DNA of 64,000 nucleotides from Chloroflexota bacterium. GTDB lineage: Bacteria > Chloroflexota > Anaerolineae > Anaerolineales > UBA4823. The DNA is taken from positions 1 through 64,000 of the forward strand of contig JAKOUW010000120.1 of the NCBI GenBank assembly GCA_029782365.1. Direction: 5' to 3'. Below are positions 1 through 64,000 of this stretch, in pieces (position 1 is the first letter of the stretch; every line of letters starts with the position of its first letter). Both the position numbers and the translations under genes were made by a program. Below the pieces are notes generated by a model, which searched no databases, was not told where the DNA came from, and saw nothing but the letters and a program-made list of their open reading frames with translations.

Positions 1-182
1 GGTATCCTCTGCCCTGGCAACGGTGTTCAGGTGGCGCTCAGGTTGCTTTCCAGCAGAGCCTTGTCCTCCGCCCGAACAAACTCATTCTACCATGCCGGAT
101 CGCCTGAAATAATGTTAAAGAATTGCACCGGACATCTCGCCTGACTAAAAGTGGACATTCCGCCCGATTTTTTAAGTACTTC

Positions 183-437
183 TTATTCCGTTCTTGACAG
201 CTGATCTTCCCAACCCCACCAGACGGCAGCGACGAAGGCGCACGGCTTGGCGAATGTGCCCATCGACATCGGTACGTTCTCCCAGTCGGCAGGGTGGTCA
301 TCGGCGGTGCACCAGATCTGGAAGCCACCCGAGCCGACCTCATACAGTGCTGACGGTTTGGGGTTGGTGGCGATATCCAGTTTCAGTGCCAAGTCGAGCA
401 CCGGCTTCTTTCGCGCATGTTCGCTGCGGTAAGTCAT
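183..437 (-). CDS. hypothetical protein (MTYRSEHARKKPVL...), possible gene remnant
   Basis: ORF only; internal ATG at 437 preceded by purine-rich sequence; no family recognised. Confidence 0.25.
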   Translation of the reverse strand: MTYRSEHARKKPVLDLALKLDIATNPKPSALYEVGSGGFQIWCTADDHPADWENVPMSMGTFAKPCAFVAAVWWGWEDQLSRTE

Positions 438-662
438 TGACGGTACACCTTTCATCAGAAGTCCTCCGGAAAACCAATCGTGATCACTGGCTCCCCGCTG
501 TCGCCCGAACCAACCACCATCCACAAGGAAAGCATACTGCGGTGAGCGCGGTACGGCGGATCCTCACTGGCTTCGAGCAGGCTGACATCTATGTTGCTGC
601 ACTCAGCCAAACTGTCGCGGCATAATCTCTGTAATCAGGAAATAGATGAAATCAAACCTTGA

Positions 663-690
663 TTTATGATATCAATAATGATATCATAAA
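663..690. promoter_or_regulatory. Perfect inverted repeat TTTATGATATCA-ATAA-TGATATCATAAA, candidate HicAB operator
   Basis: 12-bp perfect arms, 4-nt centre, ending 2 nt before the hicA ATG at 693. Confidence 0.7.
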
Positions 691-692
691 AT

Positions 693-953
693 ATGGCAAA
701 GATCACTGAAATCATAATCTTGATGCGCCGGAATCCCAAAGGTGTGAGTTTCAAGGATTTGTGCAAAGTTTGCGAGCACTATTTTGGAGAGGCGCGCCAG
801 GTTGGCAGTAGTCATCGAATTTATAAAACACCGTGGATTGGAGATCCGCGGATCAACATCCAAGATGACAAAGGTATGGCAAAAGCTTACCAGGTAAAAC
901 AAGTGTTGAAAGCGATCGAACGAATGGAGAATCAAGAAAATGCTGATGAATGA
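693..953 (+). CDS. hicA: HicA-type mRNA interferase toxin
   Basis: Small ORF with HicA-like pattern (SSHRIYKTPW..DPRINIQDDKG.AKAYQVKQVLKAIE); overlaps a HicB-like ORF. Confidence 0.75.
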   Translation: MAKITEIIILMRRNPKGVSFKDLCKVCEHYFGEARQVGSSHRIYKTPWIGDPRINIQDDKGMAKAYQVKQVLKAIERMENQENADE

Positions 954-1269
954 CCACTATACCTATCGTGTCACATGGTCTGAAGAGGACGGCGAATATA
1001 TTGGCTTATGCGCCGAATTTCCCAGCCTTAGCTGGCTGGCATCCGCACCAGAAATTGCTCTGGAAGGGATCCGCCAGATGGTCGCTGATTCGGTAGTTGA
1101 CATGCAAGCAGAAGGTGAGGCTGTGCCTGAACCATTAGCTTCAAAAAAATACAGCGGACGCTTCATTGTGCGGATACCACCTGAACTTCACCGGCAATTA
1201 GCACTTGAGGCCGCAGAGGCTGGAATAAGCCTGAATCGCCTGGCGAGTGACAGGTTGCGGAATGCGTGA
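940..1269 (+). CDS. hicB: HicB-type antitoxin with C-terminal RHH-like region
   Basis: YTYRVTWSEEDGEYIGLCAEFPSLSWLA...ALEGIRQMV plus C-terminal GRFIVRIPPELHRQLALEAAEAGISLNRLASDRL. Confidence 0.85.
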   Translation: MLMNDHYTYRVTWSEEDGEYIGLCAEFPSLSWLASAPEIALEGIRQMVADSVVDMQAEGEAVPEPLASKKYSGRFIVRIPPELHRQLALEAAEAGISLNRLASDRLRNA

Positions 1270-1477
1270 GGATATTTTGCACAAGGCAAAGATACTGGCA
1301 GTGCAGAAGAACATCTCGCTTTCCGGCTTGTTGCCTCAAACACTGACCGATCTGGTTGCGCATTAAGAAGCCGACAAACAAGCGCACCAGCGAAATAAAG
1401 CTCTATTGGACAGCGGCTTTGATTTGGAACTCCCCGGGAATATTGACTGTAAGCGAGGCGAGCTCCATGAGCGCTGA
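1262..1477 (+). pseudogene. VapB-like antitoxin interrupted by an in-frame TAA
   Basis: Reading frame MREDILHKAKILAVQKNISLSGLLPQTLTDLVAH*EADKQAHQRNKALLDSGFDLELPGNIDCKRGELHER*; TAA at 1364-1366. Confidence 0.6.
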
Positions 1478-1800
1478 TCGACAGACAAATTATCGCTTAC
1501 ATGGGGCAGTGGCGCGTACACTCCTCAGAGGTCAGCGACTTGCTCCAAGCAATTGTTTTTCAGAAACGATACCAGCTCTCCTATCGTGTCGCATGGTCTG
1601 AAGAGGACACCGAATATATTAGCTTATGCGCCGAATTTCCCAGCCTGAGCTGGCCGGCATCCGGACTGAAAGCGCTCTGGAAGGAATCCGCCAGAAGATC
1701 GCTTATTCGGTCGTCGATTTTCATGTAGAAGATGAGTCAGTGCCATCAAAGAACATCCTGAAGGCGCATGAACCTGCCCAAAACTTAAAGGACCAAATAA
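1478..1800 (+). pseudogene. VapC(PIN)-like remnant joined to a frameshifted HicB-like remnant
   Basis: IDRQIIAYMGQWRVHSSEVSDLLQAIVFQKRYQLS (PIN-like) runs directly into YRVAWSEEDTEYISLCAEFPSLSWPAS (HicB-like), then a frameshift to LEGIRQKIAYSVVDFHVEDESVPSK. Confidence 0.6.
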
Positions 1801-1801
1801 A

Positions 1802-2095
1802 ATGAAAAAAGAGAAAATAACAGCAAGTTTATGGGATGCCTCAGAACATCTGGAGACGGATGAAGATATGGTAATGTATTTAGAGGCTGCTTCTGAAGAA
1901 TGCGATCCCGCTCTCGTTTCGGCAGTTCTTGGAGATATTACACGAGCCAAAGGTATGACTCAAATTGCAGAAAAAGCCGGTTTGGAACGTACCAGCCTTT
2001 ATAAAGCGCTTTCCCCTGAAGGTCACCCGGATTTCGCTACTATTCTTAAGGTAATTGATGCACTTGGCATGCGATTGCAAGCAACTTCTCGCTAA
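1802..2095 (+). CDS. HigA-like addiction-module antidote (HTH), orphan
   Basis: TRAKGMTQIAEKAGLERTSLYKALSPEGHPDFATILKVIDALGMRL; RBS AAAGGA upstream; no cognate toxin ORF adjacent. Confidence 0.8.
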   Translation: MKKEKITASLWDASEHLETDEDMVMYLEAASEECDPALVSAVLGDITRAKGMTQIAEKAGLERTSLYKALSPEGHPDFATILKVIDALGMRLQATSR

Positions 2096-2153
2096 TGCTT
2101 GTGTAACGATTGCAAGACAGCCGGTCAGTCCTGATTCCATCCCTGCCGTCTTT

Positions 2154-2372
2154 TTAGAAACCATCCGGGAAACCGATCGTGATCACATGCACGCCGGCTT
2201 CGTCCGGGCCGGAGGCCATCCACCGAGAGGAGCTGGTGGTGTTGATCTCAAAGCTGAATCTGGCGAGCCTTCCAGACTGCCACTGCACAGGAAAGCGCCG
2301 CAGTTTTCGGCTAATCATCTTGCTCATTGTAGGCTCGCATCGTTTTCCTCCCTTCTGCTGCTCCATGCTCAA
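2154..2372 (-). CDS. small hypothetical protein with C-terminus VHVITIGFPDGF
   Basis: ORF; C-terminus similar to a degenerate frame ending near 453-455. Confidence 0.35.
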   Translation of the reverse strand: MSMEQQKGGKRCEPTMSKMISRKLRRFPVQWQSGRLARFSFEINTTSSSRWMASGPDEAGVHVITIGFPDGF

Positions 2373-2399
2373 ACAGCGGCTCTTCGTGGAATGGGCAGC

Positions 2400-2804
2400 T
2401 CAGCCTGCTTCCCGGTTCGGCCCGATCAAATCCCACAGGTTGCCATACAGGTCCTCGAACACCGATACTGTACCGTATGCCTCACTCTTCGGCGGACGGA
2501 TAAAATTAATCCCCTTGGCGCGCATTTCCTGGTAATCGCGCCAGAAGTCGTCGGTGCGCAGGAACAGGAACACCCGCCCGCCCGTCTGGCTGCCGATGCG
2601 GCTGACCTGCTCCGGGGTGGAGGCGCGCGCCAGCAGCAGATTGACGCCTTTCGAGCCGGGCGGGGCGACCACCACCCAGCGTTTGTCCTGCTCGGGCTGG
2701 TAAGTGTCTTCGACCAGCGTAAAGTGGAGCTTGTGGCAGAAGAATTCGATAGCTTCGTCGTATTCTCGCACGACCAGGGATACGTGAATGATGGTTTGCT
2801 GCAT
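2400..2804 (-). CDS. VOC/glyoxalase family protein
   Basis: MQQTIIHVSLVVREYDEAIEFFCHKLHFTLVEDTYQ...FEDLYGNLWDLIGP typical VOC pattern. Confidence 0.85.
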   Translation of the reverse strand: MQQTIIHVSLVVREYDEAIEFFCHKLHFTLVEDTYQPEQDKRWVVVAPPGSKGVNLLLARASTPEQVSRIGSQTGGRVFLFLRTDDFWRDYQEMRAKGINFIRPPKSEAYGTVSVFEDLYGNLWDLIGPNREAG

Positions 2805-2821
2805 CGATGCTGCTCCTTGCT

Positions 2822-4042
2822 CTAGGTGGATGTCTCATCCTCTTGATCCGAGATCCCTGCCAGCCTGCCGCCCAGCCAGGCAGCAGCCAGGCCGCCGGCG
2901 GCGCTGATGGCGCAGGCCAGGATCACATCCGGGCCGGTGATGGGATAGTTCTTCAAGGTAGGGATGCCCTGGTAGCCCAGGTACGAGAGCAAAACCATGC
3001 TGATGGAAAACACGGGCGCAGCGGCCAGCGGACGGCGTTTCGCCCAGGGTATCCAATCCAGCGCTGCCACCAGCGCCAGGGGCAAAATGCACAGGCTGAT
3101 CGTCCAGGCCTGATGAAAGCCGATCAGGCCGTTGTTACCGAGCAGCCGGGCAAATTCACGCGCCCGGGCAGCCGTCGAATCCGGGTTCAGGCGCACGTAT
3201 TCCTCGATCACCGAGACTGGTTTTAAGATCGCAAAGCCGGCCGCCGCCACACCAGTGGCCAGGTACTGGAAGAACAGAGTCAGACCAATGGCAAACAGGA
3301 CGATCCAGTAACGTTTCCCCAGGCGAATCAAAACTGTCATCGAGAAAGGCAAAAATGCGCCCATCAGGATAGGGAACAACAGCCCGTACAGCCCCACGCC
3401 GCCCTGCCGAAAGCCCACGATAAAGGCCTCGCCCATTTGAAAATTGACTGATTCAAAGGCGTAGGCGCCGGTCAATGCCAGGCCCCAAAACAGCGGGCTT
3501 TTCAGGTGAAAGCCGTAACCCTGGCGGCGCGCCGAGGCGGTTATGCCCAGCATCAGGCTGAAATCCACCACCATGGTGGTGACCATGATCAGCAGGTGCG
3601 GCGGGCTCCACAGCGTGGCGTCGATGCCGAACGTGCGGTGCCACAGCTCATCCAGGACTCCCCCGATCAGCGCGGCAATATAGCCGAAGAAAATGCCAAA
3701 AGCCGCAGCAGGTGCAGTCAGCGTGCCGATCCGCAAACTGTGCGGCGGTGCCTGCCCAACGGAAGACAGCAGGCTTTCATAGACAATCAAGATGGTGATC
3801 AGCGTCAACCCGGTGGTGAAGGCGAAGATCACCAACAGGTGAGGGGGGATGAACAGGTTGTCCCGGCCGATTTCGACGTGCCATTGGATGTCCCAGGCGC
3901 CGCCGATAAAATTAAACAATTTCAAGATGGCGACGGCGAACAGCACCCGCATACGCAGCCGCTCACAAGCGGCTGTGTCCAGAGGTTTTGCGAAAGCCCT
4001 GGCAATATTGAGCTGGATCTTTGACTTGACGTTGGTTGTCAA
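2822..4042 (-). CDS. polytopic integral membrane protein of unknown function
   Basis: Long ORF with many hydrophobic segments. Confidence 0.7.
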   Translation of the reverse strand: MTTNVKSKIQLNIARAFAKPLDTAACERLRMRVLFAVAILKLFNFIGGAWDIQWHVEIGRDNLFIPPHLLVIFAFTTGLTLITILIVYESLLSSVGQAPPHSLRIGTLTAPAAAFGIFFGYIAALIGGVLDELWHRTFGIDATLWSPPHLLIMVTTMVVDFSLMLGITASARRQGYGFHLKSPLFWGLALTGAYAFESVNFQMGEAFIVGFRQGGVGLYGLLFPILMGAFLPFSMTVLIRLGKRYWIVLFAIGLTLFFQYLATGVAAAGFAILKPVSVIEEYVRLNPDSTAARAREFARLLGNNGLIGFHQAWTISLCILPLALVAALDWIPWAKRRPLAAAPVFSISMVLLSYLGYQGIPTLKNYPITGPDVILACAISAAGGLAAAWLGGRLAGISDQEDETST

Positions 4043-4180
4043 TGTGAGTTTCCTTGTGGTAAGTCCACGTGTATTATAATGGATACGGGTAAATTTGAAT
4101 TAATAGACCTTCATTGGGGTGAATCGTCGCAAATCCATTTTCCCCAGCCTGGAGATTGATCGCATGAGGAGCAGCAGTCG

Positions 4181-5308
4181 ATGGATTTCGATTTAGTTTT
4201 CGAAGGTGGTGGGGCAAAGGGCCTGGCATTTGTCGGTGCATTGAAAGCCCTGGAACGTCATGGACACCGGCCAAGGCGAGTCATCGGGACTTCAGCCGGC
4301 TCGATCACCGCCCTTCTGGTAGCCGCTGGCTACAGCGCTGAAGAGTGCATGGCCGCTATTAACGAGCGCACTCCCAATGGGCGCTCGCGCTTCGCCAGCT
4401 TCTTGCAGATCCCAGAGTTCAGTGAACAGCAGGAGCTCAGTGAGAGCCTGCGACGCTGGATTCAAACGGAGGAGGATAATCCTATGCTCCCCAATTTTAT
4501 CGAACCACTGTTTGATAAGATGGTCGAGGGGATGCTGCGCAAAGACCTCACCAGGCACTTGATTTCACTCGTCGAATTCGGCGGCTGGTATGGTGGGGAG
4601 AACCTGCTGATCTACCTGAAAGAAAAACTGGATGCCGCCGACCGCTGTTTGGGCGATTCGACTTTGAGCGAGTTTGCCAAAATCACCGGGCGTGACCTGT
4701 CAGTGGTCGCTTCAGATATCACCTCCAAGAAGATGCTGGTGCTCAACCATCACACTGCGCCGGCCTGCCCGACTATCTGGGCGGTGCGCATGTCGATGAG
4801 CTGTCCCCTGGTCTGGCAGGAGGTGATCTGGCGCAAGGCCTGGGGAAACTACAGCGGCATAGACATCAGCGGGCACACGATTGTGGATGGCGGCCTGACC
4901 TCGAATTTTCCGATCAAACTGCTGCTCTCGGGTGACCTGGATGTGGTCGAGATTATGGGCGACCTGAATTCACTGCCAGAGAATGTGATTGGCTTGCTGT
5001 TGGATGATGATCTGGAAGTGCCCGGCGCGCAGGACGCCGCGAAAATTGATTCGGGCGCACCTTCCTTCTTGGAGCGCTCAGACTTGCTGGGAGGAATGGT
5101 ATTTCGCCTGCAGGGCATGGCGGAGACCCTGCTGGCCTCGCATGACAAATCGGTGTTGGATGCGCACGAGCAGTTGGTGTGCCGTCTGCCAGCGCGCGGC
5201 TACGGTATTTTGGAATTCGACCTGACGCCGGAACGCATGGCGCCAATCGTTCAAGCAGGCGAGGCGGCAATGGAAGCTCACCTGGCGGCGCGTTTCCCTG
5301 CCGGTTGA
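4181..5308 (+). CDS. patatin-like phospholipase
   Basis: DLVFEGGGAKGLAFVGALKAL; GTSAGS; DGG motif. Confidence 0.9.
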   Translation: MDFDLVFEGGGAKGLAFVGALKALERHGHRPRRVIGTSAGSITALLVAAGYSAEECMAAINERTPNGRSRFASFLQIPEFSEQQELSESLRRWIQTEEDNPMLPNFIEPLFDKMVEGMLRKDLTRHLISLVEFGGWYGGENLLIYLKEKLDAADRCLGDSTLSEFAKITGRDLSVVASDITSKKMLVLNHHTAPACPTIWAVRMSMSCPLVWQEVIWRKAWGNYSGIDISGHTIVDGGLTSNFPIKLLLSGDLDVVEIMGDLNSLPENVIGLLLDDDLEVPGAQDAAKIDSGAPSFLERSDLLGGMVFRLQGMAETLLASHDKSVLDAHEQLVCRLPARGYGILEFDLTPERMAPIVQAGEAAMEAHLAARFPAG

Positions 5309-5341
5309 CCCGCCTTTCATGGTTCTTGCTGTGAGAGCATA

Positions 5342-6070
5342 ATGTTCAATCAATCCTCTTATTCGTACACCGATTTGCTCGAAGCCCTGGCGCAGCCTTG
5401 CTGCCCGGTGTGTTGGTTGTCCCAGCGGGCGGTTGCCCAATATATTCGTTCGCTGTTCTACGAACATGTGAATGACATTTCACTGCGCGAGGGCATACGC
5501 GCCTCGTTGGGATACTGCCAGGAGCACACCTGGGCGCTGCGCGATGCCAGTCTGGGCAATGCCCTGGGGATATCAATTATCTACCACGATATTTTGACCA
5601 ATATCCTGCGCCGCCTGCCGGCTGGCGGTACAGGCTCGATGGATGACAGGCCAGCGCGCGGCGGCTTCCTGCGCCGTTTTGCCAGCGATCTGCAGCGCCG
5701 TGCCCAATCCTTCCGCGAGGCCCTCATGCCCCAGGCCGCCTGCCCGGCCTGCTCCGTGCGCCACGAAAGCGCAGAATTGGCATTGGGCGGCTTTGCCCGC
5801 GGCCTAAAGACCGAACAAATCGCCCAGCCTTTCCCGAGCGCACACGGCCTTTGCCTGCCGCACCTGGCGCAGTTCATACCTTTAATTGATGAGCCCCGCT
5901 TGCTCGATCTTGTATTGGAGACAACACGCAAACAGCTCAGCACACTGGAAACTGAGCTGGCTGAATATATTCGCAAAAACGATTATCGCTTCAATAAAGA
6001 ACCATGGGGCTCTGAAGAAGACGCCTGGCGGCGCGTGATTGGACGCGCCGCTGGTGAAAAACTCTCCTAG
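5342..6070 (+). CDS. DUF6062-type CxxC protein, putative metal-binding
   Basis: CCPVCW, CQEH, CPACSV, CLPH motifs. Confidence 0.65.
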   Translation: MFNQSSYSYTDLLEALAQPCCPVCWLSQRAVAQYIRSLFYEHVNDISLREGIRASLGYCQEHTWALRDASLGNALGISIIYHDILTNILRRLPAGGTGSMDDRPARGGFLRRFASDLQRRAQSFREALMPQAACPACSVRHESAELALGGFARGLKTEQIAQPFPSAHGLCLPHLAQFIPLIDEPRLLDLVLETTRKQLSTLETELAEYIRKNDYRFNKEPWGSEEDAWRRVIGRAAGEKLS

Positions 6071-6079
6071 GTTGCCACT

Positions 6080-6538
6080 TCAAGCAATCCCCGCCAGCAC
6101 CTCTGCCGCGTGACCCTCCGGCCGGACATTTTCGAACGTCCTCAGAATATGCCCCTCGGGGCCGATGACAAAAGTGGTGCGCAAAACACCGTCGTATTCT
6201 CGCCCCATGAATTTTTTGGTTCCCCACGCTCCGTAGGCATTGGCGACCGCGTGCCCGGGGTCGGCTAACAAGGTGAACGGTAGGTTGAATTTTTGTTTGA
6301 ATTTGGTGTGTGATTGGGCGTCATCTGGGCTGATGCCCAAAACAACAACACCCGCGGCGGTGTATTCGGCGTAAGCATCGCGAAAAGCGCAGGCTTCTTT
6401 GGTGCATCCAGGAGTGTCGTCTTTTGGGTAAAAATAAAGCACCACGGTTTTGCCACGATAAGCGGTCAGTTGGTGCATCGCGCCGTTTTCATCGGTAAGA
6501 TTGAACTCTGGCGCAAGCGAACCTGGTTGAATGGCCAT
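6080..6538 (-). CDS. bcp: thiol peroxidase (BCP/peroxiredoxin)
   Basis: GSLAPEFNLTDENG...VVLYFYPKDDTPGCTKEACAFRD. Confidence 0.93.
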   Translation of the reverse strand: MAIQPGSLAPEFNLTDENGAMHQLTAYRGKTVVLYFYPKDDTPGCTKEACAFRDAYAEYTAAGVVVLGISPDDAQSHTKFKQKFNLPFTLLADPGHAVANAYGAWGTKKFMGREYDGVLRTTFVIGPEGHILRTFENVRPEGHAAEVLAGIA

Positions 6539-6548
6539 GCTGTTCCTC

Positions 6549-6914
6549 CTATAAAATGTGAGCTGATTTAAGCGCTGCTTCGAGCGCTTCGATCGACAAG
6601 GGTTTTAACATCACCGCCTGGGCGCCTTCTTTCAGCGCATTGGCGGCGGTCTGGACCTGGTCATCGGCAGTGACAACGATCACGGGCACTTGTTCGGTGG
6701 CGGGTTCTCTTTTCAAGAAACCCAACACTTCAAAACCGCTCAGGCCGGGCATATTGATGTCCAGGAAAATGATATCGGGTTTTTGGTCAGCGACTGCCAA
6801 CAGCCCGGCGCGCGGCCCATAGGCGGCGCGTGCCGGGATATCCAACAAGTTGAGAAAATCGCACAGGATATCAGCCGCGACTTTGTTATCATCAATTACC
6901 AGGGCTCTTTTCAT
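6549..6914 (-). CDS. single-domain response regulator receiver
   Basis: ALVIDDNKVAADIL...PDIIFLDINMPGLSGFEVL...VTADD...LKPLS. Confidence 0.92.
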   Translation of the reverse strand: MKRALVIDDNKVAADILCDFLNLLDIPARAAYGPRAGLLAVADQKPDIIFLDINMPGLSGFEVLGFLKREPATEQVPVIVVTADDQVQTAANALKEGAQAVMLKPLSIEALEAALKSAHIL

Positions 6915-8886
6915 TTACGCCTACTTCGGCAACCAGGTTTCCCATGATTGCCAATTGATATCCCGGCAGGCGGCTGGCAGCCTGCCGGAAGGCTGGGTCT
7001 GCCAAAACATCAAATAAAGGTGCCAGCAGGTCGCTTTCAGCGTGTTCTTTGGGGATGATTAAATCGTAACGTTCTTCGAAGAGAGGAATGAAATCCAGCT
7101 CCAAAGCCTGCGCGGCTGCAGCAATGCCTAAACCGCAGTCTGACCTTCCAGAGGCGATTGCGGCGGCGACTGCCAGGTGAGTGTACTCCTCTTGAGTATA
7201 GCCTCGAACGGTTTCAGGGGCAATCGCCAGTTTGTTTAATTCATAATCCAGCAAGACACGTGTGCCAGCGCCGCGCTGACGGTTGACAAAAGTGACATCT
7301 GGCCGGGTCAGGTCTTGCAAAGAACGGATTTGAAGGGGATTGCCACGCAGCACCATCAGGCCTTGCTCGCGGTTGGCCAGCGCATAAACATGCACTTTGA
7401 CATAAGGCAGGTACTGTGGGATGAACGACAGGTTGTATTCGCCAGTTTGTGGGTCGAGCAGATGCGAGCCTGCCAGGTGTGCTTCCCCGCGCCCCAGAGC
7501 GATCAACCCGCCCTGGCTGCCAACATTGGCAGATACGAGCCGACGCTGGCGGATGGCGAGAAATTGAGTCATCAAGTCCAGCAATACATCGTGTGAGCCT
7601 ATGGCGAAGATGGTTTGCTCCAGCTCCTTGACTGTGCGGTACAGGCGCACATCCACCGGCGATCCGCCTGGCAAACCCTGCACACCGCGCGGCAGCAAAG
7701 CCAGGCCATCTGCCCTCACCAGCGAAGTGATGACTCCCGCGCCGCGATTCAGCGGCGCCGCCAAAAGCCGCCCGCCTACCTTGCCTACCACCACGCGCAC
7801 AAAGTCGTCGTCGCCGGGTGGGGAGGTGATTTTACGAGTCAGCAGTGCCTGAACGTGGGTTGGCTCTACCACCTGACGGCCCAGCCACAGGTCGATCAGC
7901 GGCTGGACGAAAATTTCTCCGGTCAGCGCCGCCGACACCGGGTACCCCGGCACGCCGATGATGGGCGTGCGCTTGCCGTCTTGCTCGATGATGCCCAGGA
8001 TCACGGGATGCCCAGGCCGTACAGCCACGCCGTGCACCAGCAGCCTCCCCAGGCTTTCGACCACACCCGCCGAAAAATCTTCTGAGCCGGCCGATGACCC
8101 GGCATTCAATAGCACCAGGTCATTCTCTTCTGCCGCCTGGCGCACGCGCTCCTGGATTGCCTGGAAATTGTCGATGGTGATCGGATAGCGTCGCGCCAAG
8201 CCGCCCCAATCATTCACCTGCGCTGCCAGGACGAGCGAATTGAATTCAATGATATCCCCGGCTTTAACCGGTTTGCCGATCTTGACCAGCTCCGTTCCGG
8301 TCGGCAATATCGCTATCCGCGGTCGGCGGGTGACAATCACCTGATCCCAGCCGCTGGCAGCCAACGCACCCAGGTCCACCGGACGCAGGCTGTGGCCAGC
8401 CGGCAGCACCAATTGAGTGGCAACGATATCCTCTCCCAAAGGGCGCACATGGCTCCAGGGCGTGACGGCTGCCCGAATCCGGACATAATCGGGCCGGCGG
8501 GGATTGCTGGCTATGTTGTTCTGATTCTCAAACGCTTCCACATTTTCAATCGGGATGACCGCATTTGCCCAGGCTGGTAGGGGATCACCGGTATCCAGGT
8601 AAGCGGCTTGCAGATGATCGGTGGAACAGGAGAGAAGAACGGGTGAATTTGGCGCAGCCCCTTCCGTTTGCTCGGCTCGCACAGCAAAACCATCCATGGC
8701 TGAGGCGTGGTAATGTGGGGATGAAAGACGCGCCCAGACAGCCTCGGCCAGCACTCGGCCCAGGCATGCTTCATCTAACGCGATTGTCTCTTGTCCCAGG
8801 ATACCCCATAAACCGGCCGCTTCCAGATTGGTCTTCAGGGTGGACAGCGCCTGATCGAGCGGAATATCGTGCAGGTAGACAGTCAT
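6892..8886 (-). CDS. MoeA-like molybdopterin protein fused to C-terminal periplasmic-binding-protein-like domain
   Basis: N-terminal MoeA motifs (SAMDGFAV; LPTGTEL; GVPGYPVSA); C-terminal LAGSHLLDPQTGEYN...NRQRGAGTRVLLDYEL...DCGLGIAAAAQAL. Confidence 0.88.
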   Translation of the reverse strand: MTVYLHDIPLDQALSTLKTNLEAAGLWGILGQETIALDEACLGRVLAEAVWARLSSPHYHASAMDGFAVRAEQTEGAAPNSPVLLSCSTDHLQAAYLDTGDPLPAWANAVIPIENVEAFENQNNIASNPRRPDYVRIRAAVTPWSHVRPLGEDIVATQLVLPAGHSLRPVDLGALAASGWDQVIVTRRPRIAILPTGTELVKIGKPVKAGDIIEFNSLVLAAQVNDWGGLARRYPITIDNFQAIQERVRQAAEENDLVLLNAGSSAGSEDFSAGVVESLGRLLVHGVAVRPGHPVILGIIEQDGKRTPIIGVPGYPVSAALTGEIFVQPLIDLWLGRQVVEPTHVQALLTRKITSPPGDDDFVRVVVGKVGGRLLAAPLNRGAGVITSLVRADGLALLPRGVQGLPGGSPVDVRLYRTVKELEQTIFAIGSHDVLLDLMTQFLAIRQRRLVSANVGSQGGLIALGRGEAHLAGSHLLDPQTGEYNLSFIPQYLPYVKVHVYALANREQGLMVLRGNPLQIRSLQDLTRPDVTFVNRQRGAGTRVLLDYELNKLAIAPETVRGYTQEEYTHLAVAAAIASGRSDCGLGIAAAAQALELDFIPLFEERYDLIIPKEHAESDLLAPLFDVLADPAFRQAASRLPGYQLAIMGNLVAEVGVNEKSPGN

Positions 8887-10112
8887 AAGAGAAAAACCTC
8901 GACATCGGCCCCGGCTTCCAAACCCGTGGCATCAGGTGCTGTGCGCACCAGACCATCGGCGCGCGCCAGCGAGAAGATCAGATTGCTTTTGCCGAACACC
9001 GGTTCGGCCAGGTAACCATCCTGCCCAGAAATCAGCCGCACAGGCGTCCAATCTTCACGGCCTGCCTGTGATGGAAGATTGAGCGTCAGTCGAGCCGGCA
9101 CAGACGGTTGGATGAATTTTGACAATCCACTCAGGCGGCGGATGAGCGGCGCAACGAATAAGCCAGCAATGACGTATGCGCTGACCGGGTTGCCCGGCAG
9201 ACCGATCACTGCTTTGCCCGCGCAAGAAGCCAGGATAGTCGGTTTGCCAGGGCGAACATTTACGCCGTGCACCAGCACACCCGGCTTCCCCAGGCGGTTG
9301 ATCACCTGCGCAGTGAGATCGCGCGTGCTGGCCGATGATCCGGCGGTGATCACCACAATATCGCACTCATCCAGCGCCTGCTGGGCGGCTTTGTAGAGCG
9401 CCTCAGCCCGGTCGGGGAGGATGCCGTAACGCCGGGAGACTCCGCCTGCCTGGCTCACCAGCGCGCTCAATGTGGCTGAATTAACGTCGCGCACCTGACC
9501 GGGTTGAATATCAGCTTCAACTGGCACGATCTCATCGCCGGTCGATAGGATCCCTACTACCGGTTGGCGAGCCACCTGCACTTCGGTGATGCCCAGCGCC
9601 GCCAGCCCTCCCAGCTCGGCCGACCGCAGGTGAGTCCCGGCTGGAATCACAACCTGGCCAGCCTGGACATCCTCTCCGACAGCGATGCAGTTTTCGCCCA
9701 CAGCCACAGCACGCTGAATTTCGATCTCGCTTTGTGATACGCTCTGCGTGTTTTCAAGCATGATCACTGCGTTGGTCCCCGAAGGCAGCATGCCGCCGGT
9801 GTGGATCAGAGCACAACTGCCCGCCTGCACGACAAATAGCGGCGCGGCGCCCATAGGCACTTCGCCAGCCAGGTGCAGATAGCCGGGCAGACTGTCAGAG
9901 GCGCCGTACGTGTCTGCGCTGTGCACGGCATAGCCGTCCACAGTGCTGCGTGCAAAAGTGGGCAGGGGGTGAGGCGCGCAAACTGCGGATGCGGTGATGC
10001 GGCCCAGACCCTGGATGGTGGGAATCATCTCTGGCGCCGGGACAAGCTGGATTTGCTCGAGCAGTATCGTCAGAGCGGCTTCCGGGGAGAGTAATTCGAG
10101 GAACTCAGGCAT
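8883..10112 (-). CDS. moeA: molybdopterin molybdotransferase MoeA
   Basis: STVDGYAV; GILSTGDEIV; VITAGSSAS; GLPGNPVSAYV. Confidence 0.92.
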   Translation of the reverse strand: MPEFLELLSPEAALTILLEQIQLVPAPEMIPTIQGLGRITASAVCAPHPLPTFARSTVDGYAVHSADTYGASDSLPGYLHLAGEVPMGAAPLFVVQAGSCALIHTGGMLPSGTNAVIMLENTQSVSQSEIEIQRAVAVGENCIAVGEDVQAGQVVIPAGTHLRSAELGGLAALGITEVQVARQPVVGILSTGDEIVPVEADIQPGQVRDVNSATLSALVSQAGGVSRRYGILPDRAEALYKAAQQALDECDIVVITAGSSASTRDLTAQVINRLGKPGVLVHGVNVRPGKPTILASCAGKAVIGLPGNPVSAYVIAGLFVAPLIRRLSGLSKFIQPSVPARLTLNLPSQAGREDWTPVRLISGQDGYLAEPVFGKSNLIFSLARADGLVRTAPDATGLEAGADVEVFLL

Positions 10113-10118
10113 GGCATT

Positions 10119-11012
10119 CTAATGGGTCCAGAAGGCAAAGGTCAACAAATACGCGCTGACAAAATACAGAGCATAGGCGTTCAGACTCATCAAGTTGTAA
10201 TTGGGTCTGGCGCCGTTGGTCAGGTTGTTCATTAACCAAAGCTCAAGAATGGCGATCGGCAGAGCAAGCATGGCCGGCCCGCCGATTGAAAAAGGCAGTC
10301 CGAAAATCATGGCGACGCCGAGCAAGCCGAAGGCAGTTAAGATCAACAGGTTGTGTAAGCTGGCGGCGCGCTCCCACCCCAGGAGCACCAACAGGCGTTT
10401 CTTCCCGATTTTTATATCTCTGGCAAACTGGGCAAATTCAGGCGTCAAAAGCATTGCAATGTGCAGCATGGTGAGTGGAAAGGCCGTCATCGCCACCAGA
10501 CGGTGCAGGTGACCGAATTGGATCACCAGGCTCAAAGCTGCCGCCAGGAGCGAGCTGACCAGTGCGGTGGTCATTTCGCCAAAGCCATTGGCGGACAACC
10601 GGACGGGAGGCGTCGCGTAAAGGAAGGCTTCAACCAGCCCCGTGACCATGATCAAACTCACCACCAGGTTGAAATGCGTCGCCTGGAGCAAGGCAAAAGT
10701 CAGCGAAGCTGCCACGGTCAGGCTGGCGGCTGAGAGCAGAAGTTCCGGGAGGCGTTGGAGTTGGCCCGCTTCACTGCTGGCGCCTGCCGTTAGCTCACTA
10801 TCCCCAACTCCGTCGAAATATTCATTGATCAGATGCTTCGAGATTTGAACAAGGGTCAGCCATGCCTGGCCCAACCAATAGATATTCCAATTGATCGTAG
10901 CGCCCAGATAATGGGCAATGCCGGCGCCCATAGCGTACACAATGAATCCAGCCAGCAGGAGCCCAGGGCGGGTCATCCCAACATATCGTTTGATTTGCTC
11001 GTAGGAAGGCAC
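10119..11012 (-). CDS. UbiA-family prenyltransferase
   Basis: LTLVQISKHLINEYFDGVGD (NxxxDxxxD-like) and multiple TM segments. Confidence 0.8.
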   Translation of the reverse strand: MPSYEQIKRYVGMTRPGLLLAGFIVYAMGAGIAHYLGATINWNIYWLGQAWLTLVQISKHLINEYFDGVGDSELTAGASSEAGQLQRLPELLLSAASLTVAASLTFALLQATHFNLVVSLIMVTGLVEAFLYATPPVRLSANGFGEMTTALVSSLLAAALSLVIQFGHLHRLVAMTAFPLTMLHIAMLLTPEFAQFARDIKIGKKRLLVLLGWERAASLHNLLILTAFGLLGVAMIFGLPFSIGGPAMLALPIAILELWLMNNLTNGARPNYNLMSLNAYALYFVSAYLLTFAFWTH

Positions 11013-11021
11013 GCTCTAACC

Positions 11022-11498
11022 CTATTCGCCGATTGCCGCGCGCACTTCACGCTGGTGAATCTGGTTGTGTCGGTAGATGATTTTGATAATTTCGGATAGC
11101 TGTGCTACTCCCAGGTAGGGATGGCGGCCCTTAAGTCCCAGATCCTCAGGTTTTAATGCGGCAACAACGTCCACCGTTCGCTGGCGGTTCAGCATGTATT
11201 GTTGGATGATGAATTCGTTATCTGCTTCTTTTAAGCTCGCTACTTTGCGCGCATTGTAACGGTTGATATCAAAATCCTCTGCAGAACCGGAGCCGCCGCC
11301 CACAATATTCTCAACAAGTTTGCACAGGCTGGCTTCGGACGTGGCGAAATGCGCCAACACTTCATGCACAGTCCAGGTCTCCCCATCTGTATAAACAGTT
11401 TTTTCCCAATCCTGGGGTTTTAACTGGCGAAAGAACGCGGCCGATTTTTCGCCTTCAGCACGCAGGCGTTCGGCGAGGAAAGCAGGGGTTTCTGGCAT
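11022..11498 (-). CDS. DinB-like (DfsB) family protein
   Basis: WTVHEVLAHFATSEASL...IIYRHNQIHQREVRAAI; start at MPETPAFL with RBS AAGGAAG. Confidence 0.8.
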   Translation of the reverse strand: MPETPAFLAERLRAEGEKSAAFFRQLKPQDWEKTVYTDGETWTVHEVLAHFATSEASLCKLVENIVGGGSGSAEDFDINRYNARKVASLKEADNEFIIQQYMLNRQRTVDVVAALKPEDLGLKGRHPYLGVAQLSEIIKIIYRHNQIHQREVRAAIGE

Positions 11499-11678
11499 GA
11501 TTGGCTTCCTTATAGTAAATCTACTCAACTTATCCAGTTATTATAACGGACTGGCAACATCCCTAAAAGGGCAAAGATCTATTTCATATAATACTCTTAC
11601 ATATTACTGGAGTGGAATGCCGGCCGCGCCAACAACTCACACTCATACGCCATATATGTTATCGCCTTCACCCGTGTC

Positions 11679-11708
11679 TTGACGCGCCATGTCATTTCAG
11701 GTTAGAAT
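11679..11708 (+). promoter_or_regulatory. sigma70-like promoter (TTGACG-18-TAGAAT)
   Basis: Hexamers and spacing read directly, about 30 nt upstream of the CBS protein start. Confidence 0.45.
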
Positions 11709-11739
11709 GAAAGGAGAAGTCTTGCAGAAGGAGCATGAC

Positions 11740-12177
11740 ATGATTAAAAAAGGCAAAACGGTTCAACAGGCTAAGCGTTTTGGCATCATCATGTGCGACC
11801 AGGATGCGCGCCTGGTAGATGTTGGCCGTCAATTGGTGTCGGAAGATGTCAGTTCGCTGGTAGTTGTGGATAAAGACGGCTATCTGGCTGGCATTGTCAC
11901 GCGCGTGGACCTGCTGCGAGCTTATTTGAGTCTGGATGATTGGACCGATCATTTTGTCAGTGAATTCATGGTGCGCAATGTATTCACTGTATCTCCCCAG
12001 GATTTGCTGCAGAATGTCGCTGAACTGCTGTTAGAAAAGAATATCCACCGCGTGGTTGTTGTTGTGGAAGAGAATGGCAAGAAAAAACCGGTCGGGGTAA
12101 TTTCTGCCGCTGACCTGGTCTACCATATGGTTAAAGACACTTCGGATGCGCAAAAATGGATGCGAGGCTCCGAATGA
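11740..12177 (+). CDS. CBS-domain pair protein
   Basis: DARLVDVGRQLVSEDVSSLVVVDKDGYLAGIVTRVDLL and second CBS repeat; RBS GAAGGAG before 11740. Confidence 0.88.
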   Translation: MIKKGKTVQQAKRFGIIMCDQDARLVDVGRQLVSEDVSSLVVVDKDGYLAGIVTRVDLLRAYLSLDDWTDHFVSEFMVRNVFTVSPQDLLQNVAELLLEKNIHRVVVVVEENGKKKPVGVISAADLVYHMVKDTSDAQKWMRGSE

Positions 12178-13421
12178 TCGGCGAACAGGAAAAAATAGCC
12201 CTGGTTTTGGCTGGAGGCGGACTGACCGGTGCGGTTTACGAGATTGGGGCTTTGCGCGCCATCGACGACATGCTCACCGACCGTACAGTGAACGATTTCG
12301 ATATTTACGTTGGCACCAGCGCCGGGTCGATCGTGACATCCTTGCTTGCGAATGGGATTACCCCTGAAGAAATGCTGTCTGTCATCGAAGGGTCTCATCC
12401 TAACATCGGCACTCTCGACCGCAAACACATTTTTGGCATCAACCAACGCGATTGGTTAAGTTGGATTACCCGCCTGCCCAAGAAAGTGGTCTGGGCTTGG
12501 GGGGAGTACCTGCTGAACCTGAATGAAATGACCTTCTTCGATTTTTTATGGAAATTAAGCGAAGCCCTGCCTGCTGGTTTGTATGACAGCCTGGCCTTGC
12601 ACCACTTTATGCGCAGCGTCCTTGAATCGCAAGAGGGATGCACCAATGATTTCGAAAACTTAAAGCGCGAGCTTTCCATCATCGCCACCGACCTGGATAC
12701 CGGCGAACGGGTGGTATTTGGACGCGGTGACGGCTTGGATGTGCCAATTTCTATGGCGGTCGCCGCTTCATCTGCTCTGCCGCTACTTTACAAACCGGTG
12801 ATGATCGGTGAGAAGGAATATGTCGATGGCAGCCTGCGCGGCAATGCCAGCCTCGATGTTGCCATCGAACTGGGCGCATCGTTGGTGGTATGTATCAATC
12901 CCATGGTGCCCTTGAATAACCAGACTTCCCAGACCCACCAGTTTGGCCTTTTCAGCGAGAAGGGCATTCGACTGATCGCCGATCAGACACTGCGCATCAC
13001 CGGGCACTCAGGCTTGCAGTATCATGTCAAACAACTGCGCCGCCGCCATCCAGAGGTGGATATCATCCTTATCGAGCCGCAGGCGGATGACTCCTTAATG
13101 TTTACCAACAATATTATGCGCTATTCAGCCCGACTGCTCGTCGCGCGGCACGGTTTCGAATCGGTAACGTTGGATTTAGCGGAGGAATACCCGCGCTTCA
13201 AGACGATCTTAAACCGCCACAACATTCCCATCACACGCCGGATAGTGATCGAAGAACTGGCAGAAATCAGCCAGTCGAATTATGATCCGAATGTTATCCA
13301 GGGCATACTGGAGGCGCGCACGCCAGGTTGTATGCCCGGCAACAAGAATTCGCCCTTGTGTCAATTAAATCGCACGTTGGCGCGCCTGGAATTTGAAATC
13401 GAAAAACGAAACAAATTCTAG
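12156..13421 (+). CDS. patatin-like phospholipase
   Basis: IALVLAGGGLTGAVYEIGAL; GTSAGS; DGS. Confidence 0.9.
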   Translation: MDARLRMIGEQEKIALVLAGGGLTGAVYEIGALRAIDDMLTDRTVNDFDIYVGTSAGSIVTSLLANGITPEEMLSVIEGSHPNIGTLDRKHIFGINQRDWLSWITRLPKKVVWAWGEYLLNLNEMTFFDFLWKLSEALPAGLYDSLALHHFMRSVLESQEGCTNDFENLKRELSIIATDLDTGERVVFGRGDGLDVPISMAVAASSALPLLYKPVMIGEKEYVDGSLRGNASLDVAIELGASLVVCINPMVPLNNQTSQTHQFGLFSEKGIRLIADQTLRITGHSGLQYHVKQLRRRHPEVDIILIEPQADDSLMFTNNIMRYSARLLVARHGFESVTLDLAEEYPRFKTILNRHNIPITRRIVIEELAEISQSNYDPNVIQGILEARTPGCMPGNKNSPLCQLNRTLARLEFEIEKRNKF

Positions 13422-13828
13422 CTCATCAGGCCAACATCTCGCAGAACGCCAGGGTATAGATGTCGGCCGTGATCTAAGATTGCGCCCAGGGAGTTGGTTT
13501 TCCACAACATACCGCTGACTTTCATTTTGCGCACACCAAGTGCATGCTTGAGCGATAGCTGCTGGAGCAAAATTGCGTGCAGTGTGTCTGCGCTCATCTG
13601 GGCATCCAGATCGGGGATCAAAGGACTCCTGGCCGCCCCGTATTGAATGGATACCGGTTGTTTGCGGCCGTTCACTACGATCGTTGCGCTGGGCTCAACA
13701 AAGCTCAGCCGCACAAGCATTTTGCTCAGCGCCAGTTGGTCGATGGGATTAGGTTCTTGCAGGCGCATGCGCTCGAATAGAAGCTGCATCGAATTGTAAA
13801 ACTGATCATCGGACTGGTATATTGCCAT
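13418..13828 (-). CDS. SCP2-like lipid-transfer domain protein (tentative)
   Basis: ATIVVNGRKQPVSIQYG...DAQMSADTLHAILLQQLSLKHALGVRKMKVSGML resembles SCP2 pattern. Confidence 0.5.
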   Translation of the reverse strand: MAIYQSDDQFYNSMQLLFERMRLQEPNPIDQLALSKMLVRLSFVEPSATIVVNGRKQPVSIQYGAARSPLIPDLDAQMSADTLHAILLQQLSLKHALGVRKMKVSGMLWKTNSLGAILDHGRHLYPGVLRDVGLMS

Positions 13829-13858
13829 AAAAAGATCACCTGTAAGCTAGCTATGGCA

Positions 13859-13884
13859 CTGGGGCAGCCGGACGGCTGCCCCAG
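13859..13884. other. strong hairpin CTGGGGCAGCCG-GA-CGGCTGCCCCAG
   Basis: Perfect 12-bp arms between two minus-strand genes; no U tract on either strand. Confidence 0.6.
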
Positions 13885-13894
13885 GTGATGGGTG

Positions 13895-15163
13895 TTATCC
13901 GAAGAAAATCGATCGCCGTTGTGCCAAGCGCGAGTATATCATTTCTTGCACAACATTGCGCACCTGGTCGGTGAGCTGTGACACAAGCATCACATCGTTG
14001 GCAGCGTCTGGTTCATAAGAATCCGTGGCGATCGGTTCGCCAAAATCAATAAACCACTTGGTGGGCAGCGGGACAAATCCCAGCAGACCCAACCAGGGGA
14101 AGGTAAGGGAGATCGGGAAATAGGGGAAACCGATTAACCTGGCCATGGTTTGCGATTTTGCCAGGGAAATATAAGTCTCCTCGGCGCCAACCACCGACAC
14201 TGGAATGATGGGACTGCGCGTGCGCAGCGCCATTTTGACAAAACCCCCGCGCCCGAAGCGCGCCAATTTATAGCGGTCTTTGAACAGTTTTCCAACACCT
14301 TTATAACCTTCAGGAAAGACAGCTACCAATTGATCCTGTTCCAAGAGACGGATGCCGTTGTCTTCTGTGGCCAACACCTGACCGCATTTGACGAAAAGGC
14401 TGGAAAAGAACGGCAGAGTCGGGAACCAGGTGGCATACAAAGTTCGCACCAGCCGTTGCGAGGGGTGCTCCAACAGGACGGCGGAGGCCACCATCGAGCC
14501 ATCCCAAGGGAGCTGACCGGAATGGTTGCTGACCAGCAGACCGCGACCGTCTTCAGGGATATGCTCCATGCCGCTGGTTTGAATTCGCCAGTAAGTTTTA
14601 TACATAAACTCGAAGAAAGGCCGCACGGCGTTCAGGTATTCCATATCCAGCCCCCATTCATCGGTTTCGTATTCCCCGGTCATGCGGCGTTTCAAGGTAT
14701 CTGCCTGGAACTCCAGCGAATAATTCAGCATGTACCAGATGCCCTTCCAGGTATCGAGATCGAATAATTCGGAACCGACTGTCTCTCGCAATTTTTCAAG
14801 GATGCCGAGGCGCAGGTCGGGCGAAAGGCTTTCGAGGTTTTCGGAAATCAATTTTAACAAGCGGCGCGGCGAAAACGGAGGCGCCACATAATCTGGAGTC
14901 AGGCCGCGCACTCTTTCAATGAGCGCTTCCAACTCAGTCAATAAGCGGCGGCGCTGTTGCGCATCTGGGATTTCGCTTTCGGCAGCTTGTTCTGCCTCAG
15001 CCTCCCCTGCGCTGGCGGGCTCTGTCGTGGGGGTGGCTTCCGCTGGTTGGTGTATCCGGCAATAGTTTGAATCTGGCAGGGCATAATTCTTACAAGGTTT
15101 TCCACTTTTGGTCGTGGCGGCGCAGGCGCGAATAGTGTCTGCTTCTGAGGGGGCGTTATTCAT
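13895..15163 (-). CDS. lysophospholipid acyltransferase (PlsC-like) with N-terminal Cys/His zinc-binding-like motif
   Basis: LLVSNHSGQLPWDGSM (HxxxxD variant), VAVFPEGYKGVGK; N-term CAATTKSGKPCKNYALPDSNYCRIH. Confidence 0.88.
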   Translation of the reverse strand: MNNAPSEADTIRACAATTKSGKPCKNYALPDSNYCRIHQPAEATPTTEPASAGEAEAEQAAESEIPDAQQRRRLLTELEALIERVRGLTPDYVAPPFSPRRLLKLISENLESLSPDLRLGILEKLRETVGSELFDLDTWKGIWYMLNYSLEFQADTLKRRMTGEYETDEWGLDMEYLNAVRPFFEFMYKTYWRIQTSGMEHIPEDGRGLLVSNHSGQLPWDGSMVASAVLLEHPSQRLVRTLYATWFPTLPFFSSLFVKCGQVLATEDNGIRLLEQDQLVAVFPEGYKGVGKLFKDRYKLARFGRGGFVKMALRTRSPIIPVSVVGAEETYISLAKSQTMARLIGFPYFPISLTFPWLGLLGFVPLPTKWFIDFGEPIATDSYEPDAANDVMLVSQLTDQVRNVVQEMIYSRLAQRRSIFFG

Positions 15164-16241
15164 TGGTTTCTTCCTCCTCTTCCTCTTCCATCAAGGTATT
15201 GTCGTTCTGGCTGCGTTTTCGCAGGCGGCTGCGCCTGTCGATGGTATCCTGGAGGCTCTCTTCATCATAAGCCATCTCTGGTGGTTTGCTGCGGTATGTG
15301 CTCACTCGTTGGTGACCTGCAAATTCGCGCAGCGCTTCTTCGGCAGTATACTTTGGGAGGAAGTTTAGTTCCTCTTTCATGCGGCGCACATCTCCCACCC
15401 ACGGGAAACGAATATAGTCCAGTTCCAAAGGCGCCATGTTTTCCAGGCGTGCGCTGCTGAGTAAGGCGCTGCCCCAATAGGCAAACAGGTGAAACACAGG
15501 TACAGCGAGGCGGCCGGTGAGGGCCATCACTTTGTCGAGCGGCAGGGCATTCTCCGCTGCGACATTGAATACACCCGGCGCGTCATGATCGATGGCGAAT
15601 ACCAGCGCTTCCACAGCATCCGTTTCATGAAGAAACTGCATCTGCGGCTCAAAACCCAGCAAGACCGGCGGTGTGGTCATCTTGAGCAGCCGCACCATAG
15701 GAGAATTGACGGTTGGCCCGATAACATTGGGAAAACGCAAGACGGTCAGGCAGATTTCCGGCGCCTGGCGGCGAAAACCATTGCAAAAGGCTTCGATTTC
15801 AGCCAGGTCACGGATCCAGCCGGTATTCACACTGGCGCGTAGGGGATGATCCTCAGTCAAGAAAGCCGAGTTTTGCGGGCGTGCGCCGTACACGGCTGTG
15901 GAACTGCGCAGAACGATCTTTTTCACCCCAGCCGCCCGGCAGGCGCCGAACACTTTCATTGAGCCCATCACATTGACATCGAAGGCGTGTTCGTTTGGAC
16001 TGCGGCTCTCGATGAAGGCCAGGTGCAGTAATGTGTCTACCTTTTCGGTTTCAAACAATTCTGCCAGCTTGGCATTGCGAATATCCGCCTGGATGAAATC
16101 CAGCCCTTTGATGGCTTCGGCCGGTGGTTTGTGATCCAAGCCGATGATGTGATATTCAGGGCGCGCCAACAACAGGTTGGCGGTCTGCCTGCCCCAATAA
16201 CCCGAGACCCCGGTGATCAGGATAACTTTTTTTTGTGTCAT
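15156..16241 (-). CDS. NAD-dependent epimerase/dehydratase (extended SDR)
   Basis: VILITGVSGYWGRQTA (Rossmann), LHLAF, VLRSSTAVYG. Confidence 0.88.
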   Translation of the reverse strand: MTQKKVILITGVSGYWGRQTANLLLARPEYHIIGLDHKPPAEAIKGLDFIQADIRNAKLAELFETEKVDTLLHLAFIESRSPNEHAFDVNVMGSMKVFGACRAAGVKKIVLRSSTAVYGARPQNSAFLTEDHPLRASVNTGWIRDLAEIEAFCNGFRRQAPEICLTVLRFPNVIGPTVNSPMVRLLKMTTPPVLLGFEPQMQFLHETDAVEALVFAIDHDAPGVFNVAAENALPLDKVMALTGRLAVPVFHLFAYWGSALLSSARLENMAPLELDYIRFPWVGDVRRMKEELNFLPKYTAEEALREFAGHQRVSTYRSKPPEMAYDEESLQDTIDRRSRLRKRSQNDNTLMEEEEEEETNE

Positions 16242-16286
16242 TCTTCACTCCTTTTGCAGCATGGCAGGCGGCTGTCTGGCTTCGGT

Positions 16287-18473
16287 TTATTTTTTGGAGC
16301 GCATTTTTGCCGCTATCAAACCGGCGCTGGCCAGCCCAAGTGCTAGCAGTGCCCATTTTGGAGCTTCACTGCGGTGATTTTGCACCCCTTTTGAGGAAGC
16401 TGGGATCACCGCCAGTTTTTCTTTGGCCTCGGCGCACACCTGGGCGAACAGGGCGGGATCTCGGCGGTATTGTTCGGCCAAAACCCGCTTCACGGCCAGA
16501 TCATCCTCTGTAATATATTCACCATGCGATCGCAGGCCGGCCAGTTTGAATTTATGTTTTTTAAACAGCCGGTAAATCTCTTTAACCCGCTCCATGGTGA
16601 TGTTGCGGCCGAGCGTGTAGTCTTCGAAACGACCTTCCATGGCTAACAAGCAGGTCTCTGCCAGGCAGGCATACGATGTTTTCGGGGGTAAACCAATATC
16701 ATAACCGAAATCGATATCACCTGGGATGAGCACTTCGCCGCTTTCGATCACCAACACATCCGGGCGAGTGTCAGCTTCCGCTTTGCTGATATCCGGGGGA
16801 CGGGCGACATCACAAATGACGGCGCCTGGCTTGCACAAGCTGATATCGACCACACGCTGTCCAAAGGCCGAGGTGGCTGTCACGATCAGGTCGCATTCAC
16901 TGATCGTATCGGCGGTGTTCATGCCGATAGTCACTTTGGCGCCGGGAGTCTCCTTTTGGATTAATCGCCGCAAATCAATCAGTTTTTCTGGTTCAATTGA
17001 GATCAGCACGACATCTTTGATGGCTTGAGCCAGCAAGCGAGCGCAAACCGAGCCAATGGAGCCGGTTGCGCCGACGATCATCGCTTTCCCTTTTGCCAGG
17101 TCGGTCGCGCCCATCTTGAGCACAGCTTGCTTGGCGGCTTCCAGAGTGGCAGCGACGGTCAGGCTGTTGCCGGAGGTGATCGCAATATCGGCCTCGTGAG
17201 CGATCGTGATGCCTGCATCTCCCACCACGCTGGTGAATGCGCCCAGGCCCATGATGCGCGCCCCTTTGCGTTCAGCCATGCGCGAGGCCTGGTTGAGCTG
17301 CTGATAGGTCAGCCGCTCAGAATGCTTCATCATCATGCGAGGCGTCGCTCCGAGAGAATATAAATAACCCTCCACTCGCTGGCCTGTCGTGGGTGATACT
17401 GCGCCTGTAATTTTGGAGATATAAAGTGGCGGCATATAAGCGGCGGTGTTCTCCACAATCCAATCCGGCAAGAAGCGCGTCCAGCGGAAGAGCTTGTGCT
17501 TATGAATGAAACCAACGCTCAGCGGGTGAATCACAAAAGCGAAGCGGTTGATGCCCGCTTCTTCAGGCTGTAAGAACCGGATGTCGGGTTTCCATTCCGT
17601 GCCGGCAATGATATCCAGGTATGTGTTTTCATTGAGAGGGGCAGTCGGGTCTGGGCGCAGAGTCACCAACACTGCCTCCACCAGCGCTATGGAACTACCG
17701 CGCAAGGGCAGGTCCGCATCTAGCGGGCGTAAGAGAGTGATGGCAATGGAAACACCGCGGGCGCGCAAATCTTCAAGGTCTTCTTCGGTGGCACTGTTCA
17801 CTACCACAAGCTTATGCTTCAAAGACTGAGGCGCATACCGCCGGATTGCGCCGATATCCCCCGCCAGCACATCTGCCCATTCGAAGGGCTTGAGCGTGCG
17901 CGGTGTGCCAGCCTGACCAGGCTGAGGGGTAATTCGCCGGAAGGGTGCGTCCTTGAGTTGCTCCAGGGTCACAGATGCCGCCTGGTTGAGCGTGCGTGGA
18001 TGGCCTGCGCCGGGGAAATCGGGCAAAGCAAAATAGACCACCGGGTCAGCATACCGAATTTCTGAGCCGCGCCTGCTGAGCGCAGACACCAGGCCTTCGT
18101 GATTGAGGCCAGGCACCATCAGGATATGTTTTTGCGCAAAAATACCGGGTTGCATCCGGTCTGCCAGGGTAACGCCCCAGCGTTCAATACCGGCCCTCAA
18201 GCCGCTGCCATCCACGACCGGTGTTTGCAAGGCTGTTTGGCGCAGTGTAGAACCTACCGCATGCAGCGAGGCGTGCGCTCCCAGGACGAGGCGAAAAGGG
18301 TAACCATCTAAACCGATAGCATCCACTCTGCCATCGAATTCGGCGATCATAGCGCGGACTTTTTCTGGATCGCCGCTGCAGCCAACTCGTCGGATCAACA
18401 CTTCCTGGCCGCGGTAGGTTATCTGGAAGGATTCATCACCCTGGTTCAAATCGAGCACCAGGACATTCTTCAT
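16287..18473 (-). CDS. Novel N-terminal domain (~310 aa) fused to acyl-ACP-reductase-like (fatty-aldehyde-forming) domain
   Basis: C-term [10 protein letters not shown]...[16 protein letters not shown]...[18 protein letters not shown]...[34 protein letters not shown] matches remembered cyanobacterial AAR motifs including catalytic Cys (codon 16665-16667). Confidence 0.8.
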
Positions 18474-18487
18474 GATTGCCTCCTGCG

Positions 18488-18922
18488 CTATTTCATGACC
18501 AGTGCGGCAAAACCTTTTTCTTTGAGTAAAGCCGGGTAAATTTTGAACAACGGCGCCACCGCCGGTACTAACTTGATGACTTTGAGCAGTGAGCCTTTTT
18601 CAACCACAATCTGTTTTTGGGTCACGGCTTTCACCAGGTCAATCTTGCCGTGCCAGAATGCATGAGACACATCAGCTTTCATAGACATGATTACATCTGG
18701 CTCCAGGGTACAAGGACCGTGGATAACATCGACATAGGCTCCTTTTTGGGTAGCTTTGTCTTTGGCGTTAATGGTAGTGGTTGCTTCTGGGTCGGTATAG
18801 CGGAACTGGATGATGAACCCGGCTTTCGCAATTGACGGGCCGATTTTCGGATCGACTTTGGCGTGATCCATTAATTCGCCAACTGTGGCGTAAAATTGCG
18901 CACTATCTTTGAATACACCCAT
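18488..18922 (-). CDS. SCP2 sterol-binding-like protein
   Basis: [13 protein letters not shown]...[48 protein letters not shown]. Confidence 0.72.
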
Positions 18923-18982
18923 GCCAACGCTCCTTTGTGAAAAATGTATCTATAGTATAGCATAATCACCAGCAAATACCTG

Positions 18983-19034
18983 TTGACTTTTATGACGCGG
19001 TGTGTTATAATAATTACAACGCAATGCGTCATAA
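18983..19034 (+). promoter_or_regulatory. sigma70-type promoter TTGACT-17-TATAAT with 9-bp inverted repeat TTATGACGC/GCGTCATAA flanking the -10
   Basis: Promoter 18983-19011; repeat arms 18990-18998 and 19026-19034. Confidence 0.75.
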
Positions 19035-19085
19035 CAATTGATACGCACTCAACCAGAGAATACCAATCAAGTAAGGAGTAGTCAA

Positions 19086-19229
19086 ATGGAAATGTTCAAG
19101 AAAAGCTTCCTGTTCGTTGTCGGCGCTGTCGCCGTGGCCTATGAAGAGGCCGAGAAATCCATCAAAAAACAGCGCCAAAATATTGAGAAAATGCTCAAGC
19201 GCGAAGAACCCAAAACCAAAGCTGCCTAG
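19086..19229 (+). CDS. small phasin-like protein
   Basis: MEMFKKSFLFVVGAVAVAYEEAEKSIKKQRQNIEKMLKREE; RBS AAGGAG; shares VGAVAVAYEEAE with the downstream gene's IGAVALAQDEIE. Confidence 0.6.
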   Translation: MEMFKKSFLFVVGAVAVAYEEAEKSIKKQRQNIEKMLKREEPKTKAA

Positions 19230-19256
19230 CAGTAAACCTAACCTGGAGATATAAAT

Positions 19257-19625
19257 ATGCCCACAAAGAAAGTAACCCCCGTTGAAGAAGTTGTAATCGA
19301 AGAGAACGGCCACAATGCGCTCCTCGAAGCCTCCCGCAAAGTTTTGCTGGCGGCTATTGGCGCGGTTGCCCTCGCTCAGGACGAGATCGAAGATTTTGTC
19401 GACAAGCTGGTCGAACGCGGCGAAATTGCCGAAAAAGATGGCAAGAAACTGGTGCGCGAAGTGATGGATCGCCGCAAAAAAGATGCCAAGGAAGTGGAAG
19501 ACGAAACCACAAAGCGCGTCCATGACATCCTCGACCGCATGAATGTCCCCTCCAAAAAGGATATTGACCTGCTCAGCGAGAAAATCGCGCTTCTGACTCA
19601 AAAGGTCGATGATCTGAAGAAGTAA
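19257..19625 (+). CDS. phasin / polyhydroxyalkanoate granule-associated-like protein
   Basis: SRKVLLAAIGAVALAQDEIEDFVDKLVERGEIAEKDGKKLVREVMDRRK and C-terminal coiled coil. Confidence 0.75.
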   Translation: MPTKKVTPVEEVVIEENGHNALLEASRKVLLAAIGAVALAQDEIEDFVDKLVERGEIAEKDGKKLVREVMDRRKKDAKEVEDETTKRVHDILDRMNVPSKKDIDLLSEKIALLTQKVDDLKK

Positions 19626-19729
19626 ACCGGATTGCCGGTTCTTATTTGGGGTAGGCGGGTATGGAGGGCTGCCGGAAATGGGGAAATGCCGGCGGCCCTC
19701 GCATCCGCTTTTTTGTGTATAATTATGTC

Positions 19730-20290
19730 ATGACCGTTGTTATTAAACGATATCCGAACCGAAAGTTGTATGATACTGTCCAAAAGCAATATATCACCCT
19801 GGACAGCATTTCGGATTTAATCCGCGAGGGTGCGGATGTTCAAGTGGTGGATTATGCCAGCGGGGAAGATTTGACTGCCGTGACGTTGACCCAGATTATT
19901 TTCGAACAAGAGAAGAAGCAGGCTGGCTTTCTCCCGCGTCCTTTGTTGGCTGGCCTGGTAAAAGCTGGTGGGGAAACAGTCGAATCGGTGCGCCGCTCTT
20001 TGACCAAACCGCTGGATTTACTGGCACATGTGGATGATGAAATTTCCCGCAGGCTGGATATCCTGGTCGAACAAGACTATCTGAAACAAATTGAAGCTGA
20101 GGAATTGCGCGGAAGGTTGATCGAAGCCGGGCGCGCCAGGGCAGAGAGCGCTCCGCAGCTCGACCAGGCTATCCGTCAAATGATCCGAGAACACACCATT
20201 CCCTCGCGCGGCGACTTCAACAAGCTTGTCGAACAGCTCGAAGGATTGACTCAAAAAGTGGATGAGCTTGGCCAGGATCGAAAACCCTGA
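19730..20290 (+). CDS. polyhydroxyalkanoate synthesis regulator PhaR-type
   Basis: IKRYPNRKLYDTVQKQYITLDSISDLIREGADVQVVDYASGEDLTAVTLTQIIFEQEKK. Confidence 0.9.
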   Translation: MTVVIKRYPNRKLYDTVQKQYITLDSISDLIREGADVQVVDYASGEDLTAVTLTQIIFEQEKKQAGFLPRPLLAGLVKAGGETVESVRRSLTKPLDLLAHVDDEISRRLDILVEQDYLKQIEAEELRGRLIEAGRARAESAPQLDQAIRQMIREHTIPSRGDFNKLVEQLEGLTQKVDELGQDRKP

Positions 20291-20305
20291 TCTTTACATC
20301 CATTT

Positions 20306-21115
20306 TTATAGTTTCGAGTTAATCGCGCTTCCCGATTCATAACGGCGCAGCCCCTGGTGAAACAGGCTCAAGGCCAACCCGAGCAGCAAGCCGGCGCTGA
20401 GCAGTAACTGCCACAGACTGGCCCAATTCAGGTTGCGCACAAATTCGGCGGGCACCGCACCAACAAGGCCGGCTGGAATGATGGTAAACAATATGAAACG
20501 CGCCGAACCTTCGAACAAAGTGATGGGATAGAGTGAGAAGGTGATCATTGCGTTAATCGCCTGCCGGCTGAGCAAGCTGGCTGAGCCAAGCCAGAACGCC
20601 AGGCTTTGCACCACTGTCAAAAAAGAAATGAATACAATCATCGCCAGGGCAATTCCTGGCACTAAGCGTATCCAGGCATTTGGGTCAATTCCATTGACCA
20701 ATGTAAAACTGAGGATGCCATAAATAAAATCCCCCATGCCAGAAGAAACGCTGTGGCTGGCCAAAGTATGCAGCAACACCGGCTGCGGCAGTGAAAGATA
20801 ATAATCGAGCTGACCTTTGGAGATGATGTCTGCTAAATTGAGCAGATTACCGAACAAAAACACGCTCAAACCATAGCCTGTCGCCACGATGCCAAAGACC
20901 AGAAACATGTCCTTCAATTCCCATCCGTGAATTTGCTTGAATCGATCGAAAAACAAAACCCAAAACAAGAAATAAATGCCATTATTCATCATCATACCGA
21001 TCACCTGGGTTAGAAAGGCTGCCCGGTATTCCATCGCAGACAGCAGGTTGGTTTTCCAGATGGCGAAGAGAAATCGCAAGATGCGCATTTTCAGCCTCCG
21101 TTGATGACCAGCCAC
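20306..21115 (-). CDS. ABC-2 type export permease
   Basis: Six hydrophobic segments; adjacent second permease and ATPase. Confidence 0.85.
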   Translation of the reverse strand: MAGHQRRLKMRILRFLFAIWKTNLLSAMEYRAAFLTQVIGMMMNNGIYFLFWVLFFDRFKQIHGWELKDMFLVFGIVATGYGLSVFLFGNLLNLADIISKGQLDYYLSLPQPVLLHTLASHSVSSGMGDFIYGILSFTLVNGIDPNAWIRLVPGIALAMIVFISFLTVVQSLAFWLGSASLLSRQAINAMITFSLYPITLFEGSARFILFTIIPAGLVGAVPAEFVRNLNWASLWQLLLSAGLLLGLALSLFHQGLRRYESGSAINSKL

Positions 21116-21879
21116 CGAGCGCTGCGTTTAAACAATGCAGTGAGCAGTGAGGCAGCGAGAAGAAGCCAGATCATCTGGCCGGCCATGATTGCGATGATCC
21201 GTTCTGGGGTCGGGTCGATGAATAACCTGGCCGGGCCATAGATGGTATAAGCAAATGGCAAGTACAATGAAATATTTTTCAACCAGGCTGGAAAAAAGTC
21301 GAGCGGGATCAGCAATCCGCCCAGGATGAAGGCCAGTTTCTGGTAAATCCAATCAAATGCATTGACTTCTTCGGCCAAGAAGGCTGCCAGCCCGATCATA
21401 GCGCTGAAACAAAAATCGATCAACCAGGCCAGGCTGATGGCTAACAGCGCCACCGGCCAACCGAAGAGCGTTGGCGGCGGCCCGACAGTCAGCCATACCA
21501 GCAGACTTCCAGCCAAAATATTGAAAACCAGACTGCTCAGACCGTCTCCCAAACCGACGCAGAAGTGATAAACCAAAAAATTGTAAGGTTTGTTAAGTGT
21601 ATATGCGATTGAACCATCTTTTACAGAACTGGATATATTTGGCCAGATGCGAGGCTTGCTGAGCACGACGGATTCTGCAATCATCAAGTACCACATCGTC
21701 TCACGCAGCGTGAGGCCGCCAATGGTACCCCCACTGCTGGTTGCGTTGTACGTCGCTTTCCAAAGCTGGAGAAAAATCCACAAAAAAAGCAGGATACTGG
21801 TGCTTTGTAAAGCCAGGTCGCCCGCATAGGTCAATCGGTTGAGCATTTCGGTCCGGAAGATCGCCCAATATTTAGCCAT
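21091..21879 (-). CDS. ABC-2 type export permease
   Basis: Hydrophobic; ORF overlaps in three-gene ABC operon. Confidence 0.85.
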   Translation of the reverse strand: MAKYWAIFRTEMLNRLTYAGDLALQSTSILLFLWIFLQLWKATYNATSSGGTIGGLTLRETMWYLMIAESVVLSKPRIWPNISSSVKDGSIAYTLNKPYNFLVYHFCVGLGDGLSSLVFNILAGSLLVWLTVGPPPTLFGWPVALLAISLAWLIDFCFSAMIGLAAFLAEEVNAFDWIYQKLAFILGGLLIPLDFFPAWLKNISLYLPFAYTIYGPARLFIDPTPERIIAIMAGQMIWLLLAASLLTALFKRSARWLVINGG

Positions 21880-22876
21880 TTTCGTAAATCCTGCGGATGA
21901 CTTCCTCCAAGGAAGGATCCGAGATTGTCACATCGACCAATGTGCCAGAAGCAGCCAACTGCGCGATCACGCCTTCCACCGGCGTTTGGCTTGTGTCGAA
22001 GCGCAGTTTAACGCCGTAATGGCCGATTTTCAGGGTTTCGGTGCCAGGGATCTGGAAATCGCGCTGCACTTCTTCAGCAAAACGAACCTCGACCAGCTTT
22101 GTAGTGAGATAACGCCGTTTAAGGTTAGAGACTTTATCTTGATACACAATTTGCCCATGATTGATGACGATCACATTGCGGCACAAAGCTTCTAGATCCC
22201 CCGCATCATGTGAGGTCAATAGAACGCCCACGCCTTCCAATTCATTCATACGGCGGACCGTATCGCGGATGTGCTGTTTGGCCACGACATCCAGGCCGAT
22301 TGATGGTTCGTCTAAAAGAAGCAAGCGCGGTTTGTGCAGCAAAGAGGCTGCCACTTCACAGCGCATGCGCTGGCCGAGAGAGAGCTTGCGCACTGGCGTT
22401 TCCAGCAAATCTTGGATTTCGAAAGCCTCAGATAAATAGCCAATACGCTGTTTGATCTGGCGATCATCCATCTCATAGATTTTGGCAAACAGGTAAAAGG
22501 TATCCACTGCTGGCAGGTGATACCATAGTTGGGGTCTTTGTCCGAAGACAGTGCCAATTTCAAACGCCAGCTTCTGGCGGTCTTTCCAAGGCGTATATCC
22601 TAAAACCTCAGCCTGTCCGCTGGTTGGATGCAAAATGCCGGTGAGGATTTTAATGGTGGTTGATTTCCCAGCACCGTTTGGACCGATAAAGCCAAGGACC
22701 TCACCCTGCTCCATGCTGAAGGAAATGCCGTTGACAGCTTCGACAGGCTGGACAATTGGCTTGATCAGAGCACGCAAGCTGGCTCTTAGACCGGCAGGTT
22801 TTCGCCGGGTGAAAAATGTTTTCCTCAAGTCTGTCACATGGATAGCGGGCACAAAAATCTCCTCAATCAAAACCAA
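21872..22876 (-). CDS. ABC exporter ATP-binding protein
   Basis: Walker A GPNGAGKST, signature LSLGQRMR, Walker B LLLLDEPSIGLD. Confidence 0.93.
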   Translation of the reverse strand: MVLIEEIFVPAIHVTDLRKTFFTRRKPAGLRASLRALIKPIVQPVEAVNGISFSMEQGEVLGFIGPNGAGKSTTIKILTGILHPTSGQAEVLGYTPWKDRQKLAFEIGTVFGQRPQLWYHLPAVDTFYLFAKIYEMDDRQIKQRIGYLSEAFEIQDLLETPVRKLSLGQRMRCEVAASLLHKPRLLLLDEPSIGLDVVAKQHIRDTVRRMNELEGVGVLLTSHDAGDLEALCRNVIVINHGQIVYQDKVSNLKRRYLTTKLVEVRFAEEVQRDFQIPGTETLKIGHYGVKLRFDTSQTPVEGVIAQLAASGTLVDVTISDPSLEEVIRRIYENG

Positions 22877-22921
22877 TCACTGCTGACCAAAGCCGCTCTA
22901 ATTATAAGCGAAGCCGTCTGG

Positions 22922-22943
22922 ATAAAATTCCTATAAAATTCCT
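22922..22943. repeat. tandem direct repeat (ATAAAATTCCT)x2, period 11
   Basis: Read directly upstream of sensor kinase. Confidence 0.6.
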
Positions 22944-23003
22944 TCTAAAAATATGTCATAGACGTGTGGTGATAAAAGCAAAAGAAAAAATAGGTGTAAA
23001 ATA

Positions 23004-25568
23004 ATGCTCAGCGGGCAAAAAAAAATTAATGCACCTCTCACTTACCGTGGAGTCGGTTGGATGTTTCGAAATAAAAGTACAAGGTCGGGTTGTTTTACCC
23101 CAGGTAGAAAATTGAGCGGCATGAATTTGGTTGCTTATATTTTGACAACCTTGATCTTTTGCACCGGCTTCGCACAAATAGATTCAACAGGGAGAGATTT
23201 TGCCTTCCAAGGCGACTGGGCAAGAGCCACCAGCGGATCAGAGCGACTGCTGAAATATTTACCAGTTTTATCAATTATCCAACGGAGTTGGCTGGAAAAT
23301 AACCTTAATATCATCATTGCGGGATTGGTGATGCTGATTCTTGTTTTATTGGTTATTTTCATTTGGAATATCGTGCTTCGCCGGCGGATGAAAATTCAAA
23401 CACAGGCCTTGCGAGCCAGCGAGTCGCAGTTTCGCTCTCTGGTCAATTCGATGGAAGATATCGTATATACGATGGACTCCGATCTTCACTTGACAGCAGT
23501 GTACGGCGCATTCGAGCGATTGGGCTGGAGCCTCAGCGATTGCCTAGGAAAATCTGTCCAGGAAATTTTCGGACCGCAAGGGCAAAATGTCCATCGCAGT
23601 GCCGGTAAAAGGGTGTTACTCGGCGAATCGGTAGTGTGTGAATGGGCCCAGGAAACGCCAACAGGGGATTGTTATTTGCACACATCGTTTTCACCGCTGC
23701 GCAATGAACGGGGTATCGTTGTGGGCATTGTCGGGGTTGGGCGAGACATCACCGAGTTGAAACAGCGAGAAGATGCCTCGCGGGAAAGCGAGGCTCATTA
23801 TCGCTTTCTGGCGGAAAACATGGTGGATGTCATTTGGGTGCTGAATACCAGACAGATGAAATTTTCCTATCTTTCCCCTTCTGTTAAACGCTTGCTAGGA
23901 TATTCCATCCAGGAAATGCAAGCAAAAAGATTAGACGAGTTGATCACCGCTAAGTCCTTGAAAAAAATAAACCGCCTGCTGGAGCGTGTCATTTCGGGCT
24001 ATTCCGAGGAGCCTTCTCTGAACCAATTTCCTGGCGAGGAAATAGAACATATCCACCGCGATGGCTCCATTGTTTTGACAGAGGCGACTACCAGCTTGAT
24101 GCGCAATGCGCAGGGAGAAATTGAGATCATCGGCGTGTCGCGGGATATCAGCGAACGTAAGCGCGACCGGGACAAATTGGAACGCCAAAGCCGCCATTAC
24201 CAGCTTTTGATGCAAACTGCCCAGGATGCCATCCATATTATGGATTTGCATGGCAACCTGTTGGAATGGAATGATGCATTCTTGCGACATCTCGGTTATA
24301 CGGCTGAAGAAGCAGCTCACCTGAATATCACAGATTGGGACATTCAATGGAAGCAAGACGAGATTATTGCGATTCTGAATTCTATTCTTTTCGAAAGTAA
24401 ACAGTTTAATACTCGCCACCGGCGAAAGAATGGTGAGATACGGGAAGCGGAGATATACGCCTCGGCCGTGGAAGTGGACGGGCATTGGCTAATCTATGCC
24501 GCCAGCCGTGATATCACCCAACAGAAAAAAAATGAACAAGAACTGCAGCAAAACCAGGCGCGCCTTCAAGCGATGTTGAACGCAATTCCCGATATGATAT
24601 TTGTTTATGATCGGGAGGGCAAGTGCCTGGATTACCATGCACCCGACCCTATGTTGTTGGCGGTCAGGCCCAATGAGGTGATTGGCAGCAAATTGGGTGA
24701 TTCTCCGTTGAGCCAGATCAATAATACAGTTTTTGGGTTATTCGAGAAATCGCTGCAAACTGGCGAAATTCAAGTCTTCGAATATGAACTTGATTTGCCG
24801 ATCGGTGCGCACCAATTCGAAGCGCGCATTGCCTCCATCGATGAACAACGCCTGTTGGTGATTGTGCGCGATATTACGCAACGCAAGCAAACCGAAGAAA
24901 TGCTTCAATCATCGATTGAAGAAAAAGAGCTGCTGCTGAAAGAAGTGCATCACCGGGTAAAAAATAATATGCAAGTTATGGTCAGCCTGCTCAGCCTGCA
25001 GGTTGAGCAAATCAAAGATCCAGTTGCTTCCGCAGTCTTCCTAGACAGCCTTGAACGCATTCATGCGATGGCGCTGGTGCACGAAAAACTGTATAAATCT
25101 CCTGACCTGGCGCGTGTTAATTTCGGAGAATACATATTGGAAATTGCCAGTCGTTTGGTCGATATTTTCCAACCATCTCATCGGGTGGAAATCAAAGTGA
25201 ATGCAGAAAATGCATGGTTGGGTGTAGATACTGCGATCCCTTGCGGCCTGATTGTGAATGAGCTGTTATCCAATGCTTTGAAGTATGCATACCCCAAGGG
25301 TGAGACCGGGGTTGTCGAGGTTGTTTTTCAGACGAATAATCAAAGTGGATTTGACAGCCGGCCTGGCAAATCTGAGCGCTACCGATTGGTGGTGAAAGAT
25401 GACGGGGTTGGCATTCCAGATGATGTGGATCCAAGCAATACCAAGACGCTTGGGTTGAAGCTGGTGAACATTCTTGCGGACCAAATGCGGGGAAAACTGG
25501 AAATTGACAGGCAGAACGGAACAAAATTCGAATTGTTTTTTAATGATAAAGAGGATTTCGTGCAATGA
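23004..25568 (+). CDS. multi-PAS sensor histidine kinase (HisKA_2/HWE-like)
   Basis: N-terminal TM; repeated PAS; LLKEVHHRVKNNMQVMVSLLSLQ H-box; VKDDGVGIP. Confidence 0.9.
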   Translation: MLSGQKKINAPLTYRGVGWMFRNKSTRSGCFTPGRKLSGMNLVAYILTTLIFCTGFAQIDSTGRDFAFQGDWARATSGSERLLKYLPVLSIIQRSWLENNLNIIIAGLVMLILVLLVIFIWNIVLRRRMKIQTQALRASESQFRSLVNSMEDIVYTMDSDLHLTAVYGAFERLGWSLSDCLGKSVQEIFGPQGQNVHRSAGKRVLLGESVVCEWAQETPTGDCYLHTSFSPLRNERGIVVGIVGVGRDITELKQREDASRESEAHYRFLAENMVDVIWVLNTRQMKFSYLSPSVKRLLGYSIQEMQAKRLDELITAKSLKKINRLLERVISGYSEEPSLNQFPGEEIEHIHRDGSIVLTEATTSLMRNAQGEIEIIGVSRDISERKRDRDKLERQSRHYQLLMQTAQDAIHIMDLHGNLLEWNDAFLRHLGYTAEEAAHLNITDWDIQWKQDEIIAILNSILFESKQFNTRHRRKNGEIREAEIYASAVEVDGHWLIYAASRDITQQKKNEQELQQNQARLQAMLNAIPDMIFVYDREGKCLDYHAPDPMLLAVRPNEVIGSKLGDSPLSQINNTVFGLFEKSLQTGEIQVFEYELDLPIGAHQFEARIASIDEQRLLVIVRDITQRKQTEEMLQSSIEEKELLLKEVHHRVKNNMQVMVSLLSLQVEQIKDPVASAVFLDSLERIHAMALVHEKLYKSPDLARVNFGEYILEIASRLVDIFQPSHRVEIKVNAENAWLGVDTAIPCGLIVNELLSNALKYAYPKGETGVVEVVFQTNNQSGFDSRPGKSERYRLVVKDDGVGIPDDVDPSNTKTLGLKLVNILADQMRGKLEIDRQNGTKFELFFNDKEDFVQ

Positions 25569-26881
25569 CTCCGGTGCGCATCTTAATCGTTGAAGATGAA
25601 GCGATCACTTCCATGCATCTGCAAACGAGTTTACGGCGTCTGGGTTATGTGATTGCCGGGATGGTTGATCGCGGTGATGATGCTGTGCGCCTGGCTACTC
25701 AGTTATGTCCAGATTTAATCCTGATGGATATTGGTTTGCGCGGCGAAATGGACGGTATCCAGACGGCAGCATATATCCGCCGACTGTGCCAGATTCCGGT
25801 GGTTTTCCTGACAGCTCATGCCGACAGCGTCACGTTGGAACGCGCCAAGATCGTCGAACCATTGGGTTACTTGATCAAACCCTTTCAAGAGAATACTCTG
25901 CAGGCCACCGTTGAGATGGCCTTGTACAAATATCACATGGATAACTTGCTGCGAGAAAGTGAGGCGCGTTATCACGCGGTGGTAGATCAAATCGCCGATG
26001 CTGTTCTGCTGGTTGAGTTGTATTCGCATCGGTTATTGGAAGCAAATTCGGCCGCCCTGGAAATGCTCGATCTGACGATTGAGGAGATCGCTGATACTTC
26101 GTTGACCGCTGTACTGCATGATTCATTTAATGGGATTGAAGATCAGGTGCGTACCGCTTCCCCTCAAAGTTATTTTCACATGGGTGTGCGAGAATACAGA
26201 CCGAACAAGAACCGTGTATTGATGGTTGATTTACGCGCCAGTCTGGTTCATTACAGCCAACAGGATGTTTTATGCATTGTGATGCATGACATCACTGATC
26301 GAAAGCAGTACGAAGCTCAAATGTTGCAGACGAATGAGGAATTAAAAACTCGGCTTTCGGAAATCGAACAATTGCATGCCGAATTACGCGAATCGGCGAT
26401 TCGCGACCCGCTCACCGGCTTGTTTAACCGGCGCTACTTGCATGAACTGATTCAGCGAGAATTTTCACGCGCAGTGCGTGAAGATTACGAGATCAGCCTG
26501 GTGATGTTGGATGTCGATAATTTTAAGCAGATCAATGATACACATGGGCATCTGGCAGGAGACAAAATTCTCCAAATCGTCGGAGCGAAACTGCGAAATT
26601 TTTGCCGCTTAGAAGACCTGATGTTTCGTTATGGTGGCGATGAATTCTTAATGGTACTATATAGAACCTCTTTAGAAGATGCGCGAAAACGAGTCCAACA
26701 ATTATTGGAAGATGTTCAGAGCCTTTCCTTGGATGTAGATGGCCTGACAATGGGTATTTCACTGTCGGCAGGGTTGGCGACCTCGGTTGTCGATGGTAAA
26801 ACCATCGATGCGCTCATTCGACTGGCTGATAACGCGTTATACCGGGCGAAAGCTGCCGGCCGCAACCGTGTCATGGACTGA
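25565..26881 (+). CDS. response regulator-PAS-GGDEF diguanylate cyclase
   Basis: REC: ILIVEDEAITSMHLQ..LILMDIGL; GGDEF motif as RYGGDEFLM; DPLTGLFNRRYL; ATGA overlap with kinase stop. Confidence 0.93.
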   Translation: MTPVRILIVEDEAITSMHLQTSLRRLGYVIAGMVDRGDDAVRLATQLCPDLILMDIGLRGEMDGIQTAAYIRRLCQIPVVFLTAHADSVTLERAKIVEPLGYLIKPFQENTLQATVEMALYKYHMDNLLRESEARYHAVVDQIADAVLLVELYSHRLLEANSAALEMLDLTIEEIADTSLTAVLHDSFNGIEDQVRTASPQSYFHMGVREYRPNKNRVLMVDLRASLVHYSQQDVLCIVMHDITDRKQYEAQMLQTNEELKTRLSEIEQLHAELRESAIRDPLTGLFNRRYLHELIQREFSRAVREDYEISLVMLDVDNFKQINDTHGHLAGDKILQIVGAKLRNFCRLEDLMFRYGGDEFLMVLYRTSLEDARKRVQQLLEDVQSLSLDVDGLTMGISLSAGLATSVVDGKTIDALIRLADNALYRAKAAGRNRVMD

Positions 26882-26938
26882 AAAGGCAATTGTACACACG
26901 CGTACATCGAGAGATTCATTTTCCACAAGGAGACAACC

Positions 26939-27910
26939 ATGCAGTACACAAAATTAGGCCGAACGGGTTTGCAAGTCAGCCGACTATGCCTGGGCACAAT
27001 GAACTTTGGCCCCTTTACGAATGAAACAGACAGTTTTGCCATTATGGATAAAGCCCTCGAAGTGGGCATAAACTTTTTTGACACAGCCAATGTGTATGGC
27101 CGCAAACTTGGAGAAGGGATCACAGAAAATATCGTCGGCCGTTGGTTCGCCCAGGGTGGAGGCCGGCGGGAAAAAGTGGTGATCGCTACGAAAGTTTTTG
27201 GCCGCATGGCAGAATGGCCCAATGAAAGCCGCCTGTCTGCCAGGCACATCCTGCGTGCCTGCGAAGCCAGCCTGAAGCGTTTGCAAACAGATTACATCGA
27301 TTTATATCAAATGCACCATATTGACCGCAGTACCCCCTGGGATGAAATCTGGCAGGCTATGGAAACCCTGGTACAGCAAGGCAAGGTGATTTACGTTGGC
27401 AGCAGCAACTTTGCTGGTTGGCACATTGCCCGGGCGCAGGAACAGGCTGCCGGGCGGCACTTTCTTGGATTGGTCAGCGAGCAGAGCTTGTATAATTTGA
27501 ATGCCAGGACGATCGAGTTAGAAGTCGTCCCTGCCTGCCGGGAATACGGCCTGGGTCTTATCCCTTGGAGCCCATTGGCAGGAGGCCTTTTGGGCGGCGT
27601 TCTGCAAAAAGTGAATGAAGGGCGGCGTGCGAGCGAATATTTACAAAAAGATATCGAGAAATACAGAGGCCGCCTGGAGGCCTTTGAAGCCTTGTGCGCT
27701 CGGCTGGGTGAACAGCCTGCCGATGTAGCCTTGGCCTGGTTGTTCACCAACCAGCAAGTCACTGCGCCGATTATTGGGCCGCGCACGAATGACCAGTTGA
27801 TGGGCAACCTCCATGCCCTGGAAATCAAACTGGAAGAGCCTGTGCTAAAAGAATTGGACAGCATCTTCCCCGGACCTGGCGGTGAAGCCCCCGAGGCGTA
27901 TGCCTGGTGA
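26939..27910 (+). CDS. aldo/keto reductase
   Basis: MQYTKLGRTGLQVSRLCLGTMNFG...FFDTANVYG...DYIDLYQMHHID. Confidence 0.93.
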   Translation: MQYTKLGRTGLQVSRLCLGTMNFGPFTNETDSFAIMDKALEVGINFFDTANVYGRKLGEGITENIVGRWFAQGGGRREKVVIATKVFGRMAEWPNESRLSARHILRACEASLKRLQTDYIDLYQMHHIDRSTPWDEIWQAMETLVQQGKVIYVGSSNFAGWHIARAQEQAAGRHFLGLVSEQSLYNLNARTIELEVVPACREYGLGLIPWSPLAGGLLGGVLQKVNEGRRASEYLQKDIEKYRGRLEAFEALCARLGEQPADVALAWLFTNQQVTAPIIGPRTNDQLMGNLHALEIKLEEPVLKELDSIFPGPGGEAPEAYAW

Positions 27911-27926
27911 AATCAATGCGTTGTTT

Positions 27927-27953
27927 AAAGGCGGCTCATTTGAGCCGCCTTTT
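27927..27953 (+). terminator. rho-independent terminator-like hairpin AAAGGCGGCTCA-TT-TGAGCCGCCTTTT
   Basis: 12-bp perfect stem, short U tract. Confidence 0.75.
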
Positions 27954-27999
27954 AAGATCCAGCCTGGGTTTCCTGGCCTGATTTTTCGGGCTTATATGC

Positions 28000-28581
28000 A
28001 TGATGAAAGAATCGCGCTGCCGTTACCTTTTATTCAATAAACCTTACGGCGTTCTTTCCCAGTTCACCGATGAGGGGACCGGGCATCCGACCCTGGCAGG
28101 TTTTATACCAGTCCCAGGCGTGTATGCCGCCGGTCGGTTGGACCGCGATTCTGAAGGCTTGCTGTTGTTAACTGACGATGGAGGAATGATTCGCCGCCTG
28201 ACAGATCCGTTCCATCATCTGCCGAAAACATATTGGGTCCTGGTGGAAGGGAACCCTGATGCACAGAAACTGGCGCGTTTGGAAGCCGGGGTAGTTGTCC
28301 AAAATTACCAGACTTTGCCAGCTCGCGTGCGTGTGATCGAAGCGCCTGAACTGCCGCCTCGCAGCCGGCCTGTGACCCCACATGGTCCGACCGCCTGGTT
28401 GGAATTTGAGCTGCGCGAAGGCAAAAAGCGTCAAATTCGTCATATGACAGCGGTGGTGGGTTTATTCACTCTGCGCCTGGTGCGCTGCCGGATAGGCCCA
28501 CTTTCCCTGGCTGGATTGGCGCCTGGTGCCTGGCGAGAGCTCTCCGCGTCAGAAATTGAGCTTTTACGTAAAAAGGTGTAA
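28000..28581 (+). CDS. rluE: 23S rRNA pseudouridine synthase, RluE-like
   Basis: LLFNKPYGVLSQF; AGRLDRDSEGLLLLTDDG; REGKKRQIRHMTA. Confidence 0.85.
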   Translation: MMKESRCRYLLFNKPYGVLSQFTDEGTGHPTLAGFIPVPGVYAAGRLDRDSEGLLLLTDDGGMIRRLTDPFHHLPKTYWVLVEGNPDAQKLARLEAGVVVQNYQTLPARVRVIEAPELPPRSRPVTPHGPTAWLEFELREGKKRQIRHMTAVVGLFTLRLVRCRIGPLSLAGLAPGAWRELSASEIELLRKKV

Positions 28582-28626
28582 AATTCACAATCCTTTTTGC
28601 CGAATCGGTAAAAAATAATCTTCCTA

Positions 28627-28654
28627 TTGACAATTTTGGCAATGTTTATATAAT
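28627..28654 (+). promoter_or_regulatory. sigma70-type promoter TTGACA-16-TATAAT
   Basis: Hexamers read directly upstream of transporter operon. Confidence 0.75.
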
Positions 28655-28670
28655 ACCCTCAAAATTGAAA

Positions 28671-28726
28671 CCACGATCTCCTCGCGGCTGCAGGTGAGGC
28701 ACGCCGTATTTTGAAAACGATCGTGG
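28671..28726 (+). promoter_or_regulatory. structured 5' leader closed by CCACGATC/GATCGTGG
   Basis: Perfect 8-bp long-range inverted repeat between promoter and RBS. Confidence 0.45.
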
Positions 28727-28753
28727 AAGTACATATACCAAAGGAGAGAGTAC

Positions 28754-29947
28754 ATGAAAAGGAAACGATGGTCATATGGTGTGGTTGCTTGCCTGGTTGC
28801 CCTCGGTATTGTGCTGGCAGCCTGCAGCGGTTCGAACACAAGCTCAACGGTTGGCGGGCCAAAGCAGAGCGTTGGCCAGGGCGAAGGCGCTGTCTCGATC
28901 GTCGCCTGGGCTGGCTATGTCGAACGCGGCGATACAGACAAGAATTATGATTGGGTAACCCAATTCGAAAAAGACACCGGCTGCAAAGTTTCTGTCAAAG
29001 TGGCCGCCACCTCTGATGAAATGGTAGCCTTGATGAATGAAGGTGGTTTTGACCTGGTCACTGCGTCAGGCGACGCCAGCAATCGTCTGATCTCCGGTGG
29101 TAAAGTGCAAGAAATCAACATCAATTTGATCCCTTCTTGGAGCAAAGTGGACAGCCGTCTGCAGAATGCTCCCTGGCACACGGTCAACGGCAAGCATTAC
29201 GGTGTGCCTTACCAATGGGGTCCGAATGTATTGATGTACAACACCGACGCCTTTAAGGGCAATCCTCCCACCAGTTGGAGCGTGGTGTTCGAAGAACAAA
29301 CACTCCCGGATGGTAAATCGAACAAGGGCCGCATCCAGGCCTACGATGGCCCGATTTACGTAGCAGACGCTGCATTGTATTTGAAAGCCAAGCGCCCCGA
29401 GCTAGGCATCAAGGATCCGTATGAGTTGACGCGCGATCAGTTCAATGCGGCAATCGAGCTTTTGCGCCAACAGCGCACCTTAATTGCCCGCTATTGGCAT
29501 GACGCCGCCATCCAGGTGGATGACTTCACCAAAGAAGGGATCGTGGCATCCAGTTCCTGGCCTTACCAGGTGAATCTACTTCAGTACAATAAGCAACCTG
29601 TTGCCAGCGTCATTCCAGCGGAAGGCGTCACCGGTTGGGCCGATACCACAATGATGCAAATTAACGCCCTACACCCAAACTGCGCTTATAAATGGCTGGA
29701 GCATTCTCTCGACCCCAAACTTCAAGGTGACCTGGCTTCCTGGTTCGGTTCAGTGCCTGCGGTGCCTGAGGCCTGCAATGGGAATGCCTTGCTCGGTGAT
29801 ACTGGCTGCCAGACCAACGGTTTCAACGATTTCGCTAAGATTGCCTTTTGGAAAACCCCGGTGGCAGACTGCGGTGATGGCAAAACGGACTGTGTGCCAT
29901 ATTATGAATGGACAACGCAGTTTATCGCGGTGATTGGTGGGCGTTAG
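28754..29947 (+). CDS. potD: spermidine/putrescine-type ABC substrate-binding lipoprotein
   Basis: Lipobox VLAACSG; PotD-like sequence; operon with potABC-like genes. Confidence 0.85.
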
Positions 29948-29960
29948 CCAACTGGCATCT

Positions 29961-31019
29961 ATGACAAAACCCGAAATTCTGCCCGCTGTCCGCTTTATCG
30001 ATGTTTCCCGCCACTTTGGCGAGGTGCGCGCCGTGGACGGCGTCAATCTTGAAATCGCCGACGGCGAATTCTTCACCATGCTCGGGCCATCGGGTTCAGG
30101 CAAAACAACCTGCTTGCGCTTGATCGCCGGTTTTGAGCGGCCGACCAGCGGGCAGATTCTTCTACATGGTGAGGATGTCTCCAAATTACCGCCGTATGAG
30201 CGGGATGTGAACACCGTTTTTCAAGATTATGCTTTGTTTCCACACATGACCGTAGGCGAGAATATCGCCTACGGTCTGATGATCCGCAAAGTGCCCACTG
30301 CTGAGCGCCAACGGCGTGTGGAAGAGATGTTAGAGTTGGTGAGGCTGCCCGGGACAGCGAATCGCAAACCCAGCCAGCTTTCGGGTGGCCAGCGCCAGCG
30401 CGTGGCGCTGGCGCGCGCGCTGATCAACCAGCCGCGAGTATTGCTGCTGGACGAACCGCTAGGTGCGCTGGATTTAAAATTGCGCCAGCAAATGCAGGTG
30501 GAGCTGAAGTCCATTCAAAAACGGGTGGGCATCACGTTTATATTTGTCACCCATGACCAGGAAGAAGCCTTGACCATGTCTGATCGCATCGCTGTCTTCA
30601 ACCTGGGTAAGATCGAACAGGTTGGCACGCCGGCTGAAATTTACGAACATCCAACCACCGCTTTTGTGGCTGGTTTTGTGGGCGTTTCCAACCTTTTGAG
30701 CGGTCAAACAGCCCAATTAATCACCGGTTCTGATCAAACGATCTCCATCCGGCCCGAGAAAATCCACATGGCAGAGCCTGGCGCACCAATCCCGGTCGAT
30801 TCATTTGGCGCCGACGGGCGCATTCGAGATGTGGTCTACCTGGGAGTGTATACACGTTACCTGGTGGAGTTGGACAGCGGTGGAGACCTGGTGGTTATTC
30901 AGCAAAACCTGTCATCCACTTCGATGGACGTCTTAGCGGCCCGCGGCCAACGGGTGCGTTTGCTCTGGGACTGCTCGCATATTCGCCAGTTGAGCAGCGC
31001 TCCGCAAGGAGCCGTCTGA
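29961..31019 (+). CDS. potA: spermidine/putrescine-type ABC ATP-binding protein
   Basis: [36 protein letters not shown]-terminal TOBE-like. Confidence 0.92.
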
Positions 31020-31022
31020 CCT

Positions 31023-31928
31023 ATGCTGCGCCGTTTTTCAACCAGCCTCTACCTGCGGCCGCGCCTGCTTCTGCTCATTTTGCTTGGCCCTCCAATGATC
31101 TGGATGGTCGTGATTTACCTGGGTGCATTATTCACACTGCTGCTCAACAGTGTTTTTCGCCTGGATGAGTTTACCGGCCAGGTGGTGCGCCAGTTTACGA
31201 TTCAAAATTATATCGCCCTGCTCGATGCCGCCAACCTGGATATCTTTGGGCGCACGGCTGGCATGGCGGCTGCCGTGACCCTGGCAGATGCCCTGGCAGC
31301 CTTTCCGTTAGCGTATTACATGGCGCGCTTTGCTTCAGCTCGCCTTAAATCAACTTTGTACCTGCTGGTGATGATCCCCCTGTGGTCGAGCTACCTGGTG
31401 CGAGTTTATTCCTGGAAACTGATCCTGGCGAAAGAGGGGATCATCAGTTGGTTTTTCATCCACCTGGGCTTGGGTTGGGTGTTAGATGGCCTGCTCAACC
31501 TGCCCTATATCGGTGGTCCGTCTCTTTCTATCTCGGCCATCGGTATGTTCTTGGTATTTTGTTATGTCTGGCTGCCGTATATGATCTTGCCTATCCAAAC
31601 AGCCCTGGAAAGAGTGCCGCGTTCATTGGTCGAGGCATCCGCTGACCTCGGCGCTCGGCCGGGTTACACGTTTCGCAGTGTCATCCTGCCGTTGGCTTTT
31701 CCTGGGGTTGTGGCTGGTTCAATCTTTACATTTTCCCTGACCCTGGGTGATTTTATCGTCCCGGCTTCGATGGGTAACTCCAGTTATTTCATTGGCCAGG
31801 CGGTGCTTTCTATACAAGGCACCTCGGGCAACATCCCCCTGGCCGCTGCCTTTACCATTGGTCCGATTTTGATCATGACCTTTTACCTGCTGTTAGCCCG
31901 GCGTTTAGGAGCATTCGATGCGCTCTAG
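31023..31928 (+). CDS. potB: ABC transporter permease PotB-like
   Basis: EAA motif [27 protein letters not shown]. Confidence 0.9.
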
Positions 31929-32736
31929 TCCAGCTCTCGTGGTCACACAAGACTCGCACCAGGAAAAAGCTCCCTGGTTGTTGAAACTCGGAGCGCTTGC
32001 CGGGTTGCTTTTCTTACACTTGCCCGTCTTTATCATATTTCTATATGCATTTAACACCGAAGAAGCCTCCTTCACCTTCCCGCCCCCTGGTCTGACTACC
32101 CGCTGGATCGGCGAAGCGTGGAACCGGATTGCATTTTGGGATGCGTTGGGGCTATCTCTGCAGGTAGCTTTGCTGGCGACCGCCATCGCCCTGGTATTGG
32201 GATCGCTGGCCGCGGCCGCTGTGTACCGCAGTCAATTCTTTGGCCGTGAAGCCGTGTCGTTTTTATTGGTTTTGCCCCTGGCTTTGCCCGGCATCGTCAC
32301 CGGTATTGCACTGCGCTCCGCTATAGGCATCATGCATATCCCATTCAGCTTTTGGACCATCATCCTGGGACACGCCACCTTCTGTGTGGTGGTGGTGTAT
32401 AACAATGTATTAGCGCGTTTCAGGCGCATGGGAGGCTCTTTGATAGAGGCGTCAATGGATTTAGGCGCCAACGGCTTTCAAACGCTGAGATATATTATCT
32501 TGCCAAACATCGCCACAGCACTGCTGGCGGGGGGGATCCTGGCATTTGCCCTTTCTTTTGATGAGGTTATTGTCACAACCTTCACTGCAGGTCAGCAAGA
32601 AACCTTGCCTATTTGGATTTTCAGCCAGCTTACCAAACCGCGTGATCGGCCGGTGACGAATGTGGTCGCCATGTTCGTCATGGCGATCACATTTATCCCG
32701 ATCCTCGTTGCCCACCGCCTGACTCAGGAGAAGTGA
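31918..32736 (+). CDS. potC: ABC transporter permease PotC-like
   Basis: EAA motif [24 protein letters not shown]. Confidence 0.9.
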
Positions 32737-32928
32737 TTTTTACCCAAGCCTCACAACAGCCAGCTCCAGAAACCTTTCCCGTTCGAACCTGTGTACAGTT
32801 TTGATGCACTTTGTGCGCCTGGAAAGTGCTTTCAAGTTCAAATTGCCCACCCAAAGTTTCGGATTCGCATTCAAATTGCACCCTGTGAAAGACCAATATT
32901 TTCCAGATAACTGTCTTATAATTGCGGT

Positions 32929-34134
32929 GTGCCAAAATTTCATTTCATTGAAAAAGCGATCACAATTCAAAAATTGCCCTGGAACAAACCATTAGATACC
33001 TGGACAGGAACTGTCCCGCAGGTAGTGGAACTGCCGCGCGGCGAGTCCAGGCATGTGGTCACGTTTATCAGCCTGGATAATTCATTGTACGCGTTGAAAG
33101 TCCTGCCAGCTGGCGGCGGTAAACAAGAGCTGGAACTGCTGCGCAATGCCCAGGAGCTTCGCTTGCCAACAGTGACACCTTATGGCCTGGTTCTTCTGGA
33201 TGACGGTTCGGAAGTGCTGATCACCCGTTACCTGGAACGTTCGCTGCCATATCTGACATTATTTAAAAGCCCATCATTGGAGCGTTATCGCCAGCACTTG
33301 CTCGATGCCATGGCGGGCATGTTGGTGCAGCTGCACCTGGCCGGGTTTTATTGGGGAGATTGTTCGCTCTCGAATACATTGTTCCGCCGAGATGCCGGCA
33401 TTTTACAGGCTTACCTGGTGGATGCAGAATGCTCTGAATTCTTTCCTGGCCCTTTGAGCGCCGATTTAAGAGTGAAAGATCTTGAACTAATGGAGAACAA
33501 CGTCCAGGCCGATTTGAGTTTCTTAGCCTCGGAAAGCAGCCTGCCAGAGGGCTTCAGTTATTATGACAGCGGCGCGCTAATCCGCCAAAAATACCACCAG
33601 TTATGGGATGTGGTCACCAAGGCAGAGACTATAGGACAAGGAGAAAATTACCGGATCAATGAACGTATGCGGCAGTTAAACGCCTTAGGCTTTTCGGCGC
33701 GCGATGTTCAGCTCGCTCCCTCTCCGATGGGGGACCAACTGCGGCTCAAAATTTCGGTTACAGACCGCAGTTACCATCGCGATCGTTTAATGGATATGAC
33801 CGGGCTGCGTGTGGAGCAAATGCAGGCGCGCAAGTTGGTGAATGAAATTGAAGAGCTGCGCGCCAGGCTTTCACAGGAACGCGGCCAAAATGTGCCGATT
33901 GAGGCCGCTGCATTCTATTGGTTGGAGCAGGTGTACAAACCAACCATGCTAGAACTGAAACCGCTGGCTGAACAACGCCAGCTCCAACAAGATGAGGCCA
34001 ATCCGGTGCTCAATACCGATCCGGTAGAATTGTACTGCCAGGTGTTGGAACACAAATGGTTCCTTTCCGAGCGCGCTCAACACGACGTGGGACATCAGCT
34101 TGCTCTGGAAGATTATATTCGCCAATTCGGATGA
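32929..34134 (+). CDS. DUF4032/lipopolysaccharide-kinase-fold-like protein
   Basis: YLERSLPYL...QLHLAGFYWGDCSLSNTLFRRDAG...AYLVDAECSEF kinase-like loop. Confidence 0.75.
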   Translation: MPKFHFIEKAITIQKLPWNKPLDTWTGTVPQVVELPRGESRHVVTFISLDNSLYALKVLPAGGGKQELELLRNAQELRLPTVTPYGLVLLDDGSEVLITRYLERSLPYLTLFKSPSLERYRQHLLDAMAGMLVQLHLAGFYWGDCSLSNTLFRRDAGILQAYLVDAECSEFFPGPLSADLRVKDLELMENNVQADLSFLASESSLPEGFSYYDSGALIRQKYHQLWDVVTKAETIGQGENYRINERMRQLNALGFSARDVQLAPSPMGDQLRLKISVTDRSYHRDRLMDMTGLRVEQMQARKLVNEIEELRARLSQERGQNVPIEAAAFYWLEQVYKPTMLELKPLAEQRQLQQDEANPVLNTDPVELYCQVLEHKWFLSERAQHDVGHQLALEDYIRQFG

Positions 34135-34191
34135 CCAAAAATTTATCCCTTTTTACTTGCGTAGTTTTCCTGCCTAACATACAATAAGCCT

Positions 34192-37100
34192 ATGGTAACG
34201 GCTGTAAAACAGGAGCGCCCGCTGATAAAGGTGTTAAATCAGGCAGGCACCTGGCTGGTGGTCAGCTTTCTGCTGTTCGCGGCAGGCGTGTTAGTGACTG
34301 CCTTAGCCCTGGCGGCGCGCTGGTTGGCTCAACCATTTCCTGGGATATTCACCGAAAGGGGAGTGGTCACGGTATCGACTGCGCCGATCCAGCCTGGATC
34401 TTGGGATTTGTATAACCAAGGGGTGCGTTTTGGAATGGTGATCCAGGAGGTGGATGATACGCCCCTTCGCCAGGCTGGAGACCTGAACCGCATTTTGTCC
34501 CAGCACAAGATTGGCGATAAGGTCACTCTGGAAGTGCTCAACCGGCAGGGCCAGGCAACTGCGTTTACAGTTACATTACAGGCTTTCCCCCTGCTCGATT
34601 TATTGAGCTACTTTATCCTCCCGTTTGTCATCGGCTTGATTTTTCTGGCAACGGGTGTTTGGGTATTTGGTTTCCAGCGGCGAGATGCGACCGGTCGAGC
34701 GTACGCGATGTTTGCTTCAGTGGTGGCGATTGGAGTAAGCTCGTTTTTCGATGTGTACACCAGCACAAGCCTGACCTTAATCTGGACATTTTCTGTCGCG
34801 TTTTTGGGCGGTACCCTGATCAACATGGGCTTGTATTTCCCGGATGAAGAAGGCCAGATTATCCAGCGATTCCCGCTTTTGCGCTGGGCGGCATTCTTGC
34901 CAAGTCTTGTGATTTTTTTATTCACAATCCCCATGATATTCGATTACCAACACCCTCTGGCGTATGCCGATGGTTGGGGGTTAAGCTATCTTTACACATT
35001 TTGCGCGTATGCATTCTTCCTGGGACGCATGGCTTTCCGCATACAGAGGGCTGAAACGCCGATTGTGCGGGAACAATCGCGCCTCATCTTGGTTGGTGCA
35101 GCAGTCGGTTTTGCTCCGCTGGCGTTGTACATGGTTTTAGATTTGATCACAATCGTGACAGGTAAATATACACAAGTTGCTTTTTCGCCTTTCTTATTGG
35201 TTTTTCTGGTGGTTTTTGCCTTGATGACGACCTACGCCATCGCCCGTTACCGGTTGTTGGAAGCCGATTTTCTGGCTACTCAGGTGATCGTGTATGGAAC
35301 ATTGACTTTTCTGGCGGCGATTAGCTACGCGCTCTTCGTCACCGGCCTGACGTTGATGTTCGGTTCGACAATTACCAGTAATAACCCTTACCTGATCGGA
35401 GTTTTTATCTTTTTGTTGGCAGTCTTACTGCAGCCGCTGCGCGAACGCCTTCAGCAAATGATCGACCAGACCTTCGGGCGGGCGCAAATGCGATATCGCC
35501 AGGCTGCGCAGGTATTCGGACACGATTTAATTCAAGCACAGGATGCGCGCATGATCACCAATTTACTGCGGCGCACCATAGAAGAGACGCTATCGCCGTT
35601 TCAACTGCACATTTTCTTGTACGATTTGCACAGCGAACAATATACCGCCGTGCCGGATGAAAATGGCAAACCCACGAGTGATCTGTATTTTTCTCCCACC
35701 AATTCCTTGGTCAAAACCCTCGAAGGGCGCCGAGGTGCGCTTTTTCTTGCCGACCTGCACACGTTGCCCCCAACCCTGGAAGAAGAACGCGCTCGCCTTT
35801 CCTTGATCGGCGACCAGCTTTATTTGCCTCTGGCTGGCCGCAGCCACCTGGCTGGCTGGTTAAGTTTAAGTGTACGCCGCTCAGGACTGCCTTATACGAC
35901 ACGCGAAGTAAGCTTTCTCGAATCATTGGCCAATCCGGCCGCACTGGCATTTGAGCGCGCCCAGGTTGTTGCCGACCTTGAACGGCGCGTGCAGGCATTG
36001 AATGTTCTCACCCGCCTGTCCCAGGGCGTTAATGTTACGGTGGCTTTCGATGATATCCTAGAGTTGATTTATGCTCAAACCTACCAGGTTTTGCCTACGC
36101 TGGATTTCAGGATCACTTTGAAAGACTCTTTCAGTGATACACTCTACCACGTTTTCTGCCTCGAAAATGATGAGCGTTTGCGCGAGCAAGAAAATCGGCC
36201 CTTGCCGGTCGGGCAGGGTCTGGAACGCGATATCCTGCGCACACGGCGGGCAACCATCACCGATGATTATGAACGTGAATGCCGCAATCGCGGTGTGCTA
36301 CCTGCCGTCAAAGGTTTATTTGCCTGGATCGGCGTCCCGCTGAACACTGGCAGCGAGACGATTGGGGTGATGGCGCTTGGCAGCCGGAATAGTTACACGA
36401 TTTATACCTCTGAACAAGCCAGTTTGTTGCAGGCGATTGCCGACCAAGCGGCAGGCGCAATTGTAAAAGCTCGTCTCCTCCAGGAATCTGAGCGCCGCAC
36501 CCGCCAATTGACTACCCTGAACGAAGTGGCGCGCAGCTTGAGCTCCACTCTAGAACTGGCGCCGCTCTTTAATCAAATCCTGAAAAGTGCCGTGGAAATC
36601 TTGAACTGCGTGGCTGGCAGCTTGTTGCTGGTGGATCCAGCCAGCGGAGAAATGAGTTTCGAAGCGGCGGTTGGTCCGGTAGCAGATAATTTTATCGGCA
36701 CCCGATTGCCAGCAGGGACAGGCCTGGTTGGCAAGGCAGTAACCAGCCGCCAGGCGATCATTGTCAATGATGTGCGGCGCGCCAAGGATTGGTTCGACAA
36801 GCCAGACCAGGAAAGTGGTTTTACCACCAATGATGTTTTGGTGGTGCCAATGTTGTATAAAGAGGAAGTGACCGGAGTGATCGAGGTCATCAACCGCAAA
36901 GATGACCTGCCATTTACGCCTGATGACCAGGATTTGTTAACCGCGTTTGCAAGCCAGGCAGCGGTTGCGCTTGAAAATGCCCGGCTTTATACACAGACAG
37001 ACCAGACTTTGGCGGCGCGTGTGGAAGAGCTTTCTGTGATGCAACGCATTGACCGGGAATTAAATGCCAGTCTGGATGTCAACCGTGCCATGAAGTTAAC

Positions 37101-38229
37101 CCTGGATTGGGCTATGCGCCAGTCTGACTCAAACGCAGGATTGGTTGGCATGCTCGAGTCTGACACGATGAAGGTGATTGCCCAGCAGGGCTATGAGATA
37201 GAACTGCCAGATGCAGAAGCCACCCTGCCTCTGGACTTTCCCACATTGAAGGCTTCTATTGAGACCGGATTACCTCAGCATGTGTTGGTGCACGAAAACG
37301 GAAATGGAAGGACTGCCATCCTGAGCGGAGCCAGGGAGCATCTGGTGGTGCCCTTCCGCCGCGAGACGAGCGTAGTTGGACTGCTTTTGTTAGAAAGCAT
37401 TGAACCCGGACGATATAGTGAAGAAAACCTGGAATTCTTGACACGTTTGATGGATCATGCCTCGATCGCCATTGCCAACGCCCGCCTGTACGCAGATGTC
37501 CAGGAAGCAAATAAAGCCAAGTCGGATTTTATTTCTTTTGTCGCCCATGAACTGAAAAACCCGATGACATCCATTCGCGGCTTTTCAGATTTGCTGGCAG
37601 CGGGAGTGGTTGGCCCGGTGAATGAAAACCAGGCCAATTTCCTCGGTACAATCCGCTCAAATGTGGAACGGATGGCAACCCTGGTTTCAGACCTGGCCGA
37701 TATTTCGCGCATTGAGGCCGGCCGGCTGAACTTAAACTTTACTGCTGTGGATGTAGCCGGCGTGGTGAGGGAAGTGACTCGCTCCCTGGCGCGCCAGGTG
37801 GAAGAGAAAAAACAGGTTTTAGAAATTCGGATTGCACCCGAGACGCCATTAATGTGGGGTGACGAAACGCGGTTGATCCAGGTTGTCACCAACCTGATCA
37901 GCAATGCCAGTAAATATTCACCCTCCGAAGCGAGAATCATGGTCAGCGCACAGGTCGCCGACAATGTATGGAGCGGTGGTTCACCAAAAGTGATCCATTT
38001 ATCGGTGCAGGATAATGGTTATGGCATCAGCCAGGAGAATCAGTCCAAGATATTCCAAAAATTCTACCGCTCGGATGACCAGAAAGTGCGCGATGCCCCG
38101 GGAACAGGGTTGGGTCTGAATATCACCCGCCAACTTGTGGAACTGCAGGGCGGCAAGATCTGGTTTGAAAGTGAATATCGGGTAGGCACAACCTTCCATA
38201 TCACCATCCCAGTTGCTGAAACTGCCTAG
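34192..38229 (+). CDS. PDZ-like/7TM/multi-GAF sensor histidine kinase
   Basis: PDZ-like extracytoplasmic segment, multiple TM, four GAF-like regions, FVAHELKNPMTSIRGF H-box, HATPase N/G boxes. Confidence 0.88.
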   Translation: MVTAVKQERPLIKVLNQAGTWLVVSFLLFAAGVLVTALALAARWLAQPFPGIFTERGVVTVSTAPIQPGSWDLYNQGVRFGMVIQEVDDTPLRQAGDLNRILSQHKIGDKVTLEVLNRQGQATAFTVTLQAFPLLDLLSYFILPFVIGLIFLATGVWVFGFQRRDATGRAYAMFASVVAIGVSSFFDVYTSTSLTLIWTFSVAFLGGTLINMGLYFPDEEGQIIQRFPLLRWAAFLPSLVIFLFTIPMIFDYQHPLAYADGWGLSYLYTFCAYAFFLGRMAFRIQRAETPIVREQSRLILVGAAVGFAPLALYMVLDLITIVTGKYTQVAFSPFLLVFLVVFALMTTYAIARYRLLEADFLATQVIVYGTLTFLAAISYALFVTGLTLMFGSTITSNNPYLIGVFIFLLAVLLQPLRERLQQMIDQTFGRAQMRYRQAAQVFGHDLIQAQDARMITNLLRRTIEETLSPFQLHIFLYDLHSEQYTAVPDENGKPTSDLYFSPTNSLVKTLEGRRGALFLADLHTLPPTLEEERARLSLIGDQLYLPLAGRSHLAGWLSLSVRRSGLPYTTREVSFLESLANPAALAFERAQVVADLERRVQALNVLTRLSQGVNVTVAFDDILELIYAQTYQVLPTLDFRITLKDSFSDTLYHVFCLENDERLREQENRPLPVGQGLERDILRTRRATITDDYERECRNRGVLPAVKGLFAWIGVPLNTGSETIGVMALGSRNSYTIYTSEQASLLQAIADQAAGAIVKARLLQESERRTRQLTTLNEVARSLSSTLELAPLFNQILKSAVEILNCVAGSLLLVDPASGEMSFEAAVGPVADNFIGTRLPAGTGLVGKAVTSRQAIIVNDVRRAKDWFDKPDQESGFTTNDVLVVPMLYKEEVTGVIEVINRKDDLPFTPDDQDLLTAFASQAAVALENARLYTQTDQTLAARVEELSVMQRIDRELNASLDVNRAMKLTLDWAMRQSDSNAGLVGMLESDTMKVIAQQGYEIELPDAEATLPLDFPTLKASIETGLPQHVLVHENGNGRTAILSGAREHLVVPFRRETSVVGLLLLESIEPGRYSEENLEFLTRLMDHASIAIANARLYADVQEANKAKSDFISFVAHELKNPMTSIRGFSDLLAAGVVGPVNENQANFLGTIRSNVERMATLVSDLADISRIEAGRLNLNFTAVDVAGVVREVTRSLARQVEEKKQVLEIRIAPETPLMWGDETRLIQVVTNLISNASKYSPSEARIMVSAQVADNVWSGGSPKVIHLSVQDNGYGISQENQSKIFQKFYRSDDQKVRDAPGTGLGLNITRQLVELQGGKIWFESEYRVGTTFHITIPVAETA

Positions 38230-38416
38230 CCAGATCTGACGATTGAAAATTTTTTCAACCATTAATTGAGTCTGCTTTTCGTCTAACCTGACGGACATCC
38301 GAACTCAACCAGGGATTGATTGCTTTTTTGGTTTTGTATGCTAGAGTTATTAACGTTAGCGCTGGTTCAGCGCAGGCATTTCTGCAGAATGTTTGGTTTT
38401 TAAAATAAGGATGGCA

Positions 38417-39703
38417 ATGATGATCGATTCGCATAAAACAGGCGCATTCATCTCTCGGATGCGCCGAGAAAAGGATTGGACCCAACTTGACCTGGCCGAA
38501 CGCTTGCATGTGACTCCACAGGCCGTATCGCGTTGGGAGACAGGCGAGTCTTTCCCTGATCTCAATACCCTGGTCCAGTTAGGCCAGCTCCTGCAGATTA
38601 GCGTGGATGACCTGTTGAAAGCAGAACGTAGTACAAACACTCCCCTGGTCCAGCCTACCCCGGCAGACCTGGTGGTGGCTGAGCTGGCGAAAGGTCGGCC
38701 TGAAAATGCCGCCCAGATGATAAAAGAGAACCAGGCCGGCTTCCAGGCGGTGGTAGATGCCGCCCCCTTGACCCGGCCGAGCACATTGGAAAAGGTGATT
38801 GCAAATATGTCTGGATTCCATCTATCCATCGAACAAATTGTCGGGCTGGCGCCCTTCGTTGGCCAGGAAATGCTCAACTCTCTAGTGGATGGCTCAGGTG
38901 ATGAGCCTATCGATCCCAACCTGGTCGCTGAACTGGCGCCGTTTTTGGGTAAAGACGGATTGGATAAAATGGTTGCTCGTGTGCTCAACGGCGAAATCGA
39001 GGCCAGCCTGTTGGCTGAATTGGCCCCCTTTCTCAGCCAGGAGAGCCTCGATCAATTGGTGGAGCATCTTCAAGATGGCAGCCTGACAGACGACCAATTG
39101 AGTGAACTGGCGCCTTTCCTGAGCAAAGATACGCTGAACAATCTGGTCAGTCGGGTGTTGACAGGAGAAATTCACAGCGAGGTATTGATCCAACTGGCGC
39201 CTTTCTTGAAGCAGGAGAGCCTGGATAAGCTGGCCCTGGGCGCGGCAGCCGATCAGATCAACCACCAATTGTTAGCCGAGCTGGCGCCGTTCTTAAGTAA
39301 AGCGACGCTTGATTCTCTGGTCGAAAAAGCTGTGGATGGCGGAATTGATGGGAGTTTGCTGATAGAATTGGCTCCTTTCCTTGGAAAGGCCGCATTGGAT
39401 AAACTTGTGATGCGGATCGAGGATGGGAAACTGGATATTTCCATGGTTGAAGAGCTGGCACCATTTCTTTCCAAAGAAACGTTGGACAAGATAGTTGACC
39501 AGGTAGCATCCGGTGGATTAGATGCCAGTCACCTGGCTGATCTTGGGCCATTCCTCAGTCGTGAAACGCTCAAGAAAGTGCTGCAGTTTGTTGAACAAGG
39601 CACGTTGAGCGCCGACGTGATCGTAGAATTGGCGCCTTTTCTTGACAAGGAAACCCTGACTGAAATTATTCGCAACAGCATGAAGAAAACCCCGCAGGAG
39701 TGA
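38417..39703 (+). CDS. XRE-type HTH protein with ~10 tandem 29-aa helical repeats
   Basis: HTH: ISRMRREKDWTQLDLAERLHVTPQAVSRWETGESFPDL; repeats LAPFLSKETLDKLVxxxxxGxLDxSLLAE from aa 152 of ORF 38393. Confidence 0.85.
   Translation: MMIDSHKTGAFISRMRREKDWTQLDLAERLHVTPQAVSRWETGESFPDLNTLVQLGQLLQISVDDLLKAERSTNTPLVQPTPADLVVAELAKGRPENAAQMIKENQAGFQAVVDAAPLTRPSTLEKVIANMSGFHLSIEQIVGLAPFVGQEMLNSLVDGSGDEPIDPNLVAELAPFLGKDGLDKMVARVLNGEIEASLLAELAPFLSQESLDQLVEHLQDGSLTDDQLSELAPFLSKDTLNNLVSRVLTGEIHSEVLIQLAPFLKQESLDKLALGAAADQINHQLLAELAPFLSKATLDSLVEKAVDGGIDGSLLIELAPFLGKAALDKLVMRIEDGKLDISMVEELAPFLSKETLDKIVDQVASGGLDASHLADLGPFLSRETLKKVLQFVEQGTLSADVIVELAPFLDKETLTEIIRNSMKKTPQE
38846..39628 (+). repeat. nine consecutive 87-bp coding units (29-aa repeats), plus a partial tenth and a diverged leading unit
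   Basis: Nine units of exactly 29 aa (38846 to 39628), no indels. Confidence 0.92.
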
Positions 39704-39710
39704 GAAAGTG

Positions 39711-39743
39711 AAGGCTGGCCAGAAAACGGCCAGCCTTTTTACT
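39711..39743. terminator. bidirectional terminator hairpin AAGGCTGGCC-AGAAAAC-GGCCAGCCTTTTT
   Basis: 10-bp perfect stem between convergent genes. Confidence 0.8.
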
Positions 39744-39747
39744 TTAG

Positions 39748-40689
39748 TTAGGAGAAAGAAGTCCGGTTTGCTGGGATGCTTTCCATGGCCAGTCTCAGTT
39801 CCTGAATATTCTGCCTGGCGATGGTGCGGCCGCGCCGTAAACCGGCCGCCAGAACTGCATCTAATTCGCCGGGCGCGGCCAGCCACTTGGCGCGTTTGAC
39901 ACGCAGAGAATGCAGACCCTCGTTAATCCCTTCGCCGAGCAGCTTGTGCAGTTCTTCTTCAGAGAGGTCGCCTCGATCGAAGCTGGTGAGCACACGCGTT
40001 TGCTCGGCTGGCTCATGGATAAAATGCTCCACATATCTTTGCAAGACATTTTTCGGCAGCCGGTTTATTTTCGCCTGCGTCTCTTCTTCGCTGTCTTTTA
40101 GCCAGATAGCATTGTTGCGAGCAGTGAACATCGGCTGGCCATCAACACCAGGCAACTGGCTGGTTGGAAGCGGCAGCCAGGAGATCGTCGGCAGGTTGAG
40201 ATTGTAGCGAGCATTGATACGCTGTACCAGGATGCTGGCCAGGTCACCGGCGCTGCGAGAGCTGGGATACGCCGGAGTGTGAGTAGCCGCAAACAATAAC
40301 AGCAGGGCTGATTCTGGCAGTGTCTCGCTTGCACCGGGAAGAGGGCTGACCGGTTCATCTTCAACCAACGGCTGGAGAATCTTAACCATTTGGTCCAGTT
40401 CCATCAGTTGAGAAAGCTGGACGATCACCGATTCGTTCGGGCTCAAACCAGCGGCCAACCAGCCTGCCAGCAGTTCATGGATATTCTTTTTCTTTTGTTG
40501 ATCTACCGCGCTGCCTGGTGCTCCATCAGCAATGATAAACAAGGTTTCATAATGTTCTTGAAAATTCGTTACCGGCAATAAAGAGCCGACGAGCTGCCCA
40601 ATGTGCAAGGGACCGATGGGCCGCTGTGAGAAAACAATTCTGCCAAGGCAAGGGTTATCGAAAATTGGTGATTCCATGTGTTTCTCCAC
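39748..40689 (-). CDS. tryptophanyl-tRNA synthetase-like protein lacking a KMSKS motif
   Basis: GPLHIGQLVGSLLPV (HIGH) and class I architecture, but GVDGQPMFTARNNAIWL in place of KMSKS. Confidence 0.75.
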   Translation of the reverse strand: MEKHMESPIFDNPCLGRIVFSQRPIGPLHIGQLVGSLLPVTNFQEHYETLFIIADGAPGSAVDQQKKKNIHELLAGWLAAGLSPNESVIVQLSQLMELDQMVKILQPLVEDEPVSPLPGASETLPESALLLLFAATHTPAYPSSRSAGDLASILVQRINARYNLNLPTISWLPLPTSQLPGVDGQPMFTARNNAIWLKDSEEETQAKINRLPKNVLQRYVEHFIHEPAEQTRVLTSFDRGDLSEEELHKLLGEGINEGLHSLRVKRAKWLAAPGELDAVLAAGLRRGRTIARQNIQELRLAMESIPANRTSFS

Positions 40690-40703
40690 ACCCGTTCCGC
40701 ATC

Positions 40704-41210
40704 TTAAAATTCTTGCGGCGGTTTAATCCGGTCGATGATTTTATAATAATAAGCAAACTGGTCGCCAGGCTCGGCGATATACCTGCACTCAGTTTCCTGC
40801 CAGTCAGCAGGCTGTAGCCGGGGAAAAAAAGCATCTGCAGAACCATTCGATTGCACTACGGTTGCATAGACCCGCCCGGCAAATGGAAGCGCCTGGGCGT
40901 AAATTTGTCCGCCGCCGATTACAAAACATTCGGTTTCACCATGCTGCGCCGCCAGGCGAACTGCCTGCGCCAGCGAGGAGGCTACCAGCGCCTCAGCGGC
41001 TCTGAAGTCGCTCTGGTGTGTAATAATTATACTCTGCCTGCCGGGAAGTGGGCGCCCAATTGCTTCCCAGGTTTTACGCCCCATCACGATGTGATGGCCC
41101 ATCGTCAACTTCTTAAAGCGCTTTTGATCGCTGGGCAGCCGCCACGGCAGAGCTCCGTTCCATCCAATTCCCAGGTTTAAATCATAAGCTACAACCAGTG
41201 AAATAATCAT
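40704..41210 (-). CDS. folA: dihydrofolate reductase
   Basis: [58 protein letters not shown]. Confidence 0.95.
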
Positions 41211-42001
41211 ACTGCGATAGGTGCTTTGATCCCAGGATGAGCCTGATAGTTTTCGAGCTGGAAATCTGCATACGAAAAATCGAAGATTGAGGTGACCGCC
41301 GGATTCAACTTGAGCGTGGGCAGTGAATATGGTTGGCGACTGAGCTGCAGGCGAGCTTGTTCGATGTGATTGAGGTAAAGATGAGCATCGCCGAGCGTGT
41401 GGATAAATTCTCCTACCTGCAGATCACAAACCTGCGCGATCATATAGGTTAACAGGGCATAGGAAGCGATATTGAATGGCACACCCAGGAATACATCGGC
41501 TGATCGTTGGTAGAGCTGGCACGACAAACGCCCTTCTGCTACATAAAACTGGAACAAGACATGGCATGGTGGGAGGGCCATTTTCCCGATTTCTGGGACA
41601 TTCCAGGCCGAAACCACCAAGCGGCGCGAGTTGGGGGTTTTGCGAATATTATCGATCAACATAGCAATCTGATCGGTCACCTGTCCATCCGCGCCGCGCC
41701 AGGAGCGCCACTGCACGCCGTATACCGGCCCCAGCTCGCCCCGGTCATCCGCCCATTCGTCCCAAATCGAGACGTTATTTTCTTTCAAGAATTGTATGTT
41801 CGATTCGCCTCGTAAGAACCACAATAATTCATAAGCAATCGATTTGAAATGCAGTTTTTTGGTAGTTAACAGAGGGAATCCCTGCCTCAGGTCAAAGCGC
41901 ATCTGGTAACCGAAAACGGAAAGCGTACCGGTACCTGTCCTGTCGGTTTTGCGTGCACCATGGTCGATAATATGTTGAAGTAAAGCTAAATAGGTTTGCA
42001 T
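41207..42001 (-). CDS. thyA: thymidylate synthase
   Basis: [31 protein letters not shown]...[12 protein letters not shown]...[18 protein letters not shown]. Confidence 0.97.
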
Positions 42002-42069
42002 CTGGTTTTACCTCTAATGATCATATTTTACACGCGATGCGAGAATAACGGCTTTGATTGATGAATTGT

Positions 42070-42340
42070 TAATTTCTAGTGCATCCAGGCGTGCATCTTT
42101 CCAGGCTCCGTTCACAACCGCCAGGGATCTGTTTTGTTCGACCCTGACAAAAGATGTGCTCTGAGCTATAGGCCTGGCCAACCAGGCGATGCCCATGCCG
42201 CAGCTCGTGGGGCTGTGAAAGTGCGGTGCAAACAATCTCTGCAGCCGTCTTCCACCGTCGTGGTAGTTGTCGCGGTATTCCTTTTGGCGCGCCAGGTTCT
42301 TGGCGTGTTTGACCAAAGGAAGGATCAAGGTCAAAGAGTG
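42070..42340. other. unassigned hairpin-rich intergenic region (candidate structured RNA)
   Basis: At least five short perfect inverted repeats; no convincing CDS. Confidence 0.4.
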
Positions 42341-42369
42341 GAATTGACGCACGGGCCTGTTGATGGATC

Positions 42370-42954
42370 CTAACCGGAAATTTGAATAATATCAGACACC
42401 GTGCGCTCAAGTTCGTCTGTTAATCCGCCTGGTTGAATTTGTTTAAATTCAGCCAACAAAGCCTGGTAATACCAGAGAGTGCCGTCTTTGCCGCCGTTGA
42501 AACGGCCCCACACGGAATGTCCAACCTGCCGAAGGTTGTCCAGCAGCGATCGTGCATTGTGCACTTTATCTGCCAGAGACACCAGGTGAACATCCGGAGC
42601 TGAATTCTTTAAACGGGCCAGGTACGCTTCTTTGCGCTGGCGCCAGGGCGGCTTGGGACTCTCGTAGGCATCAGTGCAGCCATCCACAAGGTCAGCCACG
42701 CGTGGTCCGAACCGCTGGCGTATCTCATCCAGCCGCTTGCGCCCACCCTGATCTTCGACTGCGTCATGCAGCAAAGCGGCGATTGCCTGGTCTTCATCGC
42801 CGCCATTTTCAAGCACCAGCGCCGTCACGCTCATGAGATGGGAAAAATAGGGGATTTGGGTGCCTTTCCTTTTTTGGGTGGCGTGCAGGTGAAACGCATA
42901 TCGCAAACCTTCTTCAAAGCGATTGGTCAGTTCCATTGTTTTCCTCCCTGGCAA
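42370..42954 (-). CDS. HD-domain protein (RelA/SpoT hydrolase-like)
   Basis: HATQKRKGTQIPYFSHLMSV...AIAALLHDAVEDQGG...VSLADKVHNARSL. Confidence 0.88.
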   Translation of the reverse strand: MPGRKTMELTNRFEEGLRYAFHLHATQKRKGTQIPYFSHLMSVTALVLENGGDEDQAIAALLHDAVEDQGGRKRLDEIRQRFGPRVADLVDGCTDAYESPKPPWRQRKEAYLARLKNSAPDVHLVSLADKVHNARSLLDNLRQVGHSVWGRFNGGKDGTLWYYQALLAEFKQIQPGGLTDELERTVSDIIQISG

Positions 42955-43834
42955 TGTTGCCAGAAAAATCCATCAGCAGGGCTGACGGGATGCGTAGGAC
43001 CTGGTTCGTCTGCAGATTAACCCACACATATAAAGTGTGATCCACAGCCAACATTTCATTGTCCTTGCAACGCCGGATGATGTAATGCCGGGTCACCATC
43101 GACCGCTTGACACCCGATAACCAGGTAGAGATTTCCAGCTCATCGTCCAATACGGCCTGTTGGCGGTATTCAATATGATGGCGGCGCGGTACAATCATGA
43201 AGCCATTTTCCTGGCACTTTTCGAAACCCCAACCGAAGTATTCGCCCAGGCGAGTGCCGCATTCTTGAATATACGCCAGGTAAGCAGCGTTGTTGACATG
43301 CCGGGCGGGGTCCAGGTCTCGCCACTCTACACGTCTGGTTTGACGAAAAACGTCTGAAGGTGGAGGAGGGGGATCCGGGAACCGCTGGCGTCTAGAGCGA
43401 GCAACCTGGGCGTGCGCAGAACCCGTCCACTCTGGGATGAATGCAAGCACCATCTCTTTCGGGACTGAGACTGGCTGGTTGGTAGCGACATCCAGGTAAA
43501 CCCAATCAGTCCAGGCGGTGGCAACTGGTGAATGGCTGGTCTGCGCATAGATTTCATAGCGCCTGATCGAGCGCACACGGCGAAAATCCTCCACCCATGT
43601 CCGCACCGTCACCTCATCATTGTATTTCACCGGCTGTAAATATTCGATCTCTGTTTCACGCACAAACCAACGCCTGCCAGACTGCTCGTAAGCGATCATA
43701 CCGTAACCGGCGGCCGCCGAGGCATCATAGGCTGTTTCCTGCATATACCGCAGATAGTTGACATTATTCAGGTGTCCGTAGGCATCACACTCGTAATGCC
43801 GGACACGAAAGGTGCGTTCAAAGAAAAGTGGCAT
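42914..43834 (-). CDS. tandem double-hotdog acyl-CoA thioesterase
   Basis: Two hotdog units: RVRHYECDAYGHLNNVNYLRYMQE and RVEWRDLDPARHVNNAAYLAYIQE. Confidence 0.88.
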   Translation of the reverse strand: MPLFFERTFRVRHYECDAYGHLNNVNYLRYMQETAYDASAAAGYGMIAYEQSGRRWFVRETEIEYLQPVKYNDEVTVRTWVEDFRRVRSIRRYEIYAQTSHSPVATAWTDWVYLDVATNQPVSVPKEMVLAFIPEWTGSAHAQVARSRRQRFPDPPPPPSDVFRQTRRVEWRDLDPARHVNNAAYLAYIQECGTRLGEYFGWGFEKCQENGFMIVPRRHHIEYRQQAVLDDELEISTWLSGVKRSMVTRHYIIRRCKDNEMLAVDHTLYVWVNLQTNQVLRIPSALLMDFSGNIAREENNGTDQSL

Positions 43835-43863
43835 GTGTGTTCGGGTGTTGAATGAGCTGGAAT

Positions 43864-45054
43864 TTAATCTTTGCCTGGGTTGAGTTGGGCTTGATTGGTA
43901 GGTTGGGTTGGCACCGCCAAAATATTTTCGGCTGGCAGGGGAAGATCCCGACCTTGCCATAGATGAGACCGCCCAGCCAGCTCATGATTGTCCCAGTAAA
44001 TTTCTACCAGGTGTCCATCGGGGTCGCGAAAACGCACTGCCCAGGAAATTAAATGATCGATTGTTGTCACTTCCAGCCCGCCATCTCGCAGCGTCTGGTA
44101 AACGCGCGCCAGGCTGGCCTGGTCAGGCACGACAAAGCTGACCATTTCCATGCCAACCGCGGTCTTGTCTGCAGTGGGTGCTTCCGGTCCAGCATTGATA
44201 AGCACCAGGCTGTGGTGGGTTTTGTCGCTGCTGAGGAAGGCAAAAGCTTTTCCCACCCGTTCGGTGAGCTCCATTCCCAGGAAGCGCATATAAAAATTGA
44301 TGCTGCGCTCCATGTTGCGCACACGAATATGGACTGCTCCCAGGCGCGGCGAATAACCCGGCAGTTGGGGCAGACCGGTGATGCCCATGCTGTCCAGTTG
44401 GTGGGCCAGCCACTCTTGCGCTTTCGTCAGGCTCTCAGGGGTAAGTGAGTGGCCCATATGATATTCATAATATTGGAAATTCAAAGGCAGGGTGGCCAAA
44501 AGGGCGCTGGTTGCGCGTCCCAAGGATATCGGGTAAAAAATATCCTGGATGCCGTGAATTACCAGGATTGGTTTGCTGCGCAGGCGCTCAGGTTGGGCAA
44601 ACACATTGCGCATATCTGGGAGAACCTGGCCGTTGATAGCGGCGGCGCTGGTCACCAGGTCCGGCCGGCTTAAAATCGCGCTGAGAGCGATAACTGCGCC
44701 CTGGCTGTGCCCGAGGAGATGCACCTGGCTGGAGTCGATTTTGAGCCGCGAAATTGCATCGCTGATCCAGGTAATCAATTTGGAGCGGCTGTACTCGGCC
44801 TGCTGCTGGTTCGAGACTGCATTGCCTTGTGTCCAATCGACCATGAACCAGGAATTGCTACCAGCCGTCTGTGCGAACGGGGCACGCAGGCTGGCGACCA
44901 GGAAACGATCATCGACCCCTTCCATTGTGCGCAGGAACTCTCGTTCGTTACTGCCGATGCCGTGTAATAAGACGAGCAGGGGCGGACGGCGAATGCGCAC
45001 CTTAGGTTGGCGCAATGAATATTCCAGGCACATTGGTGGGTGCTCGGTCATCAT
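43864..45054 (-). CDS. phospholipase/carboxylesterase fused to VOC (glyoxalase) domain
   Basis: N-term LLHGIGSNEREF, GHSQGAV, MGHSL; C-term LGAVHIRVRNMERSINFYMRFLGMELTERVG...FRDPDGHLVEIYW. Confidence 0.85.
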   Translation of the reverse strand: MMTEHPPMCLEYSLRQPKVRIRRPPLLVLLHGIGSNEREFLRTMEGVDDRFLVASLRAPFAQTAGSNSWFMVDWTQGNAVSNQQQAEYSRSKLITWISDAISRLKIDSSQVHLLGHSQGAVIALSAILSRPDLVTSAAAINGQVLPDMRNVFAQPERLRSKPILVIHGIQDIFYPISLGRATSALLATLPLNFQYYEYHMGHSLTPESLTKAQEWLAHQLDSMGITGLPQLPGYSPRLGAVHIRVRNMERSINFYMRFLGMELTERVGKAFAFLSSDKTHHSLVLINAGPEAPTADKTAVGMEMVSFVVPDQASLARVYQTLRDGGLEVTTIDHLISWAVRFRDPDGHLVEIYWDNHELAGRSHLWQGRDLPLPAENILAVPTQPTNQAQLNPGKD

Positions 45055-45107
45055 ACTACATAATTTACTTCACTTTGAATTTATTGGCAACCCTTAAACC
45101 AAAAGCG

Positions 45108-46298
45108 TTAGCGGTCATACCAACCAATGAACTCTTTCAAAATTGCCACCCCTTCCGGTAAACGCCACATTTGAACCCTGTCTAAATTATCGCTCACAAG
45201 ATGGAAACCTCGATCGCGCAGTTTGCGGTCGTATGTGCCTAAAGTGGTCACCGGCACACCGACTTGAAGAAAAGAACAGCCATCTGAGTTTATCGGCCCC
45301 ACCGGTATGGCAGGAGAGCCAGTCACGGAAGTAACAGCCCGGACAACCGCCTGGTTCAGCCGGGTGTCGGTTGGCCGTACCTTCAGTGAAGTCCCATCTT
45401 GCTCCCAAAATACATATTCGCCATCCTGCGCCATCACCTCTAAGTTAAGAGCAGCGCAGGGCAGCGCCCAGGGGCGTCCTCGAGTGTAGGCGCGCGATCC
45501 CTGCATGTTGACTTCCTCACCGCCAAAGAATGCCAGAGTCAGGCGAGTCTTTTGCAATGGAAGTTCTCCTCGCGCCGCCTGATGCGCCAGGCCAAGCAGT
45601 ATGGCGCAAGCAGCGCCGTTATCCACTGCGCCCTGGCTTTGAGCTTGTCTAAGCCTGCCGAGCGCCAAGTTTAAACCCAATCCCCAGGCCAGGAATAGCA
45701 GTGGCAAGGTGAGTAAAACGCTCAATCCACGAACCCAGTCAGCCGCAGGGACAACTGCCAGCGCGAGAGCAGGCTGCAGGGGGGACAGGCAGCCGAGCAA
45801 GACTGCTAACAAAATTCCCAGACGCAAGTTTTTAACGAAGAACAGCCTTGTGTGGTGGTCGTAAAGTTCGGTCTTGCTGTCGATGTGTGCAGAAATGACC
45901 AGTTCACGCTCTGGGATTGCCGGAGCGAATTCGACCAGTAAATTTTCCCCTCGCATTTTGCCAGGCCAGGTGATGAGCGGCAGGTTGAAGGCAACATCCA
46001 CCAGGCCGCCGGTCACACCCAAGATGGCAGCCAGGGTGCCAACCCAGCCCCAACCGAGCCAGATGCTGAGCGCCAGCAGGCTGTGGGTGCAGATCAGCCA
46101 CACACCGATGGAAAAGAAAAAGTAAGGCCGCAGTGTGTAAGCCTGGAGCTCGAAGGCAATGTTCTGGCGCGCCAGCCAATCGCACAACGCCCGGCGCACT
46201 TCTGCCTCGGCTGGGCTGCCGCTCAAGCGCGGACGGGAAAGGTGGCGCATCAATTCGAAGTAATCAACTTCACCCATACGCCTGCCGCTCAAAAGCAA
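45108..46298 (-). CDS. M28-family aminopeptidase-like membrane protein
   Basis: SAHIDSKTE, VDNGAACAILLGLA, FFGGEEVNMQGSRAY with TM segments. Confidence 0.85.
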   Translation of the reverse strand: MLLSGRRMGEVDYFELMRHLSRPRLSGSPAEAEVRRALCDWLARQNIAFELQAYTLRPYFFFSIGVWLICTHSLLALSIWLGWGWVGTLAAILGVTGGLVDVAFNLPLITWPGKMRGENLLVEFAPAIPERELVISAHIDSKTELYDHHTRLFFVKNLRLGILLAVLLGCLSPLQPALALAVVPAADWVRGLSVLLTLPLLFLAWGLGLNLALGRLRQAQSQGAVDNGAACAILLGLAHQAARGELPLQKTRLTLAFFGGEEVNMQGSRAYTRGRPWALPCAALNLEVMAQDGEYVFWEQDGTSLKVRPTDTRLNQAVVRAVTSVTGSPAIPVGPINSDGCSFLQVGVPVTTLGTYDRKLRDRGFHLVSDNLDRVQMWRLPEGVAILKEFIGWYDR

Positions 46299-47277
46299 AC
46301 AAGGCGGCCTGACCTCCGGTGTGCAAAAAGATCACAGCTTCGTCCTGCCCGATCACTTTGCGCTGAATTAAATCCAACATCCCACCAAATGCTTTGGCAG
46401 TGTACACCGGATCTAACAAGATACCCTCATGGCGAGCTAATTTCAGCAGAGCAGCCTGCCCGGCAGGTGAGGGCGTTCCGTATTGTTGGCCTACATATTG
46501 GCGTTCGATCAATGGCACATCAGCCGCACTGAAGCGGTAATCTGCATTCAGTTGGGCACATATTTCGCTTGCCAGGGCGGCAATTGAGGTTGGGAATCCT
46601 TTCCACAATTTGCCGACATCGATGCCCAGAGGGCGCACCGGTGAATTGCACAAAGCCAAGCCCGCCATCAAGCCGGCCAATGTGCCGCCCGACCCGGCAG
46701 CCGTCACCAAACATGCTTTCTCCAGGCCTAAAGCGCGCGTTCCCTGGTCGATTTCCTGCGCAGCACGCACATACCCCAGTCCGCCCAACCAGTTATGTCC
46801 ACCAACGGGAATAAAATAATGCTCGCCGACCAGTGCCCAGGCAATCAGGCGCACCAGGCGGATGGTGGCTTCCAGGCTCATTCCACCCCCTCCGCCCAGG
46901 GGTATAAAATGGAGATGCGCGCCGAACAACCGATTGAGCAGCAGGTTGCCCACCAGGCGAGCCGGCCGCGGATCGAAATAAAACAGGTGTGTTTCCATTC
47001 CCAGACGGGCGCAGGCTGCCGCTGTGAGGCGTGCATGGTTCGATTGTAGCCCGCCAAATGTAACCACCTTGCGCTGGCCGCGCCGCTGCGCATCAGCCAG
47101 CAAATATTCCAGCTTGCGTGTTTTGTTGCCGCCCATTCCAGGCCCTGGCTGGTCATCTCGCTTGATGAAAATCTGGCAGCTCAACTCTGCGCTCAAGCGC
47201 GGCAGTGGCTCTAACGGCGTAGGCCACTCTGCCAGATGCACCCGTCTGGTGCTGTTCAGGCGCTCTTGCCAGGTCAT
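46270..47277 (-). CDS. PLP-dependent D-cysteine desulfhydrase/ACC-deaminase-like
   Basis: WPTPLEPLPRLSAEL...IFIKRDDQPGPGMGGNKTRKLEYLLADA...GLQSNHARLTAA. Confidence 0.88.
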   Translation of the reverse strand: MTWQERLNSTRRVHLAEWPTPLEPLPRLSAELSCQIFIKRDDQPGPGMGGNKTRKLEYLLADAQRRGQRKVVTFGGLQSNHARLTAAACARLGMETHLFYFDPRPARLVGNLLLNRLFGAHLHFIPLGGGGGMSLEATIRLVRLIAWALVGEHYFIPVGGHNWLGGLGYVRAAQEIDQGTRALGLEKACLVTAAGSGGTLAGLMAGLALCNSPVRPLGIDVGKLWKGFPTSIAALASEICAQLNADYRFSAADVPLIERQYVGQQYGTPSPAGQAALLKLARHEGILLDPVYTAKAFGGMLDLIQRKVIGQDEAVIFLHTGGQAALFAFERQAYG

Positions 47278-47282
47278 CACAA

Positions 47283-48605
47283 TCAATGCGCTTGAGCAAG
47301 GTGCTGAGCCAGGCGCTTGCCCAATCCGATAATGGTCAATACTGTTGGGCGAGCCAGGGCTTCGGGAAAAGTGCTGGCATCGCACACATACAATCCGGCA
47401 ATTTCGGTCTGCAAGTCGTTGTCCAACATCTCACCGATGCGGACAGTTCCGCTGGGGTGGGTGCCCCGCAAGGGAGTCATAAACATATTATCAGGATCGG
47501 CCCCAGCTTCCTTCAATATTTTTCGACAAACTTGCTCCGCGGCTGCTAACCGCGGTCGGTCATTGGCTGTCAGCGGTTTGCTGATTTTGCCATCAGGGAA
47601 CACTCCGCCTGAGACAACGTCTTTTAATTTGATCATCACACCAAGCGTATTGTTCCACCTGGGCCAATACAATGGGTAGCGCGGCCCCTTGAGGGTATTG
47701 ATGATGGGAAACAACAGCCAGGGGTCGATCAAGGTGCTGAGCAGATACCCATCATCCAGATTCTCCCACGACCAGGTCATCGGTGGTTCATTGCCGATGC
47801 CGCGCTCTTTGATAAATCCATAAACCATCACGGTGACATCCATAGTCATCCCCTGGCCGGCCTGCGTAAGACCCGAAGCCTGGAGGATGCGCGGGGTGCC
47901 GATCCCCCCCGCCGTCAGGATCACGGTATCTGCCAAAGCCTGGAACGGCTGACCAGCCAGGGTTCCTTCGACGCCGGTGGCGCGCCGGCCCTCGATCAGA
48001 ACCTTGAGCACATTTGCCCGCGTGTGAAGAACGGTCCCGGCCTGCACAGCTTCATCTACCCATTCAGCAGCGTTCCACTTTGCTCCACAGCGGCAGCCAA
48101 GCATGCATTTCGCTCCGCAGTCAAAATGCTTGCCGCGCGCTGGCTGCATGAATTTTAACTGTGGTTCCCAGGCATAACCCAATGCTTGCCCGGCTTGCGC
48201 AATGCGAGTGGATGCCGAGCCGCGCAGTTCCGCTGGCAGCGGGGCAACGTTTAATTCTTGCATTGTTTCTTCCACTTCTGCGTCAATGTTCACATGATAT
48301 TTGTTTTTCAACCAATCTGGAGGGGGGGCGGCGCAGCCGCAGTACATACTGGTGGCGCCGCCCACCATTAGCGGGCGAACGATATTCAAACCTTCCTGGG
48401 TGAAAAGCAGGCTCATGCGGTCGGCGTAAATCAGGGCTCCCAGGTATGTGCCATAATAAGGCTTACTGCGCTGGTCAATGCCGCGTTCAAGCAAGAGCAC
48501 TTTTTTACCGAGGCGCGCCAGTTGGCGCGCCGTGGTTGCCCCGCCAGGCCCTGAACCAACAATGATGACGTCTGCGTGCAAAACCAGTTCATTCGTCATA
48601 GCCAC
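47283..48605 (-). CDS. GMC-family oxidoreductase
   Basis: VIIVGSGPGGATTARQLARLGKKVLLLERG; VILTAGGIGTPRIL; GTHPSGTVRIG. Confidence 0.9.
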   Translation of the reverse strand: MAMTNELVLHADVIIVGSGPGGATTARQLARLGKKVLLLERGIDQRSKPYYGTYLGALIYADRMSLLFTQEGLNIVRPLMVGGATSMYCGCAAPPPDWLKNKYHVNIDAEVEETMQELNVAPLPAELRGSASTRIAQAGQALGYAWEPQLKFMQPARGKHFDCGAKCMLGCRCGAKWNAAEWVDEAVQAGTVLHTRANVLKVLIEGRRATGVEGTLAGQPFQALADTVILTAGGIGTPRILQASGLTQAGQGMTMDVTVMVYGFIKERGIGNEPPMTWSWENLDDGYLLSTLIDPWLLFPIINTLKGPRYPLYWPRWNNTLGVMIKLKDVVSGGVFPDGKISKPLTANDRPRLAAAEQVCRKILKEAGADPDNMFMTPLRGTHPSGTVRIGEMLDNDLQTEIAGLYVCDASTFPEALARPTVLTIIGLGKRLAQHLAQAH

Positions 48606-48654
48606 TTTTTCCCTTTCCGGTGTTAATAAAAGTATACCCCCTCCAGGAGTTTCT

Positions 48655-49938
48655 ATGACTCAATCTCGCTCAAACCGTTACCTGTTTTTATTAACCAGCT
48701 TATTGATGCTGGTGTCCATCGTAAACGTGGCTGACAAGGAATTGTTGGCGCCGGTTGTGGATGCTGTCAAAGCAGAGCTTGGCCTGCATGATACCCAGAT
48801 TGCCCTGGTGCGCTCTTCTGTTTTTGTAGCCGCCCTCATCGGCCAATTTTTATGGGGGCCGCTTTCCGACCGCTGGGTGCGCAAGCATATCATCGCCATC
48901 GGCGCGATTATATGGTCTGCCGTGACCTGGATGACGGCCTTTGTCAACAATTTTCCCCAACTCTTGCTGGCGCGTGCCAGTATGAGCTTCGCAGAAGGCT
49001 GTTTCAACCCTTCTTCTTATGCGCTGCTCACGGATTCAGCGCCGAAGCGCCAGCATGGAGTGTTGTTGGGATTGATGAGTCTCACCTACCCGGTCGGCAC
49101 GGCTGCCGCTTTGGTCGGCGCCAGCCTGATAGGTACCAGCCATTGGCGCCAGCCGTTCATTTACTTTGGCATCGCCGGCTTGACGCTGGGTTTCCTGGTT
49201 TTTTGGTTGGTGCGAGAGCCGCAGCGCGGCGCCAACGAAGAAGCGGTCGAGCAAAGCCAGGTGGAATATTCCGGGCGGTTCAATTTTCAAGAATTTCGCA
49301 GTATGCTCTCTTATCCCAGTTTACTGCTGGCCTTTGGACTGGATTCAAGCCAGGCGGCGGTGAATTGGAGCCTGGCCTTTTGGGCACCGACATATCTCAC
49401 GCGCTATGCGATTGCTCCCAGTTCAGAAACGGCATCGTTGGCTCTGCTACCGGCGATCATTGGTTTTGTTGCCGGTGCGCTGATTGGCGGCTGGCTGAAT
49501 GACCGTCTGCGCCCCCACAATTCCTTAGCGCCCGTCTGGATCAGCCTGGCGGCAATGGCAGGCGGGTTTATCTTTGCGTTCTTGCTGTTCAACTTATTCC
49601 AGCTTGGCCTGGTTATGGCAGTTGCATTTCTCCTGGGTTTGGTGACGTACCTGGTGATGCCTTCGGTGAATATAATCCTTTTCAGCGTGGTGCCGCCGGA
49701 AATGAAGGCCACGACGATTTCATCCAGTAATATTGTGTTGAATTCGATTATCGCCGTGCTAACATTCTTCATAGGCCTGATCAGCGATGCTGCCGGTCTG
49801 AGACTGGCGTTTGGTGGGGCGATTTTACTCATGTATGCCATGGGAATTATCGTGAGCCTGGGTTTACTGCGCACCTATCCGGCAGACGTCGCCCGGCGCA
49901 ATGAATTGGTTGCGGCGCGTGTTGGCAAAAAAGATTAA
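48655..49938 (+). CDS. MFS transporter
   Basis: 12-TM style; GPLSDRWVRKH. Confidence 0.9.
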   Translation: MTQSRSNRYLFLLTSLLMLVSIVNVADKELLAPVVDAVKAELGLHDTQIALVRSSVFVAALIGQFLWGPLSDRWVRKHIIAIGAIIWSAVTWMTAFVNNFPQLLLARASMSFAEGCFNPSSYALLTDSAPKRQHGVLLGLMSLTYPVGTAAALVGASLIGTSHWRQPFIYFGIAGLTLGFLVFWLVREPQRGANEEAVEQSQVEYSGRFNFQEFRSMLSYPSLLLAFGLDSSQAAVNWSLAFWAPTYLTRYAIAPSSETASLALLPAIIGFVAGALIGGWLNDRLRPHNSLAPVWISLAAMAGGFIFAFLLFNLFQLGLVMAVAFLLGLVTYLVMPSVNIILFSVVPPEMKATTISSSNIVLNSIIAVLTFFIGLISDAAGLRLAFGGAILLMYAMGIIVSLGLLRTYPADVARRNELVAARVGKKD

Positions 49939-50002
49939 TTCTTTGCTGACTGGCTCCAACTTGTTCCAGACGAACGGCCAACTGCCGACAAAGATTTTAA
50001 CG

Positions 50003-50644
50003 ATGAAATTAAAAGCAGTTATATTCGACCTGGATGGCACGCTGGTGGATTCTATCCAGGTTTGTATCCTGGCGTTCCGCCGCGCCATCCAGCAGCACCT
50101 GGGACTCACCCTGAGCGATGCAGATATCATAGCCAGGTTTGGGCCAAATGAAGAGGGTATGCTGCAGCGCCTACTGCCGGATGGTTGGCAGCCGGCGCTC
50201 CAGACGTATTTGCAGGAATATGAAACATGCCATGCCCAATGCGACGAATTATTTCCTGGCATCGAACCTCTGCTTAAAATGCTGAAAGACAGAGGGGTGC
50301 TCCTGGGTATCGTGACTGGAAAAGGCGCTGGCAGCGCCCGTATTTCCTCTCAAATCCTGGGTTTGGGTCAATATTTTGATACCATGGAGGTCGGTTCCGC
50401 CCAGGGATCGATCAAGAGAGCCTGCATCGGTGTATGTTTGCAGCGCTGGGGCTTGACCCCGCAGGCGGCGGCTTATGTGGGAGACACTCCGGCAGATATC
50501 GATGCTGCCCGTCAGGCTGGTGTAACTGCCATCGCTGCCGCCTGGGCTGGCAGCGCGGACTACCAGGCACTCACTCAGAAGCATCCCGATACATTATTTA
50601 CTGATGTGCCGGCTTTTGCGTCCTGGGCATTGAGTAATTCATAA
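50003..50644 (+). CDS. HAD-family hydrolase (phosphoglycolate phosphatase-like)
   Basis: MKLKAVIFDLDGTLVDS...YVGDTPADIDAARQAG. Confidence 0.92.
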   Translation: MKLKAVIFDLDGTLVDSIQVCILAFRRAIQQHLGLTLSDADIIARFGPNEEGMLQRLLPDGWQPALQTYLQEYETCHAQCDELFPGIEPLLKMLKDRGVLLGIVTGKGAGSARISSQILGLGQYFDTMEVGSAQGSIKRACIGVCLQRWGLTPQAAAYVGDTPADIDAARQAGVTAIAAAWAGSADYQALTQKHPDTLFTDVPAFASWALSNS

Positions 50645-50687
50645 AAGCGAAAAGAAAAATCTATGTTCATGAAATTCCGATTTATAT

Positions 50688-51476
50688 ATGATTTCCAATT
50701 ATCTCGTCTTTAAGTTGGTGTTCACGCCAGTATTGGTTGCGGCAGCTACCCTGGCAGCGCGCCGCTGGGGCGACAGCATTGGCGGCTGGCTAATTGGACT
50801 TCCATTGACCTCTGGCCCGGTATCCGTTTTCTTCGCTTTAGAGCAAGGCCGAGATTTCGCCGCCCACGCGGCAGAAGGGGCAATCCTCGGTGTGATCGCA
50901 TCAGCCGCGTTTTGCACTGCGTTTTTTTTGGGCGCCCGCGGCCAGCGCTGGTGGTTAAGTTCGCTGGCTGCCCTGGGCGGGTATATCCCCACTATTTTGT
51001 TTATTTCCAGGTTAGATGTCTCGCTTGGTTGGGCTGAGCTGCTGGCGGTGCTCACATTGATTGCTGCGTTGGTTTTGATGGCTCACCCTGGCCCGGTTGC
51101 CGCAGAAACCGCTCTGCCGTTTTGGGATTTACCTCTGCGCATGCTGACTGCTACCCTGATCCTGGTCGCTATCACAACCCTGGCAGCATCCCTGGGGCCA
51201 TTGTGGAGCGGCTTATTGTCACCCTTCCCAGTCTTCACCTTTGTATTGGCAATCTTTACGCAGTCACACAGCGGAGCTTCCTCGGCCCAACGTGTAGTCA
51301 AGGGTGTAGTGACTGGTCTGTTTGGTTATATTGTGTTCTTCTTGATCGTTGGTTTACTGGTGACGCGGATGAACCTGGTCCTGGTGTATGGGCTGGCAGC
51401 GCTTGCCGCCCTGAGTGTGAACGCCATCAGCCTGTTGGTGATTGTGGCGCGCAAGCGCTTGCTGGCTGCCGCCTGA
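50688..51476 (+). CDS. polytopic membrane protein of unknown function
   Basis: Hydrophobic ORF. Confidence 0.7.
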   Translation: MISNYLVFKLVFTPVLVAAATLAARRWGDSIGGWLIGLPLTSGPVSVFFALEQGRDFAAHAAEGAILGVIASAAFCTAFFLGARGQRWWLSSLAALGGYIPTILFISRLDVSLGWAELLAVLTLIAALVLMAHPGPVAAETALPFWDLPLRMLTATLILVAITTLAASLGPLWSGLLSPFPVFTFVLAIFTQSHSGASSAQRVVKGVVTGLFGYIVFFLIVGLLVTRMNLVLVYGLAALAALSVNAISLLVIVARKRLLAAA

Positions 51477-51498
51477 TCAGGCAAACCAGGTCTGACAA

Positions 51499-52488
51499 TT
51501 ATTGTTCAAGCAGTTTTTGTTCGTATATTCTGCGGATCGTCTCTTCGATCTCTGGCTCATGCACTTCTAAATCATGGATTCGGAAGCGTTCGGAAACCCG
51601 GCTGATTAATTCTGATGCGGTCAGTTCATTCCGTTCAAATTCATAGGTGACTCTGTGGCCATCAACTGCGCAAACCCGCGCCCCTTCCACTGCGTAATTG
51701 GCGTAACCTTGGGCAAAATCTACCACTAACAGCCGTTTTCCACCAAAACGCGCTCGTAGTGTATCCAGGCTGCCATCGTACAACAAGCGCCCATGGTCGA
51801 TAATCAGTACCCGTTCAGATAATTTTTCCACATCGGAGAGATCGTGGGTGGTCAGGATGACTGTCACGCCGCGCTGCTGGTTGATGTATTGGATAAACTC
51901 GCGGATGCGCTCTTTGGCCACAATGTCCAGGCCGATCGTCGGTTCATCCAGGAATAGAATGCGTGGATTGTGTAAAAGTGCGGCGCATAGGTCTGCGCGC
52001 ATCCGCTGGCCTAGTGACAGCCCACGCACCGGGCGCTCGATAAAAGCATCCAGATCCAACAGGCGGCGAAATTCTGCCAGGTTCTGACGAAAGCGCTGTG
52101 CCGGTACCTGGTAGATAAATTGTAAAAGCTCCAATGACTCGATCACCGGCAGGTCCCACCACAGGGTGGTGCGCTGGCCAAACACCGCGCCAATCTCGCC
52201 CACATAGCGTGTCCGATCGCGCCATGGAACAAAACCGGCAATATTTATATCGCCGCTGGTGGGTGTCAGCAAACCCGTTAGCATTTTGATTGTGGTTGAT
52301 TTTCCAGCGCCGTTCGGCCCCAGGTAGCTGACCAGTTCACCCTGCTGGATTTGAAAGCTGATGCCGTCAACAGCTTTGATTGTGCGCCGGCGAGGCCAGA
52401 CCAGGCCGCGCAGGCTGGCGAGCAAGCCAGCCTGGCGTTCATTCACCTGAAAATATTTGTAAAGCTGGTTGACGGTGATGAGGTTCAT
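51499..52488 (-). CDS. ABC exporter ATP-binding protein (paralog of 21872-22876)
   Basis: GPNGAGKST, LSLGQRMR, LFLDEPTIGLD. Confidence 0.92.
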   Translation of the reverse strand: MNLITVNQLYKYFQVNERQAGLLASLRGLVWPRRRTIKAVDGISFQIQQGELVSYLGPNGAGKSTTIKMLTGLLTPTSGDINIAGFVPWRDRTRYVGEIGAVFGQRTTLWWDLPVIESLELLQFIYQVPAQRFRQNLAEFRRLLDLDAFIERPVRGLSLGQRMRADLCAALLHNPRILFLDEPTIGLDIVAKERIREFIQYINQQRGVTVILTTHDLSDVEKLSERVLIIDHGRLLYDGSLDTLRARFGGKRLLVVDFAQGYANYAVEGARVCAVDGHRVTYEFERNELTASELISRVSERFRIHDLEVHEPEIEETIRRIYEQKLLEQ

Positions 52489-53294
52489 GTTCCCGCGCTT
52501 TGGTACTGGCGCAGCCCCAATTCCCAAAAAGCCCGCCCGGCGGCCAACACGCTCCCTCCCACCACAGGAGACAGCCAGGGGGCATACCATGGCATGCCAA
52601 ATGGATCAGGTTTGCCGAGAATATATAAGCTGGGGTAATACACCAGGAAAACTGCGGGTATGATATACGTGAAGAGAGATCGAAGCCAATCCTGGTAAAT
52701 CGTCATGGGGTAAGACATCATCTCCACGCCGCCGTAGGTGAGAATATTTACCAACTCAATTGATTCCAGTGTCCAGAAGGTGATGGCGCTGCCGGCGATA
52801 AACAACCCACCGAAAAAACACACCAGGCTGGTGAAAACCAGCGGCAGCAGCGCCAGGCGGGTGATAGTCCACTGCACGTGCAGGTTGCTCAGGGCCAATA
52901 TAAATACCGCCAGTCCCTGCACGATGCGTCCTATCCGACGCAGTAAGAATTCACTTCCCAACACTTGAACCGTCAGGCTGACCGGCCGCAGCATCAATTG
53001 GTCCAGGCGGCCCAGGCGCACCTGCCTGCCGAAATTGCCAGGGTCGAACCCACTGAAAACCATATCCATAAAACCAAAGCCTGATTCCAGCAGACCGTAC
53101 AAGAAAGCCAACTCCCACAGTGTCCAGCCGGCAATATTTTGAAAGCGCAGCATCACCAGGGCAAGCGTCCCAAAGGTGACAAGGGACAAGAACATCGTTG
53201 CAATGATTTCCATTACAAAATTGAAGCGGTAATTGAGCTGGCTGCGCAACTGCACCTGGAGCAATTTGGTATAGAGCTGCCAGTTTCTCAGCAT
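52485..53294 (-). CDS. ABC-2 export permease
   Basis: Similar to 20306-21115, 269 aa, same operon position. Confidence 0.85.
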   Translation of the reverse strand: MLRNWQLYTKLLQVQLRSQLNYRFNFVMEIIATMFLSLVTFGTLALVMLRFQNIAGWTLWELAFLYGLLESGFGFMDMVFSGFDPGNFGRQVRLGRLDQLMLRPVSLTVQVLGSEFLLRRIGRIVQGLAVFILALSNLHVQWTITRLALLPLVFTSLVCFFGGLFIAGSAITFWTLESIELVNILTYGGVEMMSYPMTIYQDWLRSLFTYIIPAVFLVYYPSLYILGKPDPFGMPWYAPWLSPVVGGSVLAAGRAFWELGLRQYQSAGT

Positions 53295-54104
53295 TCAACC
53301 CCCCAGGATGACCAAACGGCGCAGCCCGATATGCAGAATCACCTGTCCAAACACAATCAGCCCTGCCGCCCAGGCAGCCTGCGCCAGCAAAGCGTTGACC
53401 AGGGCGACGCCTCGCAGAGTGCCGAGGTAGGTTTCGACCAAGGTATTGACGATCGATGGAAAGGGAGTTGCGTAACAAAAGTGCGTAAACCACTCTGGGA
53501 AGAAGCGCAGCGGCATCATGAAACCCGAGGTGAACAGCGCCAACGAAAAAGCGAAACGCCCCACACCCATCGCATTGGGAGTCCAGAAGGAGCTGAGGTT
53601 CACCAGAAAGCGAAAAGAAAAACTCACCAACCAGCTTAGCATGCCTGACGCCAGAACAGCTGCCCACTGCCAGAGTGTGGATGGAGTGGTGATGTGGAAA
53701 AAAAGAGCGTAAAACAAGATCAATGGAACTCCGCGCAGCGCCAGTTGCCCCAAGGCCCGGCCCAGGTCTTGCGCCAGCCAAAAGCGGAAATAGCCCATGG
53801 GCTTGAGCAGATCCACACCCACGCTGCCATCGTAAACCGAGTACATCAGCTCGTACCAGCTAAACAGGCTCAGAAAGCCAATGCTGGCCTGGGACAATCC
53901 GGTGAATGTGACTGCATCCCGGATTGAGAGCCCTGCCACGATTGCCTCCCCATGATATAAAGCTGTAATTACGCTGATGCGCAAGACTCCCCAAAAGAAA
54001 TTGGTGCCCAGGCCGGCCAGAGTGGAGATGCGGTAGGCCAATTGGCGCTGCAGCGACCGGGAAGTTAATTCCAGAAACAGGCGCATGCAGAAATTAAACC
54101 ACAT
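53295..54104 (-). CDS. ABC-2 export permease
   Basis: Hydrophobic ORF, same operon. Confidence 0.83.
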   Translation of the reverse strand: MWFNFCMRLFLELTSRSLQRQLAYRISTLAGLGTNFFWGVLRISVITALYHGEAIVAGLSIRDAVTFTGLSQASIGFLSLFSWYELMYSVYDGSVGVDLLKPMGYFRFWLAQDLGRALGQLALRGVPLILFYALFFHITTPSTLWQWAAVLASGMLSWLVSFSFRFLVNLSSFWTPNAMGVGRFAFSLALFTSGFMMPLRFFPEWFTHFCYATPFPSIVNTLVETYLGTLRGVALVNALLAQAAWAAGLIVFGQVILHIGLRRLVILGG

Positions 54105-54157
54105 TTTGTAATTGGCATGTTATACTCATTCTTAATTTTAAAGTCTGAGGTGCTTGT

Positions 54158-54400
54158 ATGCCATTATATGAATATCAATGCCAGGATTGTGGGCAGCGAT
54201 TTGAAGCACTACGCTCGATGAGTGATGCCGACAAGCCTATTCGTTGCGAATGCTGCCAGGGAATTAACACACGCCGCCAGCCATCCGTGTTCCGCGCCCA
54301 AAGCGGTGGAAAAGTATTGGCGGGCATGGGTGGTTGTGATTGTGGAAACTGCTCGGGCGGCACATGCGGTAGTTGCTCCTGCCAACACCAGCACGCATAG
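54158..54400 (+). CDS. FmdB-type zinc ribbon protein
   Basis: MPLYEYQCQDCGQRFEALRSMSDADKPIRCECCQG. Confidence 0.92.
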   Translation: MPLYEYQCQDCGQRFEALRSMSDADKPIRCECCQGINTRRQPSVFRAQSGGKVLAGMGGCDCGNCSGGTCGSCSCQHQHA

Positions 54401-54408
54401 GGGTGCAT

Positions 54409-55302
54409 GTGAATAAGGGCATCATTGCTGCTTTCAGCGCGTATGTAATATGGGGATTTTTACCGATTTATTGGAAATGGCTGGAAAGCGTCTCGCCGAT
54501 TGAGATATTGGCGCACCGCATACTTTGGTCTTTCATCTTGCTGGTGGTCATTCAAAGCATATTCAAGGATTGGGGTTGGCTGCGCCCTGCCCTGCGCGAC
54601 CGCCGCAGCGTGATTTTGTTTACCTGTGCGGCTGTGCTCATCACGGCGAATTGGTTCATTTATATTTGGGCAGTAAATTCAAACCATGTTTTAGAAACCA
54701 GCTTGGGTTACTTTATCAATCCCCTGGTTGTGATTCTGTTTGGAGTGGTGTTTCTTCGAGAACATTTGCAGTTATACCAATGGGCAGCGGTTGGACTTGC
54801 AGCGGCTGGGGTAATATACCTGACTATCCAACACGGGCAGGTTCCATGGGTTTCCATTTTATTGGCGATGACGTTCGGTCTGTACGGTTTGTTGAAGAAG
54901 ATCGGGGCGTTAACCTCGCTGCGCGGTGTGACGATGGAAACTGCCACGATGAGTATTCCGGCTCTGGTGTTCCTCCTGACAATGGAGGCCAGCGGAAAGG
55001 CAGCTTTTGGGCACCAATCTTTGATCGTCAATATTTTACTGATCATGGCTGGCCTGATCACCTCGCTGCCGCTGGTATTATTTGGTTATGGCGCACAGCG
55101 TATTCCTTTGTATATGCTCGGCCTGGCACAATACATAGCGCCGACGATTACATTTATCCTCAGCCTGACTGCTTTCGGTGAACCGTTCGAAGCCTCCTGG
55201 CTGCCAGGATATGTTCTGGTGTGGATTGCCCTGGCAATTTATACCACAGGTGAACTGGTAGCCTGGCGCCGGCGTGTGGCTTTACGCCCGCTGAGCCAGT
55301 GA
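54409..55302 (+). CDS. rarD: EamA-family transporter RarD
   Basis: KGIIAAFSAYVIWGFLPIYWKWLESVSPIEILAHRILWSF; GTG start. Confidence 0.9.
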   Translation: MNKGIIAAFSAYVIWGFLPIYWKWLESVSPIEILAHRILWSFILLVVIQSIFKDWGWLRPALRDRRSVILFTCAAVLITANWFIYIWAVNSNHVLETSLGYFINPLVVILFGVVFLREHLQLYQWAAVGLAAAGVIYLTIQHGQVPWVSILLAMTFGLYGLLKKIGALTSLRGVTMETATMSIPALVFLLTMEASGKAAFGHQSLIVNILLIMAGLITSLPLVLFGYGAQRIPLYMLGLAQYIAPTITFILSLTAFGEPFEASWLPGYVLVWIALAIYTTGELVAWRRRVALRPLSQ

Positions 55303-55320
55303 TTCAAGGTTGTAGATTCC

Positions 55321-57462
55321 ATGGCATACGCTGAAACAATTGCCCATCTGTTAGGTATCCGCACGGCGCAAGCAGCCGCCACAATCGAGCTGGTTGAAGC
55401 AGGCAACACATTGCCGTTCATTGCCCGATATCGCAAGGAGGCGACTGGCAGCCTGGATGAAGAGCAACTGCGCCAGTTGATTGCCTTGCTGGAAAAATTA
55501 AAAGCCTTGGATGAGCGCAGAGCGGCGATTTTGACTTCGATCAGAGAGCAAGGATTGCTCACGGCGGAACTTCAAGCGCAGATCCAGGCGGCAGAGAACA
55601 TGACCATTCTGGAAGATCTCTACCAACCTTTCAAGCCAAAACGCCGCACGCGTGCAAGTATTGCCCGCGAAAAAGGGCTTCAAGCGCTCGCAGACCTGAT
55701 CCTGAAGCAAGCCCGCAGCGCCCAATCCCTGGACAGCCTGGCGGCGTCTTTCCTTTCCGAACAGGTGACAACGCTGGAGGACGCATGGGCTGGCGCGCGG
55801 GATATCGTGGCTGAAGTGATCAGCGACCACCCCGAAGTGCGCCGCCAGCTTCGTGAAAAAGCTATGCAGTGGGGAGTGCTGAGCGCGGAAAAAATACCAG
55901 ATTCTGAAGATGCCAAGCGAGTTTATGAGACATATTATGCTTTTGAAATCAGGGTGGACAGACTGCGCCCTCACCAGGTCTTGGCTATAAATCGGGGTGA
56001 GGCAGCGAAAGTGCTGCGTGTGCATGTTTTGATTTCCGAGCGAGACTGGCAAGGGGCGGTCCATTCGGTATTTCGCAGCGACCGTCTTTCCCCTCTCTCT
56101 GGTCAATTGATCCAGGCTGCCACAGATTCGGCTGAAAGGCTGTTGATGCCGGCAATTGAGCGCGATATTCGCCGGGCGCTTTCCGATACGGCGGAAATGC
56201 ACGCCATCAAAGTATTTGCCGAGAATTTGCGCGCCCTATTGATGAGCCCGCCGCTCGCCGGCCGGGTTGTGTTGGGGCTAGACCCCGGTTACCGCACCGG
56301 CTGTAAAGTGGCTGTGGTCGATCAGACTGGCAGAGTATTGGAAACAACAACTATTTATCCGCACGAACCTCACAACAGGAATGAAGCTTCACTAAAGGAA
56401 TTGGAACGGCTTGTCCGAGAATATCAGGTCAGCCTGATCGCCATCGGCAACGGCACGGCTTCGCGTGAAACAGAGGCGCTGGCGGCCATATTGATCAAAC
56501 AAACAGGCTTATCTTTGCAATACCTGATTGTCAGTGAAGCGGGGGCATCGGTTTACAGCGCCAGCCCGCTTGCTCGCCAGGAACTGCCTGACCTGGATGT
56601 GAGCCTGCGCGGCGCTGTCTCAATTGCCCGGCGAACCCAAGACCCATTGGCTGAGCTGGTTAAAATCGATCCACAATCCATCGGTGTTGGGCTCTATCAG
56701 CATGATGTTGACCAGAAACAGCTCAACAATGCGCTGGATGGTGTGGTTGAAAGCGTTGTCAATGCGGTGGGGGTTGACGTGAACACTGCCAGCCCAGCCT
56801 TATTGACTCATGTCGCTGGAATTGGTCCGAAACTAGCCCAAAAAATTGTCGGTCACCGTGATGAAAATGGACCTTTCCTCAGCCGACAGGCTTTGCGGCT
56901 GGTTCCGGGCTTGGGGCCAAAAGCGTTCGAACAGTCGGCTGGCTTCTTACGGGTTCATGGTGGTGAAAACATGTTGGACTCCAGCGCCATTCACCCCGAA
57001 AGCTATACAATCGCCAATGAAGTGTTGGCGCGGTCTGGTATTAGCGTGGTTACGCCTACTGCCCAGCGACAGACAGCTCTGCAAATCCTCAAAACCAGAC
57101 GTTCCATAGATTTGTTGGCAGGTGATTTACACTGCGGCACTCCTACCTTGATGGATATTTTCGAACAACTTGCCCGGCCAGGCAGGGATCCACGCCAGGA
57201 TGCGCCATTGCCCATTTTGCGCAGGGATATTTTAAAAATGGAAGATCTTGCGCCTGGCATGAAGCTCAAAGGCACGGTTCGGAATGTTGTCGATTTTGGG
57301 ATTTTTGTTGATCTGGGCGTCAAACAAGATGGACTGCTGCACCGCTCGCAAACGCCGCAGGGTGTCAGCCTGCAGGTTGGCGATATTTTAGAAGTGGAAA
57401 TCCTCAAAGTGGAAACAGAACGCGGCCGCATCAGCCTGGGATGGGTGAAGTTCAGCCAGTAA
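55321..57462 (+). CDS. tex: Tex-like S1 RNA-binding protein
   Basis: TLPFIARYRKEATGSLDEEQLR; VLGLDPGYRTGCKVAVVD; C-terminal S1 VVDFGIFVDLGVKQDGLLH. Confidence 0.97.
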   Translation: MAYAETIAHLLGIRTAQAAATIELVEAGNTLPFIARYRKEATGSLDEEQLRQLIALLEKLKALDERRAAILTSIREQGLLTAELQAQIQAAENMTILEDLYQPFKPKRRTRASIAREKGLQALADLILKQARSAQSLDSLAASFLSEQVTTLEDAWAGARDIVAEVISDHPEVRRQLREKAMQWGVLSAEKIPDSEDAKRVYETYYAFEIRVDRLRPHQVLAINRGEAAKVLRVHVLISERDWQGAVHSVFRSDRLSPLSGQLIQAATDSAERLLMPAIERDIRRALSDTAEMHAIKVFAENLRALLMSPPLAGRVVLGLDPGYRTGCKVAVVDQTGRVLETTTIYPHEPHNRNEASLKELERLVREYQVSLIAIGNGTASRETEALAAILIKQTGLSLQYLIVSEAGASVYSASPLARQELPDLDVSLRGAVSIARRTQDPLAELVKIDPQSIGVGLYQHDVDQKQLNNALDGVVESVVNAVGVDVNTASPALLTHVAGIGPKLAQKIVGHRDENGPFLSRQALRLVPGLGPKAFEQSAGFLRVHGGENMLDSSAIHPESYTIANEVLARSGISVVTPTAQRQTALQILKTRRSIDLLAGDLHCGTPTLMDIFEQLARPGRDPRQDAPLPILRRDILKMEDLAPGMKLKGTVRNVVDFGIFVDLGVKQDGLLHRSQTPQGVSLQVGDILEVEILKVETERGRISLGWVKFSQ

Positions 57463-57525
57463 CCCTCGGCAGCGCCTTTCATTGGCCCGCTCCTTCGATC
57501 GAAACCAACACAAATTCAAAATCAG

Positions 57526-57546
57526 TTCTAAACACTTTCTAAACAC
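57526..57546. repeat. direct repeat TTCTAAACAC, period 11
   Basis: 57526-57535 and 57537-57546, upstream of secreted protein. Confidence 0.65.
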
Positions 57547-57607
57547 GTGGTTAGTATCCTTATGCTTAGATCCAATCAGGATCAAAGAATAAACAAAAGG
57601 AGTAACC

Positions 57608-58378
57608 ATGAATAGAAAATTTATCGTATCCATCTTTGCGGTCTCAGCACTGGCGCTTGGCGCCATCTTTGGGGCAGTCAGTTATCGAAATGCGAGTGCT
57701 GCCACCGCCACCACCACAACCAGCGCGCCTTCTGATCTGCGCGGGCCTGGCATGGGCCATGGCGGCGGGGAAGTGACTGGTACTGAGCTGGCCGCTGCCC
57801 TGGGTGTTACTGTGGACCAATTGAACCAGGCGAATAAGGACGCCCTTACCGAAGCGCTGAAACAGGCTGTTGCCAAGGGTTTGATTACCCAAACTCAAGC
57901 CGATGACATCACCAGTCAGGGCTCGACTTTTGCCCTCGGCGGGCGCTGGCAGAGCTATTTGACGGAGAATGGCATTGATTTTGATGCCCTTTTAGCAAAA
58001 GCGCTCAATATCACCGTGGATAAGCTCAACGCGGCTCGCCAAACGGCGTACTATACACGCATCGATCAGGCTGTCACCAATGGACAGATGACCCAGGCAC
58101 AGGCGGATCTTGAAAAGGGCGAATATGCCTTGAGCCACAGCACTGACTTTCAATCTGCAATGAAATCTGCGTACCAGAGTGCCATTGCGCAGGCTGTGAA
58201 GAACGGTGTGATCTCGCAGGCACAGGCCGACGCCATCCTGGCGAATACCAACAACTGGAAAGGTGGCTTTGGCGGTCTCGGGGGTTTCGGCGGCCCTGGC
58301 GGCCATGGTGGTCGTGAGGGTCACGGTGGTCCGCTGGACGGAACCAACCTCCCAGCACCATCCACAACCACACCCTAA
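57608..58378 (+). CDS. secreted protein with duplicated helical module and Gly-rich C-terminus
   Basis: Signal peptide; LGVTVDQLNQANKDAL...GLITQTQADDI and LNITVDKLNAARQTAY...GVISQAQADAI; GGFGGLGGFGGPGGHGG. Confidence 0.8.
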   Translation: MNRKFIVSIFAVSALALGAIFGAVSYRNASAATATTTTSAPSDLRGPGMGHGGGEVTGTELAAALGVTVDQLNQANKDALTEALKQAVAKGLITQTQADDITSQGSTFALGGRWQSYLTENGIDFDALLAKALNITVDKLNAARQTAYYTRIDQAVTNGQMTQAQADLEKGEYALSHSTDFQSAMKSAYQSAIAQAVKNGVISQAQADAILANTNNWKGGFGGLGGFGGPGGHGGREGHGGPLDGTNLPAPSTTTP

Positions 58379-58391
58379 ACAGCAAGTTCAA

Positions 58392-58425
58392 AAAACCTGG
58401 CGGAAATTTTCCGCCAGGTTTTGTT
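58392..58425 (+). terminator. terminator hairpin AAAACCTGGCGGAAA/TTTTCCGCCAGGTTTTGTTTT
   Basis: Strong stem with U tract. Confidence 0.8.
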
Positions 58426-61400
58426 TTAATTCATCTTCGAAGTCAGTAAAAGTTCTCTCACCCTGGCTGCCAAATCTGCCAACCGAATAGGTTTTACCAG
58501 GTAATCATTCATGCCAGCGTTTAAACACCTTTCCCGATCACCCGGCATTGCCAAAGCGGTGACGGCGATAATCGGAGTGGCCGCAAAGCGTTTATCCAGG
58601 TGTGAACGGATGCTGTGGGTTGTTTCCACTCCGTCGAAGTCTGGCATTTGAATATCCATCAGGATCAAATCCGGATGAAGATCAGGTCCTTTTTGGAGCA
58701 ATTCGTGACCATTGATGGCGCGTTCGGTCTTGAAATGTTGTGATTCGAGGTAATCGGCCATCGTTTCCAAGACAATGGGATTATCATCCACCAGAAAAAT
58801 CAGAGAACTTTCATTGCGACGGCCTGCTTCTTGTTTCGCCTTCATTGGCATGATTCCTGCCGAGATACGTTCAAGCACATCTCTTAATTCGTAATGGGTA
58901 AATGGCTTTACCAGGAAATCGGCTGCTCCCTCTTGCAAGGCTACCTGTCGTCTTTCTTCAACGGACATCAAGATCACCGGAATTGAAGAAGTGCGCGGGT
59001 CAGCTTTCAACTGTTGGAGAATAAGCAGGCCGTGATGATCAGGATAATACAATTCCAGCAGTATGACATCCGGTTCATTGATTGCGGCGGTTTCAACAGC
59101 ACGTGTTGGGTCTGGCTGTACAATGTTGCGCACTCGCACTTCGCGCAGCGCCCTGCTGATGTGATCAGCCTCGATTTCATTGGTTTCAATGGTCATGGCC
59201 GTGTTGATCGCTAAATTGAGATTGGCGTACTGCACGGGCTGTGTATCGTGAATTTTCCACGGCAGGCTGATGCTGAACTGGCTGCCTTTACCCGGAACGC
59301 TTTTCACCGTCAAATTTCCTCCCTGCAGTTCAGCCATTCGTTTGACAAGTGCCAGCCCAAGCCCACTGCCGAGTTGCTGTCTGGTTGGACTGCCATCCAA
59401 TTGGGCAAATGGTTGGAATATTTGAGGTAAATCTTCGGCGGTGATTCCCTCGCCAGAGTCCCAAACATTAATATGGACCTCCTTTTCAGATATTTGCCCA
59501 ATTACTTCCAGGCCAAGACTGCCATCTTCTGGCGTAAATTGGATAGCATTGTTCAGCAGATTCACGATCATTTGCTTCAACCGGCGCGGGTCTGCGCGCA
59601 GATTAAGAACAACCGGGTTGATTGAAAAAGCCACACTTTGCCGCTTGGAATGAAGGCTGTTTTTCACTAATCGAAGACTTTCCTGGCAGAGGTCAGCCAG
59701 TGAGCAGTATTCGTACTGCAGTTCCATTTTTCCAGCTTCAATTTTGGTTAAATCGAGGATTTCATTCACCATTTGTAAGAGCTGGCGGCCGCTCGTTTCA
59801 ATATCCTGTACAGTTTTCTTCTGACGATCATTCAGATCACCAAAGGAGAGTGAACGCAATGCTTCTGAACCGCCTAAAATACCGGTTAAAGGAGTGCGTA
59901 ACTCATGGCTCATGCTTGCCAGGAATTCGTCCTTCAGGCGGGCAGCTTTTTCCAACTCAATGTTTGCAGCGCTGAGTTCATCGCGGCTCTGGCGCAGACG
60001 GGTTTCACTTTCGAGCAGCGCAGCTGTGCGTTCAGCTACTCTCAGTTCAAGTCCAGCCAATGTGGTTTGCAGTTCTGCTTCAGCCTTTTTTCTTTCAGCC
60101 AGTTCTTGCTGAGCCAGACTGTACAATTCACTGTTTTCGAAGGAGGCCGCCACCTGACTGGCAATTGTGGTTAGCAAACGTTCATCTTCTTCATTAAATG
60201 CGTTTTCGAACTCGCTTTCGATCGAAATCGTGCCAAGAATCTGGTTGATAGTTCGTATCGGGGCATACAAGCCTGATTGAATACCGGGATAGGTCGAAGC
60301 ATAGCGTGAATCATTATTTACCTGCGGGCAGCGCACCGATTCTCCGTGAAGAGCGACCCAACCAGAAAAACCGTCTCCAATCCGCCGGATGACTTGGTTC
60401 AATTGCTGGAAGCGCACTTCTCGATCTACAGGATCCAACCCAGGCTCGTTTAGCGCCAGCAATTCCATCTTGCCATCGGCCTGATTTAATGACCGAATTG
60501 TGGCGTGGTGCCAGTTCATCTTTTGCGAGAGAATATCCAATACAACCTGGCTGACCTGGCGGGGCTCTAACAGACGGTTGATCGCGAGGCCGATCTCGTA
60601 CAGCACTTCGAGTTCGATAAGGTGATGACGAATTAGCAGCTCCCCTTGTTTGCGATCAGAGATATCGTGGATAAACACCAAAAAACTATCCTGGCTGGGT
60701 AAGTAACTGGTGGAGATATCTACGTCAATTGATCTGCCATCTTTGGCGTACAATTGGCTCTCAAAATGGGCATAGCCTTGCTGCTTGATCGCCTGGATAT
60801 TTCCGATCTTCTCTCCCCGCGCCGCATCAGCGCTAGGACCGAACATTGACATTGAAAGCAGTTCGTCCCGGCTGAATCCCGTCATCTGGCAGTAAGCCTG
60901 GTTCACATCTTTGACATGGCCCTGGCTGTCCACCAGCGCGTAACCATCGACTGTGGTTTGCGTGAGAAAGTGATATTGTTCGCTGGACTCTTGTAATGAT
61001 TGTTCGATTTTTTTACGCTGGGAAATATCGCGTGTCACACCCCGAATTTCCACCTTGTTGGTTTCGGGATTGATCGCATAATTCGTAATCACTTCGGTCC
61101 AGATCAAACTGCCATTTTTATGCGGCTGTAAGACTTGCTCGATAAAATATTCTTTTTGTAAATCTGGATTTTCTTTCAATTTCGCCATGCGAGATCGAAT
61201 CAGCTCCCTGACCCTCGCCTGGCCAGTTTCGTCAATGGCAGCATCCATCGGTTCTGCCATGACCTCCTCAGGTGTTAGCCCGCGCAGACCAAAAACAGAT
61301 GGGCTGACATAGGTGAAATGTAGGGTTTCCGGATCGAGTGTCCAGACCACATCTTTCATGCTCTCGGTCAACAATTTGTAACGGTTGGCGCTCTTCACCA

Positions 61401-61884
61401 GGCTTATTTCAGCTACTTTTTGCTCAGTAATATCATAACTGGCGCCGATCATCCGTTGTGGTTGGCCATCTAACGATGGCATGATTTCGGTATATGTCTT
61501 GAGGTAATGAACAGAATGATCTTTCCAAGCGATTCGAAACTCAACTGCCATGCTGCCTGCGCCCTGCATCATATTCTGCAGCGCCTGATCCAGCCGGGCG
61601 GAATCTTCTGGGTGAACAAAATAGCGCCAGCTTGCAGTTGGGTCGGGCATTTCTGCGCGTTTGACGCCGAATAATTCATACATTCTGTCATCCCAGGTCA
61701 ATTTTTGGGTGATGAAATCAAATTCCCATACCCCTAACCCAGCCGCCTGAAGGGCCAACATATAGCGAGGCAGCATTAGTTCATTCGCTGAAAATTCAGA
61801 GCTGTTGGTGCTGGATCGAGAAGCGATTAAATTCTCTGAATCTGCATTAAAATGATTATCTGGCAAACCGCACCTCTTACCCAA
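58426..61884 (-). CDS. hybrid histidine kinase (PASx3-GAF-HisKA-HATPase-REC-REC)
   Basis: FLASMSHELRTPLTGILGG; GSGLGLALVKRMAEL; two REC regions, the last with LIFLVDDNPIVLETM..LILMDIQMP. Confidence 0.93.
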   Translation of the reverse strand: MGKRCGLPDNHFNADSENLIASRSSTNSSEFSANELMLPRYMLALQAAGLGVWEFDFITQKLTWDDRMYELFGVKRAEMPDPTASWRYFVHPEDSARLDQALQNMMQGAGSMAVEFRIAWKDHSVHYLKTYTEIMPSLDGQPQRMIGASYDITEQKVAEISLVKSANRYKLLTESMKDVVWTLDPETLHFTYVSPSVFGLRGLTPEEVMAEPMDAAIDETGQARVRELIRSRMAKLKENPDLQKEYFIEQVLQPHKNGSLIWTEVITNYAINPETNKVEIRGVTRDISQRKKIEQSLQESSEQYHFLTQTTVDGYALVDSQGHVKDVNQAYCQMTGFSRDELLSMSMFGPSADAARGEKIGNIQAIKQQGYAHFESQLYAKDGRSIDVDISTSYLPSQDSFLVFIHDISDRKQGELLIRHHLIELEVLYEIGLAINRLLEPRQVSQVVLDILSQKMNWHHATIRSLNQADGKMELLALNEPGLDPVDREVRFQQLNQVIRRIGDGFSGWVALHGESVRCPQVNNDSRYASTYPGIQSGLYAPIRTINQILGTISIESEFENAFNEEDERLLTTIASQVAASFENSELYSLAQQELAERKKAEAELQTTLAGLELRVAERTAALLESETRLRQSRDELSAANIELEKAARLKDEFLASMSHELRTPLTGILGGSEALRSLSFGDLNDRQKKTVQDIETSGRQLLQMVNEILDLTKIEAGKMELQYEYCSLADLCQESLRLVKNSLHSKRQSVAFSINPVVLNLRADPRRLKQMIVNLLNNAIQFTPEDGSLGLEVIGQISEKEVHINVWDSGEGITAEDLPQIFQPFAQLDGSPTRQQLGSGLGLALVKRMAELQGGNLTVKSVPGKGSQFSISLPWKIHDTQPVQYANLNLAINTAMTIETNEIEADHISRALREVRVRNIVQPDPTRAVETAAINEPDVILLELYYPDHHGLLILQQLKADPRTSSIPVILMSVEERRQVALQEGAADFLVKPFTHYELRDVLERISAGIMPMKAKQEAGRRNESSLIFLVDDNPIVLETMADYLESQHFKTERAINGHELLQKGPDLHPDLILMDIQMPDFDGVETTHSIRSHLDKRFAATPIIAVTALAMPGDRERCLNAGMNDYLVKPIRLADLAARVRELLLTSKMN

Positions 61885-61987
61885 AATTGGATTTGATAGG
61901 CATCTTCTTATTTTACAGGAGAGTCAGCGTTTTGCACGTATAGAATGAGTAAAAACACACAATTCAACACCCGAGGAGTTTATTGTT

Positions 61988-64000
61988 ATGCATCCCAATT
62001 ACGCTGTACTTTTTGAGACGGTTCAAATTGGCCCAGTTGTGGCCCCAAACCGGTTTTATCAGGTGCCTCACTGTAATGGTTTTGGACATCGCATGCCGCA
62101 CGGCATGGCTGCCATGCGTGGAATGAAGGCCGAGGGCGGGTGGGGCGTGGTATGCACAGAGGAGACTGAAATTCACCACACGAGCGACCTGGCTCCATAT
62201 TTCGAAGGCCGAATATGGGATGATGCGGATCTACCGGCTTTGCAGTTGATGGTCGAGGCTGTTCACCAGCATGGCTCCCTGGCGGGGATTGAATTGGTTC
62301 ATAATGGCCTGGATGCGAGCAACCTGTTTTCTCGCAGTGCTCCAATCGGCCCACGCTCCATGAGCGTGCTGGGCGGCACCGGTTACGATCCGGTGCAGTC
62401 TCGGCGCATGGACAAAGAGGATATCCGCAACGTGCGAAAATGGCACCGGGCTGCCGCGCTGCGCGCCCGCCGCGCGGGCTTTAATATCATATACTGTTAT
62501 GCTGGGCATGGCCTGACTTTGCCAATGCAGTTTCTGATGAAGCGTGTGAATGACCGTTGTGATGAATACGGCGGCAGCCTGGAAAACCGGGTGCGGTTTT
62601 TGCGTGAGCTGCTGGAAGAGACTCATGAAGCAGTGGGGGATACTTGCGCCGTCGCCTTGCGCCTGGCTGTGGATGAACTCTTGGGAGATGATGGCATTTC
62701 CAGCCAGGGTGAAGGCCACGATATTGTCGCCATGCTGGCTGAACTGCCCGATTTGTGGGATGTGAATGTCAGTGATTGGAGCAATGATTCTGCTACTTCG
62801 CGTTTCGAAAAAGAAGGCTTTCAAGAGACCTATTTCGGCTATGTCAAGAGTTTAACCTCCAAACCGGTCGTCGGAGTGGGGCGCTATACATCTCCCGACA
62901 GTATGGTTTCGGCTATCCGGCGCGGCGTTTTGGATTTGATTGGCGCCGCCAGGCCGTCAATTGCCGACCCGTTCCTGCCGAATAAAATCAAAGAGGGCCG
63001 GCATGGCGATATCCGTGAATGTATTGGTTGCAATATATGTGTGACTGGCGACACGCGGTATGTGCCGCTGCGCTGCACTCAAAACCCGACGATGGGGGAG
63101 GAGTGGCGGCGAGGCTGGCACCCGGAGGTGATTTCCCCGGCGAAAAGTGAGAAAGAGGTGCTGGTGGTGGGGGGTGGACCGGCTGGCCTGGAATGCGCTC
63201 GGGCTTTGGGCCAGCGCGGCTATCAGGTTACGCTGCTCGAGGCGCGGCGCGAGTTGGGCGGCAGGGTGATCCAGGAATCACGGTTGCCTGGCTTGAGCGA
63301 GTGGCGCCGCGTGGTGGAATGGCGTCTTGGGCAAATTGCCACGTTGCCCCAGGTTAAACTTTTTCCCAGCAGCCCGACGCAGTCTGAGGATATTCTCGAA
63401 ACAGGCATTCCAGATATCATCCTGGCGACCGGCTCCTCCTGGCGCAGGGATGGCGTGGGGCGCGGCCAGTGGCAAGCCATTCCTGGCGCACAGCTTCCCC
63501 ATGTCTTCACCCCAGATGATGTGCTGACCGGCGTTCTACCACCGGTTCTCAAACACGACAGCCAGGTGATTATCTATGACAATGATCATTTTTACCTGGG
63601 TGGAGTCCTGGCCGAACTGCTGGCGCAGCACGGCTGCCGTGTTACCCTGGTTACCCCGGCACCCCTTGTTTCCTTTTGGACGCAGTTTACTTTGGAGCAG
63701 GAGAAAATTCACCGCCGCCTCCTGAAACTGGGGATCAAGCTTTTTACTCAGTTTAAACTTACGAAAATAGAAACCACTCATCTGGCTTTGAGTGGTTCGC
63801 TTTCCGGAGAGGAAAAGATGCTGGACTGCGAAGCGGTACTGCTTCTGACAGATCGTTTGCCCAATGATCTGTTATTTCACCAGCTCAAACCGGCGCTAGA
63901 CGCTGGGAGATTGCAAAGCTTGAGACGCATCGGTGATGCAGAAGCGCCGAATATTATTGCTCAGGCGGTATTTTCAGGTCACCTGGCAGCGCGCGAATTT
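61988..64000 (+). CDS. trimethylamine/dimethylamine/histamine dehydrogenase-family flavoprotein (truncated at window end)
   Basis: FETVQIGPVVAPNRFYQVPHCNGFG; RPSIADPFLPNKIKEGRHGDIRECIGCNICV; VLVVGGGPAGLECARALG; RBS GAGGAG; open to position 64000. Confidence 0.88.
   Translation, partial: MHPNYAVLFETVQIGPVVAPNRFYQVPHCNGFGHRMPHGMAAMRGMKAEGGWGVVCTEETEIHHTSDLAPYFEGRIWDDADLPALQLMVEAVHQHGSLAGIELVHNGLDASNLFSRSAPIGPRSMSVLGGTGYDPVQSRRMDKEDIRNVRKWHRAAALRARRAGFNIIYCYAGHGLTLPMQFLMKRVNDRCDEYGGSLENRVRFLRELLEETHEAVGDTCAVALRLAVDELLGDDGISSQGEGHDIVAMLAELPDLWDVNVSDWSNDSATSRFEKEGFQETYFGYVKSLTSKPVVGVGRYTSPDSMVSAIRRGVLDLIGAARPSIADPFLPNKIKEGRHGDIRECIGCNICVTGDTRYVPLRCTQNPTMGEEWRRGWHPEVISPAKSEKEVLVVGGGPAGLECARALGQRGYQVTLLEARRELGGRVIQESRLPGLSEWRRVVEWRLGQIATLPQVKLFPSSPTQSEDILETGIPDIILATGSSWRRDGVGRGQWQAIPGAQLPHVFTPDDVLTGVLPPVLKHDSQVIIYDNDHFYLGGVLAELLAQHGCRVTLVTPAPLVSFWTQFTLEQEKIHRRLLKLGIKLFTQFKLTKIETTHLALSGSLSGEEKMLDCEAVLLLTDRLPNDLLFHQLKPALDAGRLQSLRRIGDAEAPNIIAQAVFSGHLAAREF

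Follow-up and report, generated by a model that had tools for sequence, protein, structure and literature searches.

An XRE-headed alpha-solenoid protein of Anaerolineae and Bacillota predicted to regulate its own gene

Analysis of the window, the whole 64,000-nucleotide stretch of Chloroflexota DNA presented above, revealed a gene that joins an XRE DNA-binding head to a long stack of 29-residue helical repeats. With moderate confidence, and reading from sequence only, we favor a one-gene module encoding an autoregulator, probably a positive one, that combines an operator-bound XRE head with an acidic solenoid for binding proteins or peptides. In the mechanism that we propose, the N-terminal XRE domain would bind twin TCAA-N7-TTGA operators before its own gene, presumably as a dimer, with the proximal operator near -43 and against the -35, a geometry like that of lambda cI at OR2 activating PRM. 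The acidic alpha-solenoid of about ten units would serve as an arm for assembly or for binding a protein or peptide and not as a nucleic-acid reader; either the state of DNA binding would depend on whether the arm is occupied, or the arm itself would be the effector. The 93-bp stretch at 38255-38347 predicts binding, autoregulation and sign, offering a ligand-free route to function. Only tentatively do we extend this to a large and so far undescribed group of positive-feedback switches, each made of one gene, whose main DNA target would be their own lambda-PRM-like promoter and whose acidic solenoid of variable length would act as sensor or effector, a family that may have dispersed among Firmicutes in part as a mobile cassette and that forms a single clade in Anaerolineae.

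The reading frame is open at 38417-39703 on the forward strand, and the coding sequence, placed by the ORF and by orthologue starts, spans 38420-39703 (427 aa; 428 aa from the start at 38417). The ATG at 38420 is probably the likelier start, because a Shine-Dalgarno-like AAGGA (38407-38411, +) precedes it by 8 nt and the nearest orthologues start with MIDS or MIDP. A Pfam search placed HTH_3 (PF01381) at aa 13-66 (38453-38614, +; E 8e-13, 48.6 bits against a cut-off of 23), including the recognition helix region TPQAVSRWETG; above-threshold domain and predicted palindromic operators beside the gene's own promoter, two sites in the window, both fit XRE / HTH_3 regulators. Behind the head come diverged solenoid units that include AAPLTRPSTLEKVIANMSGFHLSIEQIVG (38660-38845, +; AF2 helices at 82-91, 95-103, 110-118 and 121-129), then nine 29-aa LAPFL units without indels (38846-39628, +), on which the repeat finder, the family alignment and AF2 concur, and a C-terminal capping half-unit of 24 aa, LAPFLDKETLTEIIRNSMKKTPQE (39629-39700, +), which is most similar to the final unit of orthologues L025 and L031. 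The preliminary description had given this same layout of an XRE HTH, nine phased units, a partial tenth and diverged sequence before them; Pfam and the repeat finder agree with it, and the diverged units are present, but AF2 has the solenoid beginning earlier than described, near residue 82. An intrinsic terminator (39710-39738, +) with an 11-bp stem, 7 GC pairs and a T-rich tail lies directly 3' of the gene, which therefore looks monocistronic. The 45 nt 3' of the gene hold this terminator only, followed by an opposite-strand gene and no secreted-peptide gene (ORFs of at least 60 aa were covered systematically), and Rfam gave no match anywhere in the window.

Evidence for self-directed control comes from the upstream DNA. 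Alignment of this DNA from seven Anaerolineae genes revealed two conserved palindromes, in the window a predicted distal operator TCAACCATTAATTGA (38255-38269) and a predicted proximal operator TCAACCAGGGATTGA (38305-38319) that abuts the -35, and the palindrome sequence also lies upstream of the Paenibacillus genes, so it is conserved between Bacillota and Chloroflexota. The predicted promoter (38320-38347, +), aligned with six Anaerolineae orthologues, comprises a -35 TTGCTT (38320-38325) and an extended -10 TGC-TAGAGT (hexamer 38342-38347), with a spacer of 16 in the window gene and 17 in the Anaerolineae orthologues; a generic promoter scan missed it, and its elements come from the alignment. 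Across the family, TCAA-N7-TTGA occurs within 300 bp of the start in 59 of 72 members, compared with a mean of 0.74 and a maximum of 5 in dinucleotide shuffles and with 6 of 518 upstream regions of other genes at the same loci. When the spacer between TCAA and TTGA was varied from 0 to 14, 59 members had it at 7, four at 12, two at 11, one at 1 and none at the rest. Two exact sites were present in 21 members and in none of the shuffles. These counts use related, non-independent sequences; the pattern nevertheless appears repeatedly across the tree, in many separate clades. The best -10-like hexamer starts exactly 23 nt after the proximal site in 46 of 68 members, other offsets being rare, and TGnTA stands at this +23 position in 34; the predicted operator is therefore centered near -43. 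Recognition helices of the SYQAVSNW/SSW type are paired with TCAAG or TCAAT at 19 of 24 sites, and those of the SHQ/THQ/TPQ type with TCAAC in 48 of 49, which is only suggestive of helix type tracking the operator base, as clades and helices coincide.

The sign of the autoregulation would more likely be positive than negative, because most members combine a poor -35 with an extended -10, which favors activation of the kind that lambda cI exerts at PRM. A possible but less probable alternative is a negative autoregulator, in which the dimer would occlude the -35 from its position at -43 and hold protein levels low, and the solenoid would be a scaffold that has to stay at constant dosage. XRE repressors commonly self-repress, and the operator of the Anaerolineae members abuts a fair -35 (TTGNNT) that fits repression as well as activation; the TTGCTT of the window itself is not clearly weak. 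The -35 of most Bacillota members, however, is TAGGAT, TATACA or similar, accompanied by the extended -10, a combination typical of activator-dependent promoters and the point that tips the balance toward activation.

A search of ten Bacillota genomes for TTCAACCAACNNTTGATAG with at most one mismatch identified 11 sites in nine of the ten, each of them located at a copy of this gene, with zero hits for the reversed control; a looser pattern added nine sites elsewhere compared with ten in the control. The Bacillota genomes tested thus hold no excess of near-consensus sites elsewhere, a search that weak or diverged targets would escape. In the window's own genome the twin-operator pattern occurs here and in one other place, and single sites exceed expectation, which weighs against exclusive self-control: TCAACCNNNNRTTGA has 22 matches compared with 7 for the reversed control, a tally that counts two perfect palindromes twice and in which most other matches lie inside ORFs. 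The full pattern of operator plus -10 is not specific enough to delimit a regulon in AT-rich genomes. Such operators also precede XRE paralogues, including one without repeats in the window's genome; the site therefore belongs to the HTH subfamily and says nothing about the arm. Within these limits, the gene's own promoter is the strongest predicted target of the protein. Individual sites were also seen: the palindrome TCAACCTCAGGTTGA lies close upstream of a repeat-less second XRE gene in the window's genome (G000:C137:7204-7218; L175, L259), TCAACCTGTGGTTGA precedes the gene of a predicted membrane protein by 24 bp (G000:C163:130189-130203; L179) as a possible extra target, and in P. lupini a solitary operator with an extended -10 has the same layout and no long ORF behind it (L257:154-200; G486:C1:856353), suggesting a relic or a small-RNA target.

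The repeat matches no family in Pfam, NCBIfam or PDB, and our literature search found neither a LAPFL/LAPFLS repeat nor an XRE alpha-solenoid of this kind. Models of VipE, EFR3 and dihydroorotate dehydrogenase scored far under their curated cut-offs against the repeats and were set aside as repeat-composition noise; PADLOC matches (RmrA and others) cover essentially the HTH only. The repeat family thus appears undescribed in the databases and literature searched, while autoregulatory XRE proteins are a known kind. A genome scan with the single sequence found zero relatives; a scan of 84,980 species genomes with the repeat alignment recovered 97, of which 79 distinct loci were kept. They belong to Paenibacillus, Cohnella, Lederbergia, Ornithinibacillus, Butyrivibrio, other Lachnospiraceae, Clostridia, one Acholeplasma (Mycoplasmatota) and Anaerolineae; the repeat, proposed earlier to stand outside named families, does so in the databases, but it is widespread in Bacillota and so not unique to this genome. 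Nearly all relatives have the HTH, and they carry 4 to 11 units of mostly 26-30 aa, in line with the variation in repeat number that had been anticipated among relatives. The window gene shares the hallmarks of this unnamed LAPFL-repeat XRE family, namely an HTH, at least four units of 26-30 aa and TCAA-N7-TTGA upstream. The unnamed HTH proteins of Paenibacillus, Lederbergia, Lachnospiraceae and Anaerolinea (L025-L103) are true homologues with identical HTH type, repeat and operator; they differ in their unit counts, and the Paenibacillus gene sits in a cassette array. Orthologues were found in two genomes of the window genome's family and in one of another family within the class; a class search was positive in 2 of 396 genomes, so the gene is sparse there, and in a tree built on the first 175 residues the Chloroflexota members form a single clade (SH-aLRT 99). 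The genomes that were searched encode roughly one to three repeat proteins each, mostly one or two, and plasmids, phages and IMG/VR contigs yielded no relatives. Defining the repeat would annotate a group of proteins now labelled HTH only, on at least 97 genome stretches in two main phyla.

Several arrangements of the gene stand out among these relatives. Paenibacillus and Cohnella copies (L027-L045, L071, L089) lie in a block of 0.7-1.5 kb with 85-95% DNA identity, upstream DNA included, amid unrelated neighboring genes, and some genomes have two copies. Paenibacillus-type copies also occur in an integron-like array (L220, L221, L222, L266 in Bacillus sp. FJAT-28004, G489; L223 in P. baekrokdamisoli, G488) whose units measure about 0.4-3.9 kb and, within a stretch, almost all point the same way. 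At their borders stand an imperfect inverted repeat, TTGAACTA-ACGGGgAACGA-TAGTTCAA, in many cases a hairpin, and TTTATTAAGCTAACGGGCAG; tyrosine recombinases are encoded within the array or next to it, a 16-base array pattern has 54 matches in G489 and 0 for the reversed control, and we found nothing on this array in the literature. Elsewhere, LAPFL units end a protein with a coiled coil and two F5/8 type C domains (L077:4093-6432), the gene of which starts 14 bp behind a separate XRE gene, and in another protein (L094:5111-6451) four LAPFL units are followed by a second repeat type, LIDNCDxxxIPALAQALxxxMNDGxISG.

Within the window gene, the repeat finder reported 9-10 copies at an exact spacing of 87 nt with a DNA identity of 62-76%, and Tandem Repeats Finder reported no repeat because the copies have diverged. 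Identity between units by codon position is 0.52/0.67/0.32, and different codons encode 63% of the residues that are identical between units; from this we infer that the duplications are old and that the array is maintained by selection on the protein, as the preliminary description had supposed from the diverged DNA copies. In a comparison of 246 distinct family 29-mers, Pro3 never varies (it is fixed by the search pattern), Ala2 and Phe4 are nearly so, and a hydrophobic core at positions 1, 5, 10, 13, 14, 17, 22 and 27 is interspersed with variable charged positions. Units two apart are more similar than neighbors (0.42 versus 0.35; 29 of 41 proteins), so arrays appear often to have expanded by 58-aa pairs. 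Compared with L025, window units 1 and 8-10 match best in order at the two ends, which suggests fixed ends and a middle that grows. Close relatives in Paenibacillus that share about 90% DNA identity range from 5 to 9 units and form a natural series for the effect of solenoid length in a regulator.

Structure prediction with AlphaFold2, using an alignment of 30 members, yielded a mean pLDDT of 87.9 with no segment below 50 and unbroken helix pairs after the HTH from residue 82 to 424, i.e., the continuous two-helix solenoid predicted earlier; a six-unit fragment reached 84.9. A Foldseek search with the full model returned generic alpha-solenoids only, led by the HEAT repeats of the PP2A scaffold (TM by query up to 0.46). 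The regulators ComR, Rgg, PlcR and PrgX were also among the matches, and their layout of XRE HTH plus helical repeats raises the alternative of an RRNPP-like receptor, in which an imported peptide pheromone on the solenoid switches DNA binding. We regard this as unlikely: TM-scores by query are only 0.14-0.19, Pfam and NCBIfam gave no TPR family above its cut-off, the gene has neither a pheromone-like ORF beside it nor a conserved neighbor, and repeat number varies widely. A much smaller chance falls to a solenoid that reads nucleic acid in the manner of PUF or TALE proteins and makes a second DNA or RNA contact, given that the six-unit model resembles the curvature of Pumilio domains (TM by query as high as 0.63, with no significant E-value) but has no Foldseek match at E <0.001, that each unit is net negative, adding up to -27 over the array, and that no two hypervariable positions stand out as a code-like pair. 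The acidity of the arm argues instead for protein or peptide binding.

The favored autoregulator keeps the DNA-binding head on a binding arm that had been suggested at the outset, still the best reading and one sharpened by the operator evidence, and drops the suggested link to the upstream PDZ/GAF kinase: a role as output partner of that kinase is the least probable reading of all, since the two genes are adjacent and co-oriented in the window but the kinase stop (38229) lies 190 bp upstream, the gap holds the gene's own conserved promoter with its twin operators, and the kinase is absent, like the downstream gene, from all nine orthologue neighborhoods, the relatives' loci having no conserved neighbor gene.

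Compared with known systems, the window protein has its best structural neighbors in HEAT and PUF proteins, likewise stacks of helical repeats, and differs from them in its shorter unit of 29 aa, its strong acidity and the lack of a sequence match: neither the HEAT nor the PUF profile matched it in Pfam, so the likeness is structural only. With the RRNPP regulators PlcR, Rgg, ComR and PrgX it shares an HTH head on an alpha-solenoid, built here from LAPFL units of variable number and not from TPRs, with no adjoining secreted-peptide gene (ORFs of at least 60 aa covered systematically); on the features tested the protein falls outside the RRNPP group, though it may work like such a receptor. A close parallel in control lies with the autoregulators lambda cI and P22 C2, in which an XRE-fold HTH acts at tandem palindromic operators of 15-17 bp, the proximal one at about -43 by a weak -35 (OR2-PRM). 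Unlike cI, the window protein has no cI-type C-terminal domain in Pfam and carries a tandem-repeat solenoid as its arm, and unlike both, its family has no relatives in the phage or viral-contig collections. The cI-type geometry of an operator near -42 is seen in those 46 of 68 members, with the reservation on the window's -35 made above, and the window gene resembles cI and C2 in its XRE HTH, its tandem palindromes, the placement of the proximal one against the -35 and a predicted control directed at itself.
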